NCBI GenBank assembly: GCA_028705775.1
Contig: JAQWCW010000011.1
Span: 1 to 64,000 of the forward strand
Source of the DNA: Eubacteriales bacterium
GTDB lineage: Bacteria; Bacillota; Clostridia; Christensenellales; Aristaeellaceae
Direction of reading: 5' to 3'
Length of the DNA: 64,000 bases
The translations under genes were made by a program, and so were the position numbers. Shown here in pieces: positions 1-64,000 of this stretch. The notes under the pieces are model-generated. The model was given only the letters and a program-made list of their open reading frames with translations. It searched no databases and was not told where the DNA came from. How positions within the stretch are numbered: the first letter of the stretch is position 1; each line of letters opens with the position of its first letter.

Positions 1-14
1 GTGTTATGCTGTTC

Positions 15-98
15 ATGAAGGATGAGGCTCCTTTCGGCTTTTGTTGTCTGCAACTCAACTATAACCGATTTCGCCTCGTCCTTCATTCTTTTTTTTTC
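15..98 (+). terminator. Intrinsic terminator of an upstream unit
   Basis: A 14-bp stem (15-28 with 73-86, one G.T pair) encloses a 44-nt loop and is followed by a run of T at 89-97. It would end transcription arriving from left of the window. The long loop is unusual, so a small RNA ending here is an alternative. Confidence 0.65.
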
Positions 99-115
99 AT
101 TTGTCCAAGATGTAT

Positions 116-127
116 TGTAGCGCTACA
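116..127. promoter_or_regulatory. Perfect 12-bp palindrome upstream of the OLE promoter
   Basis: TGTAGCGCTACA is a perfect palindrome about 30 bp upstream of the -35 box at 159. A second inverted repeat (131-141 with 151-160, one bulge) abuts that -35 box. These are operator candidates. No regulator is assigned. Confidence 0.35.
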
Positions 128-158
128 GTCAAGAAAGCGCCTGCAAAAGCGGCGTTTC

Positions 159-187
159 TTGCATTTGGACTTGAAATATGATAGAAT
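159..187 (+). promoter_or_regulatory. Promoter of the OLE RNA-oapA-dxs unit
   Basis: TTGCAT (159-164), a 17-bp spacer and TAGAAT (182-187) form a good housekeeping-type promoter. It predicts a start near 194, exactly where the structured RNA begins. Confidence 0.65.
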
Positions 188-193
188 TCAATA

Positions 194-785
194 TGGTGGC
201 GCAGTATTCTAGTCAGCGCGGCGAATCATGAAGGCGGGGCTAAAAATCCGCCAAAGGGCACATCGATGAAGTTTCTGGTATTGGCTGCCGACGCCCAGTC
301 GGGGGTTGGTGCTGGAAGTAAGGAAGAAGGGCGATCCACAATGGCATGTGGGCGTGGACCCAGCTTCCGTGGAGGCTTGTGTTCCGGTAATCACGGTTCG
401 CTTGAAAACCTGTATTGCGGTGTTTGCTGCGTACAGAGTAGCCTGCCTTGAGCGGGATGGGTGAATGGAGAAACCACGCTTGCCGGCAACGGGCCCTTTG
501 CCTGCACGGCGATTGCTCCTGAAACCTATACTGCAAAAGAGGCTAAGGATTCGCCAAGTCTGTTGAGGAAAGCTCCTAGGCTGTCATCTGATGGGCATGA
601 CGGGGATTGCAGTGTGGTCTGAGTGGCAATTCGGTCCCGCGCGCGGAAACGCCGCGGCTCGCTTTTCAAAGGGAAACCGCCCAACCGGCGACGGGGGGTA
701 AGGCGTGGGGAAATCCAACCGAACCTTAAGCCGCAAGGTTTACCCGATATGCCGCCACCTTACTTAATTCATCAAATCACTCTAC
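194..785 (+). ncRNA. ole: OLE RNA (ornate, large, extremophilic RNA)
   Basis: This is about 590 nt without a credible reading frame but dense in paired GC-rich segments, for example GGCGGGG with the UCCGCC after an AAAA bulge near 235-255, and GNRA-like loops. OLE RNA is a known ~600-nt RNA of anaerobic and extremophilic Firmicutes, usually between isoprenoid genes and dxs and directly upstream of the gene for its membrane partner OapA. All three landmarks hold here: promoter at 159-187, OapA-like gene at 859, then dxs. Known roles are formation of a membrane ribonucleoprotein and tolerance to cold, alcohol and Mg2+ stress. The identification rests on context, length and remembered consensus. 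A covariance-model search would settle it. The 3' boundary is approximate. Confidence 0.8.
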
Positions 786-786
786 A

Positions 787-828
787 ATACAAAACGCCCG
801 ATGCGTAAACGGCAGGGGCGTTTTGTAT
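787..828 (+). terminator. 13-bp perfect stem-loop at the OLE RNA 3' end
   Basis: ATACAAAACGCCC (787-799) pairs perfectly with 816-828 around a 16-nt loop. There is no long T tract after it, so it may be a 3'-end stabiliser, processing site or partial terminator. That would let the RNA accumulate while some transcripts continue into oapA. Confidence 0.5.
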
Positions 829-858
829 GCATTAAGAGCAATTAGGAGTAGATATATT

Positions 859-1470
859 TTGGGTAAACCTGACGGAAGGAAAAAAACTTCCTCGTGGGTA
901 GTCCGCGTTGTAATAATCACATTCGTAATTTCAGGGAGTATGTCGCTGCTTTCCGAAAGCAGTATGCGCTCGATGAGCATTATCGGCGCGCTTCTCGTGC
1001 TGCTCGCGCTTGTTCTCATCGGTATACTCTGCGATATACTCGGAACGGCGGTAACCTCCGCCGATATAACGCCATTTCTTGCCATGTCCGCAAAGCGCGT
1101 CAGGGGCGCGCGGCAGGGCGTATGGCTGCTTAAAAGAGCGGACAAGGTATCAAATATACTAAACGACGTTGTGGGCGATATATGCTCCATCGTTTCCGGC
1201 GCGGCAGGCGCAACGATAGCCCTTGCCCTTTCGCAGTCCCTCAGCACGGACGAAATGATGATTTCAATCCTGATATCGGCGCTGAGCGCGGCAATCATGG
1301 TCGGCGGCAAGGCATGGGGCAAAAGCTTTGCGATTAAGAGCAGCGAATACGTTATTCTGACTATCGGGCGGGCAGCGGCGCTTTTTGACTTCAAAAGGTC
1401 TAAAGCCCAGCAAAAAAACGACAGGCAGAAAAGAACGGAAGGAAAGAAGAAAAAGAGTGAGCAGGATTAG
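859..1470 (+). CDS. oapA: OLE-associated membrane protein OapA
   Basis: A 203-aa membrane protein with hydrophobic segments at about residues 14-30, 41-64, 108-124 and 133-150 and a Lys/Arg-rich tail. The segment at 93-114 (RADKVSNILNDVVGD, then an SIVSG) is the most family-like part and sits between membrane spans. OapA binds OLE RNA and anchors it to the membrane. The sequence itself shows only a small polytopic basic protein in the diagnostic position between the RNA and dxs. I chose TTG at 859 because AGGAG at 844-848 sits 10 nt upstream. An in-frame ATG at 823 lies inside the preceding stem-loop and has no ribosome site. The 3' end overlaps dxs by 14 nt, implying coupling. Confidence 0.75.
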   Translation: MGKPDGRKKTSSWVVRVVIITFVISGSMSLLSESSMRSMSIIGALLVLLALVLIGILCDILGTAVTSADITPFLAMSAKRVRGARQGVWLLKRADKVSNILNDVVGDICSIVSGAAGATIALALSQSLSTDEMMISILISALSAAIMVGGKAWGKSFAIKSSEYVILTIGRAAALFDFKRSKAQQKNDRQKRTEGKKKKSEQD

Positions 1471-3376
1471 CGATAAGCAAAACCGCATACGCCTTTCGGA
1501 CGTACGCTCCCCCAAGGATATAAAAGGGCTGAGCGGCGACGGTCTTAATGCCCTCGCAGATGAAATTAGGCATACTCTTATCCATACAGTTTCCGAAAGC
1601 GGCGGTCACCTTGCCTCGAATTTAGGCATAGTTGAGCTGACGCTTGCCCTGCACTCGGTTTACAGCTGCCCTAAGGACAAGATAATTTTCGACGTAGGGC
1701 ATCAGTCCTACGTTCACAAGCTGCTTACCGGAAGATACAACGAATTCCCGACCCTTCGCATGGAGGGCGGGCTCAGCGGCTTTCCAAAGCGCTCCGAAAG
1801 CGAATACGACGCATTCAACACCGGTCACGCCGCAACCTCCATATCGGCGGCTCTCGGAATGGCGCACGCAAGGGATATAAACGGAACGGACGAGCATATA
1901 GTTGCGGTCATCGGCGACGGCGCGCTCAACGGCGGGCTAAGCTACGAGGCGCTCGGGGATTTGGGGCATAACAAAACCAATATGCTGATAATCCTCAACG
2001 ACAACGAAATGGCAATCGACCGCAACGTAGGCGCGCTTTCGGGGCATTTGAGCGAGCTTCGCTCAAGCTACCGCTATCTGCATATAAAGGAAAACGTAAA
2101 AAGAAACATTTCGCGCCTGCCGGTATTCGGTCGGTCGCTTTATTCCCTGCTTGAGCACGGCAAGGACGCGCTCGCGCGCCTTTTTGTACACGACAGATTT
2201 TTCTCCTCATTGGGGCTTAATTACTTCGGCCCGATTGACGGGCATGACACGGAGCAGCTAATCCGCTATCTTACGAGAATACGGCACATTTCCGGTCCCG
2301 TTATTCTGCACGTCATAACGCAAAAGGGGCGCGGCTATCTGCCTGCTGAAAAAAGCCCTGAGCATTTTCACGGCGTAACGCCGTTCGATGAAAAGAGCGG
2401 AGCGCCGGTAAACGCGGAAATCGCGCGCAAAAACAGCAAAACCGTCGGCGAAACGCTCTGTATGCTCGCGCAGGAGGATTCCTCAGTCGTGGCGATTACA
2501 GCCGCGATGAGCGACGGAACGGGGCTTAACGATTTTGCGCGCCGCTTTCCGGAGCGCTTCTTTGACGTGGGAATCGCCGAGGAGCACGCCGCGACAATGG
2601 CGGCGGGAATGGCGGCTTCGGGTCTTAAACCGTATTTTGTGGTCTACAACACCTTCGCGCAGCGCGCCTATGATGAAATACTTCACGACGCCTGCCTGCA
2701 AAACCTACCTGTAAGAATTCTGCTGGACAGGTCGGGCTTTGTAGGCGAGGACGGCGAAACGCACCACGGGCTGTACGACTTTGCATACCTTCGCCATATG
2801 CCGAATATGCGCGTTTTCGCGCCGGCGGACGAGCGCGAACTGCAGCACATGATTCTGCTTTCCAGATACGCCGATTATCCGCTTGCAATCCGCTATCCGC
2901 GCGACGCGAGCGTCATGCCTCCGTATGTAACCTCCGATTTGCCGCTCGGCAAGTGGGAACGCCTTCGCCCCGGAAGGGACGGAACCCTGCTTGCCGTCGG
3001 CAGCATGGTTTCAACGGCAATCATGATAAGGGACAAGCTTATCAAGGAAGGGCTTGAGCTGTCCGTAGTCAACGGCAGCAGCGTATGCCCGCTCGATAAC
3101 GAAATGCTCTGCGAAATTGCGGCGCAGGGCGCTCCGTATTTCACGCTTGAGGAGCATTCTCTCCCCTGCGGCTTCGGCTCAGCCGTTCTTGAAGAATGCC
3201 ATAAGCGCGCAATTGCAATGCCGCTCAAGTGCTTCGGACTTGAAAAGGAAATATATACCCAAGGAACAATTACGCAGCTCAAACGGGCGGCGGGGCTTGA
3301 CGAGGAAACGCTTGAAACCGAGATAGCGGCGGCTATTCGCCGCAAAAAGGAACTCGATGACGAAAGAACGAATTGA
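1457..3376 (+). CDS. dxs: 1-deoxy-D-xylulose-5-phosphate synthase
   Basis: A thiamine-diphosphate enzyme joining pyruvate and glyceraldehyde 3-phosphate, the first step of the MEP isoprenoid pathway and a precursor source for thiamine and pyridoxal. Visible motifs: HQSYVHKLLTGR, GHAATSISAALG, the ThDP/Mg signature GDGALNGGLSYEAL followed by NDNEMAI, GPIDGHD, KGRGYLPAE, then the transketolase pyrimidine domain DVGIAEEHAATMAAG with RSGFVGEDG and HHGLYD. From GTG at 1457 it is 639 aa, close to the family norm of ~620. A TTG at 1385 would add 24 very basic residues inside oapA and is less likely. The ribosome site (GGAAAGAAG) is modest, and translation is probably coupled to oapA. It overlaps tlyA by 20 nt. 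Confidence 0.95.
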   Translation: MSRISDKQNRIRLSDVRSPKDIKGLSGDGLNALADEIRHTLIHTVSESGGHLASNLGIVELTLALHSVYSCPKDKIIFDVGHQSYVHKLLTGRYNEFPTLRMEGGLSGFPKRSESEYDAFNTGHAATSISAALGMAHARDINGTDEHIVAVIGDGALNGGLSYEALGDLGHNKTNMLIILNDNEMAIDRNVGALSGHLSELRSSYRYLHIKENVKRNISRLPVFGRSLYSLLEHGKDALARLFVHDRFFSSLGLNYFGPIDGHDTEQLIRYLTRIRHISGPVILHVITQKGRGYLPAEKSPEHFHGVTPFDEKSGAPVNAEIARKNSKTVGETLCMLAQEDSSVVAITAAMSDGTGLNDFARRFPERFFDVGIAEEHAATMAAGMAASGLKPYFVVYNTFAQRAYDEILHDACLQNLPVRILLDRSGFVGEDGETHHGLYDFAYLRHMPNMRVFAPADERELQHMILLSRYADYPLAIRYPRDASVMPPYVTSDLPLGKWERLRPGRDGTLLAVGSMVSTAIMIRDKLIKEGLELSVVNGSSVCPLDNEMLCEIAAQGAPYFTLEEHSLPCGFGSAVLEECHKRAIAMPLKCFGLEKEIYTQGTITQLKRAAGLDEETLETEIAAAIRRKKELDDERTN

Positions 3377-4163
3377 CGTAAGCCTTGTGGCGCGCGGCTT
3401 ATGCGACTCAAGAGCTAAGGCGCAGGCGCTCGTTATGGCAGGGCAGGTATATATCGGCGAGCAGAAGGTGCTGAAAAGCTCGCAAATCGTAACCGAGGCG
3501 GACGAAATCATCGTTCGCGGCGGAAAGCGCTTTGCAAGCAGGGGCGGCTACAAGCTCGAAAAGGCGCTGAAAAGCTTTAACGCCGACGTTACGGGTAAGG
3601 TATGCATGGATATAGGCGCCGCTACCGGCGGCTTTACCGACGTGCTGCTCAAAAGCGGCGCAAAGCACGTTTACGCAATCGACGTGGGCTACGGTCAGCT
3701 TGACTGGAGCCTTCGCAACGACGAGCGCGTTACCGTTATGGAGCATACCAACGCAAGGCACCTGAAGCCGGAAGATGTTCCGCTAATGCCGAAGGTGACG
3801 GTCATGGACGTTTCCTTCATATCAATAAAGCTGATTATTCCCGTCGCCGCATCGTTAATGGGCGATGGCGGGGTTTTTTATACGCTCGTCAAGCCGCAGT
3901 TTGAGGCAGGGCGCGAGCGCGTCGGCAAAAAAGGCGTCGTATCCGATAAAAAAACCCACATAGACGTGCTTAAATCCATAGTCGATTTTGCGCCGAGCGT
4001 CGGCTGTCAGGTTCGCGCGCTTGACTTTTCGCCCATAACCGGACCAGAGGGAAATATTGAGTTCCTTGCGCACATAACCGGCAGGGACGAAACGGCAGGC
4101 GAGCTTGATGACGCCTACATTTCGGAGCTTGTCGAAAGGGCGCACGCAGAATTGAAAAAATAA
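3357..4163 (+). CDS. tlyA: TlyA/YqxC family rRNA 2'-O-methyltransferase
   Basis: 268 aa with an N-terminal S4 RNA-binding domain (about 5-60) and a C-terminal FtsJ-type Rossmann methyltransferase. The SAM loop reads DIGAATGGFTDVLL, and the Lys-Asp-Lys-Glu tetrad of FtsJ enzymes can be followed in YKLEKAL, VMDVSFIS, LVKPQFEAG and GPEGNIEFL. Family members methylate ribose in 16S and/or 23S rRNA (capreomycin sensitivity) and are often mislabelled hemolysins. The conserved place after dxs and before nadK is typical of Firmicutes. The start lies within the end of dxs behind AAGGA. Confidence 0.9.
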   Translation: MTKERIDVSLVARGLCDSRAKAQALVMAGQVYIGEQKVLKSSQIVTEADEIIVRGGKRFASRGGYKLEKALKSFNADVTGKVCMDIGAATGGFTDVLLKSGAKHVYAIDVGYGQLDWSLRNDERVTVMEHTNARHLKPEDVPLMPKVTVMDVSFISIKLIIPVAASLMGDGGVFYTLVKPQFEAGRERVGKKGVVSDKKTHIDVLKSIVDFAPSVGCQVRALDFSPITGPEGNIEFLAHITGRDETAGELDDAYISELVERAHAELKK

Positions 4164-4174
4164 ATAATTATCCA

Positions 4175-4203
4175 TTGCATGGTTATTCATAATATGCTAT
4201 AAT
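4175..4203 (+). promoter_or_regulatory. Promoter for nadK-argR
   Basis: TTGCAT (4175-4180), 17 bp, TATAAT (4198-4203), with an extended -10 TG at 4195-4196. It lies in the 75-bp gap after tlyA and gives nadK-argR and the genes behind them their own transcription start. Confidence 0.75.
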
Positions 4204-4206
4204 TAT

Positions 4207-4222
4207 CATGAATTTATGCATG
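4207..4222. promoter_or_regulatory. ARG-box-like imperfect palindrome
   Basis: CATGAATTTATGCATG (12 of 16 positions symmetrical) lies between the -10 box and the nadK ribosome site. ArgR boxes in Firmicutes are AT-rich 18-bp imperfect palindromes around TGAAT...ATTCA. With argR second in the unit, autoregulation is plausible but not shown. Confidence 0.35.
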
Positions 4223-4238
4223 AGGCGGTGATTCGAGG

Positions 4239-5084
4239 ATGAAGAGCGCGCTGATTACAATCCACCCCGGCAAGCCGCGCGGGGTTTCAGTTGCCCTGCG
4301 GCTGCTTGACGCGCTTTCGCAATGCGGAATACAGCCTTATGTGGACGACGCGCTTTTCTCAATATGCGCAGAGCGCTTCCCCAAGTACGGCGAAAACGTG
4401 GAAAGCGGCGCGGGCGCTCTGATAGCGCTCGGCGGCGACGGAACAATCCTGCGCGCAATGCCGCTTGCGATGCGCCTGTCCCTCCCCCTGCTCGGCATAA
4501 ACACGGGCAGGATAGGCTTTCTTGCCGAAAGCGATGAAACGCAGCTTGCGGAAATCGCCCTGCGCCTTTCAAAGGACGATTACCGCACCGACGAAAGAAT
4601 GCTGCTGTCCGTAAGAGTGGGCGGCAGCGAATATCTTGCGCTCAACGACGCCGTTCTGCACCGCGCGGCAAGCCCGCACATGATAGTGCTTGACGCGTTC
4701 GTTTCAAACGACCTTGTGGGCAGGTACATTGCGGACGGAATGATTGTTTCAAGCCCGACAGGCTCGACCGGCTATTCGCTCTCCGCGGGCGGGCCGATTG
4801 TAAGCCCCGACGTGCGCTGCCTTGTTCTAAGCCCTATCTGCCCGCATACGCTGCAATCGCGCCCCGTGGTCGTTTCCGACAAGGAGGAGATTACCCTTCG
4901 CCTAAGCAGCGAGGCAATCGACGGAATGACGCTTTCGATAGACGGGCAGACAGCGATAGAAATACTCGGCGGCGCGGAAATAAACGTTTCTGCCTCGAAG
5001 AAAACGGCAAAATTCATTAGGCTCGGCGAGCCGCGCTATTTTACGCTCGTGCGTGAAAAGCTGACGGAGTGGAGCAGGAGCTGA
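4239..5084 (+). CDS. nadK: NAD kinase
   Basis: 281 aa, phosphorylating NAD to NADP in the cytosol. The catalytic GGDGT (about residue 66) followed by ILRA, the NTGRIGFLAE segment, LNDAVLHR and the C-terminal glycine-rich PTGSTGYSLSAGGPI are all present, with normal length for the PpnK family. It starts at ATG 4239 with GAGGCGG upstream. It forms a short unit with argR, 22 bp downstream, as in many clostridia and bacilli. Confidence 0.95.
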   Translation: MKSALITIHPGKPRGVSVALRLLDALSQCGIQPYVDDALFSICAERFPKYGENVESGAGALIALGGDGTILRAMPLAMRLSLPLLGINTGRIGFLAESDETQLAEIALRLSKDDYRTDERMLLSVRVGGSEYLALNDAVLHRAASPHMIVLDAFVSNDLVGRYIADGMIVSSPTGSTGYSLSAGGPIVSPDVRCLVLSPICPHTLQSRPVVVSDKEEITLRLSSEAIDGMTLSIDGQTAIEILGGAEINVSASKKTAKFIRLGEPRYFTLVREKLTEWSRS

Positions 5085-5106
5085 ACATTTATTTGGGGGT
5101 GTTAAT

Positions 5107-5562
5107 ATGGTTGGCAACAGGCGTGCGCTGATTCTGGAGCTTATACAGGAAGAAGAAATCGAAACGCAGGAGGAGCTTGTAAGCCTGATAAGGCGCAAGG
5201 GGCTTCCGGCAACCCAAGCGACAATATCGCGCGACATCCGCTCCTTGAGGCTCGTCAAGGTGCTTTCCCCCGCGAGCGGCAAGTATATCTACGCGGCGGC
5301 GGACAAAAGCGGCGAGAGCGGAATGAACGACCGCTTTATCCGTATGTTCTCGGAGTCCGTTCTGAGCGTTGACAGCGCGCAGAACCTGATAGTAATTAAA
5401 ACGCTCGCGGGCAGCGCGCACGTTGCGGGCGAGGCAATCGACTCGCTCAGGTGGGAGCAGGTTATGGGCAGCATAGCGGGCGATAACACCCTGCTAATAA
5501 TCGTTCGCGACATCAAGGATGTGCCCGACGTTTGCAGGCGTTTCCGCGAGATGATGAAGTAA
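5107..5562 (+). CDS. argR: Arginine repressor ArgR/AhrC
   Basis: 151 aa. The N-terminal winged helix-turn-helix carries the family signature ATQATISRDIRSL (about residues 37-49). The C-terminal hexamerisation and L-arginine-binding domain ends in a GSIAGDNTLLIIVRD strand. It is expected to repress arginine biosynthesis genes when arginine is high. argC in this window (60927) is a natural target. The ribosome site is GGGGGTG before ATG 5107. In many Firmicutes recN and spoIVB follow argR; here radC follows instead. Confidence 0.93.
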   Translation: MVGNRRALILELIQEEEIETQEELVSLIRRKGLPATQATISRDIRSLRLVKVLSPASGKYIYAAADKSGESGMNDRFIRMFSESVLSVDSAQNLIVIKTLAGSAHVAGEAIDSLRWEQVMGSIAGDNTLLIIVRDIKDVPDVCRRFREMMK

Positions 5563-5582
5563 ACAATACCAGAGGTGATAAA

Positions 5583-6359
5583 ATGCGCGATGGCGAGCAA
5601 AGTCCGCACAAGGACCATCGCGCCCGAATGAGGGCGCGGTTTTTCTCCGAAGGGCTTGATAATTTTGCTCCGCACGAGGTGCTTGAGCTTCTGCTTATGT
5701 TTGCAATTCCGCAGAAGGACGTAAACCCGCTTGCGCATGAGCTGCTTGATATGTTCGGCTCGCTCGACAACGTTCTGTGCGCGTCGCGCGCCCAGCTGAC
5801 CGCCGTTTCGGGAATAGGCGAACAGGCGGCGGCGCTCCTTACGCTTATGCTTCCGCTGTGGCGCTATCATCAGCTTTCGCGGCACGGCGAGCATCCGCTT
5901 ATAAGCAACAGGCGGCAGGCGCAGGAATACTGCGCTTCGCTGCTTTCGGGTCTCAAATACGAGCATTTCTACGTCCTTTGCCTTGACGCAAAATACAAGC
6001 TGCTCAGGGCGGAGCTTATCGGAACGGGCGTTACGGACGAGGTTCCCGCCTACCCGCGTCTTGCGGTTGAGGTTGCGCTCAAATATGACACGCGCTTCGT
6101 AGTGCTTTGCCATAACCATCCCGGCGGAACGCTCGCCCCTTCGCGCGCGGATTTGGACATAACGATGAGAATAACAACCGTGCTACACGGAATAGGAATA
6201 CAGATGATGGACCACATACTCGTGACGCCGGACAACTCGATGAGCTTCTGCCAGAGCGGTTACATCCGCCAAAGCACGGAAAACGGGCAGGTAGCTACGA
6301 CAATCTGCGACCCGAGGGACAGCCTGCTGTTCCCTCCGAAAGTGATTGTAAAGGAGTAA
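5583..6359 (+). CDS. radC: RadC family JAB1/MPN-domain protein
   Basis: 258 aa from ATG 5583, chosen for AGAGGTGAT just upstream. An earlier in-frame start at 5532 lies inside argR. The N-terminal helix-hairpin-helix-like region (LLMFAIPQKDVNPLAHELL, then VSGIGEQAA) is followed by the MPN metallo-isopeptidase-like domain with HNHPGGTLAPSRADLDIT and a downstream DHILVTP. These contain the His-x-His...Asp zinc ligands. RadC was named for DNA repair, but its biochemical role is still unsettled. It is the first of a tight run with the YdcF-like gene (6-bp gap). Confidence 0.9.
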   Translation: MRDGEQSPHKDHRARMRARFFSEGLDNFAPHEVLELLLMFAIPQKDVNPLAHELLDMFGSLDNVLCASRAQLTAVSGIGEQAAALLTLMLPLWRYHQLSRHGEHPLISNRRQAQEYCASLLSGLKYEHFYVLCLDAKYKLLRAELIGTGVTDEVPAYPRLAVEVALKYDTRFVVLCHNHPGGTLAPSRADLDITMRITTVLHGIGIQMMDHILVTPDNSMSFCQSGYIRQSTENGQVATTICDPRDSLLFPPKVIVKE

Positions 6360-6365
6360 CGAAAG

Positions 6366-6965
6366 ATGAAATTTTCAGAAAAAACAGCCGGAGGAAAAAC
6401 AATGCAAGTAATCCTGACCCTGCTGATAATCGGCATAATCGTTTATATGCTTTGCATAGCGGCTATTTATATAGCAAAAAGCAACATCAAGCCCGCCGAG
6501 AACGGCGACGTTATGATAATCTTAGGCTGTCAGGTAAAGCCGGACGGCGAGCTTTCCGTTCAGCTCGAATACCGCCTCAAAACCGCGCTTGAGCAGTACA
6601 ACAAAAAGCCCGTTCCGATTATCTGCTGCGGCGCTCAGGGCAGCAACGAGCCGATGACCGAGGCGGAGGCGATGTACAACTATCTAACCGCAAACGGCAT
6701 TGCTCCGGAGCAGCTTTTCAAGGAGGACAAATCCTTCAGCACCTATGAAAACCTGCTCTACGCAAAGGAAATAATGCAGGAAAACGGCTTTGCAAGCCCG
6801 ATAATAGTAACAAGCGATTATCATCTGCCGCGCGCGCTTGCGATTGCGGAAAAGGCGGGGCTTCACGCAAGCGGAGTCGGCGCGCCGATTAAGCCCGAAT
6901 ACTTCATCAAGAACTACTGCCGCGAGGTTCTCGGCTGGGTAAAATTCATTCTGGGGCTGAACTGA
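6366..6965 (+). CDS. YdcF/ElyC-like DUF218 membrane protein
   Basis: 199 aa with one N-terminal membrane segment (about 14-38) and a DUF218 domain outside the membrane. Signature stretches are VMIILGCQVKPDGELS, the ICCGAQGSNEPMTEAEAM turn, and EDKSFSTYENLLYAKEIM with ITSDYHLPRA-like VTSDYHLPRAL. Family members (SanA, ElyC, YdcF) act in envelope integrity or peptidoglycan precursor metabolism, with no defined reaction for this branch. Two starts are possible: ATG 6366 (AAGGAG 9 nt upstream) and ATG 6402 (GGAGG 6 nt upstream). The latter removes 12 residues and leaves the membrane helix at the very N-terminus. The stop almost touches rsmG. Confidence 0.8.
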   Translation: MKFSEKTAGGKTMQVILTLLIIGIIVYMLCIAAIYIAKSNIKPAENGDVMIILGCQVKPDGELSVQLEYRLKTALEQYNKKPVPIICCGAQGSNEPMTEAEAMYNYLTANGIAPEQLFKEDKSFSTYENLLYAKEIMQENGFASPIIVTSDYHLPRALAIAEKAGLHASGVGAPIKPEYFIKNYCREVLGWVKFILGLN

Positions 6966-6966
6966 T

Positions 6967-7674
6967 ATGCTGAAATATCTTTTGCCGAGCCTTGAAAAAA
7001 TGGGAATTACGCTTTCGCAGAGCGAAGCGGAAAAGCTTGAAGCTTACCACAAAATGCTGCTTGAGGCGAGCAAGGTGATGAACCTTACCGCCATAACCGA
7101 TGAAAGCGAAATGGCTGACCGCCACTATGCGGACAGCCTGAGCCCGCTTGCGCAGGCAGGGCTTATAACGGGCGGAAGCCTTATCGACGTCGGAACGGGC
7201 GCGGGCTTTCCCGGGCTCCCGCTTGCGATTGCGCGCCCCGACATAAGCGTAACGCTTCTTGACTCGCTCAAAAAGCGGCTGGACTTCCTAAAAACGGTTA
7301 TAGACGCTCTCAATATAACCAACGTGACCCTTGTACACGCCCGCGCAGAGGACGCTGCCGCGGGAGAGCTTCGCGGGAAATTTGACATTGTGGTTGCCCG
7401 CGCAGTCGCGCCGCTGCCCGTGCTGCTTGAGTATACGCTGCCCTTCGCCGCGATAGGCGGGGCGGTAATCGCCTATAAAGGTCCAAGCGCAGAGGAGGAG
7501 CTGGAAAGCGCCGGAAACGCGCTTGCAAAGCTCGGCGGAGGCGGCGCAAAAATATACGATTGCAAAATCGGCTCGCGCGACTGGCAGCACAAGCTGGTGT
7601 ATGTCAAAAAAACGTCCGACACGCCTCGCGCATATCCGCGAAAAGCCGGCACACCCTCCAAAACTCCGCTGTAA
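6967..7674 (+). CDS. rsmG: 16S rRNA (guanine-527-N7) methyltransferase RsmG
   Basis: 235 aa. The motifs MNLTAITDESEMADRHYADSL and DVGTGAGFPGLPLAIARP (SAM loop) and the FDIVVARAVAPLPVLLEY block define RsmG/GidB, which methylates G527 in the 530 loop of 16S rRNA (loss gives low-level streptomycin resistance). It is followed by a ParB/Noc-like gene, as in the replication-origin cluster of Firmicutes. The usual partner mnmG is 35 kb away here. A short basic C-terminal extension follows the normal end of the fold. Confidence 0.93.
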   Translation: MLKYLLPSLEKMGITLSQSEAEKLEAYHKMLLEASKVMNLTAITDESEMADRHYADSLSPLAQAGLITGGSLIDVGTGAGFPGLPLAIARPDISVTLLDSLKKRLDFLKTVIDALNITNVTLVHARAEDAAAGELRGKFDIVVARAVAPLPVLLEYTLPFAAIGGAVIAYKGPSAEEELESAGNALAKLGGGGAKIYDCKIGSRDWQHKLVYVKKTSDTPRAYPRKAGTPSKTPL

Positions 7675-7724
7675 TCCGCCGATTTTCGCTGTAAAATCAA
7701 GGCTCACCGCCGCTTTCATTCTTG

Positions 7725-7751
7725 TTCTATGCGGATAAATCGCGCATAGAA
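7725..7751. promoter_or_regulatory. Inverted repeat upstream of the ParB/Noc-like gene
   Basis: TTCTATGCG (7725-7733) and CGCATAGAA (7743-7751) are perfect 9-bp arms in the 180-bp gap after rsmG. There is no T tract, so an operator is more likely than a terminator. A related stem with the same CTATGCG arm is at 8683-8711. Nothing else was recognised in the gap. Confidence 0.35.
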
Positions 7752-7854
7752 TAGTTATGAGGGCGGCGGTTTCGTTTTCGTTTCAGGGGGAGGGAGCGGA
7801 AGCGGAGCCGTCCGCCTTCGCAAATCAGCAATACACGGAGCGGAGGTTGACTAC

Positions 7855-8630
7855 TTGCATTGCGCCGATAAACGTGTGCGCGGCATTCAGGTAATGCTGC
7901 TGCCGCTCAGCGATATTATTCCTGCCATAAACCGGAAAGGCGATACAGTCGGCGCTTACGGGCAGATGACTGTCGTTCGCCAGAAGGACGGATACAGGCT
8001 TATCAGCGGCGGCGAAAGGCTGATGAGCCTTATAGCGGAGGGGCGGACGCTTGCGGAGGCGCTTGTGCTGCCCGCAGAGCCTGAGGAATCATGGCAGACG
8101 CTGCTTGAGAGGCTAAGGGCGCGTAGGCTTCCGTATATCGAGGAAGCGCGGGTTATGAAAAAGCTGGTGAGCGATTACGGCTTTACGATAAAGGCGCTCG
8201 CGATGAGCCTTGGACGCTCGCAAAGCACCGTAGGGCAAAAAATGCGGCTTATGCGCTACTCGCAGGACGAGCAGGACATCATTGAAAAGGGCGCGATTCC
8301 CGAATGGCAGGCGCAGAAGATGCTTGCCCTGCCCTCCCGCGAGGCGCGGATGAAAAATGCCTTTCAATGCTCGCGGCGCGCGCGCACACTCCGGCGCAGG
8401 TCGGCGCGCTGCTTAAAAGCGCAATGCTCTCCTTGAGCCTTCCGATTCCTGCGTGCGCGGGGCTGCAAAGGAGCGTTATACGTGACGCGCGGCTTTACGT
8501 AAACGCCCTTCGCTCAATCGCCGCAGAAATGCAGGAGGCGGGTATGCCCGTATCCTTTTTGACCTCCGTTTTTGAAAGCACCTGCGAAGTCAGAATCACA
8601 ATGCCGCGGCTGAACATGAAGGCGCAGTGA
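7855..8630 (+). pseudogene. ParB/Noc-like nucleoid protein, one frameshift
   Basis: Two overlapping frames together give one ParB-like protein of about 258 aa. Frame 1 (from TTG 7855, GGAGG 8 nt upstream) carries a ParB N-terminal-like segment (ISGGERLMSLIAEGRTLAEA) and the helix-turn-helix FTIKALAMSLGRSQSTVGQK, then the typical ...IIEKGAIPEWQAQKMLALP. After ATGAAAAA at 8350-8357 the homologous reading continues in another frame (CLSMLAARAHTPAQV) to a stop at 8630. One extra A in the A-run (5 to 6) would restore the frame, so this may be a sequencing or assembly error, a recent mutation or, less likely, slippage. Noc/ParB proteins bind near-origin sites and link the chromosome to segregation or division control. 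The rsmG-noc neighbourhood supports that. Confidence 0.7.
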
Positions 8631-8675
8631 TAATATACATAATCCCCGCAATGTGTTCCGCTAAACAGAAAAGTA

Positions 8676-8711
8676 TGCTATAATGGCGCGTAGATAAACT
8701 CTATGCGCCAT
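8676..8711 (+). promoter_or_regulatory. Extended -10 promoter merging into an 11-bp hairpin
   Basis: TGCTATAAT at 8676-8684 is an extended -10 box with no good -35. The stem ATGGCGCGTAG (8683-8693) with CTATGCGCCAT (8701-8711) around a 7-nt loop begins at the last bases of the -10 box, so it covers the start site. It could be an operator or a 5' stabilising hairpin for the zinc-ribbon gene. Confidence 0.55.
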
Positions 8712-8734
8712 TTGTTATAGGGAGAGTGATACAA

Positions 8735-9913
8735 ATGTCCGAAACGAATTACAGCGGAGAAACGGTAGAAAAAAGCGCGTCCTTTGCCTGCGAAAGCTGC
8801 GGCGCGATGGCGCTCTATGACCCCGAATCCGGCAAGCTGAAATGCCCGTACTGCAATCACATGACGGATATAGACACGATTATCGGCAAGCAGAACGAAT
8901 ACCCGCTTGACGACGCGCCGACGGAAAAGCAGCAGGACTGGGGAACCAGTATGCGCGTGGTTCAGTGCCAGAGCTGCGGCGCGCAGACCGTGCTTGAAAA
9001 GAATCAGGCGGCTACCGTATGCGCGTTCTGCGGCTCAACGCACGTGCTTGAAGACCAGGCGGGCGAGGCGGGAATCGCGCCGGAAAGCGTAATCCCGTTC
9101 AAGGTCACGGACAACATAGCCCTGCCCGCATTCCGCCGCTGGCTCAAGCGCAAGCCCTTTGCCCCGTCCGGAGCAAAGAAAGCCTCAATGCTCGGCAATA
9201 TCACCGGCGTCTACCTTCCGCATTGGACATACGATTCGGACTGCCACGCGGTATACACAGGCGAGGCGGGTCATGCGTACTACGTTACGGTAGCGCGTCA
9301 GGTGCAGCGGGACGGAAAAACCGTTACGGAGCACGTTCAGGAAAGGCGGATTCGCTGGGAGCCGACGCGCGGCGTTGTCAGCAACTATTTTGACGACGTG
9401 CTTGTCGCAGGCTCGAAAAGGCTCGATGAAAGCATTCTTTCACGCGTCCGTCCGTATGACTTAAGCAAGCTTGCAAAATATCAGCCCGCGTTCGTAAGCG
9501 GATTTGTGAGCGAAAAACCTTCCGTTTCCGTCCGCGAGGGCTGGCAGACGGCGCAGGGAATCATTGAAAACAAAATGCGTTCGCTTGCGCACGACGATAT
9601 TATTATGCGTAACCACGCGGACGAGGCGCGCGTTCACTCAATTTCCTGCGACAACAGGGATGTGAAGTATAAGCTGACCCTTTTGCCGATGTACGTTTCC
9701 TCCTTCGGCTACAAGAAAAAGACGTTCCACGTTCTGGTAAACGGTCAGACAGGAAAGGTCGGCGGTCAGGCGCCTGTAAGCCCGATTCGCGTATGCATAG
9801 CCGTGGTTCTGGGGCTTGCCCTGATTGCCCTGCTCTATTGGCTTTACACCACCTATTTCGGCGGCGACGCGGGCGAGGTTGTATCAAGCGCGGTAAACTA
9901 CTGGACATATTGA
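8735..9913 (+). CDS. Zinc-ribbon protein with C-terminal membrane anchor
   Basis: 392 aa from ATG 8735 (GGGAGAG upstream). Two zinc ribbons lie near the N-terminus: CESC...CPYC (about 19-43) and CQSC...CAFC (about 73-98), of the type annotated as TFIIB-like zinc ribbon. The middle is a mixed alpha/beta region with YLPHWTYD. A single hydrophobic helix near 350-372 sits close to the C-terminus. This architecture recurs in Firmicutes and Actinobacteria with no assigned biochemical role. I see no catalytic motif. It has its own promoter and is followed by terminators. Confidence 0.75.
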   Translation: MSETNYSGETVEKSASFACESCGAMALYDPESGKLKCPYCNHMTDIDTIIGKQNEYPLDDAPTEKQQDWGTSMRVVQCQSCGAQTVLEKNQAATVCAFCGSTHVLEDQAGEAGIAPESVIPFKVTDNIALPAFRRWLKRKPFAPSGAKKASMLGNITGVYLPHWTYDSDCHAVYTGEAGHAYYVTVARQVQRDGKTVTEHVQERRIRWEPTRGVVSNYFDDVLVAGSKRLDESILSRVRPYDLSKLAKYQPAFVSGFVSEKPSVSVREGWQTAQGIIENKMRSLAHDDIIMRNHADEARVHSISCDNRDVKYKLTLLPMYVSSFGYKKKTFHVLVNGQTGKVGGQAPVSPIRVCIAVVLGLALIALLYWLYTTYFGGDAGEVVSSAVNYWTY

Positions 9914-9927
9914 TTTTAAGCATTGCA

Positions 9928-9961
9928 AAACCCGGAGTACCTGAGCAGGCGCTGCGGGTTT
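9928..9961 (+). terminator. Terminator stem after the zinc-ribbon gene
   Basis: AAACCCG (9928-9934) pairs with CGGGTTT (9955-9961). A short T-rich segment follows. It is modest alone but backed by the stronger hairpin just downstream. Confidence 0.4.
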
Positions 9962-9973
9962 ATATTAAATCAC

Positions 9974-10005
9974 GGCGGGCGAATAATTCTTCGCCCGCCA
10001 TTTTC
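9974..10005. terminator. Bidirectional terminator between convergent units
   Basis: GGCGGGCGAA (9974-9983) and TTCGCCCGCC (9990-9999) are perfect 10-bp arms with a 6-nt loop and TTTT at 10001-10004. It separates the + zinc-ribbon unit from the end of the - strand pyr operon. Confidence 0.7.
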
Positions 10006-10026
10006 CATATCGGATTATATAAATAA

Positions 10027-10605
10027 TTACTTATGGAAATTGCGGCTGCCGGGCTTTACGCAGGGAATGCCCTGCTTGCAGAGTGGGCATTCACTTTCTT
10101 CATAGCTAACCACTTCCATGCTGAGAACAGCCTTGAGCGGCACTCCGAAATCCACTTTTCCATTGCTTCTGTCAACAATGCAGCCAACGCCAACCACATT
10201 TGCTCCACGCTCGTTCATAAGCGCCATGACCTCGCGCACCGAGCCGCCGGTCGTTACAACATCCTCGACAACCAGAACCTTCGTGTCCGGCTCAACGGTA
10301 AAGCCGCGGCGAAGGGTCATCACTCCGTTTTCGCGCTCCGCGAATATATTGCGCACTTTAAGGGCGCGCGCGGTTTCGTAGGAAATAATCACGCCGCCGA
10401 GCGCAGGCCCGACAACAAGCTCAACACCCGCGTCCCTGTAAGCGTCCGCGAGAATCGCGCAGAGCTTTTCGGAATAGTCCGCGTACTCAAAAAGGTGCGC
10501 GCACTGCATATAATGGTCGCTGTGCCTTCCGCTCGTCAGCTTGAAATGCCCCGTCAGCATTACTCCGGTCTTTTTGAAGATGTCGACGATTTCATTCTCA
10601 GTCAT
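10027..10605 (-). CDS. pyrE: Orotate phosphoribosyltransferase
   Basis: 192 aa, converting orotate and PRPP to orotidine monophosphate. The PRPP-binding signature VLVVEDVVTTGGSV and the substrate loop LTSGRHSDHYMQ are clear. The C-terminus has Cys residues (ESECPLCKQGIPC) in the pattern of the clostridial long PyrE subgroup, possibly a metal site. It is last in the pyr operon, 18 bp after pyrD. Confidence 0.95.
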   Translation of the reverse strand: MTENEIVDIFKKTGVMLTGHFKLTSGRHSDHYMQCAHLFEYADYSEKLCAILADAYRDAGVELVVGPALGGVIISYETARALKVRNIFAERENGVMTLRRGFTVEPDTKVLVVEDVVTTGGSVREVMALMNERGANVVGVGCIVDRSNGKVDFGVPLKAVLSMEVVSYEESECPLCKQGIPCVKPGSRNFHK

Positions 10606-10623
10606 GTTTCTTCCTCCTTAGTG

Positions 10624-11535
10624 TTAATTCATTACAAGAGCGTCAACAATATCATTCACGTCCACAACGCCCGTCTTTTCAAGATAGCGATGAAGCTCGG
10701 AAACGATTTTAGGCATTGCCATAGGGTCTGAAAAATTCTGCGTTCCGACCATAACGGCGCGCGCGCCACAAAGCATGAACGCCGCTGCGTCCTCGCCGGA
10801 GGTGATTCCGCCCATTCCGATTACGGGAATTTTGACGGCATGAGCCGCCTGATAAACCATTCTGAGAGCGATGGGGCGAACCGCCGCGCCCGACATTCCG
10901 CCGAAATTGTTGAAAAGCACGGGGCGCTTTCTGTAAACGTCTACAACCATTCCCGTAAGGGTATTGATGAGGGAAAGCGCCTGCGCGCCCGCCTCCTCTG
11001 CCGCCCTCGCGTTTTCGGCAATATCCGCCGCGTTGGGCGAAAGCTTTACGATGACGGGCTGACGCGCCGCGCCGCAGACCGCCTTCGTGACCTCAAAAAT
11101 CTTTTCGGGCTTCACTCCGAAGGCAACGCCGCTCTCCTTGACATTGGGGCAGGAAATGTTCATTTCAAGCATATCAACCGCCGTCGGCGCAAGCTTTTCC
11201 GCCATCTTTACATAGTCCTCGACGGTCGAGCCGGCAATGTTGGCAATCACAACCAAATCCTTCTGCTTGAGCCACGGCAAATCCTCGTTAATAAACGCGT
11301 CAACGCCCGGGTTTTGCAGCCCTACGGAATTGAGGATTCCGCTTTTAGTTTCCGCTATGCGCGGCGGAGGATTTCCAAGGCGTTTTTGCAGGGTAAGCCC
11401 CTTTACGGAGATTCCTCCGAGCACCGAAATATCATAGAGCGCGTCGAATTCGCGCCCGAAGCCGAACGTTCCGCTCGCCGCAATAACGGGGTTTTTGAAC
11501 TTCACTCCGCAGATTTCAACTCCAAGCTTCGGCAT
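10624..11535 (-). CDS. pyrD: Dihydroorotate dehydrogenase, NAD-dependent catalytic subunit (class 1B)
   Basis: 303 aa TIM-barrel flavoprotein. NPVIAASGTFGFGREF, the NSVGLQNPGVD loop, the MLEMNISCPNVKESG strand with the class 1 catalytic Cys, and IPVIGMGGITSGEDAAAFMLCGA are all present. Class 1B enzymes work with the PyrK iron-sulfur/FAD subunit, encoded immediately upstream with a TGATG stop/start overlap. Confidence 0.95.
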   Translation of the reverse strand: MPKLGVEICGVKFKNPVIAASGTFGFGREFDALYDISVLGGISVKGLTLQKRLGNPPPRIAETKSGILNSVGLQNPGVDAFINEDLPWLKQKDLVVIANIAGSTVEDYVKMAEKLAPTAVDMLEMNISCPNVKESGVAFGVKPEKIFEVTKAVCGAARQPVIVKLSPNAADIAENARAAEEAGAQALSLINTLTGMVVDVYRKRPVLFNNFGGMSGAAVRPIALRMVYQAAHAVKIPVIGMGGITSGEDAAAFMLCGARAVMVGTQNFSDPMAMPKIVSELHRYLEKTGVVDVNDIVDALVMN

Positions 11536-12320
11536 CAGAAAATCACCTCCCGCGCGTCAAAAATCGGGCCGTCCGCGCACACGCGGCGATACGCATAGCC
11601 CTCGGGAGTTTTCGCCTTCACCTTGCAGCTGCAAACGAGGCACGCGCCAAGCCCGCAGCCCATTCTCTGCTCAAGCGACACGGCGCAGGCGATTCCGTGC
11701 TTTTCGGACAAATCCGAAACCGCGCGGAGCATAGGCGCAGGCCCGCAGGCAAGGATTACATCCGGCTTGTTTTTTTCAATCTGCTCGCCAAGCGGCTTTG
11801 TTACAAGCGCCTTTTCGCCAAAGCTTCCGTCGTCGCTGACAGCGAAAACGCGTTCTTTTTCTATTCCGTCAAGCCCGTATACAAGCCCGACGTTTCTGTA
11901 TCCGGCAAAAAGCGAGCAATCGTATTTTGCCGAAAGCTCGTCAAACGCGCACCTGACGGGAGCGACGCCTACGCCGCCGCCGACAAGGAAAACGCGCTTC
12001 GCATTATTCGGAACAAACCACGAAAACGCGTTGCCCAACGCGCCGAGAAGCGACAGCTCGTCCCCTTTTTTCGAGCGCAAAAGGGCAAGCGTTCCCTCGC
12101 CCTTTGCCTGCACGGCAAGCCTGATTTCCCGCTTTTGCCTGTCAATCGCGTAAATGCTTATCGGTCGGCGGAGAGGAAGGGACGGATTATTCACGGCGAT
12201 ATTGACGAACTGACCCGCCTCGGCTCCGTCCTCAAACAGCCCGTCGCACCGGAGGGTGAGCTGAAACATCGTATCGCAGAGCGGCGAATTATCGACAACC
12301 CTTGCAAGGCATTCCTTCAT
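11535..12320 (-). CDS. pyrK: Dihydroorotate dehydrogenase electron-transfer subunit
   Basis: 261 aa, passing electrons from PyrD FMN through 2Fe-2S and FAD to NAD+. A ferredoxin-reductase-type FAD domain (LPLRRPISIYAID) and NAD domain (VGGGVGVAPVRCAFDEL) are followed by the 2Fe-2S cluster region MGCGLGACLVCSCKVK...RVCADGPIF with four Cys. It directly abuts pyrF and overlaps pyrD. Confidence 0.95.
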   Translation of the reverse strand: MKECLARVVDNSPLCDTMFQLTLRCDGLFEDGAEAGQFVNIAVNNPSLPLRRPISIYAIDRQKREIRLAVQAKGEGTLALLRSKKGDELSLLGALGNAFSWFVPNNAKRVFLVGGGVGVAPVRCAFDELSAKYDCSLFAGYRNVGLVYGLDGIEKERVFAVSDDGSFGEKALVTKPLGEQIEKNKPDVILACGPAPMLRAVSDLSEKHGIACAVSLEQRMGCGLGACLVCSCKVKAKTPEGYAYRRVCADGPIFDAREVIF

Positions 12321-13256
12321 TTAAGCAAAATCCTTTCCTGCGGCGCTGAGCCCTGCGGCTATATCGTCGCGCATTTTAAGAGCCTCAAGGCGCGCAGCCT
12401 CGTCAAAAGCAACGCCCTCGCGCTTTTTCCAAGCCAGAAGCAAGCTTCTGCTCGCGTTAACGACAGCGCCGCCGCAGTTTTTATCAAAGCAGCCCGCGAT
12501 ATCCGCCGCCGTCGCGCCCTGCGCCCCGTAGCCGGGAACGAGGAAGAAGGTGTGCGGAAGCGCTTTTCTCAGCTCTGCGCCCTCGCTCGGATATGTCGCG
12601 CCGACAACCGCGCCCGCAAGGCTGTAACCGCTTTCGCCAATCGTGCTTTCGCCGAGGCGCGAAACAAGCTCGCCCATCAGTCGGTATACCGGCTTGCCGT
12701 CCGCGATAAGGTTCTGGAGCTGGCAGCCGGACGGATTGCTCGTTTTTACAAGCACGAATATTCCGTTGCCCGTCTTTTCCGCATCCTTTATGAAGGGGTT
12801 TATTCCGTCCTCACCGAGATACGGCGTAACTGTTACGAAATCAGAAAAGAAGGCGCGGAAGAAGGCGTTTCCGACGGCTGTTTCGCCGATATGCGCCGCC
12901 GAGTATGCCTCCGCGGTAGCGCCGATATCGTTGCGCTTGGCGTCCGTAATAACAAGCATACCCTTTTTCTTTGCGTACAATACGGTTTCCGCAAAGCATT
13001 CCATTCCGGCAAGCCCGTACATTTCGTAATAGGCAATCTGAACTTTTACAGCGGGAACGATGCCGCAAAGCGCGTCAACTAGGCGCTTGTTGAATTCAAG
13101 GATTGCCTTTGACGCCGACTCAAGCGTTTCAGCCGCGCCGCCCAGGGTTTTTTCAACAAACTCCTTGGGCAGATGCTCAAGACGAGTATCAAGCCCCGCG
13201 ACGGTCGGGTTCTTCATTTCACTGATTCTCTTTGAGAGCAAGTCGATTTTATGCAT
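12321..13256 (-). CDS. pyrF: Orotidine 5'-phosphate decarboxylase (type 2)
   Basis: 311 aa from ATG 13256, chosen for AAGGAGGATAAGG directly upstream. A longer frame to 13331 would run into pyrC. The catalytic block ITDAKRNDIGATA and VKVQIAYYEMYGLAGMECF are of the PyrF type 2 branch, longer than E. coli PyrF. It produces UMP. It overlaps pyrC by 8 nt. Confidence 0.94.
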   Translation of the reverse strand: MHKIDLLSKRISEMKNPTVAGLDTRLEHLPKEFVEKTLGGAAETLESASKAILEFNKRLVDALCGIVPAVKVQIAYYEMYGLAGMECFAETVLYAKKKGMLVITDAKRNDIGATAEAYSAAHIGETAVGNAFFRAFFSDFVTVTPYLGEDGINPFIKDAEKTGNGIFVLVKTSNPSGCQLQNLIADGKPVYRLMGELVSRLGESTIGESGYSLAGAVVGATYPSEGAELRKALPHTFFLVPGYGAQGATAADIAGCFDKNCGGAVVNASRSLLLAWKKREGVAFDEAARLEALKMRDDIAAGLSAAGKDFA

Positions 13257-14544
13257 CCTTATCCTCCTTGAACGCAAGGCGTCCGCCCGCGTAGGTTCTT
13301 TCGATTGCGCCGTAAAACTCCATTCCGTCAAACGGCGTGTTATGACCCTTGGAGCGGAAGCTTGCAGCGTTTACCTTTTTCCTCTTTTCAAGATTCACGA
13401 TTGCCAGATTCGCATTTTCGCCAACGGCGATTTTGGGCGCGGGCAGACCGAGAATCGCAGGCGCGGAATACGACATAAGCTCAATAAGCTTTTCAAGCGG
13501 CATTCCGTTTTCCCTGCACAGGGTTGTGTAATTTACCGAAAAAGCCGTTTCAAGTCCGGAAATTCCGCTTGAGGCGTAGATGAACTCAACCTCCTTGTCA
13601 TCGCGGTGGTGCGGAGCGTGGTCGGTAACAAGCACGTCAATCGTTCCGTCCCTCAGCCCCTCGATAACGGCGAGCCTGTCCGCCTCCGCGCGGAGCGGCG
13701 GGTTTACGCGCGCGTTGGTGTCGTAGTCCCTGCTGTCAATAATTTCGTCGGTAAGCGCTATGTAGTGCGGGCAGGTTTCGGCAGTAACCATGACCCCCCG
13801 CTTCTTCGCCTCCCGAAGCATTTCAACGCCCTCGCGGGTCGAAACATGGCAGATGTGAACGGGAATTGAAAGCTCCCCGCACAGGAGGATTTCGCGCGCA
13901 ATCATCGCGTTTTCAGCCGCGCGCGGAATGCCCTTCAGCCCGAGGCGCGTTGCCGTTTCGCCCTCGTTCATTACGCCCTCTTTTGCAAGCGCCTTATCCT
14001 CGCAATGGCTGAGAATTTTTTTGCCGAAATGGTTTGAATACTGCATTGCAAGGTACATAAGGCGGGAGGATGAAACCGGTTGCCCGTCGTCCGAAAACGC
14101 GACAGCGCCGCCGCGCGCCATTGTGCCGATTTCCGCAAGCTCCTCGCCCTTCAAGCCCTTTGACACGGCGCCGATTGGGTACACCCTTACCCCGCCGCCG
14201 ACGGCGTTCGCCTTTTCGATTATATACTTGGTTACCGCCTCGGAGTCGTTTACCGGCGCGGTGTTCGGCATACAGCATACGGCGCAGAAGCCGCCCGCCG
14301 CAGCAGCGCGGCAGCCGCTTTCAACGTCCTCCTTATAGGTCTGCCCGGGGTCGCGAAGGTGGACGTGCATATCGACAAACGCGGGGAAAACGTGCTTTCC
14401 GTTAAGCTCGACAACTTCGCCGTCAGTCTCAAGATTTGCGCCGATTGCGGCAATTTTCCCGTTTTTGACGAGTATGTCGGCAATCCCGTTCTGCCCGTCG
14501 GAGGGAGAAAGCACAAAGCCGTTTTTCAAAAGCGTTTCGCTCAT
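13249..14544 (-). CDS. pyrC: Dihydroorotase
   Basis: 431 aa amidohydrolase closing carbamoyl-aspartate to dihydroorotate. The metal motif DMHVHLRDPGQTYKED is followed by CCMPNTAP, ILSHCEDKAL, HICHVSTREGVEML, AETCPHY and VTDHAPHH, in standard type I order and length. It overlaps pyrB by ATGA. Confidence 0.95.
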   Translation of the reverse strand: MSETLLKNGFVLSPSDGQNGIADILVKNGKIAAIGANLETDGEVVELNGKHVFPAFVDMHVHLRDPGQTYKEDVESGCRAAAAGGFCAVCCMPNTAPVNDSEAVTKYIIEKANAVGGGVRVYPIGAVSKGLKGEELAEIGTMARGGAVAFSDDGQPVSSSRLMYLAMQYSNHFGKKILSHCEDKALAKEGVMNEGETATRLGLKGIPRAAENAMIAREILLCGELSIPVHICHVSTREGVEMLREAKKRGVMVTAETCPHYIALTDEIIDSRDYDTNARVNPPLRAEADRLAVIEGLRDGTIDVLVTDHAPHHRDDKEVEFIYASSGISGLETAFSVNYTTLCRENGMPLEKLIELMSYSAPAILGLPAPKIAVGENANLAIVNLEKRKKVNAASFRSKGHNTPFDGMEFYGAIERTYAGGRLAFKEDKDA

Positions 14545-15494
14545 ATCTCGTTACCTCCCTCGCTCTTGAATGGCGTCAGCTCGCGGCGCGTCAGCATATA
14601 AAGAAGCGCCATTCGGACTGCTACGCCGTTTGTAACCTGCGCGTCTATAACGCTCCTGTCCGAATCTGCCGCGTCGCTTGAAACCTCGACGCCCCTGTTG
14701 ATTGGGCCAGGATGCATGAGGATTGCGCCGCTGTTTGCCTTTTGCATAAGCTCCGGAGTGATTTCCCAGTTATCGCAGTATTCGGCAACGCTCGGGAAAA
14801 GCCCCGCCTGCTGCCGCTCGCGCTGGATTCGCAAGCCCATCACAACGTCCGCGCCGGAAACGCATTTTTTCGTCGTCTCGGCTATCGTGCAGCCCATTTT
14901 GTCAATCCCGACAGGCATAAGCGTCGGCGGAGCGCAGAGCGTTACGGACGCGCCCATCGTGCAAAGCCCGATGATATTGGAGCGCGCAACGCGGGAATGC
15001 ATTACATCCCCGATAACCGCGACGCGAAGCCCCTTAAGGCTGCCGAAACGCTGGCGCATTGTAAGCATATCCAGAAGCGCCTGCGTCGGATGCTCGTTCA
15101 TTCCGTCGCCCGCGTTTATAACGGCGCTTCTGACGCACTTGGCAAGCATATGCGGCGCGCCCGAAACGGGATGGCGGATGATGATGATGTCCGTCCCCAT
15201 CCTGTCAAGCGTTCTGCCCGTGTCCATAAGCGTTTCGCCCTTCTTGACGGAGGACGCGCCCGCGGCAATATTGGCGCTTGCGGCGGACATATACTTGCTC
15301 GCAAGCTCAAAGCTCATCCGCGTTCTGGTGGAGTTTTCGTAAAAGAGAGTAACAATGCTTTTGCCCTGCAAATGCGGGGTTTTCTTATTGCCCGAACGCA
15401 GGATTTCCTTCATCGTGTCGGCAACGTCGAGAATATCGGTGATTTCCTCCGCCGATACTCCGCGCAGTCCGAGCAAATCCTTATGCTGATACAT
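14541..15494 (-). CDS. pyrB: Aspartate carbamoyltransferase catalytic subunit
   Basis: 317 aa. The carbamoyl-phosphate motif FYENSTRTRMSFELAS, the HPVSGAPHMLA loop, HPTQALLDMLTM and HPGPINRGVE are all present. No pyrI regulatory subunit is encoded here, as expected for Firmicutes, where control is at PyrR. Confidence 0.95.
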   Translation of the reverse strand: MYQHKDLLGLRGVSAEEITDILDVADTMKEILRSGNKKTPHLQGKSIVTLFYENSTRTRMSFELASKYMSAASANIAAGASSVKKGETLMDTGRTLDRMGTDIIIIRHPVSGAPHMLAKCVRSAVINAGDGMNEHPTQALLDMLTMRQRFGSLKGLRVAVIGDVMHSRVARSNIIGLCTMGASVTLCAPPTLMPVGIDKMGCTIAETTKKCVSGADVVMGLRIQRERQQAGLFPSVAEYCDNWEITPELMQKANSGAILMHPGPINRGVEVSSDAADSDRSVIDAQVTNGVAVRMALLYMLTRRELTPFKSEGGNEI

Positions 15495-15507
15495 TCGCTG
15501 CTCCTTT

Positions 15508-16143
<636 letters not shown>

Positions 16144-16145
16144 TC

Positions 16146-16187
16146 ATGCAGTCCTTCCCGGCCTCTCTGGACCAAGTTAAAGGCTTG
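16146..16187 (-). promoter_or_regulatory. PyrR-binding anti-antiterminator loop
   Basis: The - strand reads GGTCCAGAGAGGCCGGGAA and then GGACTGC within 16173-16148, matching the PyrR recognition loop (ARUCCNGNGAGGYU type). PyrR binding here prevents the antiterminator from forming. One attenuator copy is visible, upstream of pyrR. Confidence 0.85.
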
Positions 16188-16204
16188 CTATTCAACTAAG
16201 GGAA

Positions 16205-16233
16205 AGTATAACACAAAATCATACGGCGCACAA
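16205..16233 (-). promoter_or_regulatory. Promoter of the pyr operon
   Basis: On the - strand TTGTGC (16233-16228), 17 bp, TATACT (16210-16205), with TG upstream of the -10. It starts the leader about 150 nt before pyrR. Between this and 16418 I see only the start region of the next + gene. Confidence 0.7.
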
Positions 16234-16417
16234 GAAAAAGAAGCGAAATATCACAGCGGAGTGAATTTTCAAAGAAAAGTCCATAGCGGAGTTTGCTTTG
16301 GGAATTTACGAATATCGCAGCGGCGACTTTACATGGATTTTTCATTTCCCATCCATCTGTTTTAACATTTGCGCGGCATAATAGCCCTGTACCAAATGAA
16401 AGGGAGGACAAAGAAAA

Positions 16418-17260
16418 ATGAAAACCATGAAAAAAATTATCGCGATTATCTCATGCGCCATGATGGTGCTTGCCTGCGTCGGCTGCGCTTTTGCCGCCGC
16501 CGAAATTACCGTGGTATCCCGCGAGGCAGGAAGCGGAACGCGCAGCGCGTTCATCGAGCTTACCGGCGTTGAAGTCAAGGACGAAAACGGAGCCAAAAGC
16601 GACATGACCTATGAGGACGCGGTTGTCCAGAACGGCACGGCTCAGGTAATAACCACCGTCAAGGGCGACGTGAACGCTATCGGCTACATTTCCCTCGGCT
16701 CAATGAGCGACGCTGTCAAGGCCGTTTCCGTTGACGGAATCGTCCCCGCCGAGGAGACCATCCTTTCCGGCGAATACAAGATTGCCCGTCCGCTCAACAT
16801 CGCCTACAAGGGCGAGCTTTCCAAGACCGCCGAGGATTTCGTAGCCTACATTCTCAGCGAAGCTGGTCAGGAAGTCGTATCCGCTAACCATTACATCAAA
16901 AACGAGCCTGCCGCTTACACCGCTTCCGCAGTTGCCGGCAAGATTACCATCGGCGGTTCTTCCTCCGTCGCTCCCCTGATGGAGAAGCTTGCCGAAAGCT
17001 ACATGGCGCTGCATCAGGATGTAACCATCGAGCTTCAGGTTTCCGACAGCAGCACCGGTATGCGCGGCGCTCTTGACGGAACGTTTGAAATCGGAATGGC
17101 AAGCCGCGATTTGAAGCAGAGCGAGCTTGACGACGGGCTTACCCCCGTAACCATAGCGCTTGACGGGATTGCGGTAATCGTAAACAACGATAACCCCGTA
17201 ACCAACCTTACGATTGAAGAAATCCGCCAAATCTTCACCGGCGAAAAGACCGAGTGGTAA
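16418..17260 (+). CDS. Phosphate-binding-type protein with permuted halves
   Basis: 280 aa with an N-terminal export signal (about 1-26). Residues 29-165 match the half that is normally C-terminal in PstS (VVSREAGSGTRSAFIELTG, then AIGYISLGSM). Residues 172-280 match the half that is normally N-terminal (ITIGGSSSVAPLMEKLAESY, GMASRDLKQSEL, LDGIAVIVNNDNP). The protein stops at GEKTEW, just where VVSREAGSGTR would normally continue. So the order is circularly permuted or the gene derives from a tandem duplication trimmed at both ends. SSSVAPL and SGTR are phosphate-contacting segments in PstS. No pstCAB follows, so a role as a solitary sensor or scavenger is possible. The ribosome site is AGGGAGG. 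Confidence 0.8.
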   Translation: MKTMKKIIAIISCAMMVLACVGCAFAAAEITVVSREAGSGTRSAFIELTGVEVKDENGAKSDMTYEDAVVQNGTAQVITTVKGDVNAIGYISLGSMSDAVKAVSVDGIVPAEETILSGEYKIARPLNIAYKGELSKTAEDFVAYILSEAGQEVVSANHYIKNEPAAYTASAVAGKITIGGSSSVAPLMEKLAESYMALHQDVTIELQVSDSSTGMRGALDGTFEIGMASRDLKQSELDDGLTPVTIALDGIAVIVNNDNPVTNLTIEEIRQIFTGEKTEW

Positions 17261-17280
17261 CAGCAAAAGCTCCTGAAAAC

Positions 17281-17317
17281 GGCGCTCCGCTTGCTTATGC
17301 AGGCAGGGCGCTTTTTT
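17281..17317 (+). terminator. Terminator of the phosphate-binding protein gene
   Basis: A GCGC-anchored stem with wobble pairs (about 17282-17294 with 17299-17311) is followed by TTTTTT at 17312-17317. Confidence 0.7.
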
Positions 17318-17421
17318 CTATCAAGTCACGCATAATGCGCCGCAATTCCCGCCCCAAAAAATAAATTTGAATATTTTCTGAAAAAGTGTAACAAATCCGG
17401 TTTGAAAACCATCTTTATTAT

Positions 17422-17608
17422 GAGCTGAGTTTTATAGGCTCTTCCGAATAACGCTGGACAAGCAATCGGCGCTTACGTCCTGTCGGCAGCGACAGCCGCG
17501 CGCCATTGCCGGAGCTTCTTCTCTGATGTACCCCGTACAGGTAAGTCTCACGGAAGCTTCTGCTCCAATAAGCCGAGTCGCCGTTTTACGGTGATTCGGC
17601 TTGTTTTT
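17422..17608 (+). ncRNA. Unidentified structured RNA with strong terminator
   Basis: About 190 nt with no reading frame that folds into several hairpins: GGAC...GTCC (17458-17482), TGTC...GACA, and a larger domain closed by GGAGC (17511-17515) and GCTCC (17562-17566) with TGTAC-CCC-GTACA at its tip. It ends in a 14-bp stem (17570-17583 with 17589-17602) and GTTTTT, a textbook terminator. Size and position would fit a 6S-like RNA or a guaA leader, but I recognise no known consensus (purine, PRPP and T-box were considered). The 5' end is uncertain. No convincing promoter was seen. Confidence 0.45.
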
Positions 17609-17683
17609 ATGCCGGAAGGAGGCGATAATATTCCTGTCCGGTCTTGCGAAAAGCCGCGCTTTATGGCATTATATAAAGGTGTT

Positions 17684-17712
17684 TTCATTTCGCAAAGCAC
17701 AGACGCTATACT
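17684..17712 (+). promoter_or_regulatory. guaA promoter
   Basis: TTCATT (17684-17689), 17 bp, TATACT (17707-17712), 22 bp before the ATG. It lies downstream of the terminator at 17570-17608, so guaA probably does not depend on read-through. Confidence 0.5.
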
Positions 17713-17733
17713 CATACAGACGGAGGAAAGCCA

Positions 17734-19275
17734 ATGCAGAGACACGAGTGCGTAGTCATTCTGGATTTCGGCGGACAGTATACTCAGCTTATCGCGCGCA
17801 GGGTTCGCGAAAATCACGTGTATTCTCAGGTTGTCCACTACACGCAGCCGATATCGGTCATCGAGGAGCTGAAGCCAAAGGGAATTATTCTTTCCGGCGG
17901 ACCGGCGAGCGTTCTTGAGGAAGGCGCGCCGAGAGTTGATGAAAAGCTTTTTACCCTCGGCGTTCCCGTTCTCGGCATATGCTACGGAATGCAGCTGATG
18001 GCGTATATGCTCGGCGGCAAGGTTGAGCCGGCGGCGCAGCGGGAGTACGGCAGAATCCCCGTGAATATGCTTTCATCCTCCGCTCTGCTCTCTTCCGTAG
18101 CCGGAGAAAGTCAGTGCTGGATGAGCCATACATATCAGGTTAAGCAGCTTCCCGACGGCTTCGTTTCGGGCGCGCGCAGTAAAAACTGCGCAAACGCCGA
18201 AATGGAAAATACAGCAAAGGCGCTGTACGGAGTTCAGTTCCACCCCGAAGTGACGCACACTGAAAAGGGCGGAACTATCCTCAAGACCTTCCTTTCCGAC
18301 ATCTGCGGCTGCGCGGGAGACTGGTCAATGGCGGCATACGCCGAAAGCGCTGTCGAGGCGATTTGCAATGAAGTCGGCGACGGAACTGTGCTTCTCGGTC
18401 TTTCCGGCGGCGTTGATTCCTCCGTTGCCGCCGCGCTGATTTACAAGGCGATTGGCGACAGGCTGACCTGCGTTTTCGTTGACCACGGCTTTCTGCGCAA
18501 GGGTGAGGCTGACGAGGTTCGCGAGGTGTTCACCAAAACCTTCCCCGTTCGCCTTATCGCGGCTGACGCAAGCGATTTCTTCCTCTCGCATTTAGAGGGC
18601 GTTTCCGACCCCGAAACGAAGCGCAAGAGCATCGGCAGGGACTTCATCGAGGTTTTCAAAAAGGAAGCCCTCAAGCTTGGCAAGCTCGACCACTTCGCGC
18701 AGGGCACAATTTATCCCGATGTTATCGAATCCGGCTCCGTTGCCGGTTCGTCCGTTATCAAAAGCCACCACAACGTGGGCGGGCTTCCCAAAGAGCTTGG
18801 CTTCACAAGCCTTATCGAGCCGCTGCGTATGCTCTTCAAGGATGAAGTGCGCGCCCTCGGCGAGGAATTGGGGCTTCCCTCCTCCCTCGTATGGCGGCAG
18901 CCCTTCCCCGGGCCTGGACTTGCAATCAGAATTATCGGCGACATCACGCGCGATAAGCTTACAATCGTCCGCGACAGCGACGCAATCCTCCGCGAGGAAA
19001 TTGCCGCCGCCGGTCTTGACCGCTCAATCAACCAGTACTTCACCGTGCTCACCGGCATTCGCTCCGTCGGCGTCATGGGCGACGAGCGCACCTATGACTA
19101 CACCGTCGCCATCCGCGCCGTAACCACGGACGATTTCATGACCGCCGACTGGGCGCGCATTCCCTACGACCTTCTCGCAAAGATTTCAGCCAGAATCGTC
19201 AACGAGGTCGGTCATATCAACCGCGTCTGCCTCGATATAACAACCAAACCCCCGGCAAGTATTGAGTGGGAATGA
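17734..19275 (+). CDS. guaA: GMP synthase, glutamine-hydrolysing
   Basis: 513 aa, aminating XMP to GMP. A class I glutamine amidotransferase domain comes first (catalytic Cys in GICYGMQLMAYMLGG, then VQFHPEVTHTEKG). It is followed by the ATP-pyrophosphatase PP-loop GLSGGVDSSVAAAL and the dimerisation domain, with KSHHNVGGLPKELGF and a C-terminal RIVNEVGHINRVCLDITTKPPASIEWE-type end. Length is canonical. The ribosome site is CGGAGGAAAG. Confidence 0.97.
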   Translation: MQRHECVVILDFGGQYTQLIARRVRENHVYSQVVHYTQPISVIEELKPKGIILSGGPASVLEEGAPRVDEKLFTLGVPVLGICYGMQLMAYMLGGKVEPAAQREYGRIPVNMLSSSALLSSVAGESQCWMSHTYQVKQLPDGFVSGARSKNCANAEMENTAKALYGVQFHPEVTHTEKGGTILKTFLSDICGCAGDWSMAAYAESAVEAICNEVGDGTVLLGLSGGVDSSVAAALIYKAIGDRLTCVFVDHGFLRKGEADEVREVFTKTFPVRLIAADASDFFLSHLEGVSDPETKRKSIGRDFIEVFKKEALKLGKLDHFAQGTIYPDVIESGSVAGSSVIKSHHNVGGLPKELGFTSLIEPLRMLFKDEVRALGEELGLPSSLVWRQPFPGPGLAIRIIGDITRDKLTIVRDSDAILREEIAAAGLDRSINQYFTVLTGIRSVGVMGDERTYDYTVAIRAVTTDDFMTADWARIPYDLLAKISARIVNEVGHINRVCLDITTKPPASIEWE

Positions 19276-19283
19276 CCCTTTCG

Positions 19284-19325
19284 GAGTCGGAATCCTTTGA
19301 AAATCAAGAGCTTCCGACTCTTTTT
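19284..19325 (+). terminator. guaA terminator
   Basis: GAGTCGGAA (19284-19292) pairs with TTCCGACTC (19312-19320), followed by TTTTT. Confidence 0.85.
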
Positions 19326-19373
19326 CCTTTGTACTGGATGTTGGGGACAAAGATTATGTTCTCAAGCATCTTA

Positions 19374-19411
19374 CGTTGCGATTTGACACGCAACGCAATT
19401 TGCGTTACAAT
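19374..19411 (+). promoter_or_regulatory. Antitoxin promoter covered by palindromic operators
   Basis: Near-consensus TTGACA (19383-19388), 17 bp, TACAAT (19406-19411). A perfect palindrome AACGCAA-T-TTGCGTT (19392-19406) fills the spacer, and a second inverted repeat CGTTGCG (19374-19380) / CGCAACG (19389-19395) surrounds the -35 box. This is the classic arrangement for ribbon-helix-helix antitoxin autorepression. Confidence 0.8.
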
Positions 19412-19431
19412 AGCAGCAAGGAGATGATGAT

Positions 19432-19737
19432 ATGGAAAAGACAACGACCCTCAACCTCCGTGTAAATCCTACGATCAAGCAAAATGCCGAAGTAGTGCTT
19501 AAGCAGTTGGGCATCCCTATGGCGACCGCAGTCGATATGTATCTTCGCCAAATCAGTCTGACGGGTGGCATCCCATTCTCTCTGTCGTTGCCGAAAGCGC
19601 CCGCCTCGATCAACGCTGACGAAATGTCCGCGCAGGAGCTTCACAGCGCGTTACAGGCAGGCTATCAGGACATGCAGGACGGGCACGTGCAAGACGCAAA
19701 GCAGGCTTTTATAGCTTTTCGAGAGAGCCACAAATGA
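19432..19737 (+). CDS. RelB/DinJ family antitoxin, without visible toxin
   Basis: 101 aa. The N-terminal TTTLNLRVNPTIKQNAEVVL strand-helix and IPMATAVDMYLRQI helix form the ribbon-helix-helix DNA-binding fold of DinJ/RelB. The C-terminal half (ADEMSAQELHSALQAGYQDM) is the usual toxin-wrapping segment. The ribosome site is AAGGAGATG. No RelE/YafQ frame follows: the next in-frame sequence after the stop is the restriction enzyme remnant. It therefore appears to be an orphan that lost its toxin or acts as a stand-alone regulator. Confidence 0.88.
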   Translation: MEKTTTLNLRVNPTIKQNAEVVLKQLGIPMATAVDMYLRQISLTGGIPFSLSLPKAPASINADEMSAQELHSALQAGYQDMQDGHVQDAKQAFIAFRESHK

Positions 19738-20439
19738 AACAATGCTCTTGAAAATAACCGTTATAGAAGACTGCAACACCTTATAGACACTAGATTTAAA
19801 GATGAAGACATTCTTGCGCTGTTTAACCATTTTGAAAATCGCAATGATAACGAGATTAGGAATATGGTAACGGATAATGCTGATGTTCCAACTATATTCG
19901 AATATGTGCTGGGTATAATGTGGTATAAAACGAGTGAAAGGCAAGGAAAAATTCTCGATTATATGAAGCTATCGCTTGATGCGGACTTACTTCCAAAAAC
20001 ACACGCTGCCGGTGGCGAAGCAGACATAGTATACGAATATTCTTCGAGTGATGTTTATCCGGAGCACACTTTACTTCTTGAAGCAACACTAGCCGACAGA
20101 ACAAATCAAAGAAGAATGGAAATGGAACCTGTTTCAAGGCATTTAGGTCAGCACCTAATACGAACACACAATATGAATTCCTATTGTGTGTTTGCAACAA
20201 GTCTCCTAAACATCAATGTAATTGCCGATTTCAGAGGTAGAAAAGCAATGCCATATTACGACCCACAAGATAATACAAATTATGTTTATGGCATGAAAAT
20301 AATCCCTTTGCAGATATCAGGACTAAAGGAGATAGTGACAAGCCACAAAACATATAAAGAATTATACCCAATATTTGAAGAAGCATTCAACTCAACATTA
20401 CCTCCTCCCGAGTGGCGTGATAGATATATAGTCGGGTAA
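19738..20439 (+). pseudogene. 5'-truncated AlwI-type restriction endonuclease (cleavage domain only)
   Basis: An AT-rich open frame continues without interruption from directly behind the antitoxin stop to 20439 (about 233 codons, first ATG at 19864). The C-terminal part carries GGEADIVYEY, TLLLEATLADRTNQ and RRMEMEPVSRHLGQHL. These match the Asp/Glu...Glu-x-Thr...Glu...His catalytic pattern of the AlwI/BspD6I type IIS family, whose cleavage domain is C-terminal. The N-terminal recognition domain, start codon and ribosome site are absent. A deletion or recombination has fused the fragment to the antitoxin locus. GC is visibly lower than in the flanks. A Dam-type methyltransferase at 23840 could be its former partner. 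Confidence 0.65.
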
Positions 20440-20959
20440 GTGTCAGCTTAGTTTTCTAGCAGTAATTATCGAAAACACCTTATAGTGATGTCAAGTCCAG
20501 ACTTTTAGTTGATTCACCTATGCGGATGGATTTACAACGACGTTTCATTAGTGCTCAAACTAACGAAATGCCATATTAATGTAATCCGGGTGCAAGTACC
20601 ACATGCTTCCTAATCAAAACAAATCAAAATACAAAATCAATAAGTATCATTCTTATGCTTGAGTATTGGAACAGCCCAACTTAAAACCCGTCCTGCGGAC
20701 TGATAAAGTCCACAAGACGGGTCGTTTTATAGCTGTAATTCTATCATTTCAGCAGCGTCTCTGTCAGAACTGCGCTATGATCATTCTTCCGCACAATGTT
20801 ATAAATGCGATACATACCGCGGATACAGTTCATGCCGGATATACCGCATATGCCGCTCATGCCACGCACTCATCTATGCTGCGTCACATTCATTACTATT
20901 CAACGTTCAAACGCACTATTCCAGCTCAATTCCGTGAAGGTTAATGCCACGGTAACAGC
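20440..20959. other. Non-coding stretch with one bidirectional terminator
   Basis: 520 bp with no supported gene. The only clear element is a stem at 20682-20727 (ACCCGTC...GACGGGT with inner GGACT/AGTCC) with TTTT on both sides. It can end the + remnant and the - aldo/keto reductase operon. A 92-codon frame at 20666-20944 overlaps this terminator and has no ribosome site, so it is not called. Degenerate ATACCGC/ATGCCGC repeats lie at 20810-20870. Confidence 0.6.
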
Positions 20960-21892
20960 TTAGTACCAGTCGTGCTTCTCGCCCCTGTCAAGAGCGTTGA
21001 TTTGAGCCATTTCGCTCTCTGTCAGTTCAAAGCCGAACACATCAAGATTTTCCTTTATATGCTCGGGGTTGCTTGAGCCGGGAATGACAACAACTCCCTT
21101 TTGCAGATTCCAGCGAAGGATTACCTGCGCTGAAGAAACGCCGTGCGCCTTGGCAACAGCAGAAATAGTCGCGTTGCCAAGAAGCTCCGCTGTATAGCCG
21201 CGTCCGCCGAAGGGATACCACCCCTCCACCACAATTCCCTTGCTCTGAATATATGGAATCACATCGTTTTCCTGATAGTATGGGTGGATTTCGTTCTGGA
21301 CAACTGCGGGCATAATCGTAATCTGCGGAAGGAAGCTTTCCAGCTCCTCCACATACCAGTTTGACAAGCCGACTGAGCGTATCTTTCCGTCTGCGACAGC
21401 CTGCTCCATAGCCTTGTATGCCTCGACATCGCCTTCGCCGGGATGATGAAGCAACAGTAAATCTATGTAATCAACACCAAGAGCGGAAAGCGCGGAATCA
21501 ATAGCCTGAGCGGCATAGGAAAACTGGTTGGGATACAGCTTGGTGGTTACAAAAACCTCCTCGCGCGGAACGCCGGAGACGCGTATGCCCTCGCCCACGC
21601 TTGCCTCATTATGGTACATATAAGCAGTATCTATGAGCCGCCCGCCGTTTTGCAGAAGCGTCACCACCGAGTTTACGCACGTTTCATCATCAAGAGCGTA
21701 TGTGCCTAAGCCGACAATCGGCATATCATAGCCGCTATTCAGGCGAACTGTCTTTGTTTCAAAATCAAATTGCGGCGCGCCGTCAGGCAATATATTGCTC
21801 ATTTCCGCATCTCCGTTTTCAGTTTCGCCAATGGCGCAGCAGCAGACCGGAAACATCAGCAGCACAAGGAATATTGCAAAAGTCTTTTTCAT
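20960..21892 (-). CDS. Exported aldo/keto reductase
   Basis: 310 aa. Residues 1-20 form a clear export signal (MKKTFAIFLVLLMFPVCCCA) followed by a short linker and a complete AKR barrel. It has the catalytic Asp-Tyr in LIDTAYMYHNE, the Lys in VTTKLYP, the His in LLLLHHPGEGD, SVGLSNW and the NADPH loop VVIPGSSNPEHIKENLDV. AKRs are NAD(P)H enzymes of the cytosol, so an exported one is odd. A Cys cluster in the signal leaves a lipoprotein possible, though the lipobox is not canonical. It is third in a - strand operon with a flavodoxin-type reductase. Confidence 0.85.
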   Translation of the reverse strand: MKKTFAIFLVLLMFPVCCCAIGETENGDAEMSNILPDGAPQFDFETKTVRLNSGYDMPIVGLGTYALDDETCVNSVVTLLQNGGRLIDTAYMYHNEASVGEGIRVSGVPREEVFVTTKLYPNQFSYAAQAIDSALSALGVDYIDLLLLHHPGEGDVEAYKAMEQAVADGKIRSVGLSNWYVEELESFLPQITIMPAVVQNEIHPYYQENDVIPYIQSKGIVVEGWYPFGGRGYTAELLGNATISAVAKAHGVSSAQVILRWNLQKGVVVIPGSSNPEHIKENLDVFGFELTESEMAQINALDRGEKHDWY

Positions 21893-21910
21893 ATTCAGCC
21901 CTCCTTACGC

Positions 21911-22432
21911 TCACAGACTCGCGCCGAACGCCCGCAGCTCCGCGAGCTTTTCAGCCGTAACCGTTCCCGCCGACGTGTAAACGCCCATATCGGCAAGCCC
22001 GAGATAATCAAGAAAATCGCCCTTGAAGGAAAACAGCGCTCCGTCATACATATCGGCGTCGCCGGACGACAGGAACATTGCAGCCTTTTTAAGCCGTGGC
22101 GGCTTTGACGGATAAGCGGCGGCATATAAACGGTCGATTGCGCATTTGAGCTGCCCCGTCACGCCATGATAGTAAATAGGAGAGGCAAGCACAAGCATAT
22201 CGGCACTGCGAAGAAGCGCATAGATTTCCTGCATCCCGTCCTTTTGCGCGCACTCGCCGCGCCCCTTGCCATGACAGTGTTCGCAAGCAAGGCAGCCGGA
22301 AATTTTCATGCTGCACACATCAAAAACGTCAACCCGATGCCCGTTTGAGCGCGCGCCATCCGCAAAAGCGTCAATCATGCGGCGCGTATTGCCCTTCGCT
22401 CTCGGGCTTCCGTTCATAACAAGAATGTTCAT
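21911..22432 (-). CDS. Flavodoxin-fold NAD(P)H-dependent FMN reductase
   Basis: 173 aa of the iron-sulfur-flavoprotein/NADPH-FMN reductase family. It opens with MNILVMNGSPRAKGNTRRM (FMN phosphate loop), then has CLACEHCHGKGRGECAQKD, a Cys-rich loop that in Isf-type proteins binds 4Fe-4S, and LVLASPIYYHGVTGQLK. It is probably an electron carrier or quinone/nitro reductase. Its start overlaps the end of the 81-aa gene by ATGA. Confidence 0.88.
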   Translation of the reverse strand: MNILVMNGSPRAKGNTRRMIDAFADGARSNGHRVDVFDVCSMKISGCLACEHCHGKGRGECAQKDGMQEIYALLRSADMLVLASPIYYHGVTGQLKCAIDRLYAAAYPSKPPRLKKAAMFLSSGDADMYDGALFSFKGDFLDYLGLADMGVYTSAGTVTAEKLAELRAFGASL

Positions 22433-22674
22433 ATTTTTCCTCCTTCAAACTGTCTATTAATCTGATATACAAGATAATCAAGGCAGTCAATCTGCTTTTC
22501 AGTTTCATGCACAGCGCGTAGCAGCGCAGCCTTTTGCTTGGTCAGCGTTGGGAGCAGCCTGCCCCATTCCCCGCGCTCGGCATACTCAAGGCAGCAGGCG
22601 ACAGCTTCCTCGCCGCATCCCGCGTCAATCAGGTTTTGGCGCAGAATTCCAAATACATCCGACGCTTCCGCCAT
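22429..22674 (-). CDS. 81-aa helical protein of unknown function
   Basis: A small soluble, mostly helical protein (two predicted helices around 25-50 and 45-75, coiled-coil-like LLRAVHETEKQIDCLDYLVYQ) with Cys at 20, 27, 28 and 63. It opens the flavodoxin/aldo-keto reductase operon with its own promoter and a 4-nt overlap with the next gene. The C-terminal QIDCLDYLVYQI resembles the C-termini of MerR regulators that have lost their DNA-binding domain. This is only a resemblance. Function not recognised. Confidence 0.65.
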   Translation of the reverse strand: MAEASDVFGILRQNLIDAGCGEEAVACCLEYAERGEWGRLLPTLTKQKAALLRAVHETEKQIDCLDYLVYQINRQFEGGKI

Positions 22675-22700
22675 TTCGCAGCAGCCCCCTTACACAAGTA

Positions 22701-22729
22701 ATTATACGCGCCGCGGATGATATGTCTAA
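22701..22729 (-). promoter_or_regulatory. Promoter of the flavodoxin/AKR operon
   Basis: On the - strand TTAGAC (22729-22724), 17 bp, TATAAT (22706-22701), 27 bp before the first gene and divergent from the LysR promoter. Confidence 0.6.
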
Positions 22730-22748
22730 TACACAAATTTCATTACAT

Positions 22749-22784
22749 GATATTCTTGCAGAGAATATCTTAGCGTGGTATGCT
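22749..22784 (+). promoter_or_regulatory. LysR-type operator overlapping the lysR promoter
   Basis: GATATTC (22749-22755) and GAATATC (22763-22769) form a perfect 7-bp inverted repeat with a T-N11-A core, the usual LysR box. It overlaps TTGCAG (22756-22761) of a promoter with TATGCT at 22779-22784 (17 bp). This position suits autorepression and activation of the divergent operon. Confidence 0.65.
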
Positions 22785-22803
22785 GTTATAAGAGGTGAGA
22801 CAT

Positions 22804-23688
22804 ATGGAAATCCGCGTCCTGCGCTATTTTTTGGAGATTGCGCGAGAAGAAAACATGACGAGAGCCGCCGAAAGCCTGCACGTTTCTCAGCCGTCACTAT
22901 CAAAACAGATGAAAGAACTTGAGCGCGAGCTGGGCAAGAAGCTTTTCAGGCGCGGAAGCGCAAGCATACATCTTACGGATGAAGGAATGCTCCTGCGCAG
23001 GCGGGCGGAGGACATTCTCGAAATGGTAGACAAGACTGCGGACGAATTCAAGGCGCTTGACGAGGTGACCGGCGGAGATGTATACATCGGCTGCGCAGAA
23101 TCCTATCAGATTAAACATCTGGCAGACGTGATTCGCCGCTTCAGGGAGCGCTATCCGCGGCTCAGGCTGCACATTCTGAGCGGCGATACGCAGCAGGTGA
23201 CGGAGCGGCTCGACAGAGGTCTGCTTGATTTTGCCGTCATCGTTGAGCCGCCGAACTTGGCGCGCTATAACTACTTAAGGCTTCCTGGCGTTGACACCTT
23301 CGGCGTTATAATGCGCAAGGACAGCCCGCTTGCAAGGAAGGAGAGCATAAGCGCCGATGACCTGATGGGGCTGGAGCTTATCTCATCCCCGCAATCTCTG
23401 GAAGCAGACCTTCCCGGATGGTGCGGCGAAAAGCTTGACGCATTGAACTTTACCGGCACAGTAAACCTGTTCTATAACGGAACGGTGCTGGTGCGGCAGG
23501 GGCTTGGCTATCTGCTTACATTCAAGCATCTTGCGAATACCGGCGAGGACAGCGAGCTGTGCTTCCGTCCTTTAGCGCCTACTCTCGAAAGCAGGATGTA
23601 CATCATCTGGAAAAAGTATCAGGTGTTTACGCCCATCGCCGCGCTCCTTCTGGACGAAATCAAAGAAGCCTTTGCGCAAAACGAGTAG
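22804..23688 (+). CDS. LysR family transcriptional regulator
   Basis: 294 aa from ATG 22804 (AGAGGTGAG upstream; an in-frame GTG at 22795 is within that site). The N-terminal winged HTH MEIRVLRYFLEIAREENMTRAAESLHVSQPSLSKQMK is typical, followed by a linker helix and a periplasmic-binding-type effector domain (about 90-290). It probably controls the divergent 81-aa/flavodoxin/AKR operon. The effector is unknown. Confidence 0.9.
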   Translation: MEIRVLRYFLEIAREENMTRAAESLHVSQPSLSKQMKELERELGKKLFRRGSASIHLTDEGMLLRRRAEDILEMVDKTADEFKALDEVTGGDVYIGCAESYQIKHLADVIRRFRERYPRLRLHILSGDTQQVTERLDRGLLDFAVIVEPPNLARYNYLRLPGVDTFGVIMRKDSPLARKESISADDLMGLELISSPQSLEADLPGWCGEKLDALNFTGTVNLFYNGTVLVRQGLGYLLTFKHLANTGEDSELCFRPLAPTLESRMYIIWKKYQVFTPIAALLLDEIKEAFAQNE

Positions 23689-23784
23689 GCGAGAGCTAAG
23701 TAGCACGAATAAAGCCGTCGGCTCTAGAAATCTGTTATTGATTATAAGTCCCCATTCAAAGCACCGACAAACCGAGAAACAGTA

Positions 23785-23818
23785 TTGCTTTTGCTCAAGG
23801 TTTAGAATATGATATAGT
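23785..23818 (+). promoter_or_regulatory. Overlapping promoters of the adenine methyltransferase
   Basis: Two alternative pairs overlap: TTGCTT (23785-23790) with TATGAT (23808-23813), spacer 17, and TTGCTC (23791-23796) with TATAGT (23813-23818), spacer 16. Confidence 0.5.
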
Positions 23819-23839
23819 CATACCTTCCGGAGGTGCGCT

Positions 23840-24796
23840 ATGGAATTTATGTCCGCGAAAGATACAGAGAAGCTCGTTGATTTTATAACCACGCGTCATG
23901 ATGCTGGTAAAGCAGCGAAGCCGTTTTTAAAATGGGCAGGCGGCAAAGGGCAGCTAATAAAGAATATAGAAAAGTATTATCCTTTTTCGTGCGCAGAAAT
24001 AACAAAATATGCAGAGCCTTTTGTCGGTGGAGGCGCAGTATTATTCGATGTTTTGAATAAGCATGATATAAACGAAGTCTATATAAACGACATCAATCCC
24101 GATCTTATCAACGCTTATCGGATTATCCGTGACGATATAAACGGGCTTATAGCTAAGCTCTCGGTTATGCAAGAAGAATATCAGTCCGCAGGCACAGAAC
24201 AAAGGAAGGAATTATACTCGGCGCAAAGGCTCCGCTTCAACGAGATTAAGGCGTCCCCGAAACCGGCAACAGATGTTGAAAGAGCGGCGCTTATCATTTT
24301 TCTGAATAAATCTTGCTTCAACGGTCTTTACAGAGTGAACAGAAAAGGGATGTTCAACGTGCCAATAGGCGCGTACAAAAAACCATTGATCTGCGACGAG
24401 AATAATCTTCGCGCCGTATCGGACAAATTGCGTAATGTCCGAATTGTTTGCGGAGATTATAAGGATTCGGCAGAATTCATAGATAAGCATACTTTTGTAT
24501 ACTTCGACCCGCCTTATCGTCCGTTAACAGATACGGCAAGCTTTACCGCATATTCCGAAAACCAGTTCAACGACGAAAAGCAAATTGAGTTGGCGGATTT
24601 TGCTGGTAAGATAAGCAAACGCGGCGCAAAGGTATTGATAAGCAATTCGGACCCCAAAAACGCGGATAGCAGCGATGACTTCTTTGATAAGCTATATTCT
24701 TCGTACAGAATAGAGCGCGTCGAGGCTGCCCGAATGATTAATTGCAACAGCGAAGCAAGAGGAAAGATAAAAGAATTGCTTATATCGAATTATTGA
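23840..24796 (+). CDS. Dam/DpnM-type DNA adenine N6-methyltransferase
   Basis: 318 aa of the D12 class (alpha order). The SAM motif FLKWAGGKGQLIKNIEKYYP comes first, then FVGGGAVLFDVL, NDINPDLINAYR and the catalytic DPPY in VYFDPPYRPL, with NKSCFNGLYRVNRKGMFNVP before it. These enzymes usually methylate A in GATC. It has its own promoter and GGAGGTG ribosome site and is intact, unlike the restriction remnant at 19738-20439. AlwI-type enzymes recognise GGATC, which contains GATC, so a former pairing is reasonable. Base composition is lower in GC than the core genes. Confidence 0.9.
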   Translation: MEFMSAKDTEKLVDFITTRHDAGKAAKPFLKWAGGKGQLIKNIEKYYPFSCAEITKYAEPFVGGGAVLFDVLNKHDINEVYINDINPDLINAYRIIRDDINGLIAKLSVMQEEYQSAGTEQRKELYSAQRLRFNEIKASPKPATDVERAALIIFLNKSCFNGLYRVNRKGMFNVPIGAYKKPLICDENNLRAVSDKLRNVRIVCGDYKDSAEFIDKHTFVYFDPPYRPLTDTASFTAYSENQFNDEKQIELADFAGKISKRGAKVLISNSDPKNADSSDDFFDKLYSSYRIERVEAARMINCNSEARGKIKELLISNY

Positions 24797-24936
24797 GGAG
24801 AGTTTATTCAGAACGATAATTGCAGAATCGAATCTCGCTCCCGTTCCTAGTCTATCTGCAAAACAGATTATTCTATGAACGAAACAATCATAGGCACCTA
24901 TACAAGCCCTTCTTCAGCAAGCCTATCAAAGAGCAT

Positions 24937-25434
24937 TTATCTGCCGGAATAATTCCAATAAGCGCAATCCTGCTCCATAAACAGCCATTTTATAGCCAAA
25001 AGTATAATCTGAATGGGATGCTCGGAGCCGTCAGAATCGCGAAAATATGCATTCACGCGAGGTAAAGCGCTGTCCCTGCAATCAAATATATCGAAAATTG
25101 CTGTTCTTACATCCTCATATTCATGCGGATACTCATATTTACAGCAAGCCAAAGCGTCAAAGATATCCTGATGGCTTGGATTGCTGTATCTTCTTACTTT
25201 CTTGAAATGCATTCCGTGAATGTTTACGGTGAAATCAAAACCCTTGTTCAGCTGAGTGGGACGCTTCAAGAAAACAGTATATCCACAATAGCTTTCAACA
25301 TTGTATCGATAGCGGGAAGCACAATCGTCCTTACCCGTTCCGGCAGCTTCACTCATAAAACAGCAGATCAGCGCTTCCCTTTTTTGAGCTCTGTCCCCTG
25401 CAGGAAGACGGAAATCAACAACATTCTCGGGCAT
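24937..25434 (-). CDS. Unknown 165-aa protein
   Basis: 165 aa with a good ribosome site (GGAGGG, then TTGAT before ATG 25434) and a promoter 180 bp upstream, so likely real. No family was recognised. Visible features: soluble, mixed alpha/beta, Cys- and Tyr-rich (DALACCKYEYPHEYEDV, SRYRYNVESYCGYTVFL), and a conserved-looking C-terminal FMEQDCAYWNYSGR. There is no signal peptide or membrane helix. It lies convergent with the methyltransferase and shares its lower GC, so it may belong to the same transferred island. Confidence 0.6.
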   Translation of the reverse strand: MPENVVDFRLPAGDRAQKREALICCFMSEAAGTGKDDCASRYRYNVESYCGYTVFLKRPTQLNKGFDFTVNIHGMHFKKVRRYSNPSHQDIFDALACCKYEYPHEYEDVRTAIFDIFDCRDSALPRVNAYFRDSDGSEHPIQIILLAIKWLFMEQDCAYWNYSGR

Positions 25435-25616
25435 ATCAACCCTCCATAAGTAATAAAAACTTGCGACTATGCGCCAATAAATCGCTGCTCAATGCAAGAA
25501 GTATTCCTTTGCAGCAAAATCCGGAGCCATGTACCAAAGAGAGCAATACCAAAGGTTTTATCTTCAATATCCGCAAGCCTTTAAGGCTCGGTCATTATGG
25601 CGCTTTCTTTTGTCTG

Positions 25617-25645
25617 ATTATAGCATGAATGTTTGTCATATTCAA
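25617..25645 (-). promoter_or_regulatory. Promoter of the 165-aa gene
   Basis: On the - strand TTGAAT (25645-25640), 17 bp, TATAAT (25622-25617), preceded by TGC (extended -10). Confidence 0.7.
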
Positions 25646-25751
25646 GCGTACATCGCAAGCATTTATAGTGACCATTAGCATTATTTCACACGTCAAATTC
25701 TCCCGAAATCCGAGCAGGGCAAAGAAGCATATAGACGCTATCCTCCCGCAC

Positions 25752-25803
25752 AAAAGCGCCCGACATCCTTTGCCGCAGGCTTCGGCATCAGGGTATCGGG
25801 CGC
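25752..25803 (-). terminator. Branched terminator after the alcohol dehydrogenase
   Basis: On the - strand GCGCCCGA (25803-25796) pairs with TCGGGCGC (25763-25756), enclosing an inner TGCCG/CGGCA stem, followed by TTTT. Confidence 0.7.
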
Positions 25804-25887
25804 AGGTTAAATACAAATGACTCAATCAAACATTCAGTCATGGGTTGCTCAAGAAAACCGAGTTATTCATCAGCCTCGCAACGCGCA

Positions 25888-27063
25888 TCAGACCATCAGG
25901 CGGTAGATTGCCTTTACGTCATCCTCATGAAGCTGAACGAAGCCGCCGACGGCGCCGGCGCGCTTATCGCCGTAGCAGGCGTTATGCGCCATTTTTTCAA
26001 TATCCTTTTCATCGGCGCCAAGCTCGGCAAAATTGCCCGGCATTCCGATTGATTTGAGGAACGCCTTGAAGGCGGCGATTCCGGCTTTGGCTGTGTTTTC
26101 AGGGTGCATGAAATCCATCGGGCAGCCCCAGACTCTGCTTGCCACCTGCGCAAAGCGCATTACGTTATGCTCCATGTTATAGGTCATCCATGCGGGGAAA
26201 ACGACGGCAAGACCCGCGCCGTGCGCGCAGTCATAAACTGCGGAAAGCTCATGCTCGATATCATGGCTCGCCCAATCCTGCCCTCTGCCGACGCCGACGC
26301 TGTTGTTATGCGCCATCATTCCCGCCCACATGATATTTGCGCGCGCCTGATAATCATCGGGATTCGCGATGACCTTGGGCGCTTCATGAACCATTGCGGA
26401 AAGCAACCCTTCGATAAGCCTGTCGGTGACCTCGACATCCTCGGTGTTGGTGAAATAGCGCTCGAAAAGGTGCGCCATTATATCGGAAATGCCGCACGCC
26501 GTCTGATATGCGGGAAGGGTTTGCGTGAGCACGGGATTCAGAATGGAGAATGCGGGACGAAGCGCCTCGCCGCTCGCGCCGCGCTTGAACATCCCCTCCT
26601 CCTTGGTTATAACGCTGTCGGGGCTGCCCTCGCTTCCCGCGGCGGCAATCGTCAGCACTGTGCCGATGGGCAGAGCCTTCGTTACAGGCTTGCCCTGATA
26701 GAAATCCCAGAAATCACCGTCATACACGGTTCCCGCGGCGATTGCCTTTGACGAGTCGATGGTGCTTCCGCCGCCGACCGCGAGAACAAAGTCAATCTTT
26801 TCCTTGCGGCAAAGTTCGATTCCCTCATACACAAGCCCGCTGAGAGGATTCGGGTGAACTCCGCCCAGCTCGATATAGGAAATACCTTCCGCTTCAAGCG
26901 ACGCCTTTACCCTGCCGAGAAGTCCGGAGCGGACGACGCTGCCGCCGCCGTAATGAATGAGAACCTTGCTGCCGCCGAAGCGACGGACATACTTGCCCGC
27001 ATTGTTTTCCTGCTCAGCGCCGAAAGCGAAATAGGTTGGCGCGTAGAAAGTGAAATTGTTCAT
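25888..27063 (-). CDS. Iron-containing alcohol dehydrogenase (butanol dehydrogenase type)
   Basis: 391 aa from ATG 27063 (AGGAGG upstream). The NAD(P) loop AVGGGSTIDSSKAIA and the Fe-ADH metal region (CGISDIMAHLFERYF...HDIEHELSAVYDCAHGAGL, with Asp and three His) are clear. It resembles the YqhD/BdhA branch that reduces aldehydes with NADPH. It probably disposes of reducing equivalents during fermentation or detoxifies aldehydes. Single-gene unit. Confidence 0.92.
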   Translation of the reverse strand: MNNFTFYAPTYFAFGAEQENNAGKYVRRFGGSKVLIHYGGGSVVRSGLLGRVKASLEAEGISYIELGGVHPNPLSGLVYEGIELCRKEKIDFVLAVGGGSTIDSSKAIAAGTVYDGDFWDFYQGKPVTKALPIGTVLTIAAAGSEGSPDSVITKEEGMFKRGASGEALRPAFSILNPVLTQTLPAYQTACGISDIMAHLFERYFTNTEDVEVTDRLIEGLLSAMVHEAPKVIANPDDYQARANIMWAGMMAHNNSVGVGRGQDWASHDIEHELSAVYDCAHGAGLAVVFPAWMTYNMEHNVMRFAQVASRVWGCPMDFMHPENTAKAGIAAFKAFLKSIGMPGNFAELGADEKDIEKMAHNACYGDKRAGAVGGFVQLHEDDVKAIYRLMV

Positions 27064-27095
27064 CAAAAAGCCTCCTTAAACGTTTTACTATATAA

Positions 27096-27124
27096 ATATT
27101 AGCATACGAACTATCATTCCGCAA
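27096..27124 (-). promoter_or_regulatory. Promoter of the alcohol dehydrogenase
   Basis: On the - strand TTGCGG (27124-27119), 17 bp, TAATAT (27101-27096), with TGC before the -10. Confidence 0.6.
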
Positions 27125-27291
27125 GGCGAATGCTGCACTCGCAGGCAATAATATTCGCAGCATATTATGACAAATTTGCCTGCATATAATCCATTTTTTC
27201 GGAAAAAGCGCGGCATAATATGCATATAAAGCCCCCTTAAATGCATGAAAACCGCCTTATTTCCCGTTATATGAATATGCGCAAATAGCTG

Positions 27292-27320
27292 TTGACAGAT
27301 TACCGCGCATAAGTGAGAAT
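27292..27320 (+). promoter_or_regulatory. Promoter of the L,D-transpeptidase
   Basis: TTGACA (27292-27297), 17 bp, GAGAAT (27315-27320). The remaining ~170 bp back to the divergent promoter are AT-rich with several TATAAT-like words but no clear element. Confidence 0.55.
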
Positions 27321-27396
27321 AGATAAGTCATCGTTTGGCGGCGAATCAATTCCTCGCGAAAGCGATGCGCATACTGAAGAAAAGACGGAGAAAACG

Positions 27397-28500
27397 ATGC
27401 GAAAGCTAACCGGAGCAATACTGGCGATTGTGATTCTTCTGCTCTGCCCCGCCGCGCTCGGCGAGGGAGACCCCTTCTTCACAAGCTACGACATAACGGA
27501 CACAGAAGCCGTCTGGGAACGGCTGATGGAGGAAATAACCGTTCTTGACGCGGGCGGCAAGGATAAAATCTATCCGCTTGACGCGCCTGGCGGAAACAAG
27601 ATTTTCGACGACAAGCTGGGCGGTTATATTTACGGCGAATCCGCCGCCGTCAAGGTGCTTTCGGACGACAAGGACGGCTGGACGCTGATACAGGCGTACG
27701 ACGACCATGACAGGCTGCTGACCGGATATGTAAAGACAAACCTGCTCAAGAAGGTCAAGCCGCGCAGCGACTACGGAATAGTCATCGACAAGCTTACCCA
27801 GCGCCTGTACATATTCAAGGAAGGCGAGTATTTCAGCGAGCTTGCGATTTCAACGGGTCTTGTGAACGACAAGCAGCCATACAACGAAACCGCGTCGGGC
27901 GAGTTCATGCTCGTCAGCTGGACGGGCGGATTCTGGAGCGGAAATATGTTCTGTGCAATGGGAATCCGCTTCAACGGCGGCGATTTGATACACGAGGTTC
28001 CGCATTTCGTAGCCTCGGACGGCGGCAAAAACTATAAAGCATTCGAGCCGCTTCTGGGCACGAGGGCAAGCCACGGCTGCGTCCGCGTTCAGCGCCGCAA
28101 GAACAACGACGGCGTGAACATGACATGGATTTGGAATAACCTAAAGAAAAAGACAAAGGTACTCGTCTGGGACGACGACGGCAGAACGCTTGAATATCCC
28201 TCCGACGACTTTACGCTCTACTGGAACCCGAACGGCGGCACAAGCTACCATTCGGTGGATGATTGCAGAGGCGTGAAGGATAAATATCTTCCGCTGACCG
28301 CATTTACCTACGGCGAGCTTGAAACAGCGCCGTACAAAAAGCTTTCCGAGTGCCCCTACTGCATTCCCGTTAAGCGCAAGAGCGTTATTGACGAGCAGAA
28401 CGCGCTGAGAGTTCCTGCGCCTCAAGCGGAAACAAGCGAGCAGGCGGACGAAACGGAAACGGATACGCAGACGGTCGAGGGCGAAACGGACGGGGAATAA
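27397..28500 (+). CDS. Exported L,D-transpeptidase (YkuD) with SH3-like and Cys-rich modules
   Basis: 367 aa from ATG 27397 (GGAG upstream). A signal peptide ends near residue 23 (ALG-EG). An SH3-like region follows at about 65-125 (YGESAAVKVLSDDKDGWTLI). The YkuD domain is at about 128-260: YGIVIDKLTQRLYIF, then SHGCVRV with the catalytic Cys. A distinct tail has the pattern YHSVDDC...LSECPYC, that is one His and three Cys that could bind metal. It then ends in an acidic, Thr/Glu-rich unstructured end. The enzyme makes 3-3 peptidoglycan cross-links or attaches proteins. It is placed outside the membrane and transcribed alone. Confidence 0.88.
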   Translation: MRKLTGAILAIVILLLCPAALGEGDPFFTSYDITDTEAVWERLMEEITVLDAGGKDKIYPLDAPGGNKIFDDKLGGYIYGESAAVKVLSDDKDGWTLIQAYDDHDRLLTGYVKTNLLKKVKPRSDYGIVIDKLTQRLYIFKEGEYFSELAISTGLVNDKQPYNETASGEFMLVSWTGGFWSGNMFCAMGIRFNGGDLIHEVPHFVASDGGKNYKAFEPLLGTRASHGCVRVQRRKNNDGVNMTWIWNNLKKKTKVLVWDDDGRTLEYPSDDFTLYWNPNGGTSYHSVDDCRGVKDKYLPLTAFTYGELETAPYKKLSECPYCIPVKRKSVIDEQNALRVPAPQAETSEQADETETDTQTVEGETDGE

Positions 28501-28553
28501 GAGCGGAGAACAGGTTTATCGCAAAGCCATATTTATAGGCAAATCAGCATACA

Positions 28554-28589
28554 AAAAGCGCGGAGAGGCAAATGCCAATCCGCGCTTTT
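28554..28589. terminator. Bidirectional terminator between convergent genes
   Basis: AAAAGCGCGGA (28554-28564) and TCCGCGCTTTT (28579-28589) are perfect 11-bp arms. The loop holds a small GGCA/TGCC stem. Confidence 0.85.
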
Positions 28590-28614
28590 CCTTTGTCGCC
28601 GAATTTTCTGCCGG

Positions 28615-30840
28615 TTATTCAATTTCCTCCGCCGCCATCATAGCCGTCTTTTCCTCAAGCTGAGCAAGGAGCGAATCGAGCGAAAGCTGCCCTGACAGCC
28701 AGCGCTTGCCAAGTTCCATCAATCGGCTTCCGAATTCGCTGTCTCTTTCGCATATAAGAGGGCTGTCAAACAATTGCACATACCGGCTTAGGCTTCTCCA
28801 CTTTTCGATTCCGTAAGGCGAAACGTCCCAGCGATAGCTGTCGTTTTGCTTAATGCGCCATTCCAGCTCGGCAATTCTTGCGCCGATTGTATCCTTTGAA
28901 AGCTCATCGGCAGCGGCGTATTCCCGCTTTGCCACAGCGAGCCGCGCGGCGTAGTCCGCGCCTTTTTCCTTCCAGCCCTCATTTTCAAGCGGAACAGCCG
29001 TGCTTGGGAAAAGCAAAGCATCAAGCTTGTTCGACTTTCTGAAGGAGAGGTATTCCTTTATAAATTCAGTCGCCAATTCGGGGTTTTTGCACAGAGGACT
29101 GATAGCTATTGTCTGAGCGCGGGCGGAGATTACAGGCTCATCGCCCTGCGAGAATACAAGCGGCAAGAGGATTTCATCGGTTTCCTCGCCGTTAATCCCC
29201 ATTACCGATTCAAGAGCGGCGAACCATATAAGGCTGTAGTCTCCGACCGTCTCGCTTTCGGGATACATTTCAGCCTCGTCAAGCACAGAAAGCCCGCGCT
29301 CGTCAAGCGCTTGCTTAACTTCATACAGCGCGCTTAAAGCTTCGCGGAATACAGGCGTCTCAAAATCAACCGCCTTGCCCTCGGCAAGCGACTGCCCTGC
29401 CCACGCTTCAAGAACATCCCAGAATTCATTCTCGCACGAAAAGTAATCGGTCAGCAGAATGCCGGCGTCGTAATAATCCTCCAGCATTCTTTTCTGAAGC
29501 CTGAAATATTCCGCCCATGTTTCGGGCGCTTTCTCGCTGCCCAGCACCTTATTCCACAGCTCGGCGTTGAGCTGCCGAAGTCCGATATTCAGGGACTGAA
29601 CGGCGGCGTGCGGCTTTCCGTCGTCCCCAAGAATCGCGTCTTTGATAGCAGGAAGCATATTATCCACATCCTGCCCAAGCTCCAACGGAAGCGCATAGCC
29701 TTTTCGGATATAGCTCTTAAAGCCGCTCATAAGCCATACGCCGTATAAATCAGAAGCGTCCTGCGAGCGGATTTTGTCGGCAGCTTCGGCAGGGCTGAGC
29801 ATATGCGAATCATCGCTCACGACAAGCTCAACGTCCGAACGCCTTGAGAGGAAGGAATTCTTCGCCATCGAATCATTGAACGGACCGGAAACAACGAGCC
29901 TTTTTCTTTCGGGCGACGCCGCGCCGAGCGCTATAACCGAAAACCCGTTTCCGCTTATGAACGCATACCGGTTCTTTTCCTCGGAAAGCGACGCTCTGTA
30001 TTGAAAAAAGGTATCATAGCTTTCCGTCAGCTGATGCTCCCCTGCGCTCTCGAATTCTCCGCCTGCCCTGCTGATAAATATATCGCGCTCATTAAAAAGC
30101 GCAAGGCAGTCCGATTCCTCATCCCAGCTCAAGCCGCCAAGCACGCCATCCGGAAGGCGAATTGACAATTCGGACATTTCTCCGCTTTCAGCGTAAAGCT
30201 CGCTGAGGTATCTGTTTCCGTTGCTGCCGACGTGCAGGAGCAGAAGGCTGTCATCCTTGTACGGAATAATCGCCTCAGCGCCAACGGTTTCAAGCTCCCT
30301 GAATTCGCCGTCATCAAGGCTGACGATAAGAACATCCGCGTCGCAGGGCAGCTCGTTCCCGCTCCGGTTTATATCAGAGCGCTCCGTAAGCCCGTAAAGC
30401 ATACCGTTTTTAACAAAGCACCACAGCGTAATATAGCCCTTCGGTTCATCGGAAAATGTGACGTCAAGCCAGTCAATGCCGTTTTCATCAACCAAGCCGA
30501 TTCCGCTGCCGCTTACGGCATAAAGCTTTCCATCGCCGTAAACCAGCTGAGAGGAAGCAACGGCATCCGCGCAGTAATCATTCCAATCCCATTTATTCCA
30601 GCCATCGCTGCCCGAAAGCAAATCGCATATAAGCTCCTGTTCGCCGCCGTCAAGGCTTTGCCGCATAACCTCCCCGCTCATCGTTTTCACGTAAGCGTAC
30701 GTATCGCCAATCGTGCGCGAGCTTAACCAAAGCTCAGGAAAAAGAACCTTTTCGGCGGTCGCGCTTTCGCATACGGCGCAGCCGAGCGGGAGCATAAGGC
30801 TAAAAATGAGTGCAGCAAACAAGCAGATGAGTTTTTTCAT
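28615..30840 (-). CDS. Exported propeller plus solute-binding-protein-like protein
   Basis: 741 aa from ATG 30840 (GAAAGG 9 nt upstream; ATG 30849 is too close to it). It has a signal peptide (LICLFAALIFSLMLPLGC-type). Residues ~30-320 are short strand-rich repeats with YAYVKT, KLYAVSGSG, GMLYGLTE, SLLLLHVG and NRYAFISG, which suggest a beta-propeller. Residues ~330-690 resemble a family-1 extracellular solute-binding protein (NAELWNKVLGSEKAPETWAE, AISPLCKNPELATEFIKEYL). It has no permease partner. It is third in an operon with an ECF sigma factor and its membrane anti-sigma, so it is more likely a sensor than a transporter part. Its exact ligand is unknown. Confidence 0.65.
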   Translation of the reverse strand: MKKLICLFAALIFSLMLPLGCAVCESATAEKVLFPELWLSSRTIGDTYAYVKTMSGEVMRQSLDGGEQELICDLLSGSDGWNKWDWNDYCADAVASSQLVYGDGKLYAVSGSGIGLVDENGIDWLDVTFSDEPKGYITLWCFVKNGMLYGLTERSDINRSGNELPCDADVLIVSLDDGEFRELETVGAEAIIPYKDDSLLLLHVGSNGNRYLSELYAESGEMSELSIRLPDGVLGGLSWDEESDCLALFNERDIFISRAGGEFESAGEHQLTESYDTFFQYRASLSEEKNRYAFISGNGFSVIALGAASPERKRLVVSGPFNDSMAKNSFLSRRSDVELVVSDDSHMLSPAEAADKIRSQDASDLYGVWLMSGFKSYIRKGYALPLELGQDVDNMLPAIKDAILGDDGKPHAAVQSLNIGLRQLNAELWNKVLGSEKAPETWAEYFRLQKRMLEDYYDAGILLTDYFSCENEFWDVLEAWAGQSLAEGKAVDFETPVFREALSALYEVKQALDERGLSVLDEAEMYPESETVGDYSLIWFAALESVMGINGEETDEILLPLVFSQGDEPVISARAQTIAISPLCKNPELATEFIKEYLSFRKSNKLDALLFPSTAVPLENEGWKEKGADYAARLAVAKREYAAADELSKDTIGARIAELEWRIKQNDSYRWDVSPYGIEKWRSLSRYVQLFDSPLICERDSEFGSRLMELGKRWLSGQLSLDSLLAQLEEKTAMMAAEEIE

Positions 30841-30876
30841 AATTTTCATCCTTTCAAAATACAGATTATCTTCGGT

Positions 30877-32718
30877 TCAGCCGTTTCCCATATATGCAGC
30901 GTCATGCCAGACGCCAAGCACAAGCCCATCCTCCGCGCCGATTACAACCGTGTATTTATCGGTTTCGCTTTCGACACTCACTCCCCAGCAGCGCAGGGGC
31001 GCTTCGGAATCCTGATACCTGATATAGCAGTCCGTCATATATTCATTTACGTTAAGCTCGGACAGGTTGGCGGAAGAATACGTTTCGGCGATATCGCTTA
31101 TAGCCAGCGACACCGCCGCGTCATACGATAAGTCTCCCTTTTCGGGCAGCACATACCGATACTGCCGCGCTGAAAAGCCCTCGGCAACCAGCAGAGCGCA
31201 GACCTTTGCGTCATCCTCCACGGAAAGCTCGCCGATATTCCACGGCGCGTCAGGCTCTTTTTCCCTGTAAGGGGCAAGGATTGCGGAGTATTCGTCCGCA
31301 AAGGCAAGCAGCTTTCCAATCTGCGCGCCGCCCCAGCCCGTCGAAAGACCAAGCCTGTCCGAAAGCACATAGCCGTCGAAAGACCATGCGCAGGAAATAA
31401 CCTCGCCGCTTTGCGCCGATACCGCGCACGAGTATGTCCCAAGCCGTTCAAGCGGAAGGTGAGGCAATTCCTCGGCGCGCCATTGCTCGTCGTATTTCAG
31501 CGTTACAACCCACTTGCTTCCGCTGTCGGCGTTCATTACGGCAGTTGTAAGCGTGAATAATTGAAGCGCATTGCCATGAAGCTCATAGTTTGCCTCAAAT
31601 GCGGTTTTAGCCGCGATAATTGCCTCCTGCTCGCCAATAAGCAAGTCAGCGGAAGCAAGGAAATCCCCATCAGGAAGCAGCGAGCGCATACCCGCCGCTT
31701 CAAAACGCGAAACCGTCTCCGCTTTTTCATCGGCGCTCAGATAATCAAACGCTCCGCTTTCCGCCCACTCCCGCGCCGCCTCGGAATAAAGCGCTAAATC
31801 TCCGTCCGGAAGCCTGTTATCCTCCGGCTCGGAGCGCTTTATACATTGAGCGATGTCGCCGCTTGGCGAAGAAAGCATAACAAACACATCTGCGGATGAG
31901 CCGACAACTTTGAAATCAAAGCGATATATACGGGCATTTTCGGCAAGCCCAAGCATATTCGCCGCGCTTTCCGAATCGTAATACAGAAAGCTGACGGACG
32001 TTTTTTTAAGCAAGTCCGCGCCGATTCCGTACTTTTCCATAACAGCCCGAAGCGCCGCATTTTCCGCATCGTAAGGGCTTATATCGCCGCCCGTGGGCGC
32101 GATGTTTACAACGCTCATAGCCGAGCCGTCCTGCATTATCAAGCCCGAATCAAGCTTCGCCTTATCCTCAAGGGATAGCTGCTCATACACGGCAAGCGCG
32201 CCGCCGAACCATTTTTCGTAGTTCTGCTTTCTTGCCTCAAGCACTTTTTCGAGCTGCATACTGCCCCACGCATCTGCCGAAAGGCTGCCCTGACGCAAAT
32301 CCGCGCCGTCATGCGACCATGACGCTTCATGTTTCCCATCATCGGCAATAACGGCTTTGTATACGCCGAGCTTTTCCGTGCTAAGGGAGACGGGAGAGAA
32401 AACGACCCTCCAGCCGCCGTCGTATCTTTCGCTTTTTGCAAAAAACAAATCAAGCATTTCGCTTGTAAGGCTGTAACGAGCAGACACAATCCGCCTCGCC
32501 TCGCTTTCCGCGCGATATGCAGGCGAAACGGCAATAGCAATCGCAAGCGCGGTGGAGCAAATAAGCACAAAAACGAGCGCAAGCGCAAGCGTCAGCCTGC
32601 CGCGCTTTCTTTGCGGCGCGGAGGCGTGAACGCGCTCCATTACAGCCTCCTGCCCATGAAAGGCAACGGCGCTAAGCTCCTTATCAAGCCTGTCCTTAAA
32701 CTCGTTTTCATTCTTCAT
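30877..32718 (-). CDS. Putative membrane anti-sigma factor with large external domain
   Basis: 613 aa. The first ~40 residues are cytosolic and acidic/basic mixed, followed by a single membrane span at about 41-65 (LTLALALVFVLICSTALAIAIAV) and a ~540-aa external region. The outer part contains two similar stretches, each with a KLGVYKAVIADDG/RLGTYSCAVSAQSG strand followed by ASWSHDGA/CAWSFDGYV, suggestive of PepSY-like duplicated domains. ATG 32718 lies within the end of the sigma factor gene (11-nt overlap), which is the normal layout for sigma/anti-sigma pairs. No zinc-type anti-sigma motif is visible. The role is assigned by context and topology. Confidence 0.65.
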   Translation of the reverse strand: MKNENEFKDRLDKELSAVAFHGQEAVMERVHASAPQRKRGRLTLALALVFVLICSTALAIAIAVSPAYRAESEARRIVSARYSLTSEMLDLFFAKSERYDGGWRVVFSPVSLSTEKLGVYKAVIADDGKHEASWSHDGADLRQGSLSADAWGSMQLEKVLEARKQNYEKWFGGALAVYEQLSLEDKAKLDSGLIMQDGSAMSVVNIAPTGGDISPYDAENAALRAVMEKYGIGADLLKKTSVSFLYYDSESAANMLGLAENARIYRFDFKVVGSSADVFVMLSSPSGDIAQCIKRSEPEDNRLPDGDLALYSEAAREWAESGAFDYLSADEKAETVSRFEAAGMRSLLPDGDFLASADLLIGEQEAIIAAKTAFEANYELHGNALQLFTLTTAVMNADSGSKWVVTLKYDEQWRAEELPHLPLERLGTYSCAVSAQSGEVISCAWSFDGYVLSDRLGLSTGWGGAQIGKLLAFADEYSAILAPYREKEPDAPWNIGELSVEDDAKVCALLVAEGFSARQYRYVLPEKGDLSYDAAVSLAISDIAETYSSANLSELNVNEYMTDCYIRYQDSEAPLRCWGVSVESETDKYTVVIGAEDGLVLGVWHDAAYMGNG

Positions 32719-33235
32719 CAAAGTACCACCCCCTCAGCGACTGCCTTAGCTTTTCGCGGGCGCGGGCAAGCCGCGAATTTACCGCGGAAACCTTGAGATT
32801 CATCAAATCCGCCGTTTCCTTTACGGAAAAGCCCTGATAGTAATGCAGCAGCACAGCCAGTTTCTCGCCGTCCGGAAGCGCAGAAACCGCGCGGAAAACC
32901 GTATCGTCCGAAAAAGCCTCATCCTGAGCAGGCTTGCTCTCCGCTTCCTCAATCGGCGCACAGGCTGCCCTGCGAAACCATCGCGTTCGCCTGACATCCT
33001 TGCAGGAGTTGATTGCGATGCGCGTCAGCCATGTTTTTTCAGAGCTTTCGGCACGGAAAGCGTCCATTCCCCTCCACGCCTTCACGAAGGTATCCTGAAC
33101 GGCGTCCTCGGCAAGCGAAAGGTCGCCGAGCCATGAATAGCAGAGGCGGAGAAGCTGCGTTCCGTATTCGTCCATCAATCCGCGCAAAGCGGCGTCGGCA
33201 TTACTGCCGGCGTCCTCCGCTGTCACAAACGGCAT
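32708..33235 (-). CDS. ECF-type RNA polymerase sigma factor
   Basis: 175 aa with sigma-70 region 2 (LLRLCYSWLGDLSLAEDAVQDTFVKAWRG, then TWLTRIAINSCKDVRR) and region 4 (ALPDGEKLAVLLHYYQGFSVKETADLMNLKVSAVNSRLARAREKL). It probably directs transcription of its own operon and an unknown regulon in response to an envelope signal. No obvious autoregulated -35 (AAC type) is seen in the 56 bp upstream. Confidence 0.92.
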   Translation of the reverse strand: MPFVTAEDAGSNADAALRGLMDEYGTQLLRLCYSWLGDLSLAEDAVQDTFVKAWRGMDAFRAESSEKTWLTRIAINSCKDVRRTRWFRRAACAPIEEAESKPAQDEAFSDDTVFRAVSALPDGEKLAVLLHYYQGFSVKETADLMNLKVSAVNSRLARAREKLRQSLRGWYFDEE

Positions 33236-33290
33236 CCTCTCATCCCCTTTCCCTTATTAGACGCACGCCGAATAAAAAATCTATCGCATC

Positions 33291-33329
33291 TGCAAAAAAA
33301 GACCCGAACGAAATGCGTTCGAGTCTTTA
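33291..33329 (-). terminator. Terminator of the metY-lysA-GH8 operon
   Basis: On the - strand AAAGAC..GAACG pairs with CGTTC..GTCTTT (33328-33298, two mismatches inside) and is followed by a run of T to 33292. Confidence 0.8.
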
Positions 33330-33368
33330 AGGACGGCTTACCCGTATTTCCGCGCAGAAGCGCAGTAA

Positions 33369-34478
33369 TCAGAAAATCTTGAACTCTCCCGCGAGCATGA
33401 GCAGGCAGAAGAAGTAGAGGCAGTTATCATAATAGCGCCTGTCGCCCTTGCGGAGAGGCGTGTTCCAGAATTTGAGAACCCATTCCTTGGCGTTTTCGCC
33501 GTTTGCCGCAAGGCTTCCGGCGGCAGTTGTTGCGATAATTGCAACAGGGTGCAGCGCCTTTTCCTCAAGGGTTTCGCCCTCCGTTGTGTAAACATGGAAA
33601 TCATCGTCGGGCGCAAGGCGGGTAAGGGTGTTCTGCAAATTATCCGCGATGGCGGAAAGCGCGGGGGTTTTGCCGTTCCATGCGGCGTCAAGACCGATAT
33701 TCATTGCAACGCGGTAAGCGTCGGAATAGAAGTTTCCGTGGCCGCGCGTCAGCTCCTTGCTTCCGTCATACATTGCGTATTCGGGCGCCATACCCGTATT
33801 TTTATCGCAGGAAATCGTCAGGTACTCGCGGCTCGCCTTTGCCGCCGCCTTCCAGAACTCCGCGTCGCGCTCGTCCGCAAGCTCCGCAAACAGCTCGTAG
33901 AAGTGCATGAGATGGTAGGACGGGTCTGACCATTCCCACTCCGGAATGAACTTGATATAGTGGTTATCCGGATTCCACATCGGGCTGCCGCCCTCGACCA
34001 TTTCGCTCTGATGGACGCAATGGCGCAGAATCGTTTTTGCCTGATTGGAATAATCATACGGAGCTTCCCCGTCCCCCCAGCGCGAGGACGCGAAGAACAG
34101 CGCCATTGCGTAGTATTCCTCTCCGTCAGGCGCGGGGCCCTCGCTGTTGCGCTTTTCCCCGCCGGGCTTTACAGACCATGCAAAATAGCCCTCATAGCGC
34201 CCGCCGGTCTGGTGCATATAGTCCCACGAAAAGAGCCATAGCTTATCGAAAATGTCCTTCCTATCCATCTGGACAGCCATCATCATTCCGTAGCTCATGC
34301 CCTCCGTGCGCGCGTCAAAATTGCCGGTATCCATCATGTAGCCATGCCCGTCGCCCATATCAAAGTAAAACTTCTCGGTTTCATCCTCGAAAATGGTATG
34401 GAAGGCGAGCGCAATGCGTTTATCAATCTCAGCCTGCGGTATTCCGGCGGCGGCAAAAAGGTTAGGATAATTCTTCAT
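33369..34478 (-). CDS. GH8 reducing-end xylose-releasing exo-oligoxylanase
   Basis: 369 aa, cytosolic (no signal). It has the GH8 hallmarks YMMDTGNFDARTEGMSYGMM (catalytic Glu), GYFAWSVKP, PAPDGEEYYAMALFFASSRWG, PMWNPDNHYIKFIPE, DPSYHLMHFYELFA and GNFYSDAYRVAMNIGLD. The pattern is that of Rex enzymes, which remove xylose from the reducing end of imported xylo-oligosaccharides. It is translationally coupled to the upstream lysA-like gene (stop/start overlap TAATG). Being in an amino-acid operon rather than beside xylan genes is unusual. Confidence 0.9.
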   Translation of the reverse strand: MKNYPNLFAAAGIPQAEIDKRIALAFHTIFEDETEKFYFDMGDGHGYMMDTGNFDARTEGMSYGMMMAVQMDRKDIFDKLWLFSWDYMHQTGGRYEGYFAWSVKPGGEKRNSEGPAPDGEEYYAMALFFASSRWGDGEAPYDYSNQAKTILRHCVHQSEMVEGGSPMWNPDNHYIKFIPEWEWSDPSYHLMHFYELFAELADERDAEFWKAAAKASREYLTISCDKNTGMAPEYAMYDGSKELTRGHGNFYSDAYRVAMNIGLDAAWNGKTPALSAIADNLQNTLTRLAPDDDFHVYTTEGETLEEKALHPVAIIATTAAGSLAANGENAKEWVLKFWNTPLRKGDRRYYDNCLYFFCLLMLAGEFKIF

Positions 34479-35755
34479 TATTCTCTCTCCTTGATAACTG
34501 CGTCAAGCGAAGGCTCAAGCCCGCGCAGGGTGGCAAAGTAGTCGGCGGGAGTTTCCGCGCGGCGAATCAGCTTGAATTCCCCGCTTTCGGTATACAAAAT
34601 CTCGGAGCTTCTGAGACGACCGTTATAATTATAACCCATTGAGAAGCCGTGCGCGCCCGTATCGTGAATAACTACGATATCGCCCATGTCGATATGCGGA
34701 AGCATACGGTCAATCGCAAACTTATCGTTGTTTTCGCAGAGCGAGCCGACAATATCATAGCAGGTGTCGTGCGGCGCATTTTCCTTGCCGACAACCGAAA
34801 CCTCATGATAGCTGCCGTACATGGCGGGGCGAATCAGATTGCAGGCGGTTGCGTCAAGGGCTATATAGTGCTTGTAGGTTTCCTTGCTGTGGACGGCATG
34901 GCTGACAAGCCATCCGTAGGGCGCGGTCATGTAGCGCCCCATTTCGGTCTTGATTGCAACGCCCGTTATTCCCTGCGAGGTGAAGCAGTCGCGGTAGACA
35001 GCCTCGACTCCAGCGCCGATTGAAATCATGTTGCTTTTCTTTTCCTCGGGGCGGTAGGGTATTCCGACGCCGCCCGAAAGATTGATGAACGCGATTGCGA
35101 CGCCCGTTTCGCGGTAAAGCTCTATAGCCGTCTGGAAAAGAAGGCGAGCAAGCGTGGGATAATACCACTCGTCCGTGGTATTGCTCGACAAAAACGCATG
35201 AAGCCCGAAGGAACGGACGCCCATTTCCTTTAAGCGGCGAAGCGCCGAGGAAAGCTGAGCGCGGGTCATTCCGTACTTTGCCTCGCCCGGGTTGCCCATA
35301 ATCGCGTTGCCAATCTTGAAATCTCCGCCCGGATTGTATCTCAGGCACACGCAGGGCGGAACTCCGCCGTGCTTTTCAAGCAGCGGCACATGGGTTATAT
35401 CGTCCAGATTGATGAATCCGCCCAGCTTTGTGGCATAGGTGAATTCCTCCGGCGGCATGGCGTTTGCGGAAAACATAATGTCCCTGCCGGAAAAGCCGCA
35501 GCTTTCGGCAAGCATAAGCTCCGTTTCGCTTGAGCAGTCCAGTCCGCAGCGCTCCTCTTTGAGAATGCGCAGGATTGCCGGATTGGGAAGCGCCTTGACG
35601 GCGAAGTATTCCTCGTAATCCTCGCACCACGAAAACGCGTGGTTCAGCTCGCGCGCCGTTTCGCGGATTCCCCTTTCGTCATAGAGGTGAAAGGGCGTCG
35701 GGAACAGCTCGCAGGCGCGCTGAAAAACCGAGGGCGGCAGCGAATAGTTTGGCAT
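34478..35755 (-). CDS. lysA: Diaminopimelate decarboxylase-type PLP enzyme
   Basis: 425 aa fold-III (alanine racemase-like) decarboxylase. The PLP lysine sits in EYFAVKALPNPAILR. FSANAMPPEEF, INLDDI, the glycine-rich phosphate loop INLSGGVGIPYRPEE and the C-terminal HDTGAHGFSMGYNYNGRLRSSEIL are typical of LysA. It would make L-lysine from meso-diaminopimelate. A carboxynorspermidine decarboxylase is excluded by its length and the C-terminal motif. A related meso-amino acid decarboxylase remains possible. The ribosome site is TTGGAGGATTTGT. Confidence 0.85.
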   Translation of the reverse strand: MPNYSLPPSVFQRACELFPTPFHLYDERGIRETARELNHAFSWCEDYEEYFAVKALPNPAILRILKEERCGLDCSSETELMLAESCGFSGRDIMFSANAMPPEEFTYATKLGGFINLDDITHVPLLEKHGGVPPCVCLRYNPGGDFKIGNAIMGNPGEAKYGMTRAQLSSALRRLKEMGVRSFGLHAFLSSNTTDEWYYPTLARLLFQTAIELYRETGVAIAFINLSGGVGIPYRPEEKKSNMISIGAGVEAVYRDCFTSQGITGVAIKTEMGRYMTAPYGWLVSHAVHSKETYKHYIALDATACNLIRPAMYGSYHEVSVVGKENAPHDTCYDIVGSLCENNDKFAIDRMLPHIDMGDIVVIHDTGAHGFSMGYNYNGRLRSSEILYTESGEFKLIRRAETPADYFATLRGLEPSLDAVIKERE

Positions 35756-35788
35756 ACAAATCCTCCAATATCGTCTTGCGTGTCGGGC

Positions 35789-37066
35789 TTACAGTGTGGC
35801 GAGCGCGTCGAAAACGTCGCGCTTTATATCCTCGATATTCTCAATTCCGCAGGAGAAGCGAACCATTTCGGGACGGATTCCGCAGTTAATCAGCTGCTCG
35901 TCGTCCATCTGCCTGTGCGTGGAGGAAGCGGGATGCAGTACGCAGGTGCGCGCGTCCGCAACGTGCGTCACGATTCTGGCAAGCTTCAATGCGCCCATGA
36001 ACTTCTCGGCGGCGGCTCTGCCTCCCTTAACGCCGAAGGAGATGACTCCGCACGGCTTTCCGTTCATGTATTTCATGCACTTTTCGTATTCCTTGTCACC
36101 GGAAAGCGCGGGATAATTAACCCATGCAACGTTTTTGTTTTCCCTGAGCGCGCCGGCGAGCGCGAGCGCGTTGGAATTATGCCTTTCCATTCTCAGCGCA
36201 AGGGTTTCAAGCCCGAGGTTGAGCAGGAAAGCGCTGTTCGGGCTCATCATCATGCCCATATCGCGCATAAGATGAACGCGCGCCTTGGTTATATACGCCG
36301 CTTTGCCGAACGCCTTGGCGTATACAAGCCCGTGATAGCTTTCGTCGGGGGTGGTGAGCATCGGGAACTTGTCCGCGTTTGCCATCCAGTCAAAATTACC
36401 GCTGTCAACGACCACTCCGCCTAATACGCAGGCATGACCGTCCATATACTTGGTTGTGGAATGCGTTACGATATCGACGCCATACTCAAACGGGCGGCAG
36501 TTAATCGGCGTAGGGAAGGTATTGTCAACCGCGCAGGGAACGCCGTGACGGTGCGCCGCGCCGACGAATTTCTCAAAATCAAGCACGTTGAGCGAAGGAT
36601 TTGAAACGCTCTCTCCGAAAACAAGCCGCGTTTCCGGCTTGAACGCCGCCTCAAGCTCCTCCTCCGTGCAGTCGGGGGAAACGAAGGTGGAATCAATCCC
36701 GAGCTGCTTTAGCGTTACATACAAAAGGTTGAAGGTTCCGCCGTATACGGCGCTTGAGCATACTACGTGCTGACCGGCATGAACGATATTGCAGATTGCG
36801 CTCATTGTCGCGCTCTGACCGCTCGCGCAGAGCATTGCCCCTACGCCGCCCTCAAGCTCGTTAATCTTCTTTTCAACGCAGGCAACAGTAGGGTTTGCAA
36901 GGCGGCTGTAAAAGAATCCGTCCGCCTTCAAATCGAATAAATCGCCCATTCCCTGCGAGGTTTCGTAAGCAAAGGTCGTGCTTTGAACAATGGGAACCAC
37001 TCTCGGCTCGCCGTTTTTTGGCTCATAACCCGCCTGAACGCAAATCGTATCCTGCTTATATGCCAT
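35789..37066 (-). CDS. metY: O-acetylhomoserine sulfhydrylase
   Basis: 425 aa PLP enzyme of the Cys/Met metabolism family, making homocysteine from O-acetylhomoserine and sulfide. It has VPIVQSTTFAYETS, YSRLANPTVACVEKK, the SGQSATMSAICNIV PLP loop, the PLP lysine in VTHSTTKYMDGHACVLGG and VTHVADARTCVLHPASSTHRQM near the C-terminus. The length fits MetY rather than MetB. It has its own promoter, and I see no SAM riboswitch or T-box upstream. It is first of the metY-lysA-GH8 operon (33-bp gap to lysA). Confidence 0.93.
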   Translation of the reverse strand: MAYKQDTICVQAGYEPKNGEPRVVPIVQSTTFAYETSQGMGDLFDLKADGFFYSRLANPTVACVEKKINELEGGVGAMLCASGQSATMSAICNIVHAGQHVVCSSAVYGGTFNLLYVTLKQLGIDSTFVSPDCTEEELEAAFKPETRLVFGESVSNPSLNVLDFEKFVGAAHRHGVPCAVDNTFPTPINCRPFEYGVDIVTHSTTKYMDGHACVLGGVVVDSGNFDWMANADKFPMLTTPDESYHGLVYAKAFGKAAYITKARVHLMRDMGMMMSPNSAFLLNLGLETLALRMERHNSNALALAGALRENKNVAWVNYPALSGDKEYEKCMKYMNGKPCGVISFGVKGGRAAAEKFMGALKLARIVTHVADARTCVLHPASSTHRQMDDEQLINCGIRPEMVRFSCGIENIEDIKRDVFDALATL

Positions 37067-37123
37067 AATTCACATCTCCTCACACTGCGTCACCGCGCAA
37101 AAGCGCCGCGCGCTTCATATTGC

Positions 37124-37152
37124 AGTATATCAGCTTTGCATTCCCCGCGCAA
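37124..37152 (-). promoter_or_regulatory. metY operon promoter
   Basis: On the - strand TTGCGC (37152-37147), 17 bp, TATACT (37129-37124). Confidence 0.6.
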
Positions 37153-37210
37153 CAATCGGTTCTGGATATTTGATGTATTCAAATCAGCTATGGAATCAAA
37201 GGAAAACGTG

Positions 37211-37219
37211 TGCTATTAT
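37211..37219 (+). promoter_or_regulatory. Extended -10 promoter of the acetyltransferase
   Basis: TGCTATTAT at 37211-37219 is an extended -10. The -35 (TGGAAT, 37191-37196) is weak. It is divergent from metY. Confidence 0.5.
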
Positions 37220-37251
37220 AACGCGGTAAAGATTGAAAAGAGGCAGGGTTA

Positions 37252-37833
37252 ATGCAGGATTTCGCAATACGCGCAGCAACGCCCTATGACGCGGCGGCTC
37301 TGCTTGAAATTTACGCTCCGTATGTCGAAAAAACGGCAATCACCTTTGAGTACGAAGTGCCGAGCGAAAACGAGTTCAGGGAAAGAATCGAAAGCACGCT
37401 GCGCCGATATCCGTACCTTGTTGCCGAAAGCGGCGGCAGGATTATCGGCTATGCATATGCGGGCGAATTTCACAAGCGCCCCGCATACGGCTGGGCTGCG
37501 GAAACGTCGATATATGTAGGTCGGGATTGCAGGAGAAACGGAGTCGGAAAGGCGCTGTACGAAAGGCTTGAGGGCGCGCTCAGGCTTATGGGAATCCTGA
37601 GCCTATGCGCGTGCATTGCCTACTGCGACAGAGAGGACGAGCATCTGACGCAAGGCAGCGTTCACTTTCACGAAAGCTTGGGCTACTCTATGGTCGGCAG
37701 GTTTCACAAGTGCGGCTATAAATTCTCACGCTGGTATGACATGGTATGGATGGAAAAGCTAATCGGAGAGCACAGCGAGAATCAGCAGCCCGTAAAGCGC
37801 TTTGACGAAATACGCAAAGAAGCAGGGCTGTAA
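37252..37833 (+). CDS. GNAT N-acetyltransferase, phosphinothricin-acetyltransferase type
   Basis: 193 aa. IRAATPYDAAALLEIYAPYVEKTAITFEYE at the start, AAETSIYVGRDCRRNGVGKALYERL (acetyl-CoA motif A, RRNGVG) and HESLGYSMVGRFHKCGYKFSRWYDMVWMEK at the end place it in the PAT/YncA branch, which acetylates amino-acid-like substrates such as methionine sulfone. A ~20-residue C-terminal extension follows the fold. The ribosome site is AGGCAGGG. Monocistronic. Confidence 0.88.
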   Translation: MQDFAIRAATPYDAAALLEIYAPYVEKTAITFEYEVPSENEFRERIESTLRRYPYLVAESGGRIIGYAYAGEFHKRPAYGWAAETSIYVGRDCRRNGVGKALYERLEGALRLMGILSLCACIAYCDREDEHLTQGSVHFHESLGYSMVGRFHKCGYKFSRWYDMVWMEKLIGEHSENQQPVKRFDEIRKEAGL

Positions 37834-37944
37834 GGCGAAGCGTTAAGCGAAAGCCCTTAGCGCATGATTACACGGGCGCCACTATTGCGTTTCGCAGCTT
37901 TGCAAGTCAAGAAGCAAGCTGCCGCAAAACGATTTCAGACAAGT

Positions 37945-37988
37945 AAAGCGCCCCGCTGACCGGATATATCCGGTCAGCGGGGCGCTTT
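37945..37988. terminator. Perfect 44-bp palindromic bidirectional terminator
   Basis: Every base from 37945 to 37988 pairs across the centre at 37966/37967 (22-bp arms with no loop). AAA and TTT at the ends provide U tracts in both directions. It lies between the convergent acetyltransferase and gyrA. Confidence 0.85.
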
Positions 37989-38007
37989 CATTTAACAGAT
38001 GTTCGAT

Positions 38008-40632
38008 TTACAGCTCGCCGTTATCCTCATCTATCTTCTTCTCCGCGCCTTCGTCAAAGTCCAGTTCGGAGGAAGCGTTGCCGTTTGCTTCCGAAACGGA
38101 ATCGGTTTCCGGCTGTTCGCCGTCAGCGGCTTCCGTTTCAGCTTCTTCCTCAATAATCGCCTCTGCCCTTGCAACGCCGACAACGCGCGAGCCTTCGCCT
38201 ACGCGCATGAGCTTGACGCCCTGCGTAGCTCTGCCGCACAAGCGGATATCGTCCGCCTTCATGCGGATTATCGTTCCGTCGTCGGTTATGAGCATGATGT
38301 CCTCATCGGGATGCACCATCAGCTGCGCGGCGAGCATACCCGTCTTTTCGCTGAGGTTCATCGCGCGAACGCCCTTGCCGTTGCGGTTGGTTTCGCGGTA
38401 CTCGTCCGGAGAGGTACGCTTGCCAAAGCCGTTTTCCGTTATCGCAAGCACATCCGCTCCATCCTCGACAACAGCCATTGAGATTATGCTGTCGCCTTCA
38501 TCAAGCCGCATGGAATGAACGCCCATGCTCACTCTGCCCATTGCGCGGATTGCGCTTTCGTCAAAGCGGATTGCCTTGCCCATACGGCTTCCGAGCATTA
38601 CGATATGGCTTCCGTCCGTAAGCTCTACGCTTACAAGCTCGTCGTCGTCCCTAAGGACAATGGAGATAAGCCCGCTCTTGCGCAGGTTCTGGAACTCCTC
38701 CATCGACGTTTTCTTAATCATGCCGCCGCGCGTTGCCATCATAAGATACTTGCTGCTGCAATCCTTCGGCACGGGGATAATAGTGGTTACCTTCTCGTTG
38801 CCGGAAAGCTGCAGGAGATTGACTATCGCCATTCCCTTTGCAGTGCGTCCCGCCTCCGGAATCTGATAGCACTTGAGCGTGTAGACGCGCCCGCGGTTGG
38901 TAAAGAACATTATGTCGGAGTGCGTGTTGATAACGCGAATCTGCTCCGCATAGTCCTCCTCGCGCGTCGTCATAGCCGCAACGCCCTTGCCGCCCCTGTT
39001 CTGGGCGCGGTACGTATCGGAGGGCAGGCGCTTGATATAGCCGTAATGCGTGAGCGTTACAACCATATCATCCTCTGCAATCAAGTCCTCAACGTCGATT
39101 TCGCCCTCTACGCTGGAGATTTCAGTGCGCCTGTCGTCGCCGAACTTGCGCCTGATTTCAAGAATTTCATCCTTGATAACCTGCATAAGCAGCTTTTCAT
39201 CGCCGAGGATTGCATTAAGCCCCGCGATATCCTTTTCAAGCTGCGCATACTCCTCCTCCAGCCTTCCCGTTTCCAATGCGGTAAGGCGTGCAAGGCGCAT
39301 ATCCAGAATCGCCTGAGCCTGCTTTTCGGAAAGGGCAAGAGAGGTCATAAGCCCTTCCCTTGCGGCGGAGGTATCCTTGCTCGTGCGGATTATGCGCACA
39401 ACCTCGTCGATATCCTGAAGCGCCTTGAGCAAGCCCTCCAAGATATGCGCCCTCGCCTGCGCCTTATCCAAATCATACTTGGTTCTGCGGGTTACGACAT
39501 CCTTCTGATGCTCAAGATAATAATAGAGCATATCGCGCAGGGAAAGCACGCGCGGCTGACCGTCCACAAGGGCGAGCATATTCGCGCCGAAGGTATCCTG
39601 AAGCTGAGTATGCTTATAGAGCGTATTCAGCACAAGAACAGGCGGAACATCCTTCTTCAGCTCGATTACAATGCGCATACCGTTGCGGTCGGACTCATCG
39701 CGGATATCGCTTATGCCTTCGATTCGCTTATCATGCACAAGCTCCGCAATCTTTTCAATAAGCTTCGCTTTGTTGACCATGTACGGGATTTCCGTAACCA
39801 CAATGCGGTTGCGACCGCCCGCCATAGCCTCGATTTCAGACTTCGCCCTTACGATGATGCGCCCATGACCGGTAAAATACGCCTCGCGGATTCCGCGCCT
39901 GCCCAGTATCACGCCGCCCGTCGGAAAATCAGGGCCCTTGATGAACTGCATAAGGTCGTCAAGCGTTGCGTCCGGATTGTCGATAAGGCAAACGACGCCG
40001 TCGATAACCTCGCGCAGGTTATGCGGAGGAATATTCGTCGCCATGCCGACAGCGATACCGTTAGAGCCGTTTACAAGCAGGTTCGGGAAGCGCGCGGGAA
40101 GCACGGCAGGCTGCATGAGCGTTCCGTCAAAGTTCGGGTAAAAGTCAACCGTGTCCTTGTCAATCTCTCCGAGAAGGTACATATTGAGCTTGGACATACG
40201 CGCTTCCGTATAACGCATTGCGGCGGCGCCGTCGCCGTCAACGGAGCCGAAGTTTCCCTGCCCCTCGACAAGCACATAGCGCGTCGAGAAATCCTGCGCA
40301 AGACGCACCATTGCGTCATAAACCGCCGTGTCGCCATGCGGGTGATATTTGCCCAGCACGTCGCCGACAATACGCGCGCTTTTGCGGTACGGTTTATCAG
40401 GCGTAACGCCAAGCTCGCTCATAGCGTAAATAATACGGCGGTGAACGGGCTTCAAGCCATCGCGGACATCCGGCAGCGCGCGGCTGATAATAACAGCCAT
40501 AGCGTAGGAAATAAAGCTCTGCTTGAGGTCGGTTTCTATGTTCATCGGAATCAGGCGCTCCTGCGCGTTCCTCTCGATGATTATGTTTTCATCATCGGTA
40601 TGCTTGATACCGTTGTTCTCGTCGTTTGGCAT
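38008..40632 (-). CDS. gyrA: DNA gyrase subunit A
   Basis: 874 aa. The breakage-reunion domain has the active-site Tyr in [13 protein letters not shown] and the quinolone region [20 protein letters not shown] (Thr at the usual Ser position, which is native in some genera). The C-terminal domain has six beta-pinwheel blades and a GyrA-box reading QNRGGKG instead of QRRGGKG. It ends in an acidic Glu/Asp-rich tail of ~50 residues. The ribosome site is GAGGTG. It follows gyrB by 34 bp. Confidence 0.97.
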
Positions 40633-40666
40633 TTCAGCACCTCTTTCTTACAGCTTCGGCGGCTTA

Positions 40667-42625
<1,959 letters not shown>

Positions 42626-42646
42626 TCACCTCAAAATCATCGGGAT

Positions 42647-42667
42647 AATTGCCGCATTGTGGCAATT
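42647..42667. promoter_or_regulatory. Hairpin in the gyrB leader
   Basis: AATTGCC (42647-42653) and GGCAATT (42661-42667) form a 7-bp stem with a 7-nt loop in the ~80-nt leader of gyrB. A regulatory role in gyrase homeostasis is only a guess. Confidence 0.35.
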
Positions 42668-42703
42668 TATCTCCGGTCATGACTCATAACCTGTAACCAA
42701 CTT

Positions 42704-42732
42704 ATTATAGCACAATTTCGCCCAAAAATAAA
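42704..42732 (-). promoter_or_regulatory. gyrB-gyrA promoter
   Basis: On the - strand TTTATT (42732-42727), 17 bp, TATAAT (42709-42704) with TGC directly upstream (extended -10). Confidence 0.65.
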
Positions 42733-42810
42733 GGGTTTTCACGCCTTTTCAGCAACAAAACACCGCTTCGCTTCCTTCCTTAATATATAGAGGATTATCT
42801 CAAGTGCATA

Positions 42811-42839
42811 TTGTGCGCAGGCGCGCGGCGATGTATAAT
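42811..42839 (+). promoter_or_regulatory. mnmG promoter
   Basis: TTGTGC (42811-42816), 17 bp, TATAAT (42834-42839), 46 bp before the start codon and divergent from gyrB. Confidence 0.7.
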
Positions 42840-42885
42840 GCAACAGTGCTTTTGACAAAGCCATGCGAAAATGGAGGCGTTTTTC

Positions 42886-44772
42886 TTGTCATTTTGTTTT
42901 GAATCCGCCGATATCGTGGTTATAGGCGCAGGTCACGCCGGCTGCGAGGCGGCGCTTGCCGCGGCGCGAATGAATCTCAAAACCGCGCTTTTCACGCTCA
43001 ACTTGGATTCGATTGCGCTTATGCCGTGCAATCCCGTTATAGGCGGAACCTCGAAGGGGCATCTCGTGCGCGAGCTTGACGCCCTCGGCGGCGAAATGGG
43101 CAGGGCGATTGACGATACCTTTCTGCAAAGCAGAATGCTGAATATGTCAAAAGGTCCCGCCGTTCACTCGCTTCGGGCGCAGGCTGATAAAAAGGCGTAC
43201 CAGAAAAGGATGAAGGCGGCGCTGTTTTCTCAACCTAACCTGACCGTAAGGCAGGGCGAGATTACGGATATACTGACGGACTCGTCGGGAAGCGTCTGCG
43301 GAGTGAGAACGCTCACAGGGCAGGAAATAGCCTGCAAAGCGGCGATTATATGCGGCGGCGTATATCTCAAGAGCCGTATAATAATCGGCGAGGCGACATG
43401 GCAGGGCGGTCCGCAGGGGCTGCTGGCGGCAGGTCGCTTGAGCGACAGCCTTATATCGCTCGGCTTTCCCCTTCGCCGCTTCAAAACAGGCACTCCGGCG
43501 CGCGTTGACGCAAGGAGCATAGATTTTGACGAAATGGAGCCGCAGCCGGGCGACGAGCCTGTAATTCCGTTCAGCTTTTCAACCGAAAGAAAGCTTGAGA
43601 ACCGAATGCTCTGCTACCTTACATGGACAAACGAGGAAACGCACAGGATTATACGCGAAAACCTGCACAGAGCGCCGATGTTTACGGGCGCGATTAACGG
43701 AACGGGCGCGCGCTACTGCCCGAGCATTGAGGACAAGGTATACCGCTTTGCGGACAAATCGCGCCACCAAATCTTCCTTGAGCCTGAGGGAATCGACAGC
43801 CCCGAATGGTACGTTCAGGGCATGAGCTCGTCAATGCCGGAGGACGTGCAATGGAAGATGTACCGCACGATTCCGGGGCTTCACCGCTGCGTGCTCAATC
43901 GCCTTGCGTACGCGATAGAGTACGACTGCATAGACGCACGCCAGCTCAGGCAGACGCTTGAGGCGAGGGATGTTTCGGGGCTGTTCTTTGCGGGGCAGGT
44001 GAACGGAACAAGCGGCTATGAGGAGGCGGCGGCGCAGGGTATCATTGCCGGAATCAACGCCGCGCAGAAGCTCAAGGGCGAGGAGCCGTTCATACCGGCG
44101 CGCGAAACGAGCTATATGGGCGTGCTTGTGGACGATTTGACCACGAAGGGCACGGACGAGCCGTACAGAATGATGACAAGCCGCGCGGAGCACAGGCTTT
44201 ATCTCAGGCAGGACAACGCAGATTTGCGCCTCACGCGTGAGGGCAGACGAGTAGGGCTTGCAAGCGAAAAGCAGCTTGAGCGCGTTATAAAGAAGGAAAG
44301 CGACACGAAAGCGCTCATGGAAATGCTCCCTTCCGTTGTCGTCAAGGACACTCCTGAGCGACGCGAACTGTTCAACAAAACAAATCAGCCGCAGACGGAG
44401 CGCGGCTATACGCTCGAGGAGCTGTTGAAACGCCCGCAGATAGGCATTTCAGAGCTTGTGAGCCTCTGCCCCGAGCTTTCCGCATATTCGCGCGGCGCGC
44501 TTTCGGAGGCGGAGATTGCCGTGAAATACGAGGGCTATCTGCAAAAGGAGCAGGAGCATATACGCAAGGAGCAGGCGATGGAGGAAAAGCTGCTGCCTGA
44601 GGAAACAGACTATTCGTCAATCGGCGCGCTCAGAATCGAGGCAAGGCAGAAGCTTGCAAGGCAGCGGCCGCGCTCGCTCGGGCAGGCGTCGAGAATACCG
44701 GGAGTATCGCCCGCCGACATAGCCGTGCTGATGGTATGGCTGCAAAAGCGCGAGAGAAGCGCCGAAAAGTAA
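42886..44772 (+). CDS. mnmG: tRNA uridine 5-carboxymethylaminomethyl modification enzyme MnmG
   Basis: 628 aa FAD protein that, with MnmE, modifies U34 of several tRNAs. It has the FAD motif [54 protein letters not shown]-type [46 protein letters not shown] and the C-terminal helical MnmE-binding end [20 protein letters not shown] prefer TTG 42886, with GGAGG 8 nt upstream. ATG 42871 would overlap that site and add five residues. mnmE is not in the window. Confidence 0.95.
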
Positions 44773-44872
44773 GCCAATTCCCCGATACACGGCAGCGGCG
44801 AAATGCGGGCTGCAAAGCGCGGGAACGCGGAAAAGCGACTTTTCAGCGAATTCTAATCTGTTTTTAGTCAAA

Positions 44873-44906
44873 TTCTCTTGTGCGGAAAGCGCGATTATAA
44901 TATCAT
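44873..44906 (+). promoter_or_regulatory. Promoter of the 54-aa protein gene
   Basis: Two readings overlap: TATAAT at 44896-44901 with a weak TTCTCT (44873-44878) at 17 bp, or TTGTGC (44878-44883) with TATCAT (44901-44906) at 17 bp. Confidence 0.5.
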
Positions 44907-44983
44907 TCTATTGTAAGAAGGAGCGGCAAACGATTATTACAAGCCGCTGCGCGGTATCTGCACCGCGGGAAGGGGAAATCACT

Positions 44984-45148
44984 ATGGATGGAAAAACGGC
45001 TGCAAAGGCAGGAATCTCTTTCGGAAGCGCTCTTGCCATGGTCATAAGCTACGTTACCTACCACAACATTCTGCTCACGATTTTCCACGGCTTGATTGGC
45101 TGGGTATACGTTATATATCACATCATCAAGTTCGGAATCACGGGCTGA
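44984..45148 (+). CDS. 54-aa small membrane protein
   Basis: A short frame from ATG 44984 with AAGGGGAAATC just upstream, encoding a basic N-terminus (DGKTAAKAG) and two hydrophobic stretches (about 10-25 and 26-48), rich in Tyr, His and Ile in the second (FHGLIGWVYVIYHIIKFG). It has a -10 TATAAT at 44896-44901 and a terminator 50 bp after the stop, so it is a complete small transcription unit. Function not recognised. Such small hydrophobic proteins are easily missed by annotation. Confidence 0.7.
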   Translation: MDGKTAAKAGISFGSALAMVISYVTYHNILLTIFHGLIGWVYVIYHIIKFGITG

Positions 45149-45196
45149 GCAAAGCCTGCGCCGCTTGCTGGCGCGCATGGAATCAATCGGGAATAT

Positions 45197-45229
45197 GCCG
45201 CTTCGCTAATATAGCGAGGCGGCTTTTTG
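45197..45229 (+). terminator. Terminator of the 54-aa protein gene
   Basis: GCCGC.TCGCT and AGCGA.GCGGC pair around AATAT (45197-45224) and are followed by TTTTT. Confidence 0.8.
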
Positions 45230-45304
45230 CGCACAGCAAACCTTTGCGCAGCCTTTCAGAATCGCAAGGGAGAGCGTTTATCCTTTTGCGTTTACTTAAA
45301 AAGA

Positions 45305-45358
45305 AAACCCCGAAGCCGCGCGGCGCTTTTTGCCGTTAAGCTTCAGGGGTTCGTTTTT
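45305..45358. terminator. Terminator facing both strands
   Basis: AACCCC..AAGC (45306-45316) and GCTT..GGGGTT (45341-45352) form the outer stem with a long GC-rich loop. T tracts lie on both sides. It can end the - strand hydrolase gene. Confidence 0.65.
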
Positions 45359-45384
45359 TACACAGCGGAGGTTTGCAGGCGGAA

Positions 45385-46386
45385 TCACTCGCCGCATACG
45401 TCCTTAATCCAGCCCGTTACGCCGCGCGGGCAAACGTCCGCCATTGGCTCGCCCGTCAAATACATCAAATCCTGCGAAACGATATTGTTGCCGCAATGCT
45501 GCCCCATCTGCACTCCGCCGGCGATATTGGAGGCAACGCCTCCGTCGGCGTTCCGCAAAAGCTCCGGAAGCAAAAGCTGAACGCGCGGCATTTTGCGCAG
45601 ATACGGAAGTATCGGCTCAATAAAGAAGCTGTAATCGACCAGCTCGTCGTGAACGCCGTTATAGATGAGCAGCTTTACTCCGGCGGCGCTTACCTTTTCC
45701 AATTCGTCAGGCGAGGGCAGATACGCAGCGCCAATCAGCAGCGCGGCGCAGAAGCGTTCGGGCGCTGTAATGAGCATACGCCATGCCGCATAGCCGCCTG
45801 CCGACGAGCCGAAAAGCACAACTTTTCCGCAGCTTGTAAACGACGCGAGCGCCTCGCTGAGCAGCCGAAGGAGCGACGCGGTGTATACCGAATTCACGCC
45901 GAGAAGGGTCACGATGAATTTGCGCCTTTCCATAAACGGCTGCAAAGCGTCCGCGATGCTCTGCGGATAGCCGCAAAGTCCTCCGTCGGCTATTGGTGTT
46001 GTCCAGCACATACGCTTCGCGCCCTGCTTATCCGCCTTTTCGTTTGCAAGCGGGCAGACGATGTATGCCCCGCCCATTCTGCGCTGATATTCGGGAGAGG
46101 CGAAGGTTTCCGCGCCTGCCCAGCCGACTGCCGTTTTGCCGACGAGCGAGCCGCCCGCCCCATGCAGGGCGAAAATTACGGGGTACTTGCCCGAAGCGGG
46201 AAAGCCGTGCTTTGTGGGGTCATAGACGTAATAGCGCAATGCTCCTACGCTTTTGTCGGCGCCGGTGAAAAGCCTGTCCTCAAACAGATTCAGGAACTCG
46301 CCGCCGGTATACGAGGGCGTGTCGCTGATGAAATCATCATCGGAAAGGCAGTCTGCCCACGGATAAAGTTTCTTGTCAAGCTTCAT
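45385..46386 (-). CDS. Alpha/beta hydrolase (esterase/PHB-depolymerase-like)
   Basis: 333 aa, no signal peptide. The oxyanion strand PVIFALHGAGGSL, the nucleophile elbow VVLFGSSAGGYAAWRML (Ser), an acid in LLIYNGVHDELVDYSFF and a His in GGVQMGQHCGNNIV give a plausible Ser-Asp-His triad. It is probably an intracellular carboxylesterase acting on acylated sugars or similar small esters. The substrate cannot be read. It is preceded only by a weak ribosome site (AAAAGGAGA). Confidence 0.8.
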   Translation of the reverse strand: MKLDKKLYPWADCLSDDDFISDTPSYTGGEFLNLFEDRLFTGADKSVGALRYYVYDPTKHGFPASGKYPVIFALHGAGGSLVGKTAVGWAGAETFASPEYQRRMGGAYIVCPLANEKADKQGAKRMCWTTPIADGGLCGYPQSIADALQPFMERRKFIVTLLGVNSVYTASLLRLLSEALASFTSCGKVVLFGSSAGGYAAWRMLITAPERFCAALLIGAAYLPSPDELEKVSAAGVKLLIYNGVHDELVDYSFFIEPILPYLRKMPRVQLLLPELLRNADGGVASNIAGGVQMGQHCGNNIVSQDLMYLTGEPMADVCPRGVTGWIKDVCGE

Positions 46387-46550
46387 TTTTTCTCCTTTTC
46401 AGAAAAGCATTTTCGCAGAAATTCGCGTCATTATGAATTCAACGCTCGCAGTATAACAGAGTCATCGGCAGAACAATGTCATCAACGCAGCAAAGCAATC
46501 AATCAGGACTTGCCCCAAGCGAAGCAGAGTCCTCATCAAGGCATAGGCTC

Positions 46551-46676
46551 AACATAGCAAGGACTGTGAGCATAGTGACGACCGTGAGCATAGCAACGAC
46601 CGTGAGCATAGCAACGACCGTGAGCATAGCAACGACCGTGAGCATAGCAACGACCGTGAACATAATGACGACAATG
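46551..46676. repeat. 18-bp tandem repeat, seven units
   Basis: The unit agcatagcaacgaccgtg is repeated in register at 46551, 46569, 46587, 46605, 46623, 46641 and 46659. The middle four (46587-46658) are identical. The outer three have diverged. This pattern is typical of expansion by slippage with older edges. Confidence 0.95.
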
Positions 46677-46888
46677 ATAAAGCAATGCCTTTGTTTTCGA
46701 CAAATGAAGCCTGACATCCTGCCGTTTCGTCAGGAGTATTATGCAAAAATCAAGGACGGCATTACCGCAATCTCGCATGACATCGGTTTTCGTAATTGTA
46801 TTGAGTCAGCGCAATCATCATGTATATCACTCTGTACGTCCGGCATGATTTTAACGATGGATTGTGAACGCGAATTGCAGGAGCAACC

Positions 46889-47055
46889 ACGCTTTGCCAT
46901 CTCTACGCAATATACCATGAACGCTCCCCTGACGTTTCTGCGCAATAAAGCACAAACGCTCTCCCGCCATTTTACGCAAAGATAATCGTGAAAGCTTCCC
47001 TTGACGTTTCTACGCAATGAAACGCAAACGCTCCCCTGCCGTTTCTGCGCAAAAG
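46889..47055. repeat. Degenerate ~36-bp tandem repeat, about five units
   Basis: Units begin near 46889, 46921, 46956, 46992 and 47028, each like acgctcccctgacgtttctg followed by cgcaat and an A-rich end (lengths 32, 35, 36, 36 and a partial). Divergence is 15-40 percent, so it is older than the neighbouring 18-bp array and unrelated in sequence. Confidence 0.8.
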
Positions 47056-47090
47056 AAAGGCGGCGGACTTTCGTCCGCCGCCCCTTTTGC
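47055..47090 (-). terminator. Terminator of the second sugar-binding protein gene
   Basis: GGCGGCGGAC (47059-47068) and GTCCGCCGCC (47073-47082) are perfect 10-bp arms with a TTTC loop. T-rich sequence follows on both strands. Confidence 0.85.
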
Positions 47091-47131
47091 TTAACCGCTA
47101 AAGCGGAAAAGCGTGAATTCATTAATTGCTA

Positions 47132-48535
47132 TTACTGAGCAACGCCATTGGCGGTATCAAGATAAGCCTGCCAAGCGGGCATCTTGGTTTCAATAGCCTC
47201 AGCAACAGTTACAGCGCCGCCGGCGATATCCCAGAAGAAGCTCTGGCCCATAACGTCGTTGTCGGAGCCGAAGAGGCGGGATATGATGGAGGTGTTGTGA
47301 GCGCCGTCACGGAGGATGGCGTAGGTCTCATCAACAGCGCGGTCATCACGGAATCTGCTGTACATAGTGGACTTCCACGCATCGGGATCGGTAGCCAGTT
47401 CGTAACCGGGGGTCTCATCAGTCCAGAGGTTCCAAGCGAAAGCGATCTTCCAAGCGCGGTCAGCATCATAGAAGCCGGGCATTACGGTGATGTTTTCGCT
47501 AATGTCGGTCTGATAGTTGCCGGGCTGGTTCTTCGGGCCGGTGGGGAAGCATACCATGCCGAAATCGTCAACCATGCCATCAAGGTTGTAGCCTTGGTTT
47601 ACTTCGTAGGACTGACCTACATGGAAAGCAGCGCTGCCGGACTTGAACGCCTCATAGTACCAATCCCAGTTGGAATCGGGAGGGGTGGGCATTCCGTAGT
47701 TAACGATAATCTTCTGCGCCCAGTTAAGAGCTTCGATTACGTTGTCGCTCTGAGCGGTGCAGACGTACTTGCCGTCAACAACGTCAAAGAACTTACCAAG
47801 GTTGGAGGAAACAGCGACGCGCTGAGTGTCATCGTTGTTGCTCGCCATGCCGTAGGTGTCGTTTACGCCATCGTTATCGGTATCGCGGGTGCACTTCGCA
47901 AGCAGCTCTTCGAACTTTTCAAAGGTCCACTCGTTGTTCTTCTGCAGGTCATAGATGCTTTCAGGGTCAATACCGGCTTCTTCGACAAGACGCTTGTTGA
48001 AGAATACGACTTCACGGGGCTCGGCAGCGCCGGTGGAAGCTCCGTAAACAGCAGTGCCCTTGCTCATCAGGCTCACGATAGCGGGATTCCACTTAGAAGA
48101 GGTGAAATCGAGGCAATCGAGGGTGGACATATCGTAGAGCAGTCCGCCGTTCATCGCCGCGGATACGGAATCCGGACGCATAATCATCATGCGGTTCTCT
48201 TCGCCCTGGGTGTTGATGAAGTCCATCAGGGTCTGAGGATTGGTATTCCAGTCTCCGTCAGACTTCTGAATCATCTTGAAGTTGTAGGTCTGCATGCACC
48301 AGTCACGGAACTCGAGCTGAGCTTCTTCAGCAGCGCTGGTAGGCTCATTGGGAGTGCCGTCCGCAGCGGACCAGTAGTCGGTGACGATGATTTCCATGCC
48401 GCCGAGGTCGATGGGGTTGCCATTGGCATCCTTGATGATTTCCGGATATCCTTCGGGGACATCCTCCGCAACAGCAAAGCTGCATACGGACAGAACCATC
48501 ACGAGAGCCAGGAACAGTGAGATGAGTTTCTTCAT
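47132..48535 (-). CDS. Extracellular sugar-binding protein of an ABC importer
   Basis: 467 aa from ATG 48535, with a signal peptide MKKLISLFLALVMVLSVCSFAVA cut before EDV. A family-1 solute-binding fold follows (KRLVEEAGIDPESIYDLQKNNEWTFEKFEELL, then SGSAAFHVGQSYEV, MPGFYDADRAWKIAFAW). A DTDNDGVNDTYG loop matches an EF-hand/dockerin-like calcium site, common in this family. There is no lipobox, so it may be released or held by other parts. It has its own promoter downstream of the permease pair. GGAGG lies 11 nt before the ATG; ATG 48565 is the alternative. Confidence 0.88.
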   Translation of the reverse strand: MKKLISLFLALVMVLSVCSFAVAEDVPEGYPEIIKDANGNPIDLGGMEIIVTDYWSAADGTPNEPTSAAEEAQLEFRDWCMQTYNFKMIQKSDGDWNTNPQTLMDFINTQGEENRMMIMRPDSVSAAMNGGLLYDMSTLDCLDFTSSKWNPAIVSLMSKGTAVYGASTGAAEPREVVFFNKRLVEEAGIDPESIYDLQKNNEWTFEKFEELLAKCTRDTDNDGVNDTYGMASNNDDTQRVAVSSNLGKFFDVVDGKYVCTAQSDNVIEALNWAQKIIVNYGMPTPPDSNWDWYYEAFKSGSAAFHVGQSYEVNQGYNLDGMVDDFGMVCFPTGPKNQPGNYQTDISENITVMPGFYDADRAWKIAFAWNLWTDETPGYELATDPDAWKSTMYSRFRDDRAVDETYAILRDGAHNTSIISRLFGSDNDVMGQSFFWDIAGGAVTVAEAIETKMPAWQAYLDTANGVAQ

Positions 48536-48645
48536 GGTTTTGTTTTCCTCCTTTATTATTCCCATAAACGCTTTTGCTTTTCGTCAGAAAGCCTGCCGAA
48601 TAGTCAGCCAAAAGCGTATGATGAGCAATTTGTTTTGATGTAATT

Positions 48646-48674
48646 ATCATAGCACACTTTTCAAGAAAAGCGAA
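48646..48674 (-). promoter_or_regulatory. Promoter of the second sugar-binding protein
   Basis: On the - strand TTCGCT (48674-48669), 17 bp, TATGAT (48651-48646), with TGTGC upstream (extended -10). It gives a ~105-nt leader. Confidence 0.65.
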
Positions 48675-48683
48675 TACTATTCT

Positions 48684-48714
48684 CTTACGAAAATATACTT
48701 TTTGTTTTCGTAAG
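48684..48714. promoter_or_regulatory. 31-bp palindromic operator candidate
   Basis: CTTACGAAAA (48684-48693) and TTTTCGTAAG (48705-48714) are perfect 10-bp arms around 11 AT-rich bases, centred about 50 bp upstream of the start site of the binding-protein gene and with no following T tract. The position fits an activator or LacI-type site better than a terminator. Confidence 0.55.
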
Positions 48715-48742
48715 CGCCGTTTCGGTTAAACCCGCGGCATAA

Positions 48743-49750
48743 TTACATCTTGATTCCCGTCATGCTCAGGCTCTCAACAAACCCGCGCTGAGCGAATATG
48801 TAGAGAATAATGAGCGGGAAGGTGGACATCAGAACGCCTGTACCGATAATCTGCTGCTGGCGCGCTATGCTTACGGACGAGCCGGAAGCATTCTGCGTAT
48901 CCGCCATGTACTGCGAGAGGCGCATTGCAATGCGGCTCAGCTCGCCGGACAGCAGCGTTGCCGTTCCCATAAAGGTGTTGGAGTAGAAGATATCCGTCCA
49001 CTGCCAAACAAACGCGAACAGGAAGCAGCTGGTGAGAATCGGGAGAGCGTCGGGAAGCATTACGCGAACGAAGGTGTGAAGGCTTCCGCAGCCGTCAACG
49101 TAAGCCGCTTCTTCAAGGGATTTCGGAACTCCGCGGAAGTACTGCCTGAGCATATAGATGTACAAACCGTCTTTAAGACCCATGCAGGTCATGGACATCA
49201 AAAGATAAGGCGTTATCGTTTTGCGCAGGTTAAGCGGCTGCCCCTGAATCGCATTGAATATTCCGAATACATCGAAGAACCTGAAGTTTACGTGCAGCGA
49301 GGTTGAAATAACCTGCGGAGGAACGATGATTACCAGAATAACGCAGGCAAACCAAATCCTCTTGAGCGGGAAGTCGTATCTCGCGAAGCCGTAGCCGACG
49401 AGCGTGCAGGCGGCAACCTGCAGTACAGCCGTTATGAACGAAATCAGGATAGTGTTCATAAGCGCCGTAGGATACGACATCAGGTGGCTCGTGAGCGTAT
49501 AGTTGAGCGTCGTCGGGTTGCGCGGCAGAACGATTACCGTTGTATCGTAAATATCCTTTTCAGACATCAGCGAAATTGAAATCTTACTGAGGATTGGCTG
49601 CAGAATCATGAAGCACAGCCCGAACATCAGAAGCGCTCTGAGTATGTTTACGATAGCGCGCTTGCTCGTTGAGCGCAGAAGGTAGCCGCCGCTCTTGCGG
49701 TTGCGCTCCCAGAAGCTTTTAGCGTGCCACGTCTTGGGCGTGTTACTCAT
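48743..49750 (-). CDS. Sugar ABC permease, MalG type (system 2)
   Basis: 335 aa from ATG 49750 (GGGGGTG upstream, inside the end of the preceding permease). It has six membrane helices, with the cytoplasmic EAA loop EEAAYVDGCGSLHTFVRVMLPDALPI for ATPase contact and a basic N-terminal tail of ~40 residues. It pairs with 49743-50648. Confidence 0.88.
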   Translation of the reverse strand: MSNTPKTWHAKSFWERNRKSGGYLLRSTSKRAIVNILRALLMFGLCFMILQPILSKISISLMSEKDIYDTTVIVLPRNPTTLNYTLTSHLMSYPTALMNTILISFITAVLQVAACTLVGYGFARYDFPLKRIWFACVILVIIVPPQVISTSLHVNFRFFDVFGIFNAIQGQPLNLRKTITPYLLMSMTCMGLKDGLYIYMLRQYFRGVPKSLEEAAYVDGCGSLHTFVRVMLPDALPILTSCFLFAFVWQWTDIFYSNTFMGTATLLSGELSRIAMRLSQYMADTQNASGSSVSIARQQQIIGTGVLMSTFPLIILYIFAQRGFVESLSMTGIKM

Positions 49751-50648
49751 AATAGTGCACCCCCTTAGAGATGATGAAGGATGTAATGCCAATCAGAGCA
49801 ATCGCAACGCCGAAGTAAATCCAGCTCATTGCGGCGCTCAGACCGTAATCCAGATTGGCAAGCATGACCTCGCTGATACGGTCAAGCACGCCGTTCTCGC
49901 TGTCGCTCTTCATGAAGAAGTCGATTATCGTATATATGCAGTTTACAAGGAGCAGGGGGCTTACCATGGGGAAGGTTATCTTCCAGAAGGACTCCCAACG
50001 GGAGCAGCCTTCCATGTCCGCCGCTTCATACATACTGGGCGAAATGGTCTGGAGTCCGGAGAGGAATACGATTATCTGAATTCCGCTCGCCATGATTATG
50101 TCGTAGACTCCGTTTATTATTTCAAAAACCACGGAGAACGCGCGGGTTCCGATACCGGAGAGACGAAGTATGTCCTCAAGGGTTCCGGTAAGGTTTACGC
50201 CGGACTCATTGGCGACCGTGCTGATGGACTGCATAAGGTCGTTATTCGTTTCAAGTCCGAACAGAACGCCCGACGAGAGGATAACCGGAAGGAAGAACAC
50301 GGCTCTTACGAACGTGCGCCCCTTGAACTTCTGATTGAGGAACACGGCGATAACGAAGCTCAGAACCAGCGTAGCCAGCGAGTTGGTTACCATCGTGCCG
50401 ATTTCCTCAACAAGGAAGCGAGGGAAATCCGGGTCGCCGGTCAGGGCGAATTTATAGTTCTGGATGCCTACGAAGGTTTCCGTAAAGCCCGTAAGACCCG
50501 GAGTAACCTTCTCAAAGCTGAACATCAGCGACTGAGCCATAGGCTTGAGCATGAACATCAGAAAGCCGATTATAAACGGGAGAATGAACAGATAGCCCGT
50601 TACAGCGTTCTTTGAGCGCATGGTGCGCACATGCTTCTTCTTTGCCAT
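49743..50648 (-). CDS. Sugar ABC permease, MalF type (system 2)
   Basis: 301 aa, six membrane helices (first at about 16-38) and the EAA loop MYEAADMEGCSRWESFWKITFPMVSPL. The ribosome site AAGGGAGGG covers the DUF5696 stop, so the two are coupled. Confidence 0.88.
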   Translation of the reverse strand: MAKKKHVRTMRSKNAVTGYLFILPFIIGFLMFMLKPMAQSLMFSFEKVTPGLTGFTETFVGIQNYKFALTGDPDFPRFLVEEIGTMVTNSLATLVLSFVIAVFLNQKFKGRTFVRAVFFLPVILSSGVLFGLETNNDLMQSISTVANESGVNLTGTLEDILRLSGIGTRAFSVVFEIINGVYDIIMASGIQIIVFLSGLQTISPSMYEAADMEGCSRWESFWKITFPMVSPLLLVNCIYTIIDFFMKSDSENGVLDRISEVMLANLDYGLSAAMSWIYFGVAIALIGITSFIISKGVHYYE

Positions 50649-50649
50649 A

Positions 50650-53232
50650 TTAGCGCCCTCCCTTAACGGTGTAGCTGCGCGCGGGCACAGTCACTCCGTC
50701 TGCCGAATACGGCGCATCGCCGTAGTTAACATATACGCTTGTGCCGTTTTCATAGCGGGTTACCGCTACCTTTTCGGCAATGCGCTCATGCCCGACTATC
50801 TTCTGATTGCCGAGCCCGCTCATAGCGCTCTGATACTCGTTGGCAAGCTGAATCGCAAGGTCGCCCCATTCGCCGTAGCTGGAGGCAAAGTATCCGGAAT
50901 AGAAGCTATTCTGGAGAACCTGCGCCTTTTCCGCCATAAGCGAGAAGTTAAGACCCGCGCCGTATTCCGCTGCCTTCAGAAGCTGTGTGCGGTAGTCTCC
51001 GGCAAGGTTAATCGGGCTGCCGGTATACTCAAGACGGCCGTGAAGCGCGATTTGATAGAAGGGAACGGATACGTCGATAATCGAGTAAGCGCCGCCCATC
51101 AAATCCATCTCGGTAACGAGGTCTGCGTTCGTGAGCGCATAATCCATTCCGAGCTTGGTTGCCACCTTGAGGTCCTTCGCTTCGGCGTCAGCCATTATTC
51201 CTAGCTGAATCTGCTTGCTTTCCTCGCGCGATACGAAATCCTTGGGATTGTAATCGGCGGAAAGGATTGAGCCGACATCGCGGAACATTACGCCTTCCAC
51301 TCCCAGCTCATCAAGCTTGTTGAGGAGGTTCTTTGCGCACATCTGCATATAGGAGGGCTTTACAAGATAGCTGGCGTCGCGCCACTTCATCGGCGTGTAC
51401 CAGATGGTGGAATAGGGATAAAGCTCAATCCTGTCGCGGGTGGTGTACTTGGCGGCGTCGCGGAAAGCGATGAAGCCGTCGAAGAAATCGCTGTCGTAAG
51501 CGAACTCAACCGCGCCGTCAAGGTAAAGGTCAACGCCCTTATCCTTGGCCTTTGCGATAATCTGCCTGAGCCCGTTTTCCCCGCCGAGAGCGTTAACCGT
51601 ATGAACGCCGGTAAGCACCTGCTGTTGCAGTCCGCCGTTCGCCCAGCCGGTATAGATAAGCTTCAGATTGCGGATTCCGCTTTCAAGCAGCGAGTCCATC
51701 ATTTCCGCGCCTTGGTCAAACGTGGTCATGGGAACTTCAACCTGCTGAGGAAGACCCGCCTGCTGCAGCATCTTGTCGATAGCGCCGAGAACTTCAACGC
51801 TCACGGGCAAATCAGGGTTCTCGTTAGGCGTGAGGGAAGGATAACGGTTTGCAAGATAATCGCCGTAATAGGAAGCCATTTCGGCGTAATTATTCGTGTT
51901 GAGGAAACGGTAGCGCTGAACTATGTTTCCGCCCGAAACCTGCTCCTCATAGATGTAAACGCGGTTATTGGATTTTGCGGATACATCGTACTGGTCGCTG
52001 TGAAGCACGGTATAGCGGGCATAGCAGGTATTATAGCTGTTTATGTTTGCTCTGCCGCTGATATCCGCCAGAATTCCGGCGTAGGACGAATTCCCCTCAA
52101 GGATGCAGAGGAAGGAATCGTCGCCGTCCGTCATTGCGTAAAGCGGGAAAGTGCAGCGGGTTTCGTTTACAGCCTGACGGCGCTCAGAGCCCCAGTCCCA
52201 GCCGTACATATTGGCATAATAGTTATTCTGCGCAATCTTACCATTGTTGTAGTTGATAATCGCTCCGCCGCCGTCCGGAACTATCATGTATCCCTGGTCA
52301 GCCGTCGATGTCGCGCCGAAGGCGGGCAGAACGGCAAGATAGGTGATAGGGAAGTCGGGGAAGTAGCGGATTTCATCATAAGGAACTTCAACTACAAGGT
52401 CGTCGCCCTCAAGACGATAAATGATGGAGGCGTTGAAAACTGCCGCATTGGCTGCGCCGGTATCGGCAATGTTCTCAAGATCCTTGTAATAGTCCTCAGT
52501 GGTGTAGTTTACGCTCTGGAAATAGGTCTGCAGCTTCAGCTTTACATGGTCCGCAACGCCGTTGCGAAGGATGTACATCTTTTTGCCCTCGGCAAGCCCG
52601 GGATACATGGCCTCAAGAGCCGCTACATCATCGCTTGCCTTATACTTTTCGGGGTTGTAAAGACGGTAGCTGTCGGTAACCTTACGCTTGTCGGACTTGC
52701 TCATCGAATCGATAAGCTCGTTCATGCGCTCCTCGGTAACGGCATAAGGCACATAGAAGGTCTTGTTAACCTTACCTATGGTGTAGTTGACCTTGATTGA
52801 GCCGTCATCAAGCCGCACAACATCGTAAACGCCGTTTTCAACGCTGTAAGTGAAGTTATTGAAGTGGGTTACTACGCCGTCCGTCGTCGAATAGCTGACG
52901 ACCAGCGTTGACTTCATTCTTTCCTTTTCAGCCTTCAGCGCTATCGGGTCGGAATCGACATCCTCAGGATTGGAGCGCCAGATGTGATTCGTCGCCTTAT
53001 CCGTAACGGTGAACTGCGTGGTAAGGGGGTCAAAGGCAAAGAGAAGCTTGTCGTTCTCCATTGTCATTTCTTTGTCGTCTCCGGAGTACGCGAAATACTC
53101 AGGCTCTTCTCTGTCGATATCCTCCTTGACGGAGTAGATAGGGACAAACACAAAGATGATGAGTACCGCAAGCACAGCGGCGGTTATCAGCCATGGGAGA
53201 AGGCGGCGAAAGAGAGGTTTTTTCTTATTCAT
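50650..53232 (-). CDS. DUF5696 membrane-anchored protein, probable glycosidase-like barrel
   Basis: 860 aa from ATG 53232 (GGAGG 7 nt upstream; GTG 53238 is too close). One N-terminal membrane anchor (about 12-33), the rest outside. Residues ~60-400 are a beta-rich domain. Residues ~440-760 look like a TIM barrel of the GH type (MDSLLESGIRNLKLIYTGWANGG, KAKDKGVDLYLDGAVEFAY, GVEGVMFRDVGSILSADYN, TEMDLMGGAYSIIDVS), with acidic residues at strand ends (D in LYLDGA, D in FRDVGS). This matches the architecture annotated as DUF5696. No activity is established. It is embedded between two permease pairs, so oligosaccharide trimming or capture at the membrane is the likely job. Confidence 0.7.
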   Translation of the reverse strand: MNKKKPLFRRLLPWLITAAVLAVLIIFVFVPIYSVKEDIDREEPEYFAYSGDDKEMTMENDKLLFAFDPLTTQFTVTDKATNHIWRSNPEDVDSDPIALKAEKERMKSTLVVSYSTTDGVVTHFNNFTYSVENGVYDVVRLDDGSIKVNYTIGKVNKTFYVPYAVTEERMNELIDSMSKSDKRKVTDSYRLYNPEKYKASDDVAALEAMYPGLAEGKKMYILRNGVADHVKLKLQTYFQSVNYTTEDYYKDLENIADTGAANAAVFNASIIYRLEGDDLVVEVPYDEIRYFPDFPITYLAVLPAFGATSTADQGYMIVPDGGGAIINYNNGKIAQNNYYANMYGWDWGSERRQAVNETRCTFPLYAMTDGDDSFLCILEGNSSYAGILADISGRANINSYNTCYARYTVLHSDQYDVSAKSNNRVYIYEEQVSGGNIVQRYRFLNTNNYAEMASYYGDYLANRYPSLTPNENPDLPVSVEVLGAIDKMLQQAGLPQQVEVPMTTFDQGAEMMDSLLESGIRNLKLIYTGWANGGLQQQVLTGVHTVNALGGENGLRQIIAKAKDKGVDLYLDGAVEFAYDSDFFDGFIAFRDAAKYTTRDRIELYPYSTIWYTPMKWRDASYLVKPSYMQMCAKNLLNKLDELGVEGVMFRDVGSILSADYNPKDFVSREESKQIQLGIMADAEAKDLKVATKLGMDYALTNADLVTEMDLMGGAYSIIDVSVPFYQIALHGRLEYTGSPINLAGDYRTQLLKAAEYGAGLNFSLMAEKAQVLQNSFYSGYFASSYGEWGDLAIQLANEYQSAMSGLGNQKIVGHERIAEKVAVTRYENGTSVYVNYGDAPYSADGVTVPARSYTVKGGR

Positions 53233-53243
53233 ACGCACTCCTC

Positions 53244-53921
53244 CTAGAATAGCCTGAACACGATTTCGCGGTACAGTGATACGAAATAGCTGATAGCGTC
53301 GCTGATGAGGCTGAGGAACAGCAGCAGCAGGAAGATGATAATCAGCATTCCGAACAGAGACATAATCGTGAACAGGAACGTCTTACCGACTGAATAATCG
53401 TGAATTTCCATCATCGCGATAACGATGAGGTATACTGCCCAGATTAAGGAGAGCGCCGCGAACACATAGTAGAAAGCGCCTTCCTCGGTCGTGATGACAT
53501 TGCTCAGAAGAATCAGCGGCAGTTGAATCAGCGGATACGGCAGAATGGAATAGCACATTCCGACGTAAATATCCTTGAACGTGCCTTTGCCGTCGAACAG
53601 GGTCGTCCAGCACCAGTTTGCCGTTACGAAAACGATAAGCGGCAAGAGGAGCGAGAGGCACTCCTGAAACACGTTGACGTATTCCCAGTTTACCGACATG
53701 AACTGGAAGTTCGTGAACTCCAGCGTCAGAATTCTGGTAAGCAGCACAAAGAACATGATGGTGTTTGCCGCCGCCATTGAGCCGCGCTTCTCATGCGTCA
53801 AATCCCAATACCCGTCAAAGGGATGGAGCAGGCAGTAAAACGCGAAGCGAAGGGACGCGCCGTACCGCGACCACCATTGCTTATCAAGTATCGCGGGGCG
53901 TTTGCGTGACATAGCCGTCAA
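53244..53921 (-). CDS. YIP1-family membrane protein
   Basis: 225 aa with five hydrophobic helices (about 50-70, 85-105, 120-145, 150-170 and 180-210) and the conserved entry LRFAFYCLLHPFDGYWDLTHEKRGS. YIP1/DUF1282 proteins are small polytopic proteins without a defined bacterial function. TTG 53921 is preferred because GAGGTG lies 8 nt upstream and it overlaps the previous stop (TTGA). An ATG at 53912 is the alternative. Confidence 0.75.
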   Translation of the reverse strand: MTAMSRKRPAILDKQWWSRYGASLRFAFYCLLHPFDGYWDLTHEKRGSMAAANTIMFFVLLTRILTLEFTNFQFMSVNWEYVNVFQECLSLLLPLIVFVTANWCWTTLFDGKGTFKDIYVGMCYSILPYPLIQLPLILLSNVITTEEGAFYYVFAALSLIWAVYLIVIAMMEIHDYSVGKTFLFTIMSLFGMLIIIFLLLLFLSLISDAISYFVSLYREIVFRLF

Positions 53922-55411
53922 GATTTATTCACCTCCGCTTTTATCTTCTTCACCTTACCGACGACAAGCGGGACAACCATAGCAGCCGCAACCAGCGCGA
54001 ATATCCAGCCTATGTTCTGCTCAACCCATTCCTTGCGGTACAGGCGGAAAGCTTCGCCGTAGTTTTTCCAATCGCGCGGATAACGGAAGTATTCCATCGC
54101 CTCGCCGTACTTTTCCTGACGAAGCAGGGAGCGCCCGACGCCGATGAAGGCTTGGTCATAGTTGCCGTTGAGCTTGAGCACCTCGCGCCACGTATCAGCG
54201 GACGCGTCGTACTCGCCTCTCAGGTACTGGTCGTTAGCGGTATAGATGAGATTGCAGTATTCAGTTGGCGTGAATATGGTAACGCTGCACTCGATGGAGT
54301 CAAGCACCATGAGGTCGTTGCCCATATGGTCTATTGCAACGGCGTTGAGGAAGTAGCCATCGCTGTTTCCCGAACCGCCGAACGCCCAGAACATAATTCC
54401 GCGGGTGTCATATCCGAAAAGCCTGCCGCGGACGCGGTCGAGCGCTACGTAGGTTTCGTTATCCAGAACGGTTATGTCGATAAGGCGGCTCGGGCCGTTG
54501 ATATCCGCGTCCTCCGCCCAGTCAAGCTCGCCAATCGGAGGCTGACGGACATTGGATTTAACAAGAATATCGTTTCCGATTGCATTGAGCTTTCTGATGG
54601 GGTTTGCAGTATCGCTCAGAAGCTCCTCAACCGCGAAGGTTGCTGTTACGGCGTAGATGAAGCCCTTCTTATCCATATATATATTGTCGTACTCGGTAGG
54701 AACGAAGGACTCCTGCTTGGAGCGCTGCTCCTTGGTGGAGAAGAGCTTCCAGATGTAGTCTATCATGTCGAACTTAACCTTGTTCGCGCCGATGTAGCCG
54801 GTGAACTCGCCGTCAGCCTCGTACTTAATCAAGCCCTTGTTGACGTTCTTGCACAGAGCGAAAACTCTGCCCGAAACGTCGACAACAAGCTTTGACGGAA
54901 GGAAGCTGAGGTTCTGGTCGAAGGTTTCGTCGGTAGGCTTTTCGTATGACTTTATGAAGTTGCAATCCTTGTCCATCATGACGACGCGATTGTTATTCGT
55001 GTCGCAGACGTAGATATTGCCTGCTTTGTCAACGAAAACGTCCTGCGGGGTGGAGAAATTCTCGGGCGTTCCGCCAATCACGGTATCAATTACGCGCACG
55101 AGCTTATATTCCGAATTCTCGTGCTTTACCTCCAGAAGCCGGTTGTTGCCGGTATCGCAGATGTAAATGTAATCGCCCGAAACAAACATACCCTGCGGGG
55201 ACCGCATAGGCTTATCAAGCCCAAGCATTGTGCTGTTCAGAACCGTCTTAACGCGGTAAGCGTCGGGTGACTCGCGAATATCAAACCAATAGTCGTAGGT
55301 ATAGGTATAGCGAGTCTGAAGCCCGTCCGCGGCAAATGCGGTCGTACTCAGCAGCAGCAGCGCGGCCGTGAGCAGAAGCGCCGCAATCCTGCGCATTCCC
55401 TTTGTTCTCAT
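53918..55411 (-). CDS. Exported NHL-repeat propeller protein with C-terminal anchor
   Basis: 497 aa from ATG 55411 (AGGAGGG 7 nt upstream; the longer frame to 55681 is a shadow inside the permease). The signal peptide ends at AFA. The NHL blades are clear: SPQGMFVSGDYIYICDTGNNRLLEV, then TPQDVFVDKAGNIYVCDTNNNRVVMMD and further blades to about residue 390. A TPR-like helical stretch (AFIGVGRSLLRQEKYGEAMEYF) follows, then a membrane helix near 465-485 with a Lys-rich tail inside. It is probably a surface glycan- or protein-binding platform for the importer. Confidence 0.8.
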   Translation of the reverse strand: MRTKGMRRIAALLLTAALLLLSTTAFAADGLQTRYTYTYDYWFDIRESPDAYRVKTVLNSTMLGLDKPMRSPQGMFVSGDYIYICDTGNNRLLEVKHENSEYKLVRVIDTVIGGTPENFSTPQDVFVDKAGNIYVCDTNNNRVVMMDKDCNFIKSYEKPTDETFDQNLSFLPSKLVVDVSGRVFALCKNVNKGLIKYEADGEFTGYIGANKVKFDMIDYIWKLFSTKEQRSKQESFVPTEYDNIYMDKKGFIYAVTATFAVEELLSDTANPIRKLNAIGNDILVKSNVRQPPIGELDWAEDADINGPSRLIDITVLDNETYVALDRVRGRLFGYDTRGIMFWAFGGSGNSDGYFLNAVAIDHMGNDLMVLDSIECSVTIFTPTEYCNLIYTANDQYLRGEYDASADTWREVLKLNGNYDQAFIGVGRSLLRQEKYGEAMEYFRYPRDWKNYGEAFRLYRKEWVEQNIGWIFALVAAAMVVPLVVGKVKKIKAEVNKS

Positions 55412-55437
55412 CCTTAGCCCTCCTATCATAGCCGCAC

Positions 55438-56394
55438 TTACTCTTTGATGCCCGACGAAGCCATCGTCTCGAGAATCTGACTCTGAGAGCAGATGAAAAT
55501 GACGATAGGAACCAGCATTACGATTACGGTAACGGCAGCTGCCTGACCTGTACGGGCGACGCCGCCTGCCTGAATCTGCTGCAGGGCGTATACGAGGGTT
55601 TTCTTCGCCTCGGAGTAGATAACCGTGGACGCCTTGGCGTTCCAGAGATTCTGCACCGAGAAAATGATAACCGTGAGCCACGCGGGCTTTACGTTCGGCA
55701 TGACTATGCGCCAGAAGATTCTGAACTCGCCTGCGCCGTCTATCTTGGCGGACTCTATGAGCGCCGTCGGTATTCCCTCCATGAACTGCTTCATAAGGAA
55801 CAGCCCAATCGGGGCGGCGAGCGCCGGCAGGATTATCGCCATATAGGTATCGATGATTCCGAGGTTGCTCATGATGATGTAGTTCGGAATTCCGGTAACG
55901 TAGCCGGAGAACATGAGCGCGGTAACAACGATATTGAAGAAAAGCTTTCCGCCCGGGAAATCATACTTCGCAAGCACGAACGCCGCCATGGAGGCGATGA
56001 AAAGGTGACCTGCCGTGCCGATAAGCGTTATCAGACCGGTATTCACGAAGTAGCGGGAGAAGGGAACCCACGACTGACCCATCGTGACGAACAAATCGGA
56101 GAAGTTGTCCATCGTCGGGTGCTGCGGGAAAAGCGTAGGCGGGAAACGGAACAGCTCGTCAAGGGGCTTCAAGGATGACGAAATCGCGAACACAAGCGGG
56201 AACGCCATCATGAGAGCCACTATGGTAAGCATGAAATAGACTCCGAAATCGCCGCCGCGCGAACGGTTAGGCTTGCGGCGATGCGCTATGCTGACCGTCT
56301 TTTGCGCCTTCTGATTGCGCTTGCGGTCCTTGCGGTCGCCGATTGATTCCTTGGGGGCTGCTATCTTTACTTTTGCGGCTGCTGTATTGCTCAT
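55438..56394 (-). CDS. Sugar ABC permease, MalG type (system 1)
   Basis: 318 aa, a long Lys/Arg-rich cytosolic N-terminus (~50 residues) followed by six membrane helices and the EAA loop ALIESAKIDGAGEFRIFWRIVMPNVKPA. It overlaps the partner permease by ATGA. Confidence 0.9.
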   Translation of the reverse strand: MSNTAAAKVKIAAPKESIGDRKDRKRNQKAQKTVSIAHRRKPNRSRGGDFGVYFMLTIVALMMAFPLVFAISSSLKPLDELFRFPPTLFPQHPTMDNFSDLFVTMGQSWVPFSRYFVNTGLITLIGTAGHLFIASMAAFVLAKYDFPGGKLFFNIVVTALMFSGYVTGIPNYIIMSNLGIIDTYMAIILPALAAPIGLFLMKQFMEGIPTALIESAKIDGAGEFRIFWRIVMPNVKPAWLTVIIFSVQNLWNAKASTVIYSEAKKTLVYALQQIQAGGVARTGQAAAVTVIVMLVPIVIFICSQSQILETMASSGIKE

Positions 56395-57326
56395 GTACCC
56401 ACCTTTCTCAGCGCGGACTGGATGATTTTATTGCAGAGAATCATGACCAGGAACAGTAGCGTTGCGATAGCCGATGCGTAACCCATCTCAAAGCGGGAAT
56501 AACCATAGTCAAACAGATGGGTTACGACCGTTCGCGCTGCATAGTCCGTACTTGGATAGCCTGCCAGCGCCATTGTTACGTCGCAGACTCCGAACGCCTG
56601 CGTTATCGACATAACCGCGCCGAACATCAGCATCGGCTTCATCGAGGGCAGCGTTACGAAGTACAGCTCCTGCCAGCGGTTGCGGATACCGTCCACATAG
56701 CCTGCCTCGTAGAGCGCAGGGTCAACGCCCTGCAAGCCGGCTACGAAGGATAGGAAGCCCGTGCCCATTGACATCCACAGTATAACGATTATACACACGG
56801 GGAGGATGTAGGTCGGGTTCGAGAGCCAGAGAACGGGAGCGTCGATAATTCCGAACTCAGTCAGAATCGAGTTGAGGTAGCCGTAAATATCGCCGCGGAA
56901 GATGATGCCGAAGATGTAATATGCGTTTCCGGCGATGGACGGAGCGTAGAAGATAACTACCGCTATCGTCCTCAGCCATCTCGGCAGCTCGTTTATGAAC
57001 CACGCGAATAGGAAGGAAAGCATATATCCGACAGGGCCGGTTACGATAGCTATAATGAAGGTATTCTTCACGGCTGTAAGGAAGATTTCATCCTGAAGAA
57101 TCAGGTTGATATAGTTATCGAAGCCAATGAAGCGAGCCGGCTCAAGGATATTATAGTAGGTGAAGCTGTAATAGATTGAGGTCAGCATCGGCAGGATATA
57201 GAAGGTAAAGAACAGTATCGCGTAGGGCGCGATAAAGAGGTAGCATACCTTCATCCGCTTCGCTTTGTCCCATCCGTAGCGGGCGCGGTCCTTCTTGAGC
57301 TTGACATACTTAGAAAATGTACTCAT
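56391..57326 (-). CDS. Sugar ABC permease, MalF type (system 1)
   Basis: 311 aa from ATG 57326 (GAGGTG upstream). It has six membrane helices and the EAA loop LYEAGYVDGIRNRWQELYFVTLPSMKPM. It starts 8 bp after the large binding protein. Confidence 0.9.
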   Translation of the reverse strand: MSTFSKYVKLKKDRARYGWDKAKRMKVCYLFIAPYAILFFTFYILPMLTSIYYSFTYYNILEPARFIGFDNYINLILQDEIFLTAVKNTFIIAIVTGPVGYMLSFLFAWFINELPRWLRTIAVVIFYAPSIAGNAYYIFGIIFRGDIYGYLNSILTEFGIIDAPVLWLSNPTYILPVCIIVILWMSMGTGFLSFVAGLQGVDPALYEAGYVDGIRNRWQELYFVTLPSMKPMLMFGAVMSITQAFGVCDVTMALAGYPSTDYAARTVVTHLFDYGYSRFEMGYASAIATLLFLVMILCNKIIQSALRKVGT

Positions 57327-57334
57327 CCGACACC

Positions 57335-60250
57335 TCACTCAAGAGGCAGACCGAACTCGGTCCGCTTCTTTTCAATTTCCTCGTTGATGGTTCTCGTGTA
57401 ATTGAGCAGCGTTTCGCGCGCGTCCGTCTTGTCATTGATAACCTTACGGATAGCGTTGGTCATATGCCAGTTCGTATAGTAGCCGCCGGCGATTTCACGA
57501 TAGCCGACAGTCCACTTGCGCTGCTCGGAAAGGGTTTCAATCTGCTCGGCGCTCCAAGCAAGCTGCCTGAAGGCGTTCATGTTAGCGGTGGCATAACGGG
57601 CGCTGGAGCCGAGAACGCTTTCAATTTCGCGTCCGAAGCGAACCTGCGAATCGGTGCTTACCCACCACTTCATGAATTCCCAGCAGTTATTGAGCATTTC
57701 CTCATCCTCGGTCGCAATCATCATGCAGCTCGTGCCCTGCGAATGAACCGAGTGGTCGATATAGGTCTTTCCGTTTGCATCCTGCCTTGCGGTTCCGGGA
57801 ATCAGGGTGAAATCCCAGAGTCCGCGGATTTCAGGCGCGGAAACCATCAGGGTGTTATAGGTCGTATAGTCGAAGACGCCGAGCGGCATTTCGCCGGAAC
57901 GGAAACGGCTTACGAAGTCGAATACCGTAGGCAGACCGTAATCGTTATACAGCGAGGTGTACAGCTCAAACGCGCTTACGCCCGATTCAGAGTCAATAAG
58001 CGTCTTGGTCGCGCGCTCGTCGTACATCGCTCCGCCGTTCTGATAGAGCATAGAATAATACGGCGCGAGGTTCGGCGCGAGAATATCAGGATAAGGAATG
58101 CCGACGGAGAGGTTGTTGCCCTGAATCGTGGGCAGCATCGCTATCAGCTCGTCCCAAGTATTCGGCACGGTGAGCCCAAGCTCGTCAAGAACGTCCTGAC
58201 GGTAGAACAGCACGGAATAGGTCTGCGTTTCAGGCAGTCCGTAAAGCCCTTCGTCAAGCCTCAAGGCGGCATAGGCGCTCGGATTGTAATTTTCAAGAAT
58301 CGCATCGCAGTCGCTGAAGCGGCGCAAATCAACCGCCGCATTGCGCAGCGCGTACTGAACGGGGTTCCATGTGTCGGTCGAAACCACGATGTCGGGGCCG
58401 TTGCCGGCAACGACGGCGCCCAGAAGCGCGGTCGGGTCAACAAGCTTGACGTTTACCTTGATTCCCGAAGCGGGAGTGAAGGAATCGTCAATCATCGTTT
58501 TAAGAATGGTGCTCTGGTCACGGCCGGTCATAATCCACGCGTCGATAACCTCATCGTCGCTTCCGTACACGTCGCCGAGCATATTGTAGTCAACGAAGAA
58601 GGAAGTAAGGCAGGAGCGGATTTCATGCATTGCGCTGTCAAAGAAATTCTCGCTTTCAGCCTGAACCTTCGCGTCAACGCCGCTGAGCACGATGTAGTCA
58701 ACGTCAAGGCGCATCTGGCTCATGTTCTGCATCGCAGTTCCGAGAGCCGTGATGTTATCCTTGAAGTTGGTGAAGGAGCGGGTGATGCGGTCGTTGTTTT
58801 CAACGAACTGCTCAAGCTGAACGGCAAGCGTCTGCGCAACGGCAATACGGTCGCTCTTCTGACCCGTGCAGGCAACGGTGCGGTCAACCAGATTGTAAAG
58901 GCGCTTGCTTTCAAGCTCCATCGCGTCGATAACCTCGGGATAGACGCCGATGATGTTGTAATCACGGAATCTGTCCGGATTGACGCCGGTAAGAATCAGA
59001 ACCTTGCGGTAGATTTGGTTGAGGCGGTAGATGGAATCCTCCATCTCCTTGAGGATGTCGCCCATCTCGCCGAGGGTGGTCTCAAGGCGTACACGGTGAG
59101 TGCCCTTCTTGAGATAGAACTGATAGGGAGTTCCCTCCTCGTCGGAAAGGGTCATCATGTTCCACTGGTTCGCATAGAAGAAGGTCAGCGTTTTTGCTTC
59201 CTCGAAGGGAATGTCGCCGTCGATGTACAGCGAACGGCAGGAAAGACCGCCGCGCTGATAATTCTGGCGCGCCTTGATGGTTAGATTATAGAAGCCGTCC
59301 TCGGGCGCTTCCACTTCCCACTCTATCCACTGCCCCGGCAGATTCCACGCCGTGCCGCCGATATAGTTGAGAATCGTGTTCCTTACGCTGTAAGGACGGG
59401 TGGCAGCCGAGGAGCGGTCATACCTTGCGTACAGCGAGGTGGAGGAGCGAAGGTCGGAATCCTCGCCCTGAACTATCTCGATGTAATTCTTCGCATCGGC
59501 GCTCATTTCGGCTTCGGGCTGAGCGGCGCGGTAATCAGCATAGCTGCTTTCCGTGAGAATCGGCATGACCGATATCCCGCGGATAATCACCGGCTCGTTT
59601 ACAGCCGTGAGGGAGACGGTATTTTCGCCCTCATTAAAGTAGAAGCGATACGGCTCGACGACGTAGCCCATAGCGTCGCGGCAGTAAGCAGATTGAGGCT
59701 CAAAGCGCTCAACCTGCGACGGGCGTACATCGTTGCCCTGATTGTCCTTGCGAACTTCGCCGCCATCCGTCCAAAGACGGGTGAACACCATCGTGTCGGC
59801 GCCCGCAAAAGGAACCTTACCGTTAATCATCAGCGAGCGTTCAATGTCAACGCCGCGCGAAGGAACGGTAAGATAGTCAATCATGATATTGTAAAGACCG
59901 GCCTTAGGAAGCGTTACCTTCCATTCCGCAACCGAGTTCACGTCGGTATACACGGCCTGCGTCCCGTCCTCCATCGCGCGGACTTCCACACCCGCAGACG
60001 GCGAAACGCCAAGGACGTCGACAACGGCGCCCTCAGTCGGTCTTTCCAGAGAGCCATAGCTCTCCAGATAGTGGGTATAGGTGTCTCTGCGGCCGATACC
60101 TGTTACGTCGGTCGCAAGGTCTACCCCCTCGTATTTGTTCCCGTAGTTCTCTGTCCCACCCGACAGCAGTATCCACAAGGCGAATAATAGCACTACGCCA
60201 AGGAAAATGAGCAGAGTGCGCAGCCACTTCCTCTTCATGTAAGCGGTCAT
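57335..60250 (-). CDS. 971-aa membrane-anchored multidomain solute-binding protein
   Basis: An unusually large binding protein. It has an N-terminal anchor (about 9-30), then two jelly-roll-like carbohydrate-binding modules with similar text (about 90-235: WKVTLPKAGLYNIMIDYLTVP...SLMINGKVPF...FYFNEGENTVSLTAV; about 300-395: WEVEAPEDGFYNLTIKARQN...SLYIDGDIPF...FYLKKGTHRVRLET), a helical segment (about 400-550) and a family-1 solute-binding domain (about 560-940, GPDIVVSTDTWNPVQYALRN, RRFS, ETQTYSVLFYRQDVLDELGL). Typical binding proteins are 400-550 aa lipoproteins. The start at 60250 has GGGGGAGG very close, and ATG 60238 is the alternative. It is first in the operon. Confidence 0.82.
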   Translation of the reverse strand: MTAYMKRKWLRTLLIFLGVVLLFALWILLSGGTENYGNKYEGVDLATDVTGIGRRDTYTHYLESYGSLERPTEGAVVDVLGVSPSAGVEVRAMEDGTQAVYTDVNSVAEWKVTLPKAGLYNIMIDYLTVPSRGVDIERSLMINGKVPFAGADTMVFTRLWTDGGEVRKDNQGNDVRPSQVERFEPQSAYCRDAMGYVVEPYRFYFNEGENTVSLTAVNEPVIIRGISVMPILTESSYADYRAAQPEAEMSADAKNYIEIVQGEDSDLRSSTSLYARYDRSSAATRPYSVRNTILNYIGGTAWNLPGQWIEWEVEAPEDGFYNLTIKARQNYQRGGLSCRSLYIDGDIPFEEAKTLTFFYANQWNMMTLSDEEGTPYQFYLKKGTHRVRLETTLGEMGDILKEMEDSIYRLNQIYRKVLILTGVNPDRFRDYNIIGVYPEVIDAMELESKRLYNLVDRTVACTGQKSDRIAVAQTLAVQLEQFVENNDRITRSFTNFKDNITALGTAMQNMSQMRLDVDYIVLSGVDAKVQAESENFFDSAMHEIRSCLTSFFVDYNMLGDVYGSDDEVIDAWIMTGRDQSTILKTMIDDSFTPASGIKVNVKLVDPTALLGAVVAGNGPDIVVSTDTWNPVQYALRNAAVDLRRFSDCDAILENYNPSAYAALRLDEGLYGLPETQTYSVLFYRQDVLDELGLTVPNTWDELIAMLPTIQGNNLSVGIPYPDILAPNLAPYYSMLYQNGGAMYDERATKTLIDSESGVSAFELYTSLYNDYGLPTVFDFVSRFRSGEMPLGVFDYTTYNTLMVSAPEIRGLWDFTLIPGTARQDANGKTYIDHSVHSQGTSCMMIATEDEEMLNNCWEFMKWWVSTDSQVRFGREIESVLGSSARYATANMNAFRQLAWSAEQIETLSEQRKWTVGYREIAGGYYTNWHMTNAIRKVINDKTDARETLLNYTRTINEEIEKKRTEFGLPLE

Positions 60251-60550
60251 TCCTCCCCCGAACGGGCGTATGCCCGATTCGTTCTTTCGCCACCAGCGGG
60301 ATTCCGCCGGATGATGCCCGCGGAAAATGCAGTGGATTCATTATGGAGCGCGCGCTTTTTTCGTACGCAGCACACAGCTTCACACAATGATGCTTTTTGA
60401 TATGTGCCCATTATACATAGACAATATAAAGGGTACAGCTCAAAAATTGCTTTTTACCGTCTGTTCCTTGCCATTTTCGCGGGATTTACAATTAAAAGAC
60501 AAAGTACGCGGCAACTTACTTAATGCGAACGTAACTTTATTCTTTTCTAT

Positions 60551-60579
60551 AAATTATACCTAAACAGCCCGATTGTCAA
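60551..60579 (-). promoter_or_regulatory. Promoter of the nine-gene sugar locus
   Basis: On the - strand consensus TTGACA (60579-60574), then TATAAT (60558-60553) at a short 15-bp spacing, or TAATTT (60556-60551) at 17 bp. The sub-optimal spacing suggests dependence on an activator. Confidence 0.55.
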
Positions 60580-60678
60580 CAGGTAATATTGACGAATCTC
60601 CAAATTAAATGGATAAAATCAAACCAGAAAAGTCATATATATCAACGCTTTTAATTCATTTCACCTCCGAAGAAAATA

Positions 60679-60703
60679 CTTAATTTACTTAACTAAAATT
60701 AAG
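60679..60703. promoter_or_regulatory. Inverted repeat upstream of the sugar-locus promoter
   Basis: CTTAATTT (60679-60686) and AAAATTAAG (60695-60703) flank 8 bp. It is centred about 115 bp upstream of the - strand promoter. It differs from the operator at 48684-48714. Operator candidate only. Confidence 0.35.
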
Positions 60704-60796
60704 CAAACTCATCATAAACGTCGAATCAGGTCGAATTGTCGCCGCAAAAACTGCGAACCCGACGCGCACGTTTTGATGTATAGCCGTCATACACAT

Positions 60797-60864
60797 ATAT
60801 AAACGAACACGCGTTCCTACGCTGCGCGCTCTGCATTTACCTTGACAAACACACGCGTTTATAT
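60797..60864. promoter_or_regulatory. argC control region: TTGACA and 9-bp inverted repeat
   Basis: ATATAAACG (60797-60805) and CGTTTATAT (60856-60864) are perfect 9-bp arms 50 bp apart, each next to ACACGCG. TTGACA (60842-60847) lies between them with a weak CAAAAT (60865-60870) at 17 bp. The symmetric sites could be bound by ArgR (encoded at 5107) or bracket a DNA loop. This is unproven. Confidence 0.35.
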
Positions 60865-60926
60865 CAAAATGCAAGGGTATACCGCGGATATAACGCGGCA
60901 AGATAAGGAATTGCGGAGGCAGCAGG

Positions 60927-61868
60927 ATGGTAAAAGTGTATGTGGACGGTCAAGCCGGTACAACCGGTCTGAAAATATTTGAGCGCCTTAGCGCGCGCAG
61001 CGACGTAACAATAATGAGAATCCCCGATGAAAAGCGCAAGGACGCCGCCGCGCGGAGCGAAATGCTGAACTCGGCGGACGTTGTTTTCCTCTGCCTGCCC
61101 GATGACGCGGCGCGCGAGGCCGTATCAATGATTCGCAGCGGCAGCGTACGCGTTATCGACGCGTCGACCGCGCACAGAACGAATCCCGATTTCGATTACG
61201 GCTTTCCGGAGCTGTCTACCGAGCGCCGCGCCAATATAATAGGAAGTAAACGCGTAGCCGTTCCCGGCTGTCACGCGAGCGGGTTTATATCGCTCGTCTA
61301 TCCTCTTACCGCGTCGGGCGCTCTTGATAAATCCGAAAGGCTCTCAGCGCACAGCATAACCGGCTATTCCGGCGGCGGCAGGAAGATGATTGAGGAATAC
61401 GAAAACCCGCAAAGGGACAAGGCATATTCCGGAACGCGCATATACTCGCTGGGGCTTTCCCACAAGCATCTGCCCGAAATGGCGTATGTGACGGGGCTTT
61501 TGAATCCCCCAATCTTTGACCCGATTCTAGGCGATTATTACGAGGGAATGCTCGTGTCTGTTCCCCTCTCATCCGGTCAGCTGGGCGGAAGAAGCGCCGA
61601 GCAGATTCATGAAATCTACGCAAAGCATTATGAAGGAAGCCGCTTTGTAAAGGTTATGCCGCTCGGCGAGATTCCGGACGGCGGCCGCCTTGACCCGCAG
61701 GCGCTCAACGGAACGAACGAAATGCAGATTTTTGTATTCGCAAACGGCGATGATATGCTGCTTGTGTCCCGCTTTGACAACCTTGGCAAGGGCGCGTCGG
61801 GCGCGGCAGTTCAATGCTTCAACCTGATGACGGGCGCTAAAGAGGACGAGGGGCTGACAATATGCTGA
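60927..61868 (+). CDS. argC: N-acetyl-gamma-glutamyl-phosphate reductase (type 2)
   Basis: 313 aa, third step of arginine synthesis. VKVYVDGQAGTTGLKIFERL is the N-terminal NADP motif of the shorter type 2 ArgC. The catalytic Cys is in VAVPGCHASGFISLVYPL, and SGLGHKHLPEMAYV-like SLGLSHKHLPEMAYVTGL and GANEMQIFVF-like GTNEMQIFVF follow. No other arg gene adjoins it. The ribosome site is GGAGGCAGCAGG. It overlaps the next gene by 7 nt. Confidence 0.93.
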   Translation: MVKVYVDGQAGTTGLKIFERLSARSDVTIMRIPDEKRKDAAARSEMLNSADVVFLCLPDDAAREAVSMIRSGSVRVIDASTAHRTNPDFDYGFPELSTERRANIIGSKRVAVPGCHASGFISLVYPLTASGALDKSERLSAHSITGYSGGGRKMIEEYENPQRDKAYSGTRIYSLGLSHKHLPEMAYVTGLLNPPIFDPILGDYYEGMLVSVPLSSGQLGGRSAEQIHEIYAKHYEGSRFVKVMPLGEIPDGGRLDPQALNGTNEMQIFVFANGDDMLLVSRFDNLGKGASGAAVQCFNLMTGAKEDEGLTIC

Positions 61869-63214
61869 AAAAGAACGACATCGTAGAGCTTCAGGTTGAG
61901 CGCTTCGGCAACGACGGCGAGGGAGTATGCCGCGCGGACGGAATGGCGGTATTCGTTCCGCTTGCCCTGCCCGGCGAAAAGCTTCTCGCGCGAATAGTCA
62001 AGGCGCAGAAAACCTATGCCTACGGAAAGCTTGAGGAAATCATCAGCGCAAATCCGCAGCGCGCGGTTTCCCCCTGCCCCTCCTTCCCCCGCTGCGGCGG
62101 CTGCGCGCACCTTCATATGGACTACGCGCTGTCCCTTGAATGCAAAAGAGAGAAAATCGAATCAGCCCTTAGGCGTATAGGCGGCTTTGAGGACGCGTCT
62201 GTTCCGCCGGTCATCGGCGCGGAGAATCCGTACCATTACCGCAACAAGGCGGCGCTTCCCGTTATCCGCGATGAAAGCGGGCGATTCAGGGCGGGCTTTT
62301 ACGCTCAGCGCTCGCACAGGCTGATTGCAACCGACAGCTGCCTTCTTGAAAGAAAAGAGCTGCTTCTGGCGCAGGAGGCGCTGCTTCAGGAGCTGTCTGC
62401 GCAGACGCTTACAGCATATAATGAAGAAACAGGCGAGGGGCTTATCCGCCATCTGGTTCTGAGGCAGACGAGAAGCGGCGAGGTAATGGCGGTTATCGTT
62501 GTAAACGGCGGGCGGCTTCCCGCCGCAAAGCTTGTCTGGGAAAGTGCGGTTTCGCGCTGCCAGAAGCTCGTAAGCCTTTATATAAACATAAACACCGAAA
62601 GCACCAACGCCATCTTCGGTAAAAAGAGCCAACTCCTTTACGGAAAAGCGGCGCTTTCGGACACGCTCTGCGGCTTTGAATACGAAATTTCTCCGCAGGC
62701 ATTCTTTCAGGTTCATCCCGAGCAGACCGAAAAGCTGTATCAGACGGCGGTTGATTTCTGCGAGCCAAACAAGGGCGAAAGAATTTTCGATTTGTATTCA
62801 GGCGCGGGAACGATTACGCTGCCGCTTGCCGCGCGCGCCGGAAGCGTTACGGGAATCGAAATTGTTCCCGAAGCTGTTGAAAACGCAAAGGAAAACGCAA
62901 AGCGCAACGGAATAACGAACGCAGACTTCGTCTGCGGCGCCGCCGAGGACGTATTCCCAAGGCTCTGCGCGCGCGGAGAAAAGCCCGACACCATCCTGCT
63001 CGACCCGCCGCGCAAGGGCGCCGAGCCTTCCGCAATCAAGGCGATTATTGACGCGTCGCCCAAAAAGGTGGTCTATGTGAGCTGCGACCCCGCAACTCAG
63101 GCGCGCGATTTGAAGCTTCTTGGCGAGGGCGGCTACCGTCTTGTAAAAACGCAGGGCGTTGATATGTTCTGCTGGTGCGCAGGCGTGGAGAACGTAGCGC
63201 TGATGATGAAATGA
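61862..63214 (+). CDS. rlmD: RlmD/RumA-type 23S rRNA (uracil-5-)-methyltransferase
   Basis: 450 aa. A TRAM domain (about 5-58) is followed by the 4Fe-4S cluster CPSFPRCGGCAHLH (the fourth Cys is further on, in TDSCLLERK), the PQAFFQVH segment and the SAM motif FDLYSGAGTITLPLA. The catalytic Cys is in VYVSCDPATQARDL and the DPPRKGAEP motif is present. It methylates U1939 or U747-type uridines of 23S rRNA. The exact site cannot be read from sequence. Many Firmicutes carry several paralogues. Confidence 0.92.
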   Translation: MLKKNDIVELQVERFGNDGEGVCRADGMAVFVPLALPGEKLLARIVKAQKTYAYGKLEEIISANPQRAVSPCPSFPRCGGCAHLHMDYALSLECKREKIESALRRIGGFEDASVPPVIGAENPYHYRNKAALPVIRDESGRFRAGFYAQRSHRLIATDSCLLERKELLLAQEALLQELSAQTLTAYNEETGEGLIRHLVLRQTRSGEVMAVIVVNGGRLPAAKLVWESAVSRCQKLVSLYININTESTNAIFGKKSQLLYGKAALSDTLCGFEYEISPQAFFQVHPEQTEKLYQTAVDFCEPNKGERIFDLYSGAGTITLPLAARAGSVTGIEIVPEAVENAKENAKRNGITNADFVCGAAEDVFPRLCARGEKPDTILLDPPRKGAEPSAIKAIIDASPKKVVYVSCDPATQARDLKLLGEGGYRLVKTQGVDMFCWCAGVENVALMMK

Positions 63215-63651
63215 CGCTTTTTGTTGACGCGGACGCCTGCCCCGTAACCCATATAGCGACGGACGAGGCGCGGAGGGCGGGGATTCCGGCGGTATGGGTT
63301 TGCGACTGGGCGCACGAAATGCGAGACGATTACGCAAGGGTAATCACCGTTTCGCAGGGCGCGGACAGCGCAGACCTTAAAATCGCAAATATGCTTGCGC
63401 GCGGCGATATCCTTGTAACGCAAGACTATGCGCTGGCGGCGCTCGCGCTCGGCAAGGGCGCGCTTGCCATTGACCAGAACGGGCGCGAATACACAAACGA
63501 CAACATCGACGGGCTGCTGATGATGCGTCATGAAAACGCGAAAACACGCAGAAACGGCGGGAGAACGAAAGGCCCGAAAAAGCGCGAGGCTCAGGCGGAC
63601 GAGGATTTCAGGCGCGCGCTTCAGGGGCTTATAGGTGAAAAAAGAGCATGA
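63211..63651 (+). CDS. YaiI/YqxD family protein (UPF0178)
   Basis: 146 aa from ATG 63211, which overlaps the previous stop (ATGA). The longer frame from 63175 is inside rlmD. The N-terminal TLFVDADACPVTHIATDEARR and the VTVSQGADSADLKIANMLARGDILVTQDYALAALAL core define the family, with a PIN-like/NYN-like acidic centre (D4, D6, D48-equivalent). The predicted nuclease-like role is not proven. The basic C-terminus is RNA-binding-like. Confidence 0.9.
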   Translation: MTLFVDADACPVTHIATDEARRAGIPAVWVCDWAHEMRDDYARVITVSQGADSADLKIANMLARGDILVTQDYALAALALGKGALAIDQNGREYTNDNIDGLLMMRHENAKTRRNGGRTKGPKKREAQADEDFRRALQGLIGEKRA

Positions 63652-64000
63652 TAACAACAAGATTCGCTGTAAAAAGCGATACGGATTTCTGGTTTTCGCT
63701 TGACGCGCATCTCCAAATGGACGAGCTGAAGCGAAAAATACGCGACAATATGGCGTATATAATCGAAGAAAACGGCGAGCCGATTGGCATAATGCGCTAT
63801 AATCTTTTCTGGGACAGCATTCCTTTCCTGACGCTGATTTATCTGCGCGGCGACAAGCGCGGAATCGGCGCGGGAAGGACTGCCGTCGAAAGATGGGAAA
63901 GCGACATGAAAAAGGCAAATTACGGGCTTTTGATGACGTCTACTCAGGCGGACGAGCAGGCGCAGTATTTTTACAGAAAGCTCGGCTTCAAGGATATCGG
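63648..64000 (+). CDS. GNAT acetyltransferase, cut by the window end
   Basis: At least 117 codons from ATG 63648 (ATGA overlap with the preceding gene). TRFAVKSDTDFWFSLD opens the fold, GDKRGIGAGRTAVERWE is the acetyl-CoA loop (RGIGAG) and AQYFYRKLGFKDIG is the usual C-terminal strand-helix, so only the last few residues are missing. Substrate unknown. Fourth gene of the argC unit. Confidence 0.85.
   Translation, partial: MITTRFAVKSDTDFWFSLDAHLQMDELKRKIRDNMAYIIEENGEPIGIMRYNLFWDSIPFLTLIYLRGDKRGIGAGRTAVERWESDMKKANYGLLMTSTQADEQAQYFYRKLGFKDI

Follow-up and report, generated by a model that had tools for sequence, protein, structure and literature searches.

Judged by sequence, the closest solved structure to the protein studied here is the "Phosphate-binding protein pstS 2" of Streptococcus pneumoniae (PDB 4h1x), which, going by its deposited name, is probably the PstS2 of the published Pst2 work. 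The Pst2 transporter of S. pneumoniae functions in phosphate import, and the phoU2 defect is relieved by deleting each of the Pst2 components (PMC4913102). Canonical PstS proteins (profile TIGR02136; structures 4q8r and 4gd5) consist of the same two halves, with the same conserved motifs, as the protein studied here but carry the halves in the opposite order. S. pneumoniae PstS2, in contrast, resembles it over its full length in permuted order, motifs included (46% identity). The same order and motifs are shared by permuted PstS proteins of Clostridia and other Bacillota (loci L017, L022-L042, L051-L079 and L099-L108), which are 37-64% identical to it. Among ABC-type binding proteins, a precedent for natural circular permutation is Tp0684 (TpMglB-2) of Treponema pallidum, which still binds its ligand, glucose, and changes shape upon binding (PMC4990184). 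Unlike the present protein, TpMglB-2 belongs to the Type I sugar family and has a different cut point, which makes it a precedent and not a family relative. A search of the open-access literature found no paper on the permuted PstS lineage itself.

The gene lies in the window, the whole stretch of 64,000 nucleotides that was analyzed, which is part of contig C31 in a draft genome of 2.72 Mb (48 contigs, 95% complete). Its features are the following:

16327 to 16347, plus strand: Pho-box-like site CTTTACATGGATTTTTCATTT, with TTTACA-type elements at an 11-base period, 70 bases 5' of the start codon
16418 to 17260, plus strand: circularly permuted PstS, 280 aa from an ATG start, made up of signal peptide, C-terminal half, linker and N-terminal half
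16418 to 16492, plus strand: signal peptide, residues 1-25, by sequence reading, with the break between MKTMKKIIAIISCAMMVLACVGCAFA and AAE
16493 to 16906, plus strand: C-terminal PstS half, residues 26-163, opening with the phosphate-loop motif SREAGSGTR and equivalent to 4q8r chain 118-244
16907 to 16936, plus strand: linker, about residues 164-173, running from the old C terminus to the old N terminus in the gap between the matched halves
16937 to 17257, plus strand: N-terminal PstS half, residues 174-280, with motifs GGSSS, SSTG and ASRDLK, equivalent to 4q8r chain 5-110
17275 to 17318, plus strand: intrinsic terminator, a GC-rich hairpin followed by a T run (MFE -26.9 kcal/mol, z -5.66)

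The export signal and the terminator had both been proposed in an earlier note on this DNA, and both stand: residues 1-25 read as a signal peptide, and the hairpin is strong. The signal peptide is more likely of the signal peptidase I type, with predicted cleavage between AFA and AAE, although a weak lipobox (VLAC at Cys20) makes a lipoprotein signal possible. Gram-positive bacteria usually make their binding proteins as lipoproteins. Across the subtype, the signal peptides of most permuted PstS proteins (L022-L031 and the window, 16418-16492) have a signal peptidase I look and no lipobox. On the minus strand, an apparent pyrR-pyrB-pyrC-pyrF operon neighbors the permuted pstS. A candidate PyrR binding site (RF00515; 16076-16187, minus strand) precedes pyrR at 48.6 bits, short of the gathering score of 54, and this site of the pyr operon was the only Rfam match near permuted pstS.

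The swapped order was evident at the profile level. Pfam PF12849 and NCBIfam TIGR02136 each matched the protein in two stretches, with TIGR02136 positions 153-294 at 16472-16900 and positions 31-154 at 16913-17263. Both halves of the TIGR02136 profile were matched (185.2 bits over the two stretches, E 1.5e-54), but as one chain in canonical order the protein falls below the curated cut-off (185.2 vs 206.6) because the match is split by the swapped halves. We therefore classed it as a permuted subtype and not as a canonical PstS. Solved structures gave the same picture: 4q8r matched as two swapped halves (residues 175-280 and 28-161), as did 4gd5, whereas 4h1x aligned in a single stretch (window residues 26-280 to 7-261, E 8.5e-65). 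By BLAST, the native protein matched 4h1x once (46% identity over 257 positions) and 4q8r twice (about 100 bits each). Rotation of the sequence reversed this result: 4q8r was now matched once at full length (43% identity, 244 aa, E 5e-66), and 4h1x in two main pieces. Global alignment scores crossed in the same way, from 576 (4h1x) and 253 (4q8r) for the native sequence to 335 (4h1x) and 494 (4q8r) for the rotated one. Moreover, the last residue of the protein is Trp280, which is conserved at the lobe crossover of canonical PstS. Since the matches cross over on rotation and the chain ends at the crossover, the circular permutation is real. The earlier note had read the gene as a natural permutation, with the C-terminal half placed first and the stop at the natural junction, and had named a full-length alignment in standard order as what would overturn this reading. 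Each part of that description was confirmed, and the only full-length alignment to 4q8r was the one obtained after rotation.

A frameshift or an assembly join, the other refutation named at the outset, would mimic a permutation, and the draft state of the genome is all that speaks for such an artefact. We reject it because a single frame runs through both halves with no frame change between them, third-position GC is alike in the two (0.70 and 0.66), and the same order recurs in many independent genomes. The permuted order was present in about 60 loci of other genomes. Among sampled genomes, in counts that vary with the E-value cut-off, about 20 of 60 relatives had it, as did some 30 of 148 members of the class and 9 further genomes out of 300 taken across the phylum. 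The solved 4h1x protein has this order as well, and we give an artefact practically no credence.

In PstS proteins, loops with motifs of the kind listed above form the lining of the phosphate site, which sits between the two lobes. The window protein keeps GSxS, SxxG, SR and RExGSGTR, the residues of which are likely to line its phosphate site. Of the 49 alignment columns at which permuted and canonical proteins are both conserved, only L126 (usually Phe) departs from the consensus. The family comparison placed the invariant R35, S39, G40 and T41 in the C-terminal half, all of them kept, and the conserved G180, S181, S183, S211, G214, S229, R230 and D249 in the N-terminal half. Cutting the chain at one lobe crossover and linking the old termini should preserve both the fold and the site, which is also what 4h1x implies. 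The match to 4h1x likewise predicts a two-lobed fold for the window protein. An AlphaFold model computed from two sequences, with no deep alignment, had a pLDDT of 29.5, too low to be of use.

The gene had been described at first as encoding a binding protein without a transporter. For the neighborhood this is correct, in that no transporter gene lies beside permuted pstS in the window. For the genome it is not, and an orphan without a transporter was rejected at this level: contig C10 carries an intact cluster of pstC-pstA-pstB-phoU-phoB-phoR in a row, with PstC (284.5 bits) and PstB (411.3 bits) above their curated cut-offs. No pstS adjoins this cluster on C10, where the gene upstream of pstC appears to encode a clostripain-like secreted protease. 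Profile searches with PF12849 and TIGR02136 found no second PstS in the draft genome, and it is possible that one lies in the missing part of this 95%-complete, 48-contig draft. The genome also encodes a Na/Pi cotransporter family protein.

The two separated loci have a putative regulatory site in common. The Pho-box-like site upstream of permuted pstS (CTTTACATGGATTTTTCATTT) has a counterpart upstream of pstC (CTTTACGCGGATTTTACATTT), and the joint pattern CTTTACRYGGATTTTWCATTT, allowing at most 3 mismatches, occurred at two places in the 2.72 Mb, before pstC and before permuted pstS; the reversed control pattern occurred nowhere in the genome. Because this pattern had been drawn from the two sites themselves, an independent test used a matrix derived from relatives, with 13 sites that precede their permuted pstS genes and none from the host genome. 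In the 64 kb window the best match to this matrix was at 16328 (22.1 bits, the next at 16.2), and in 16 kb around pstCAB it lay just before pstC (23.8 bits). By this sequence criterion, an upstream Pho-box-like site common to the pst genes, permuted pstS is a putative member of the Pho regulon.

Gene order in relatives bears on how the two loci came apart. Usable flanks were available for 59 permuted genes, the window's own included. In 53 of these loci, pstC lies directly downstream on the same strand, and in 2 it is adjacent and divergent. By the rule used, neither arrangement held for the remaining 4: the window locus, L066, L035, which has a stop inside the PstS match, and L076, where two permuted pstS genes stand side by side with pstC further on. 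Permuted pstS genes of Clostridia and other Bacillota are nearly all the first gene of pstSCAB, and S. pneumoniae pstS2 lies within a constitutive pst2-phoU2 operon; the window gene, in contrast, stands alone with its Pho-box-like site, on C31 with pstCAB on C10, departing from a linkage that is a genomic habit of the subtype and no requirement for identity. The closest relatives, G013 and G007, have permuted pstS and an intact pstCAB-phoU-phoB cluster in divergent orientation, and the same Pho-box-like elements are found in the intergenic region between the two. These three living arrangements suggest a stepwise exit from the operon, in which pstS was the first gene, then divergent, then unlinked. 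Among the sampled loci, a 4.5 kb contig labelled Desulfobulbaceae (L018) carries the end of a permuted pstS followed by pstCAB-phoU, with products 52-70% identical to proteins of the host genome; it was probably mis-binned or transferred.

There are two main possibilities for the function of a permuted PstS encoded alone. In the first, which takes up the earlier note's suggestion of a sensor with altered hinge motion, the protein would have left transport to become a solitary phosphate sensor that signals to another receptor. In keeping with this possibility, permuted pstS is a monocistronic unit that ends in a terminator of its own, and no transporter gene adjoins it in the window. However, a sensor would leave pstCAB on C10 without any binding protein, as the permuted PstS is the only one found; the subtype is operon-linked elsewhere, opening pstSCAB operons with pstC next in 53 of 59 loci; the Pho-box-like site is held in common with pstCAB; and no receptor or kinase gene was found beside permuted pstS. 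The sensor proposal is not supported by these comparisons, and we regard it as very improbable.

In the second possibility, which we consider highly probable, the protein is the sole detectable PstS of the cell, a member of the permuted Bacillota subtype that has become detached from its operon and would feed PstCAB in trans. The permutation would open the chain at the lobe-to-lobe crossover and join the old ends by a short linker, keeping the two-lobed fold and the phosphate site. The pstS gene would have left the pst operon and would now be transcribed from its own promoter. Through the Pho box common to pstS and pstCAB-phoU-phoBR, scarce phosphate would lead PhoB~P to induce both loci, and the secreted PstS would capture phosphate and hand it to PstCAB in trans. 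The findings on S. pneumoniae Pst2 indicate that a permuted PstS serves in transport. Transport is also compatible with a dual role, in which the protein would, like an ordinary PstS, signal through PstSCAB-PhoU-PhoR in addition. The genes phoU, phoB and phoR follow pstB on C10, and in S. pneumoniae the control of the response regulator by PhoU2 needs a working Pst2 (PMC4913102). Nothing specific stands against a dual role, which adds ordinary Pho signaling and no new sensor, and we hold the chances for and against it to be even.

For the origin of the permutation, a tree was computed from 74 PstS sequences rotated to a common order. The permuted form was strongly clustered (4 changes, versus 19 in shuffles) apart from a few long-branch exceptions, and a constraint grouping all permuted rows was not rejected (AU p = 0.31). 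A single origin is the simplest reading. That PstS was permuted more than once and one lineage reverted, the crossover serving as a breakpoint used repeatedly, we think unlikely. Two canonical-order proteins, L047 (G041) and L049 (G054), sit on a long branch nested among permuted sequences, a placement that possibly reflects a reversion or a long-branch artefact; both have an unusual shortened crossover (e.g., LFVNGTAIGSVTGGISREEGSGTR). The permuted L041, L042, L077 and L079 are placed near canonical proteins, L041 (G039) and L042 (G047) forming a divergent pair on a long stem. Tandem-duplicated ancestors, which the earlier note had suggested looking for in relatives, did not turn up among the PstS ORFs examined, each of which has one copy of each half. 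One genome (G176, L090) has two adjoining permuted pstS genes, and this tandem pair was dismissed as a duplicated ancestor, being two separate permuted genes. A search of viral contigs found no relative.

A widespread permuted form of bacterial PstS with a solved relative is already known, and the window protein adds one more member. A short structural and evolutionary account of the permuted lineage may be missing from the literature, since no open-access description of it was found. The lineage is large in Bacillota and upsets profile-based annotation, as the split match that keeps the window protein under the curated cut-off illustrates. What looks like an orphan, scrambled binding protein is most likely a relocated transport component of the standard kind, serving an ordinary Pst system as its only PstS, and not an orphan sensor. 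Co-regulation of the pst genes would here have outlived their linkage, with the Pho-box-like site retained through the suggested stepwise exit from the operon.

Follow-up and report, generated by a model that had tools for sequence, protein, structure and literature searches.

What is imported by a cell that encodes two sets of sugar permeases and solute-binding proteins side by side, and why should three uncharacterised proteins be encoded between them? The question is raised by a nine-gene locus in the window, i.e. the whole 64,000-nucleotide stretch of clostridial DNA that was analysed. How long oligosaccharides are taken up has been worked out much less well for Gram-positive fibre degraders than for the Bacteroidota with their SusCD route. 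The locus is a real, conserved and hemicellulose-linked import cassette on the CUT1 importer theme, one that was glimpsed before in Anaerocellum (Caldicellulosiruptor) bescii. It probably specifies a conserved multi-subunit importer for long hemicellulose oligosaccharides, in which a shared ATPase drives two permease pairs and the NHL, YIP1 and DUF5696 proteins act as non-catalytic subunits.

Organization and components of the locus

All nine open reading frames are present on the minus strand (47132..60250) in the order SBP1-PermA-PermB-NHL-YIP1-DUF5696-PermC-PermD-SBP2, Pfam supports each gene label, and neither an ATPase nor a classic glycosidase is found by Pfam among the nine, all as the initial annotation had described. 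The tight coupling that it claimed for the entire set applies to the first eight genes; the intergenic gaps from SBP1 to SBP2 are -4, -4, +26, -4, +5, +1, -8 and +177 bp, so SBP2 stands behind a longer spacer. The xloE-like SBP1 (57335..60250; 971 aa; Pfam SBP_bac_8; AF2 pLDDT 89.6) possibly starts at Met5 (60238), as judged from the ribosome-binding site. Its predicted structure consists of an N-terminal TM helix, two beta-sandwiches (about residues 75-230 and 257-392), a helical bundle and a CUT1-type solute-binding domain; the nearest PDB folds are oligosaccharide-binding proteins, and the N-terminal part is cassette-specific. The CUT1 permeases PermA (56391..57338) and PermB (55438..56394), both matching BPD_transp_1, are followed by the NHL beta-propeller protein (53918..55411; Pfam NHL 41 bits and a weak TPR match), whose ribosome-binding site suggests a start at about 55411 to give 497 aa, laid out as a signal/TM helix (9-27), propeller, TPR-like stretch and C-terminal TM helix (467-485). 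The YIP1-family multi-pass membrane protein (53244..53921; Pfam Yip1 42 bits) has four predicted TM segments. The DUF5696 protein (50650..53238; Pfam DUF5696 603 bits over residues 248-856) comprises an N-terminal TM anchor, beta-domains, a GH129-like TIM barrel and a C-terminal beta-domain. A second pair of CUT1 permeases matching BPD_transp_1, PermC (49743..50648) and PermD (48743..49750; 335 aa from the start at 49750 suggested by its ribosome-binding site), precedes the solute-binding protein SBP2 (47132..48565; Pfam SBP_bac_1), the true start of which is likely about 48535 to yield 467 aa.

A putative operon promoter is expected in the intergenic region 60251..60926, beyond which a divergent argC-like gene starts at 60927. 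A GC-rich hairpin with a 10-bp stem just beyond SBP2 (47059..47082, listed on the plus strand), which on the minus strand is followed by TTTCTTTT, is a possible operon terminator. Between the cassette and the next gene lies a tandem array (46550-46665) with an 18-base unit, read by eye, of about agcatagcaacgaccgtg. The lone downstream gene (45385-46386, minus strand) has an alpha/beta-hydrolase fold, matches Esterase and PHA-depolymerase models weakly and is possibly a carbohydrate esterase.

The CUT1 pattern of two BPD_transp_1 permeases with an SBP_bac_1-type binding protein occurs twice in the locus. The window genome contains one OB_MalK (MalK/MsmK-type) ATPase, unlinked to the locus, and this ATPase presumably serves the cassette; A. 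bescii requires the shared ATPase MsmK for growth on xylan (PMC8579813).

Counterpart in Anaerocellum bescii

The locus had been put forward as a candidate for an undescribed system, a view weakened by the published xylan degradation locus (XDL) of A. bescii (Athe_0174-0185), whose operon reads xloEFG-X-GH129-axoFGE-xynF-xynE-xynD-xyn10A-xynX-xynB (Rodionov et al. 2021, PMC8579813, Table 3). This operon is differentially expressed on xylan and cellulose, with the proximal genes up about 10- to 100-fold (PMC8579813), and binding of XynR to the XDL operator at Athe_0174 was measured in 2025 (PMC12285236). Xylan induction and XynR control are published for the A. bescii cassette only (PMC8579813, PMC12285236); the XDL transporters of C. 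saccharolyticus (Csac_2412, Csac_2417-2419) respond to xylan-rich biomass (PMC5658599). The exact 20-base XDL operator occurs a single time in one of the genomes analysed (G379), 170 bp before the SBP1 orthologue, and is followed there by SBP1, PermA, PermB, a 716-aa NHL-YIP1 fusion, DUF5696, PermC, PermD and an SBP. This genome would accordingly be that of A. bescii, an assignment resting on the exact operator match and the gene order. Behind the cassette of its sister genome stand GH43-GH43-CBM6, GH10, GH39, GH10, esterase and GH39 genes.

Because the order in the window is that of the A. bescii XDL, as matched by gene order and exact operator, the gene set is already known and xylan-induced. 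The three middle genes are called merely "X" and "GH129" there and their mechanism is uncharacterised. DUF5696 is named in no paper that the literature search found; the same search yielded no biochemistry, pull-down or mutant for the NHL, YIP1 or DUF5696 proteins, and nothing relevant on NHL or YIP1 proteins together with carbohydrate ABC transporters.

Conservation of the cassette and its two modules

Recurrence of the gene order across the phylum shows that the arrangement is not due to chance. The full set in the same order recurs in dozens of loci within the bacterial family of the window, a family with rumen and hindgut Clostridia among its members, and DUF5696 is present in 112 of 200 sampled genomes of that family; the cassette is also found in Paenibacillus, Butyrivibrio and Anaerocellum. 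A Butyrivibrio fibrisolvens plasmid carries the same order with the public annotation "NHL repeat-containing / YIP1 family / DUF5696 domain-containing", as does a Paenibacillus cellulosilyticus plasmid, apparently with an NHL-YIP1 fusion. The latter cassette (L167) adjoins four LLM-class flavin-dependent oxidoreductases and a UgpC ATPase gene, and may serve a non-hemicellulose ligand. The window genome itself has a second cassette on another contig (L042, contig C42) with fused NHL-YIP1, a short DUF5696 and a GH51-like arabinofuranosidase downstream, and at one locus of another genome (L126, G352) PermB is split into two ORFs that flank a third, which makes this cassette look disrupted by an insertion.

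Among 77 DUF5696 loci found phylum-wide, NHL lies upstream of DUF5696 in all 77, either as NHL-YIP1 (51 loci) or as one long NHL protein directly upstream (24 loci), with two irregular calls; PermC is next after DUF5696 in 75 and the PermC-PermD pair in 74. The NHL-YIP1 fusion comprises 24 proteins, each matched by both profiles, and partners short-form and long-form DUF5696 alike. Two other candidates were rejected, a long NHL that is an ORF extension (L073) and a 2221-aa "DUF5696" that is mostly masked sequence (L151). SBP1-PermA-PermB stands upstream of DUF5696 in 66 loci, downstream in five and non-adjacent in six, and where separate it is found elsewhere in the same genome. The genes thus fall into a module A (SBP1-PermA-PermB) and a module B, consisting of the core NHL-YIP1-DUF5696-PermC-PermD, which is invariant across 16 sampled families, and a changeable SBP2. 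The earlier picture of two importers bracketing the middle genes is therefore right as to order, but PermC-PermD belongs with NHL-YIP1-DUF5696 and module A can sit elsewhere.

The modules co-occur even when unlinked. In 399 phylum genomes, the SBP1 N-part and full-length DUF5696 are found together in 37 (in one of these the N-part is just a fragment where a contig begins), full-length DUF5696 alone in none, the SBP1 N-part alone in two and neither in 360; in the two SBP1-only genomes (L157, L158) the contig ends within the next gene. The Fisher P of 3e-50 is inflated, since the genomes are related and not phylogenetically independent. Such co-occurrence of the middle genes with the 971-aa binding protein is what the initial annotation had asked to be checked, and it proves to be strong. 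With DUF5696 accompanied by the SBP1 N-part in 37 of 37 genomes, and with the synteny above, the proposal that the genes make up a single conserved assembly for carbohydrate uptake, its three middle proteins being uncharacterised, is supported. Matching of SBP1 and DUF5696 copy numbers was dropped for three-copy genomes, as no more than three candidates are scored in the phylum searches. A stand-alone SBP1 N-part homologue of about 450-560 aa without the SBP domain occurs in four genomes of one family (L137, L154, L155, L156, L164), two of which have a weak DUF5696 match, once in a DUF6259 protein; these are possibly a distant variant of the system.

These patterns bear on a different reading, in which the operon encodes two ordinary and independent CUT1 importers, e.g. 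for xylo- and arabinoxylo-oligosaccharides, and the NHL, YIP1 and DUF5696 proteins are minor accessories or hitchhikers. XloEFG and AxoFGE are regarded as two transporters (PMC8579813), the permeases of both pairs are normal BPD_transp_1 proteins, several genomes have module A unlinked, and many of the patterns seen would equally arise from two independent importers in one operon. Strict co-occurrence of the modules even where unlinked, a core that is invariant in 16 families and repeated NHL-YIP1 fusion are nevertheless unexpected for hitchhikers. Moreover, SBP2 changes while the SBP domain of SBP1 keeps a median identity of 66% across cassettes: PermA is the most conserved part at 73%, and DUF5696 (43%) and SBP2 (41%) are low, SBP2 being the least conserved and having the lowest identity in 318 of 406 pairs. 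Independent importers are consequently regarded as rather improbable, and the multi-subunit importer is retained, with SBP2 and DUF5696 as the presumptive glycan-facing, substrate-adapted parts and module A as the constant machinery.

Hemicellulose context and likely ligand

Hemicellulase genes are concentrated around the cassettes: in 200 genomes of the family, 28 of 150 listed GH10 genes are no more than 12 kb away from a listed DUF5696 gene, as compared to 2.0 expected (~14-fold; P 2e-22). Other neighbours include GH26 with CBM27 or CBM35, GH5, GH43, GH51, GH3, GH30, GH67, CBM65 and LacI regulators. Two cassettes (L119 and L065) adjoin a PF10091 "glycoamylase" protein with GH35, and GH38, respectively, which suggests glycans other than xylan or mannan, and the cassette seems to serve several glycans. 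At the window locus no GH gene is adjacent, the hairpin and the lone alpha/beta-hydrolase gene coming directly after the cassette; the five GH10 matches and one GH67 of the window genome are all away from it. Since the nearest relatives of the window SBP2 mostly adjoin GH10 or GH5, one set with GH67, and since the genome has these GH10s and GH67, the ligands of the window locus are likely xylan-derived oligosaccharides, as judged from the relatives.

The regulator genes among these neighbours bring up a further alternative, that the middle proteins form a surface sensor which reports bound glycan to the transcription machinery and take no part in transport. Ligand sensing is conceivable for a degenerate glycosidase combined with an NHL propeller and a YIP1 membrane protein, and LacI or two-component genes adjoin many cassettes. 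On the other hand, none of NHL, YIP1 and DUF5696 has a Pfam match to a signalling domain such as a kinase or anti-sigma domain, separate regulators are already there, and the core is always joined to PermC-PermD and not to regulators, which makes a sensor highly improbable.

The DUF5696 barrel

The AF2 model of DUF5696 (pLDDT 90) has as its best PDB matches by Foldseek DagB (5opq, E 2.6e-32) and NagBb (5wzn, 2.6e-26), then GH101, GH36 and GH31, and the DUF5696 profile also finds NagBb and DagB by sequence (E 2e-11); hmmscan of the protein returns DUF5696 as the sole Pfam match. The GH129 profile PF11308 matched neither the window genome nor any of 250 phylum genomes, but it hit no control genome either, and GH129 fragments searched against plasmids gave nothing, so that no direct alignment of catalytic residues was available; positions were mapped onto NagBb and DagB by strand order and not by superposition. 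The second catalytic residue of NagBb, the general acid, is presumably E478. NagBb D435 corresponds to D486 of DagB, and the second NagBb residue is not kept in DagB, where other acids serve (PMC5698469).

By strand order the nucleophile position corresponds to D654 of the window protein, a long-form DUF5696 that keeps D574, D654, D662 and D722. This Asp is kept in 50 of 55 long forms, the window included, and D722 in 54 of 55, and the two could constitute an active pair in the long forms. Of 22 short forms, a single one is acidic at this position, and A. bescii has Thr there. In the same mapping, no conserved acid is found at positions 692-703, after beta-5, where the general acid is expected (L696 and D699 in the window protein), and the residues conserved family-wide are mostly Gly, Pro and Asn, plus Trp532.

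An active, membrane-anchored, retaining GH129-like exo-glycosidase that trims side groups before uptake by two importers, the view of the initial annotation and of the "GH129" label in A. bescii, would draw support from the closest fold being GH129, of which the relative DagB is an exo-glycosidase, from the acids kept in the long-form clade and from the DagB precedent for substitute acids. It is countered by the 21 of 22 short forms that are non-acidic at the nucleophile position, among them that of the xylan-induced A. bescii cassette, by the lack of a conserved acid after beta-5 and by the make-up of the residues conserved family-wide. Since short-form cassettes are intact, and induced by xylan in A. 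bescii, catalysis through the nucleophile Asp seemingly is unneeded for the cassette, and a hydrolase is unlikely. DUF5696 apparently is a worn-out sugar-cutting enzyme and most likely a binding or hand-off subunit. Of the "capturing and trimming" of a glycan proposed at the outset, capture is supported and trimming becomes doubtful, as GH129-like catalytic residues are unconserved family-wide.

A proposed import machine

In the multi-subunit importer favoured here, secreted endo-hemicellulases (GH10, GH26, GH5) would release long oligosaccharides, and SBP2, as the fast-evolving specificity subunit, would together with the membrane-anchored DUF5696 barrel keep the chain at the membrane. Joined in a single membrane scaffold, the NHL propeller and YIP1 would dock DUF5696 on PermC/PermD, tethered SBP1 on PermA/PermB would be the machine's constant second half, and both permease pairs would be powered by a shared MsmK-type ATPase. 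Complex formation, hand-off and the non-catalytic role of DUF5696 are the parts of this scheme that we infer; synteny and fusion fall short of proving a physical complex of all nine proteins. Should the middle proteins prove obligate for transport, something is missing from models of xylan use that reckon with a "GH129" enzyme and two simple importers, and the use of a pseudo-enzyme as an ABC importer subunit would, if true, be a new principle. The cassette is directly testable in A. bescii, for which deletions of msmK and athe_0595-0598 are published.

Comparison with known systems

The A. bescii cassette shares with the window the gene set and order, with the SBP1 orthologue right behind the XynR operator, and neither has a local ATPase. 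They differ in that NHL and YIP1 are one protein in A. bescii and two genes in the window, in the DUF5696 type (short form without the nucleophile as against long form) and in the xylan-enzyme genes that follow the A. bescii cassette and are missing behind that of the window. CUT1 importers powered by shared MsmK/MsmX (e.g. Athe_0595-0598, PMC12838199) resemble the cassette in their permease pairs, SBP fold and lack of a local ATPase; unlike them, the cassette has two permease pairs, a membrane-tethered SBP with two beta-sandwiches and obligate NHL, YIP1 and DUF5696 partners. With GH129 NagBb and GH129-like DagB, DUF5696 has in common the overall fold and a significant profile similarity, but it is distinguished by its membrane anchor, its insertions and catalytic residues that are unconserved across the family.

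A barrel-only profile (A5) left beta-4 uncovered when run against the PDB, and its match to 4F2hc (E 0.099) was insignificant and was rejected as evidence. In 4F2hc and rBAT, the heavy chains of human amino-acid transporters, a glycosidase-like barrel that is membrane-anchored and non-catalytic is paired with a transporter. Tentatively, and as a reading less likely than not, one may envisage the nine proteins as one stable envelope complex, a Bacillota counterpart of SusCD for the import of long hemicellulose chains, in which both CUT1 permease pairs and an NHL-YIP1 scaffold would act together with a dead GH129-type ectodomain as a true transporter subunit in the manner of 4F2hc. The comparison is by analogy only: 4F2hc and rBAT have a GH13-like fold and serve another transporter class, whereas a pseudo-glycosidase barrel joined to a transporter would be the same principle in both.
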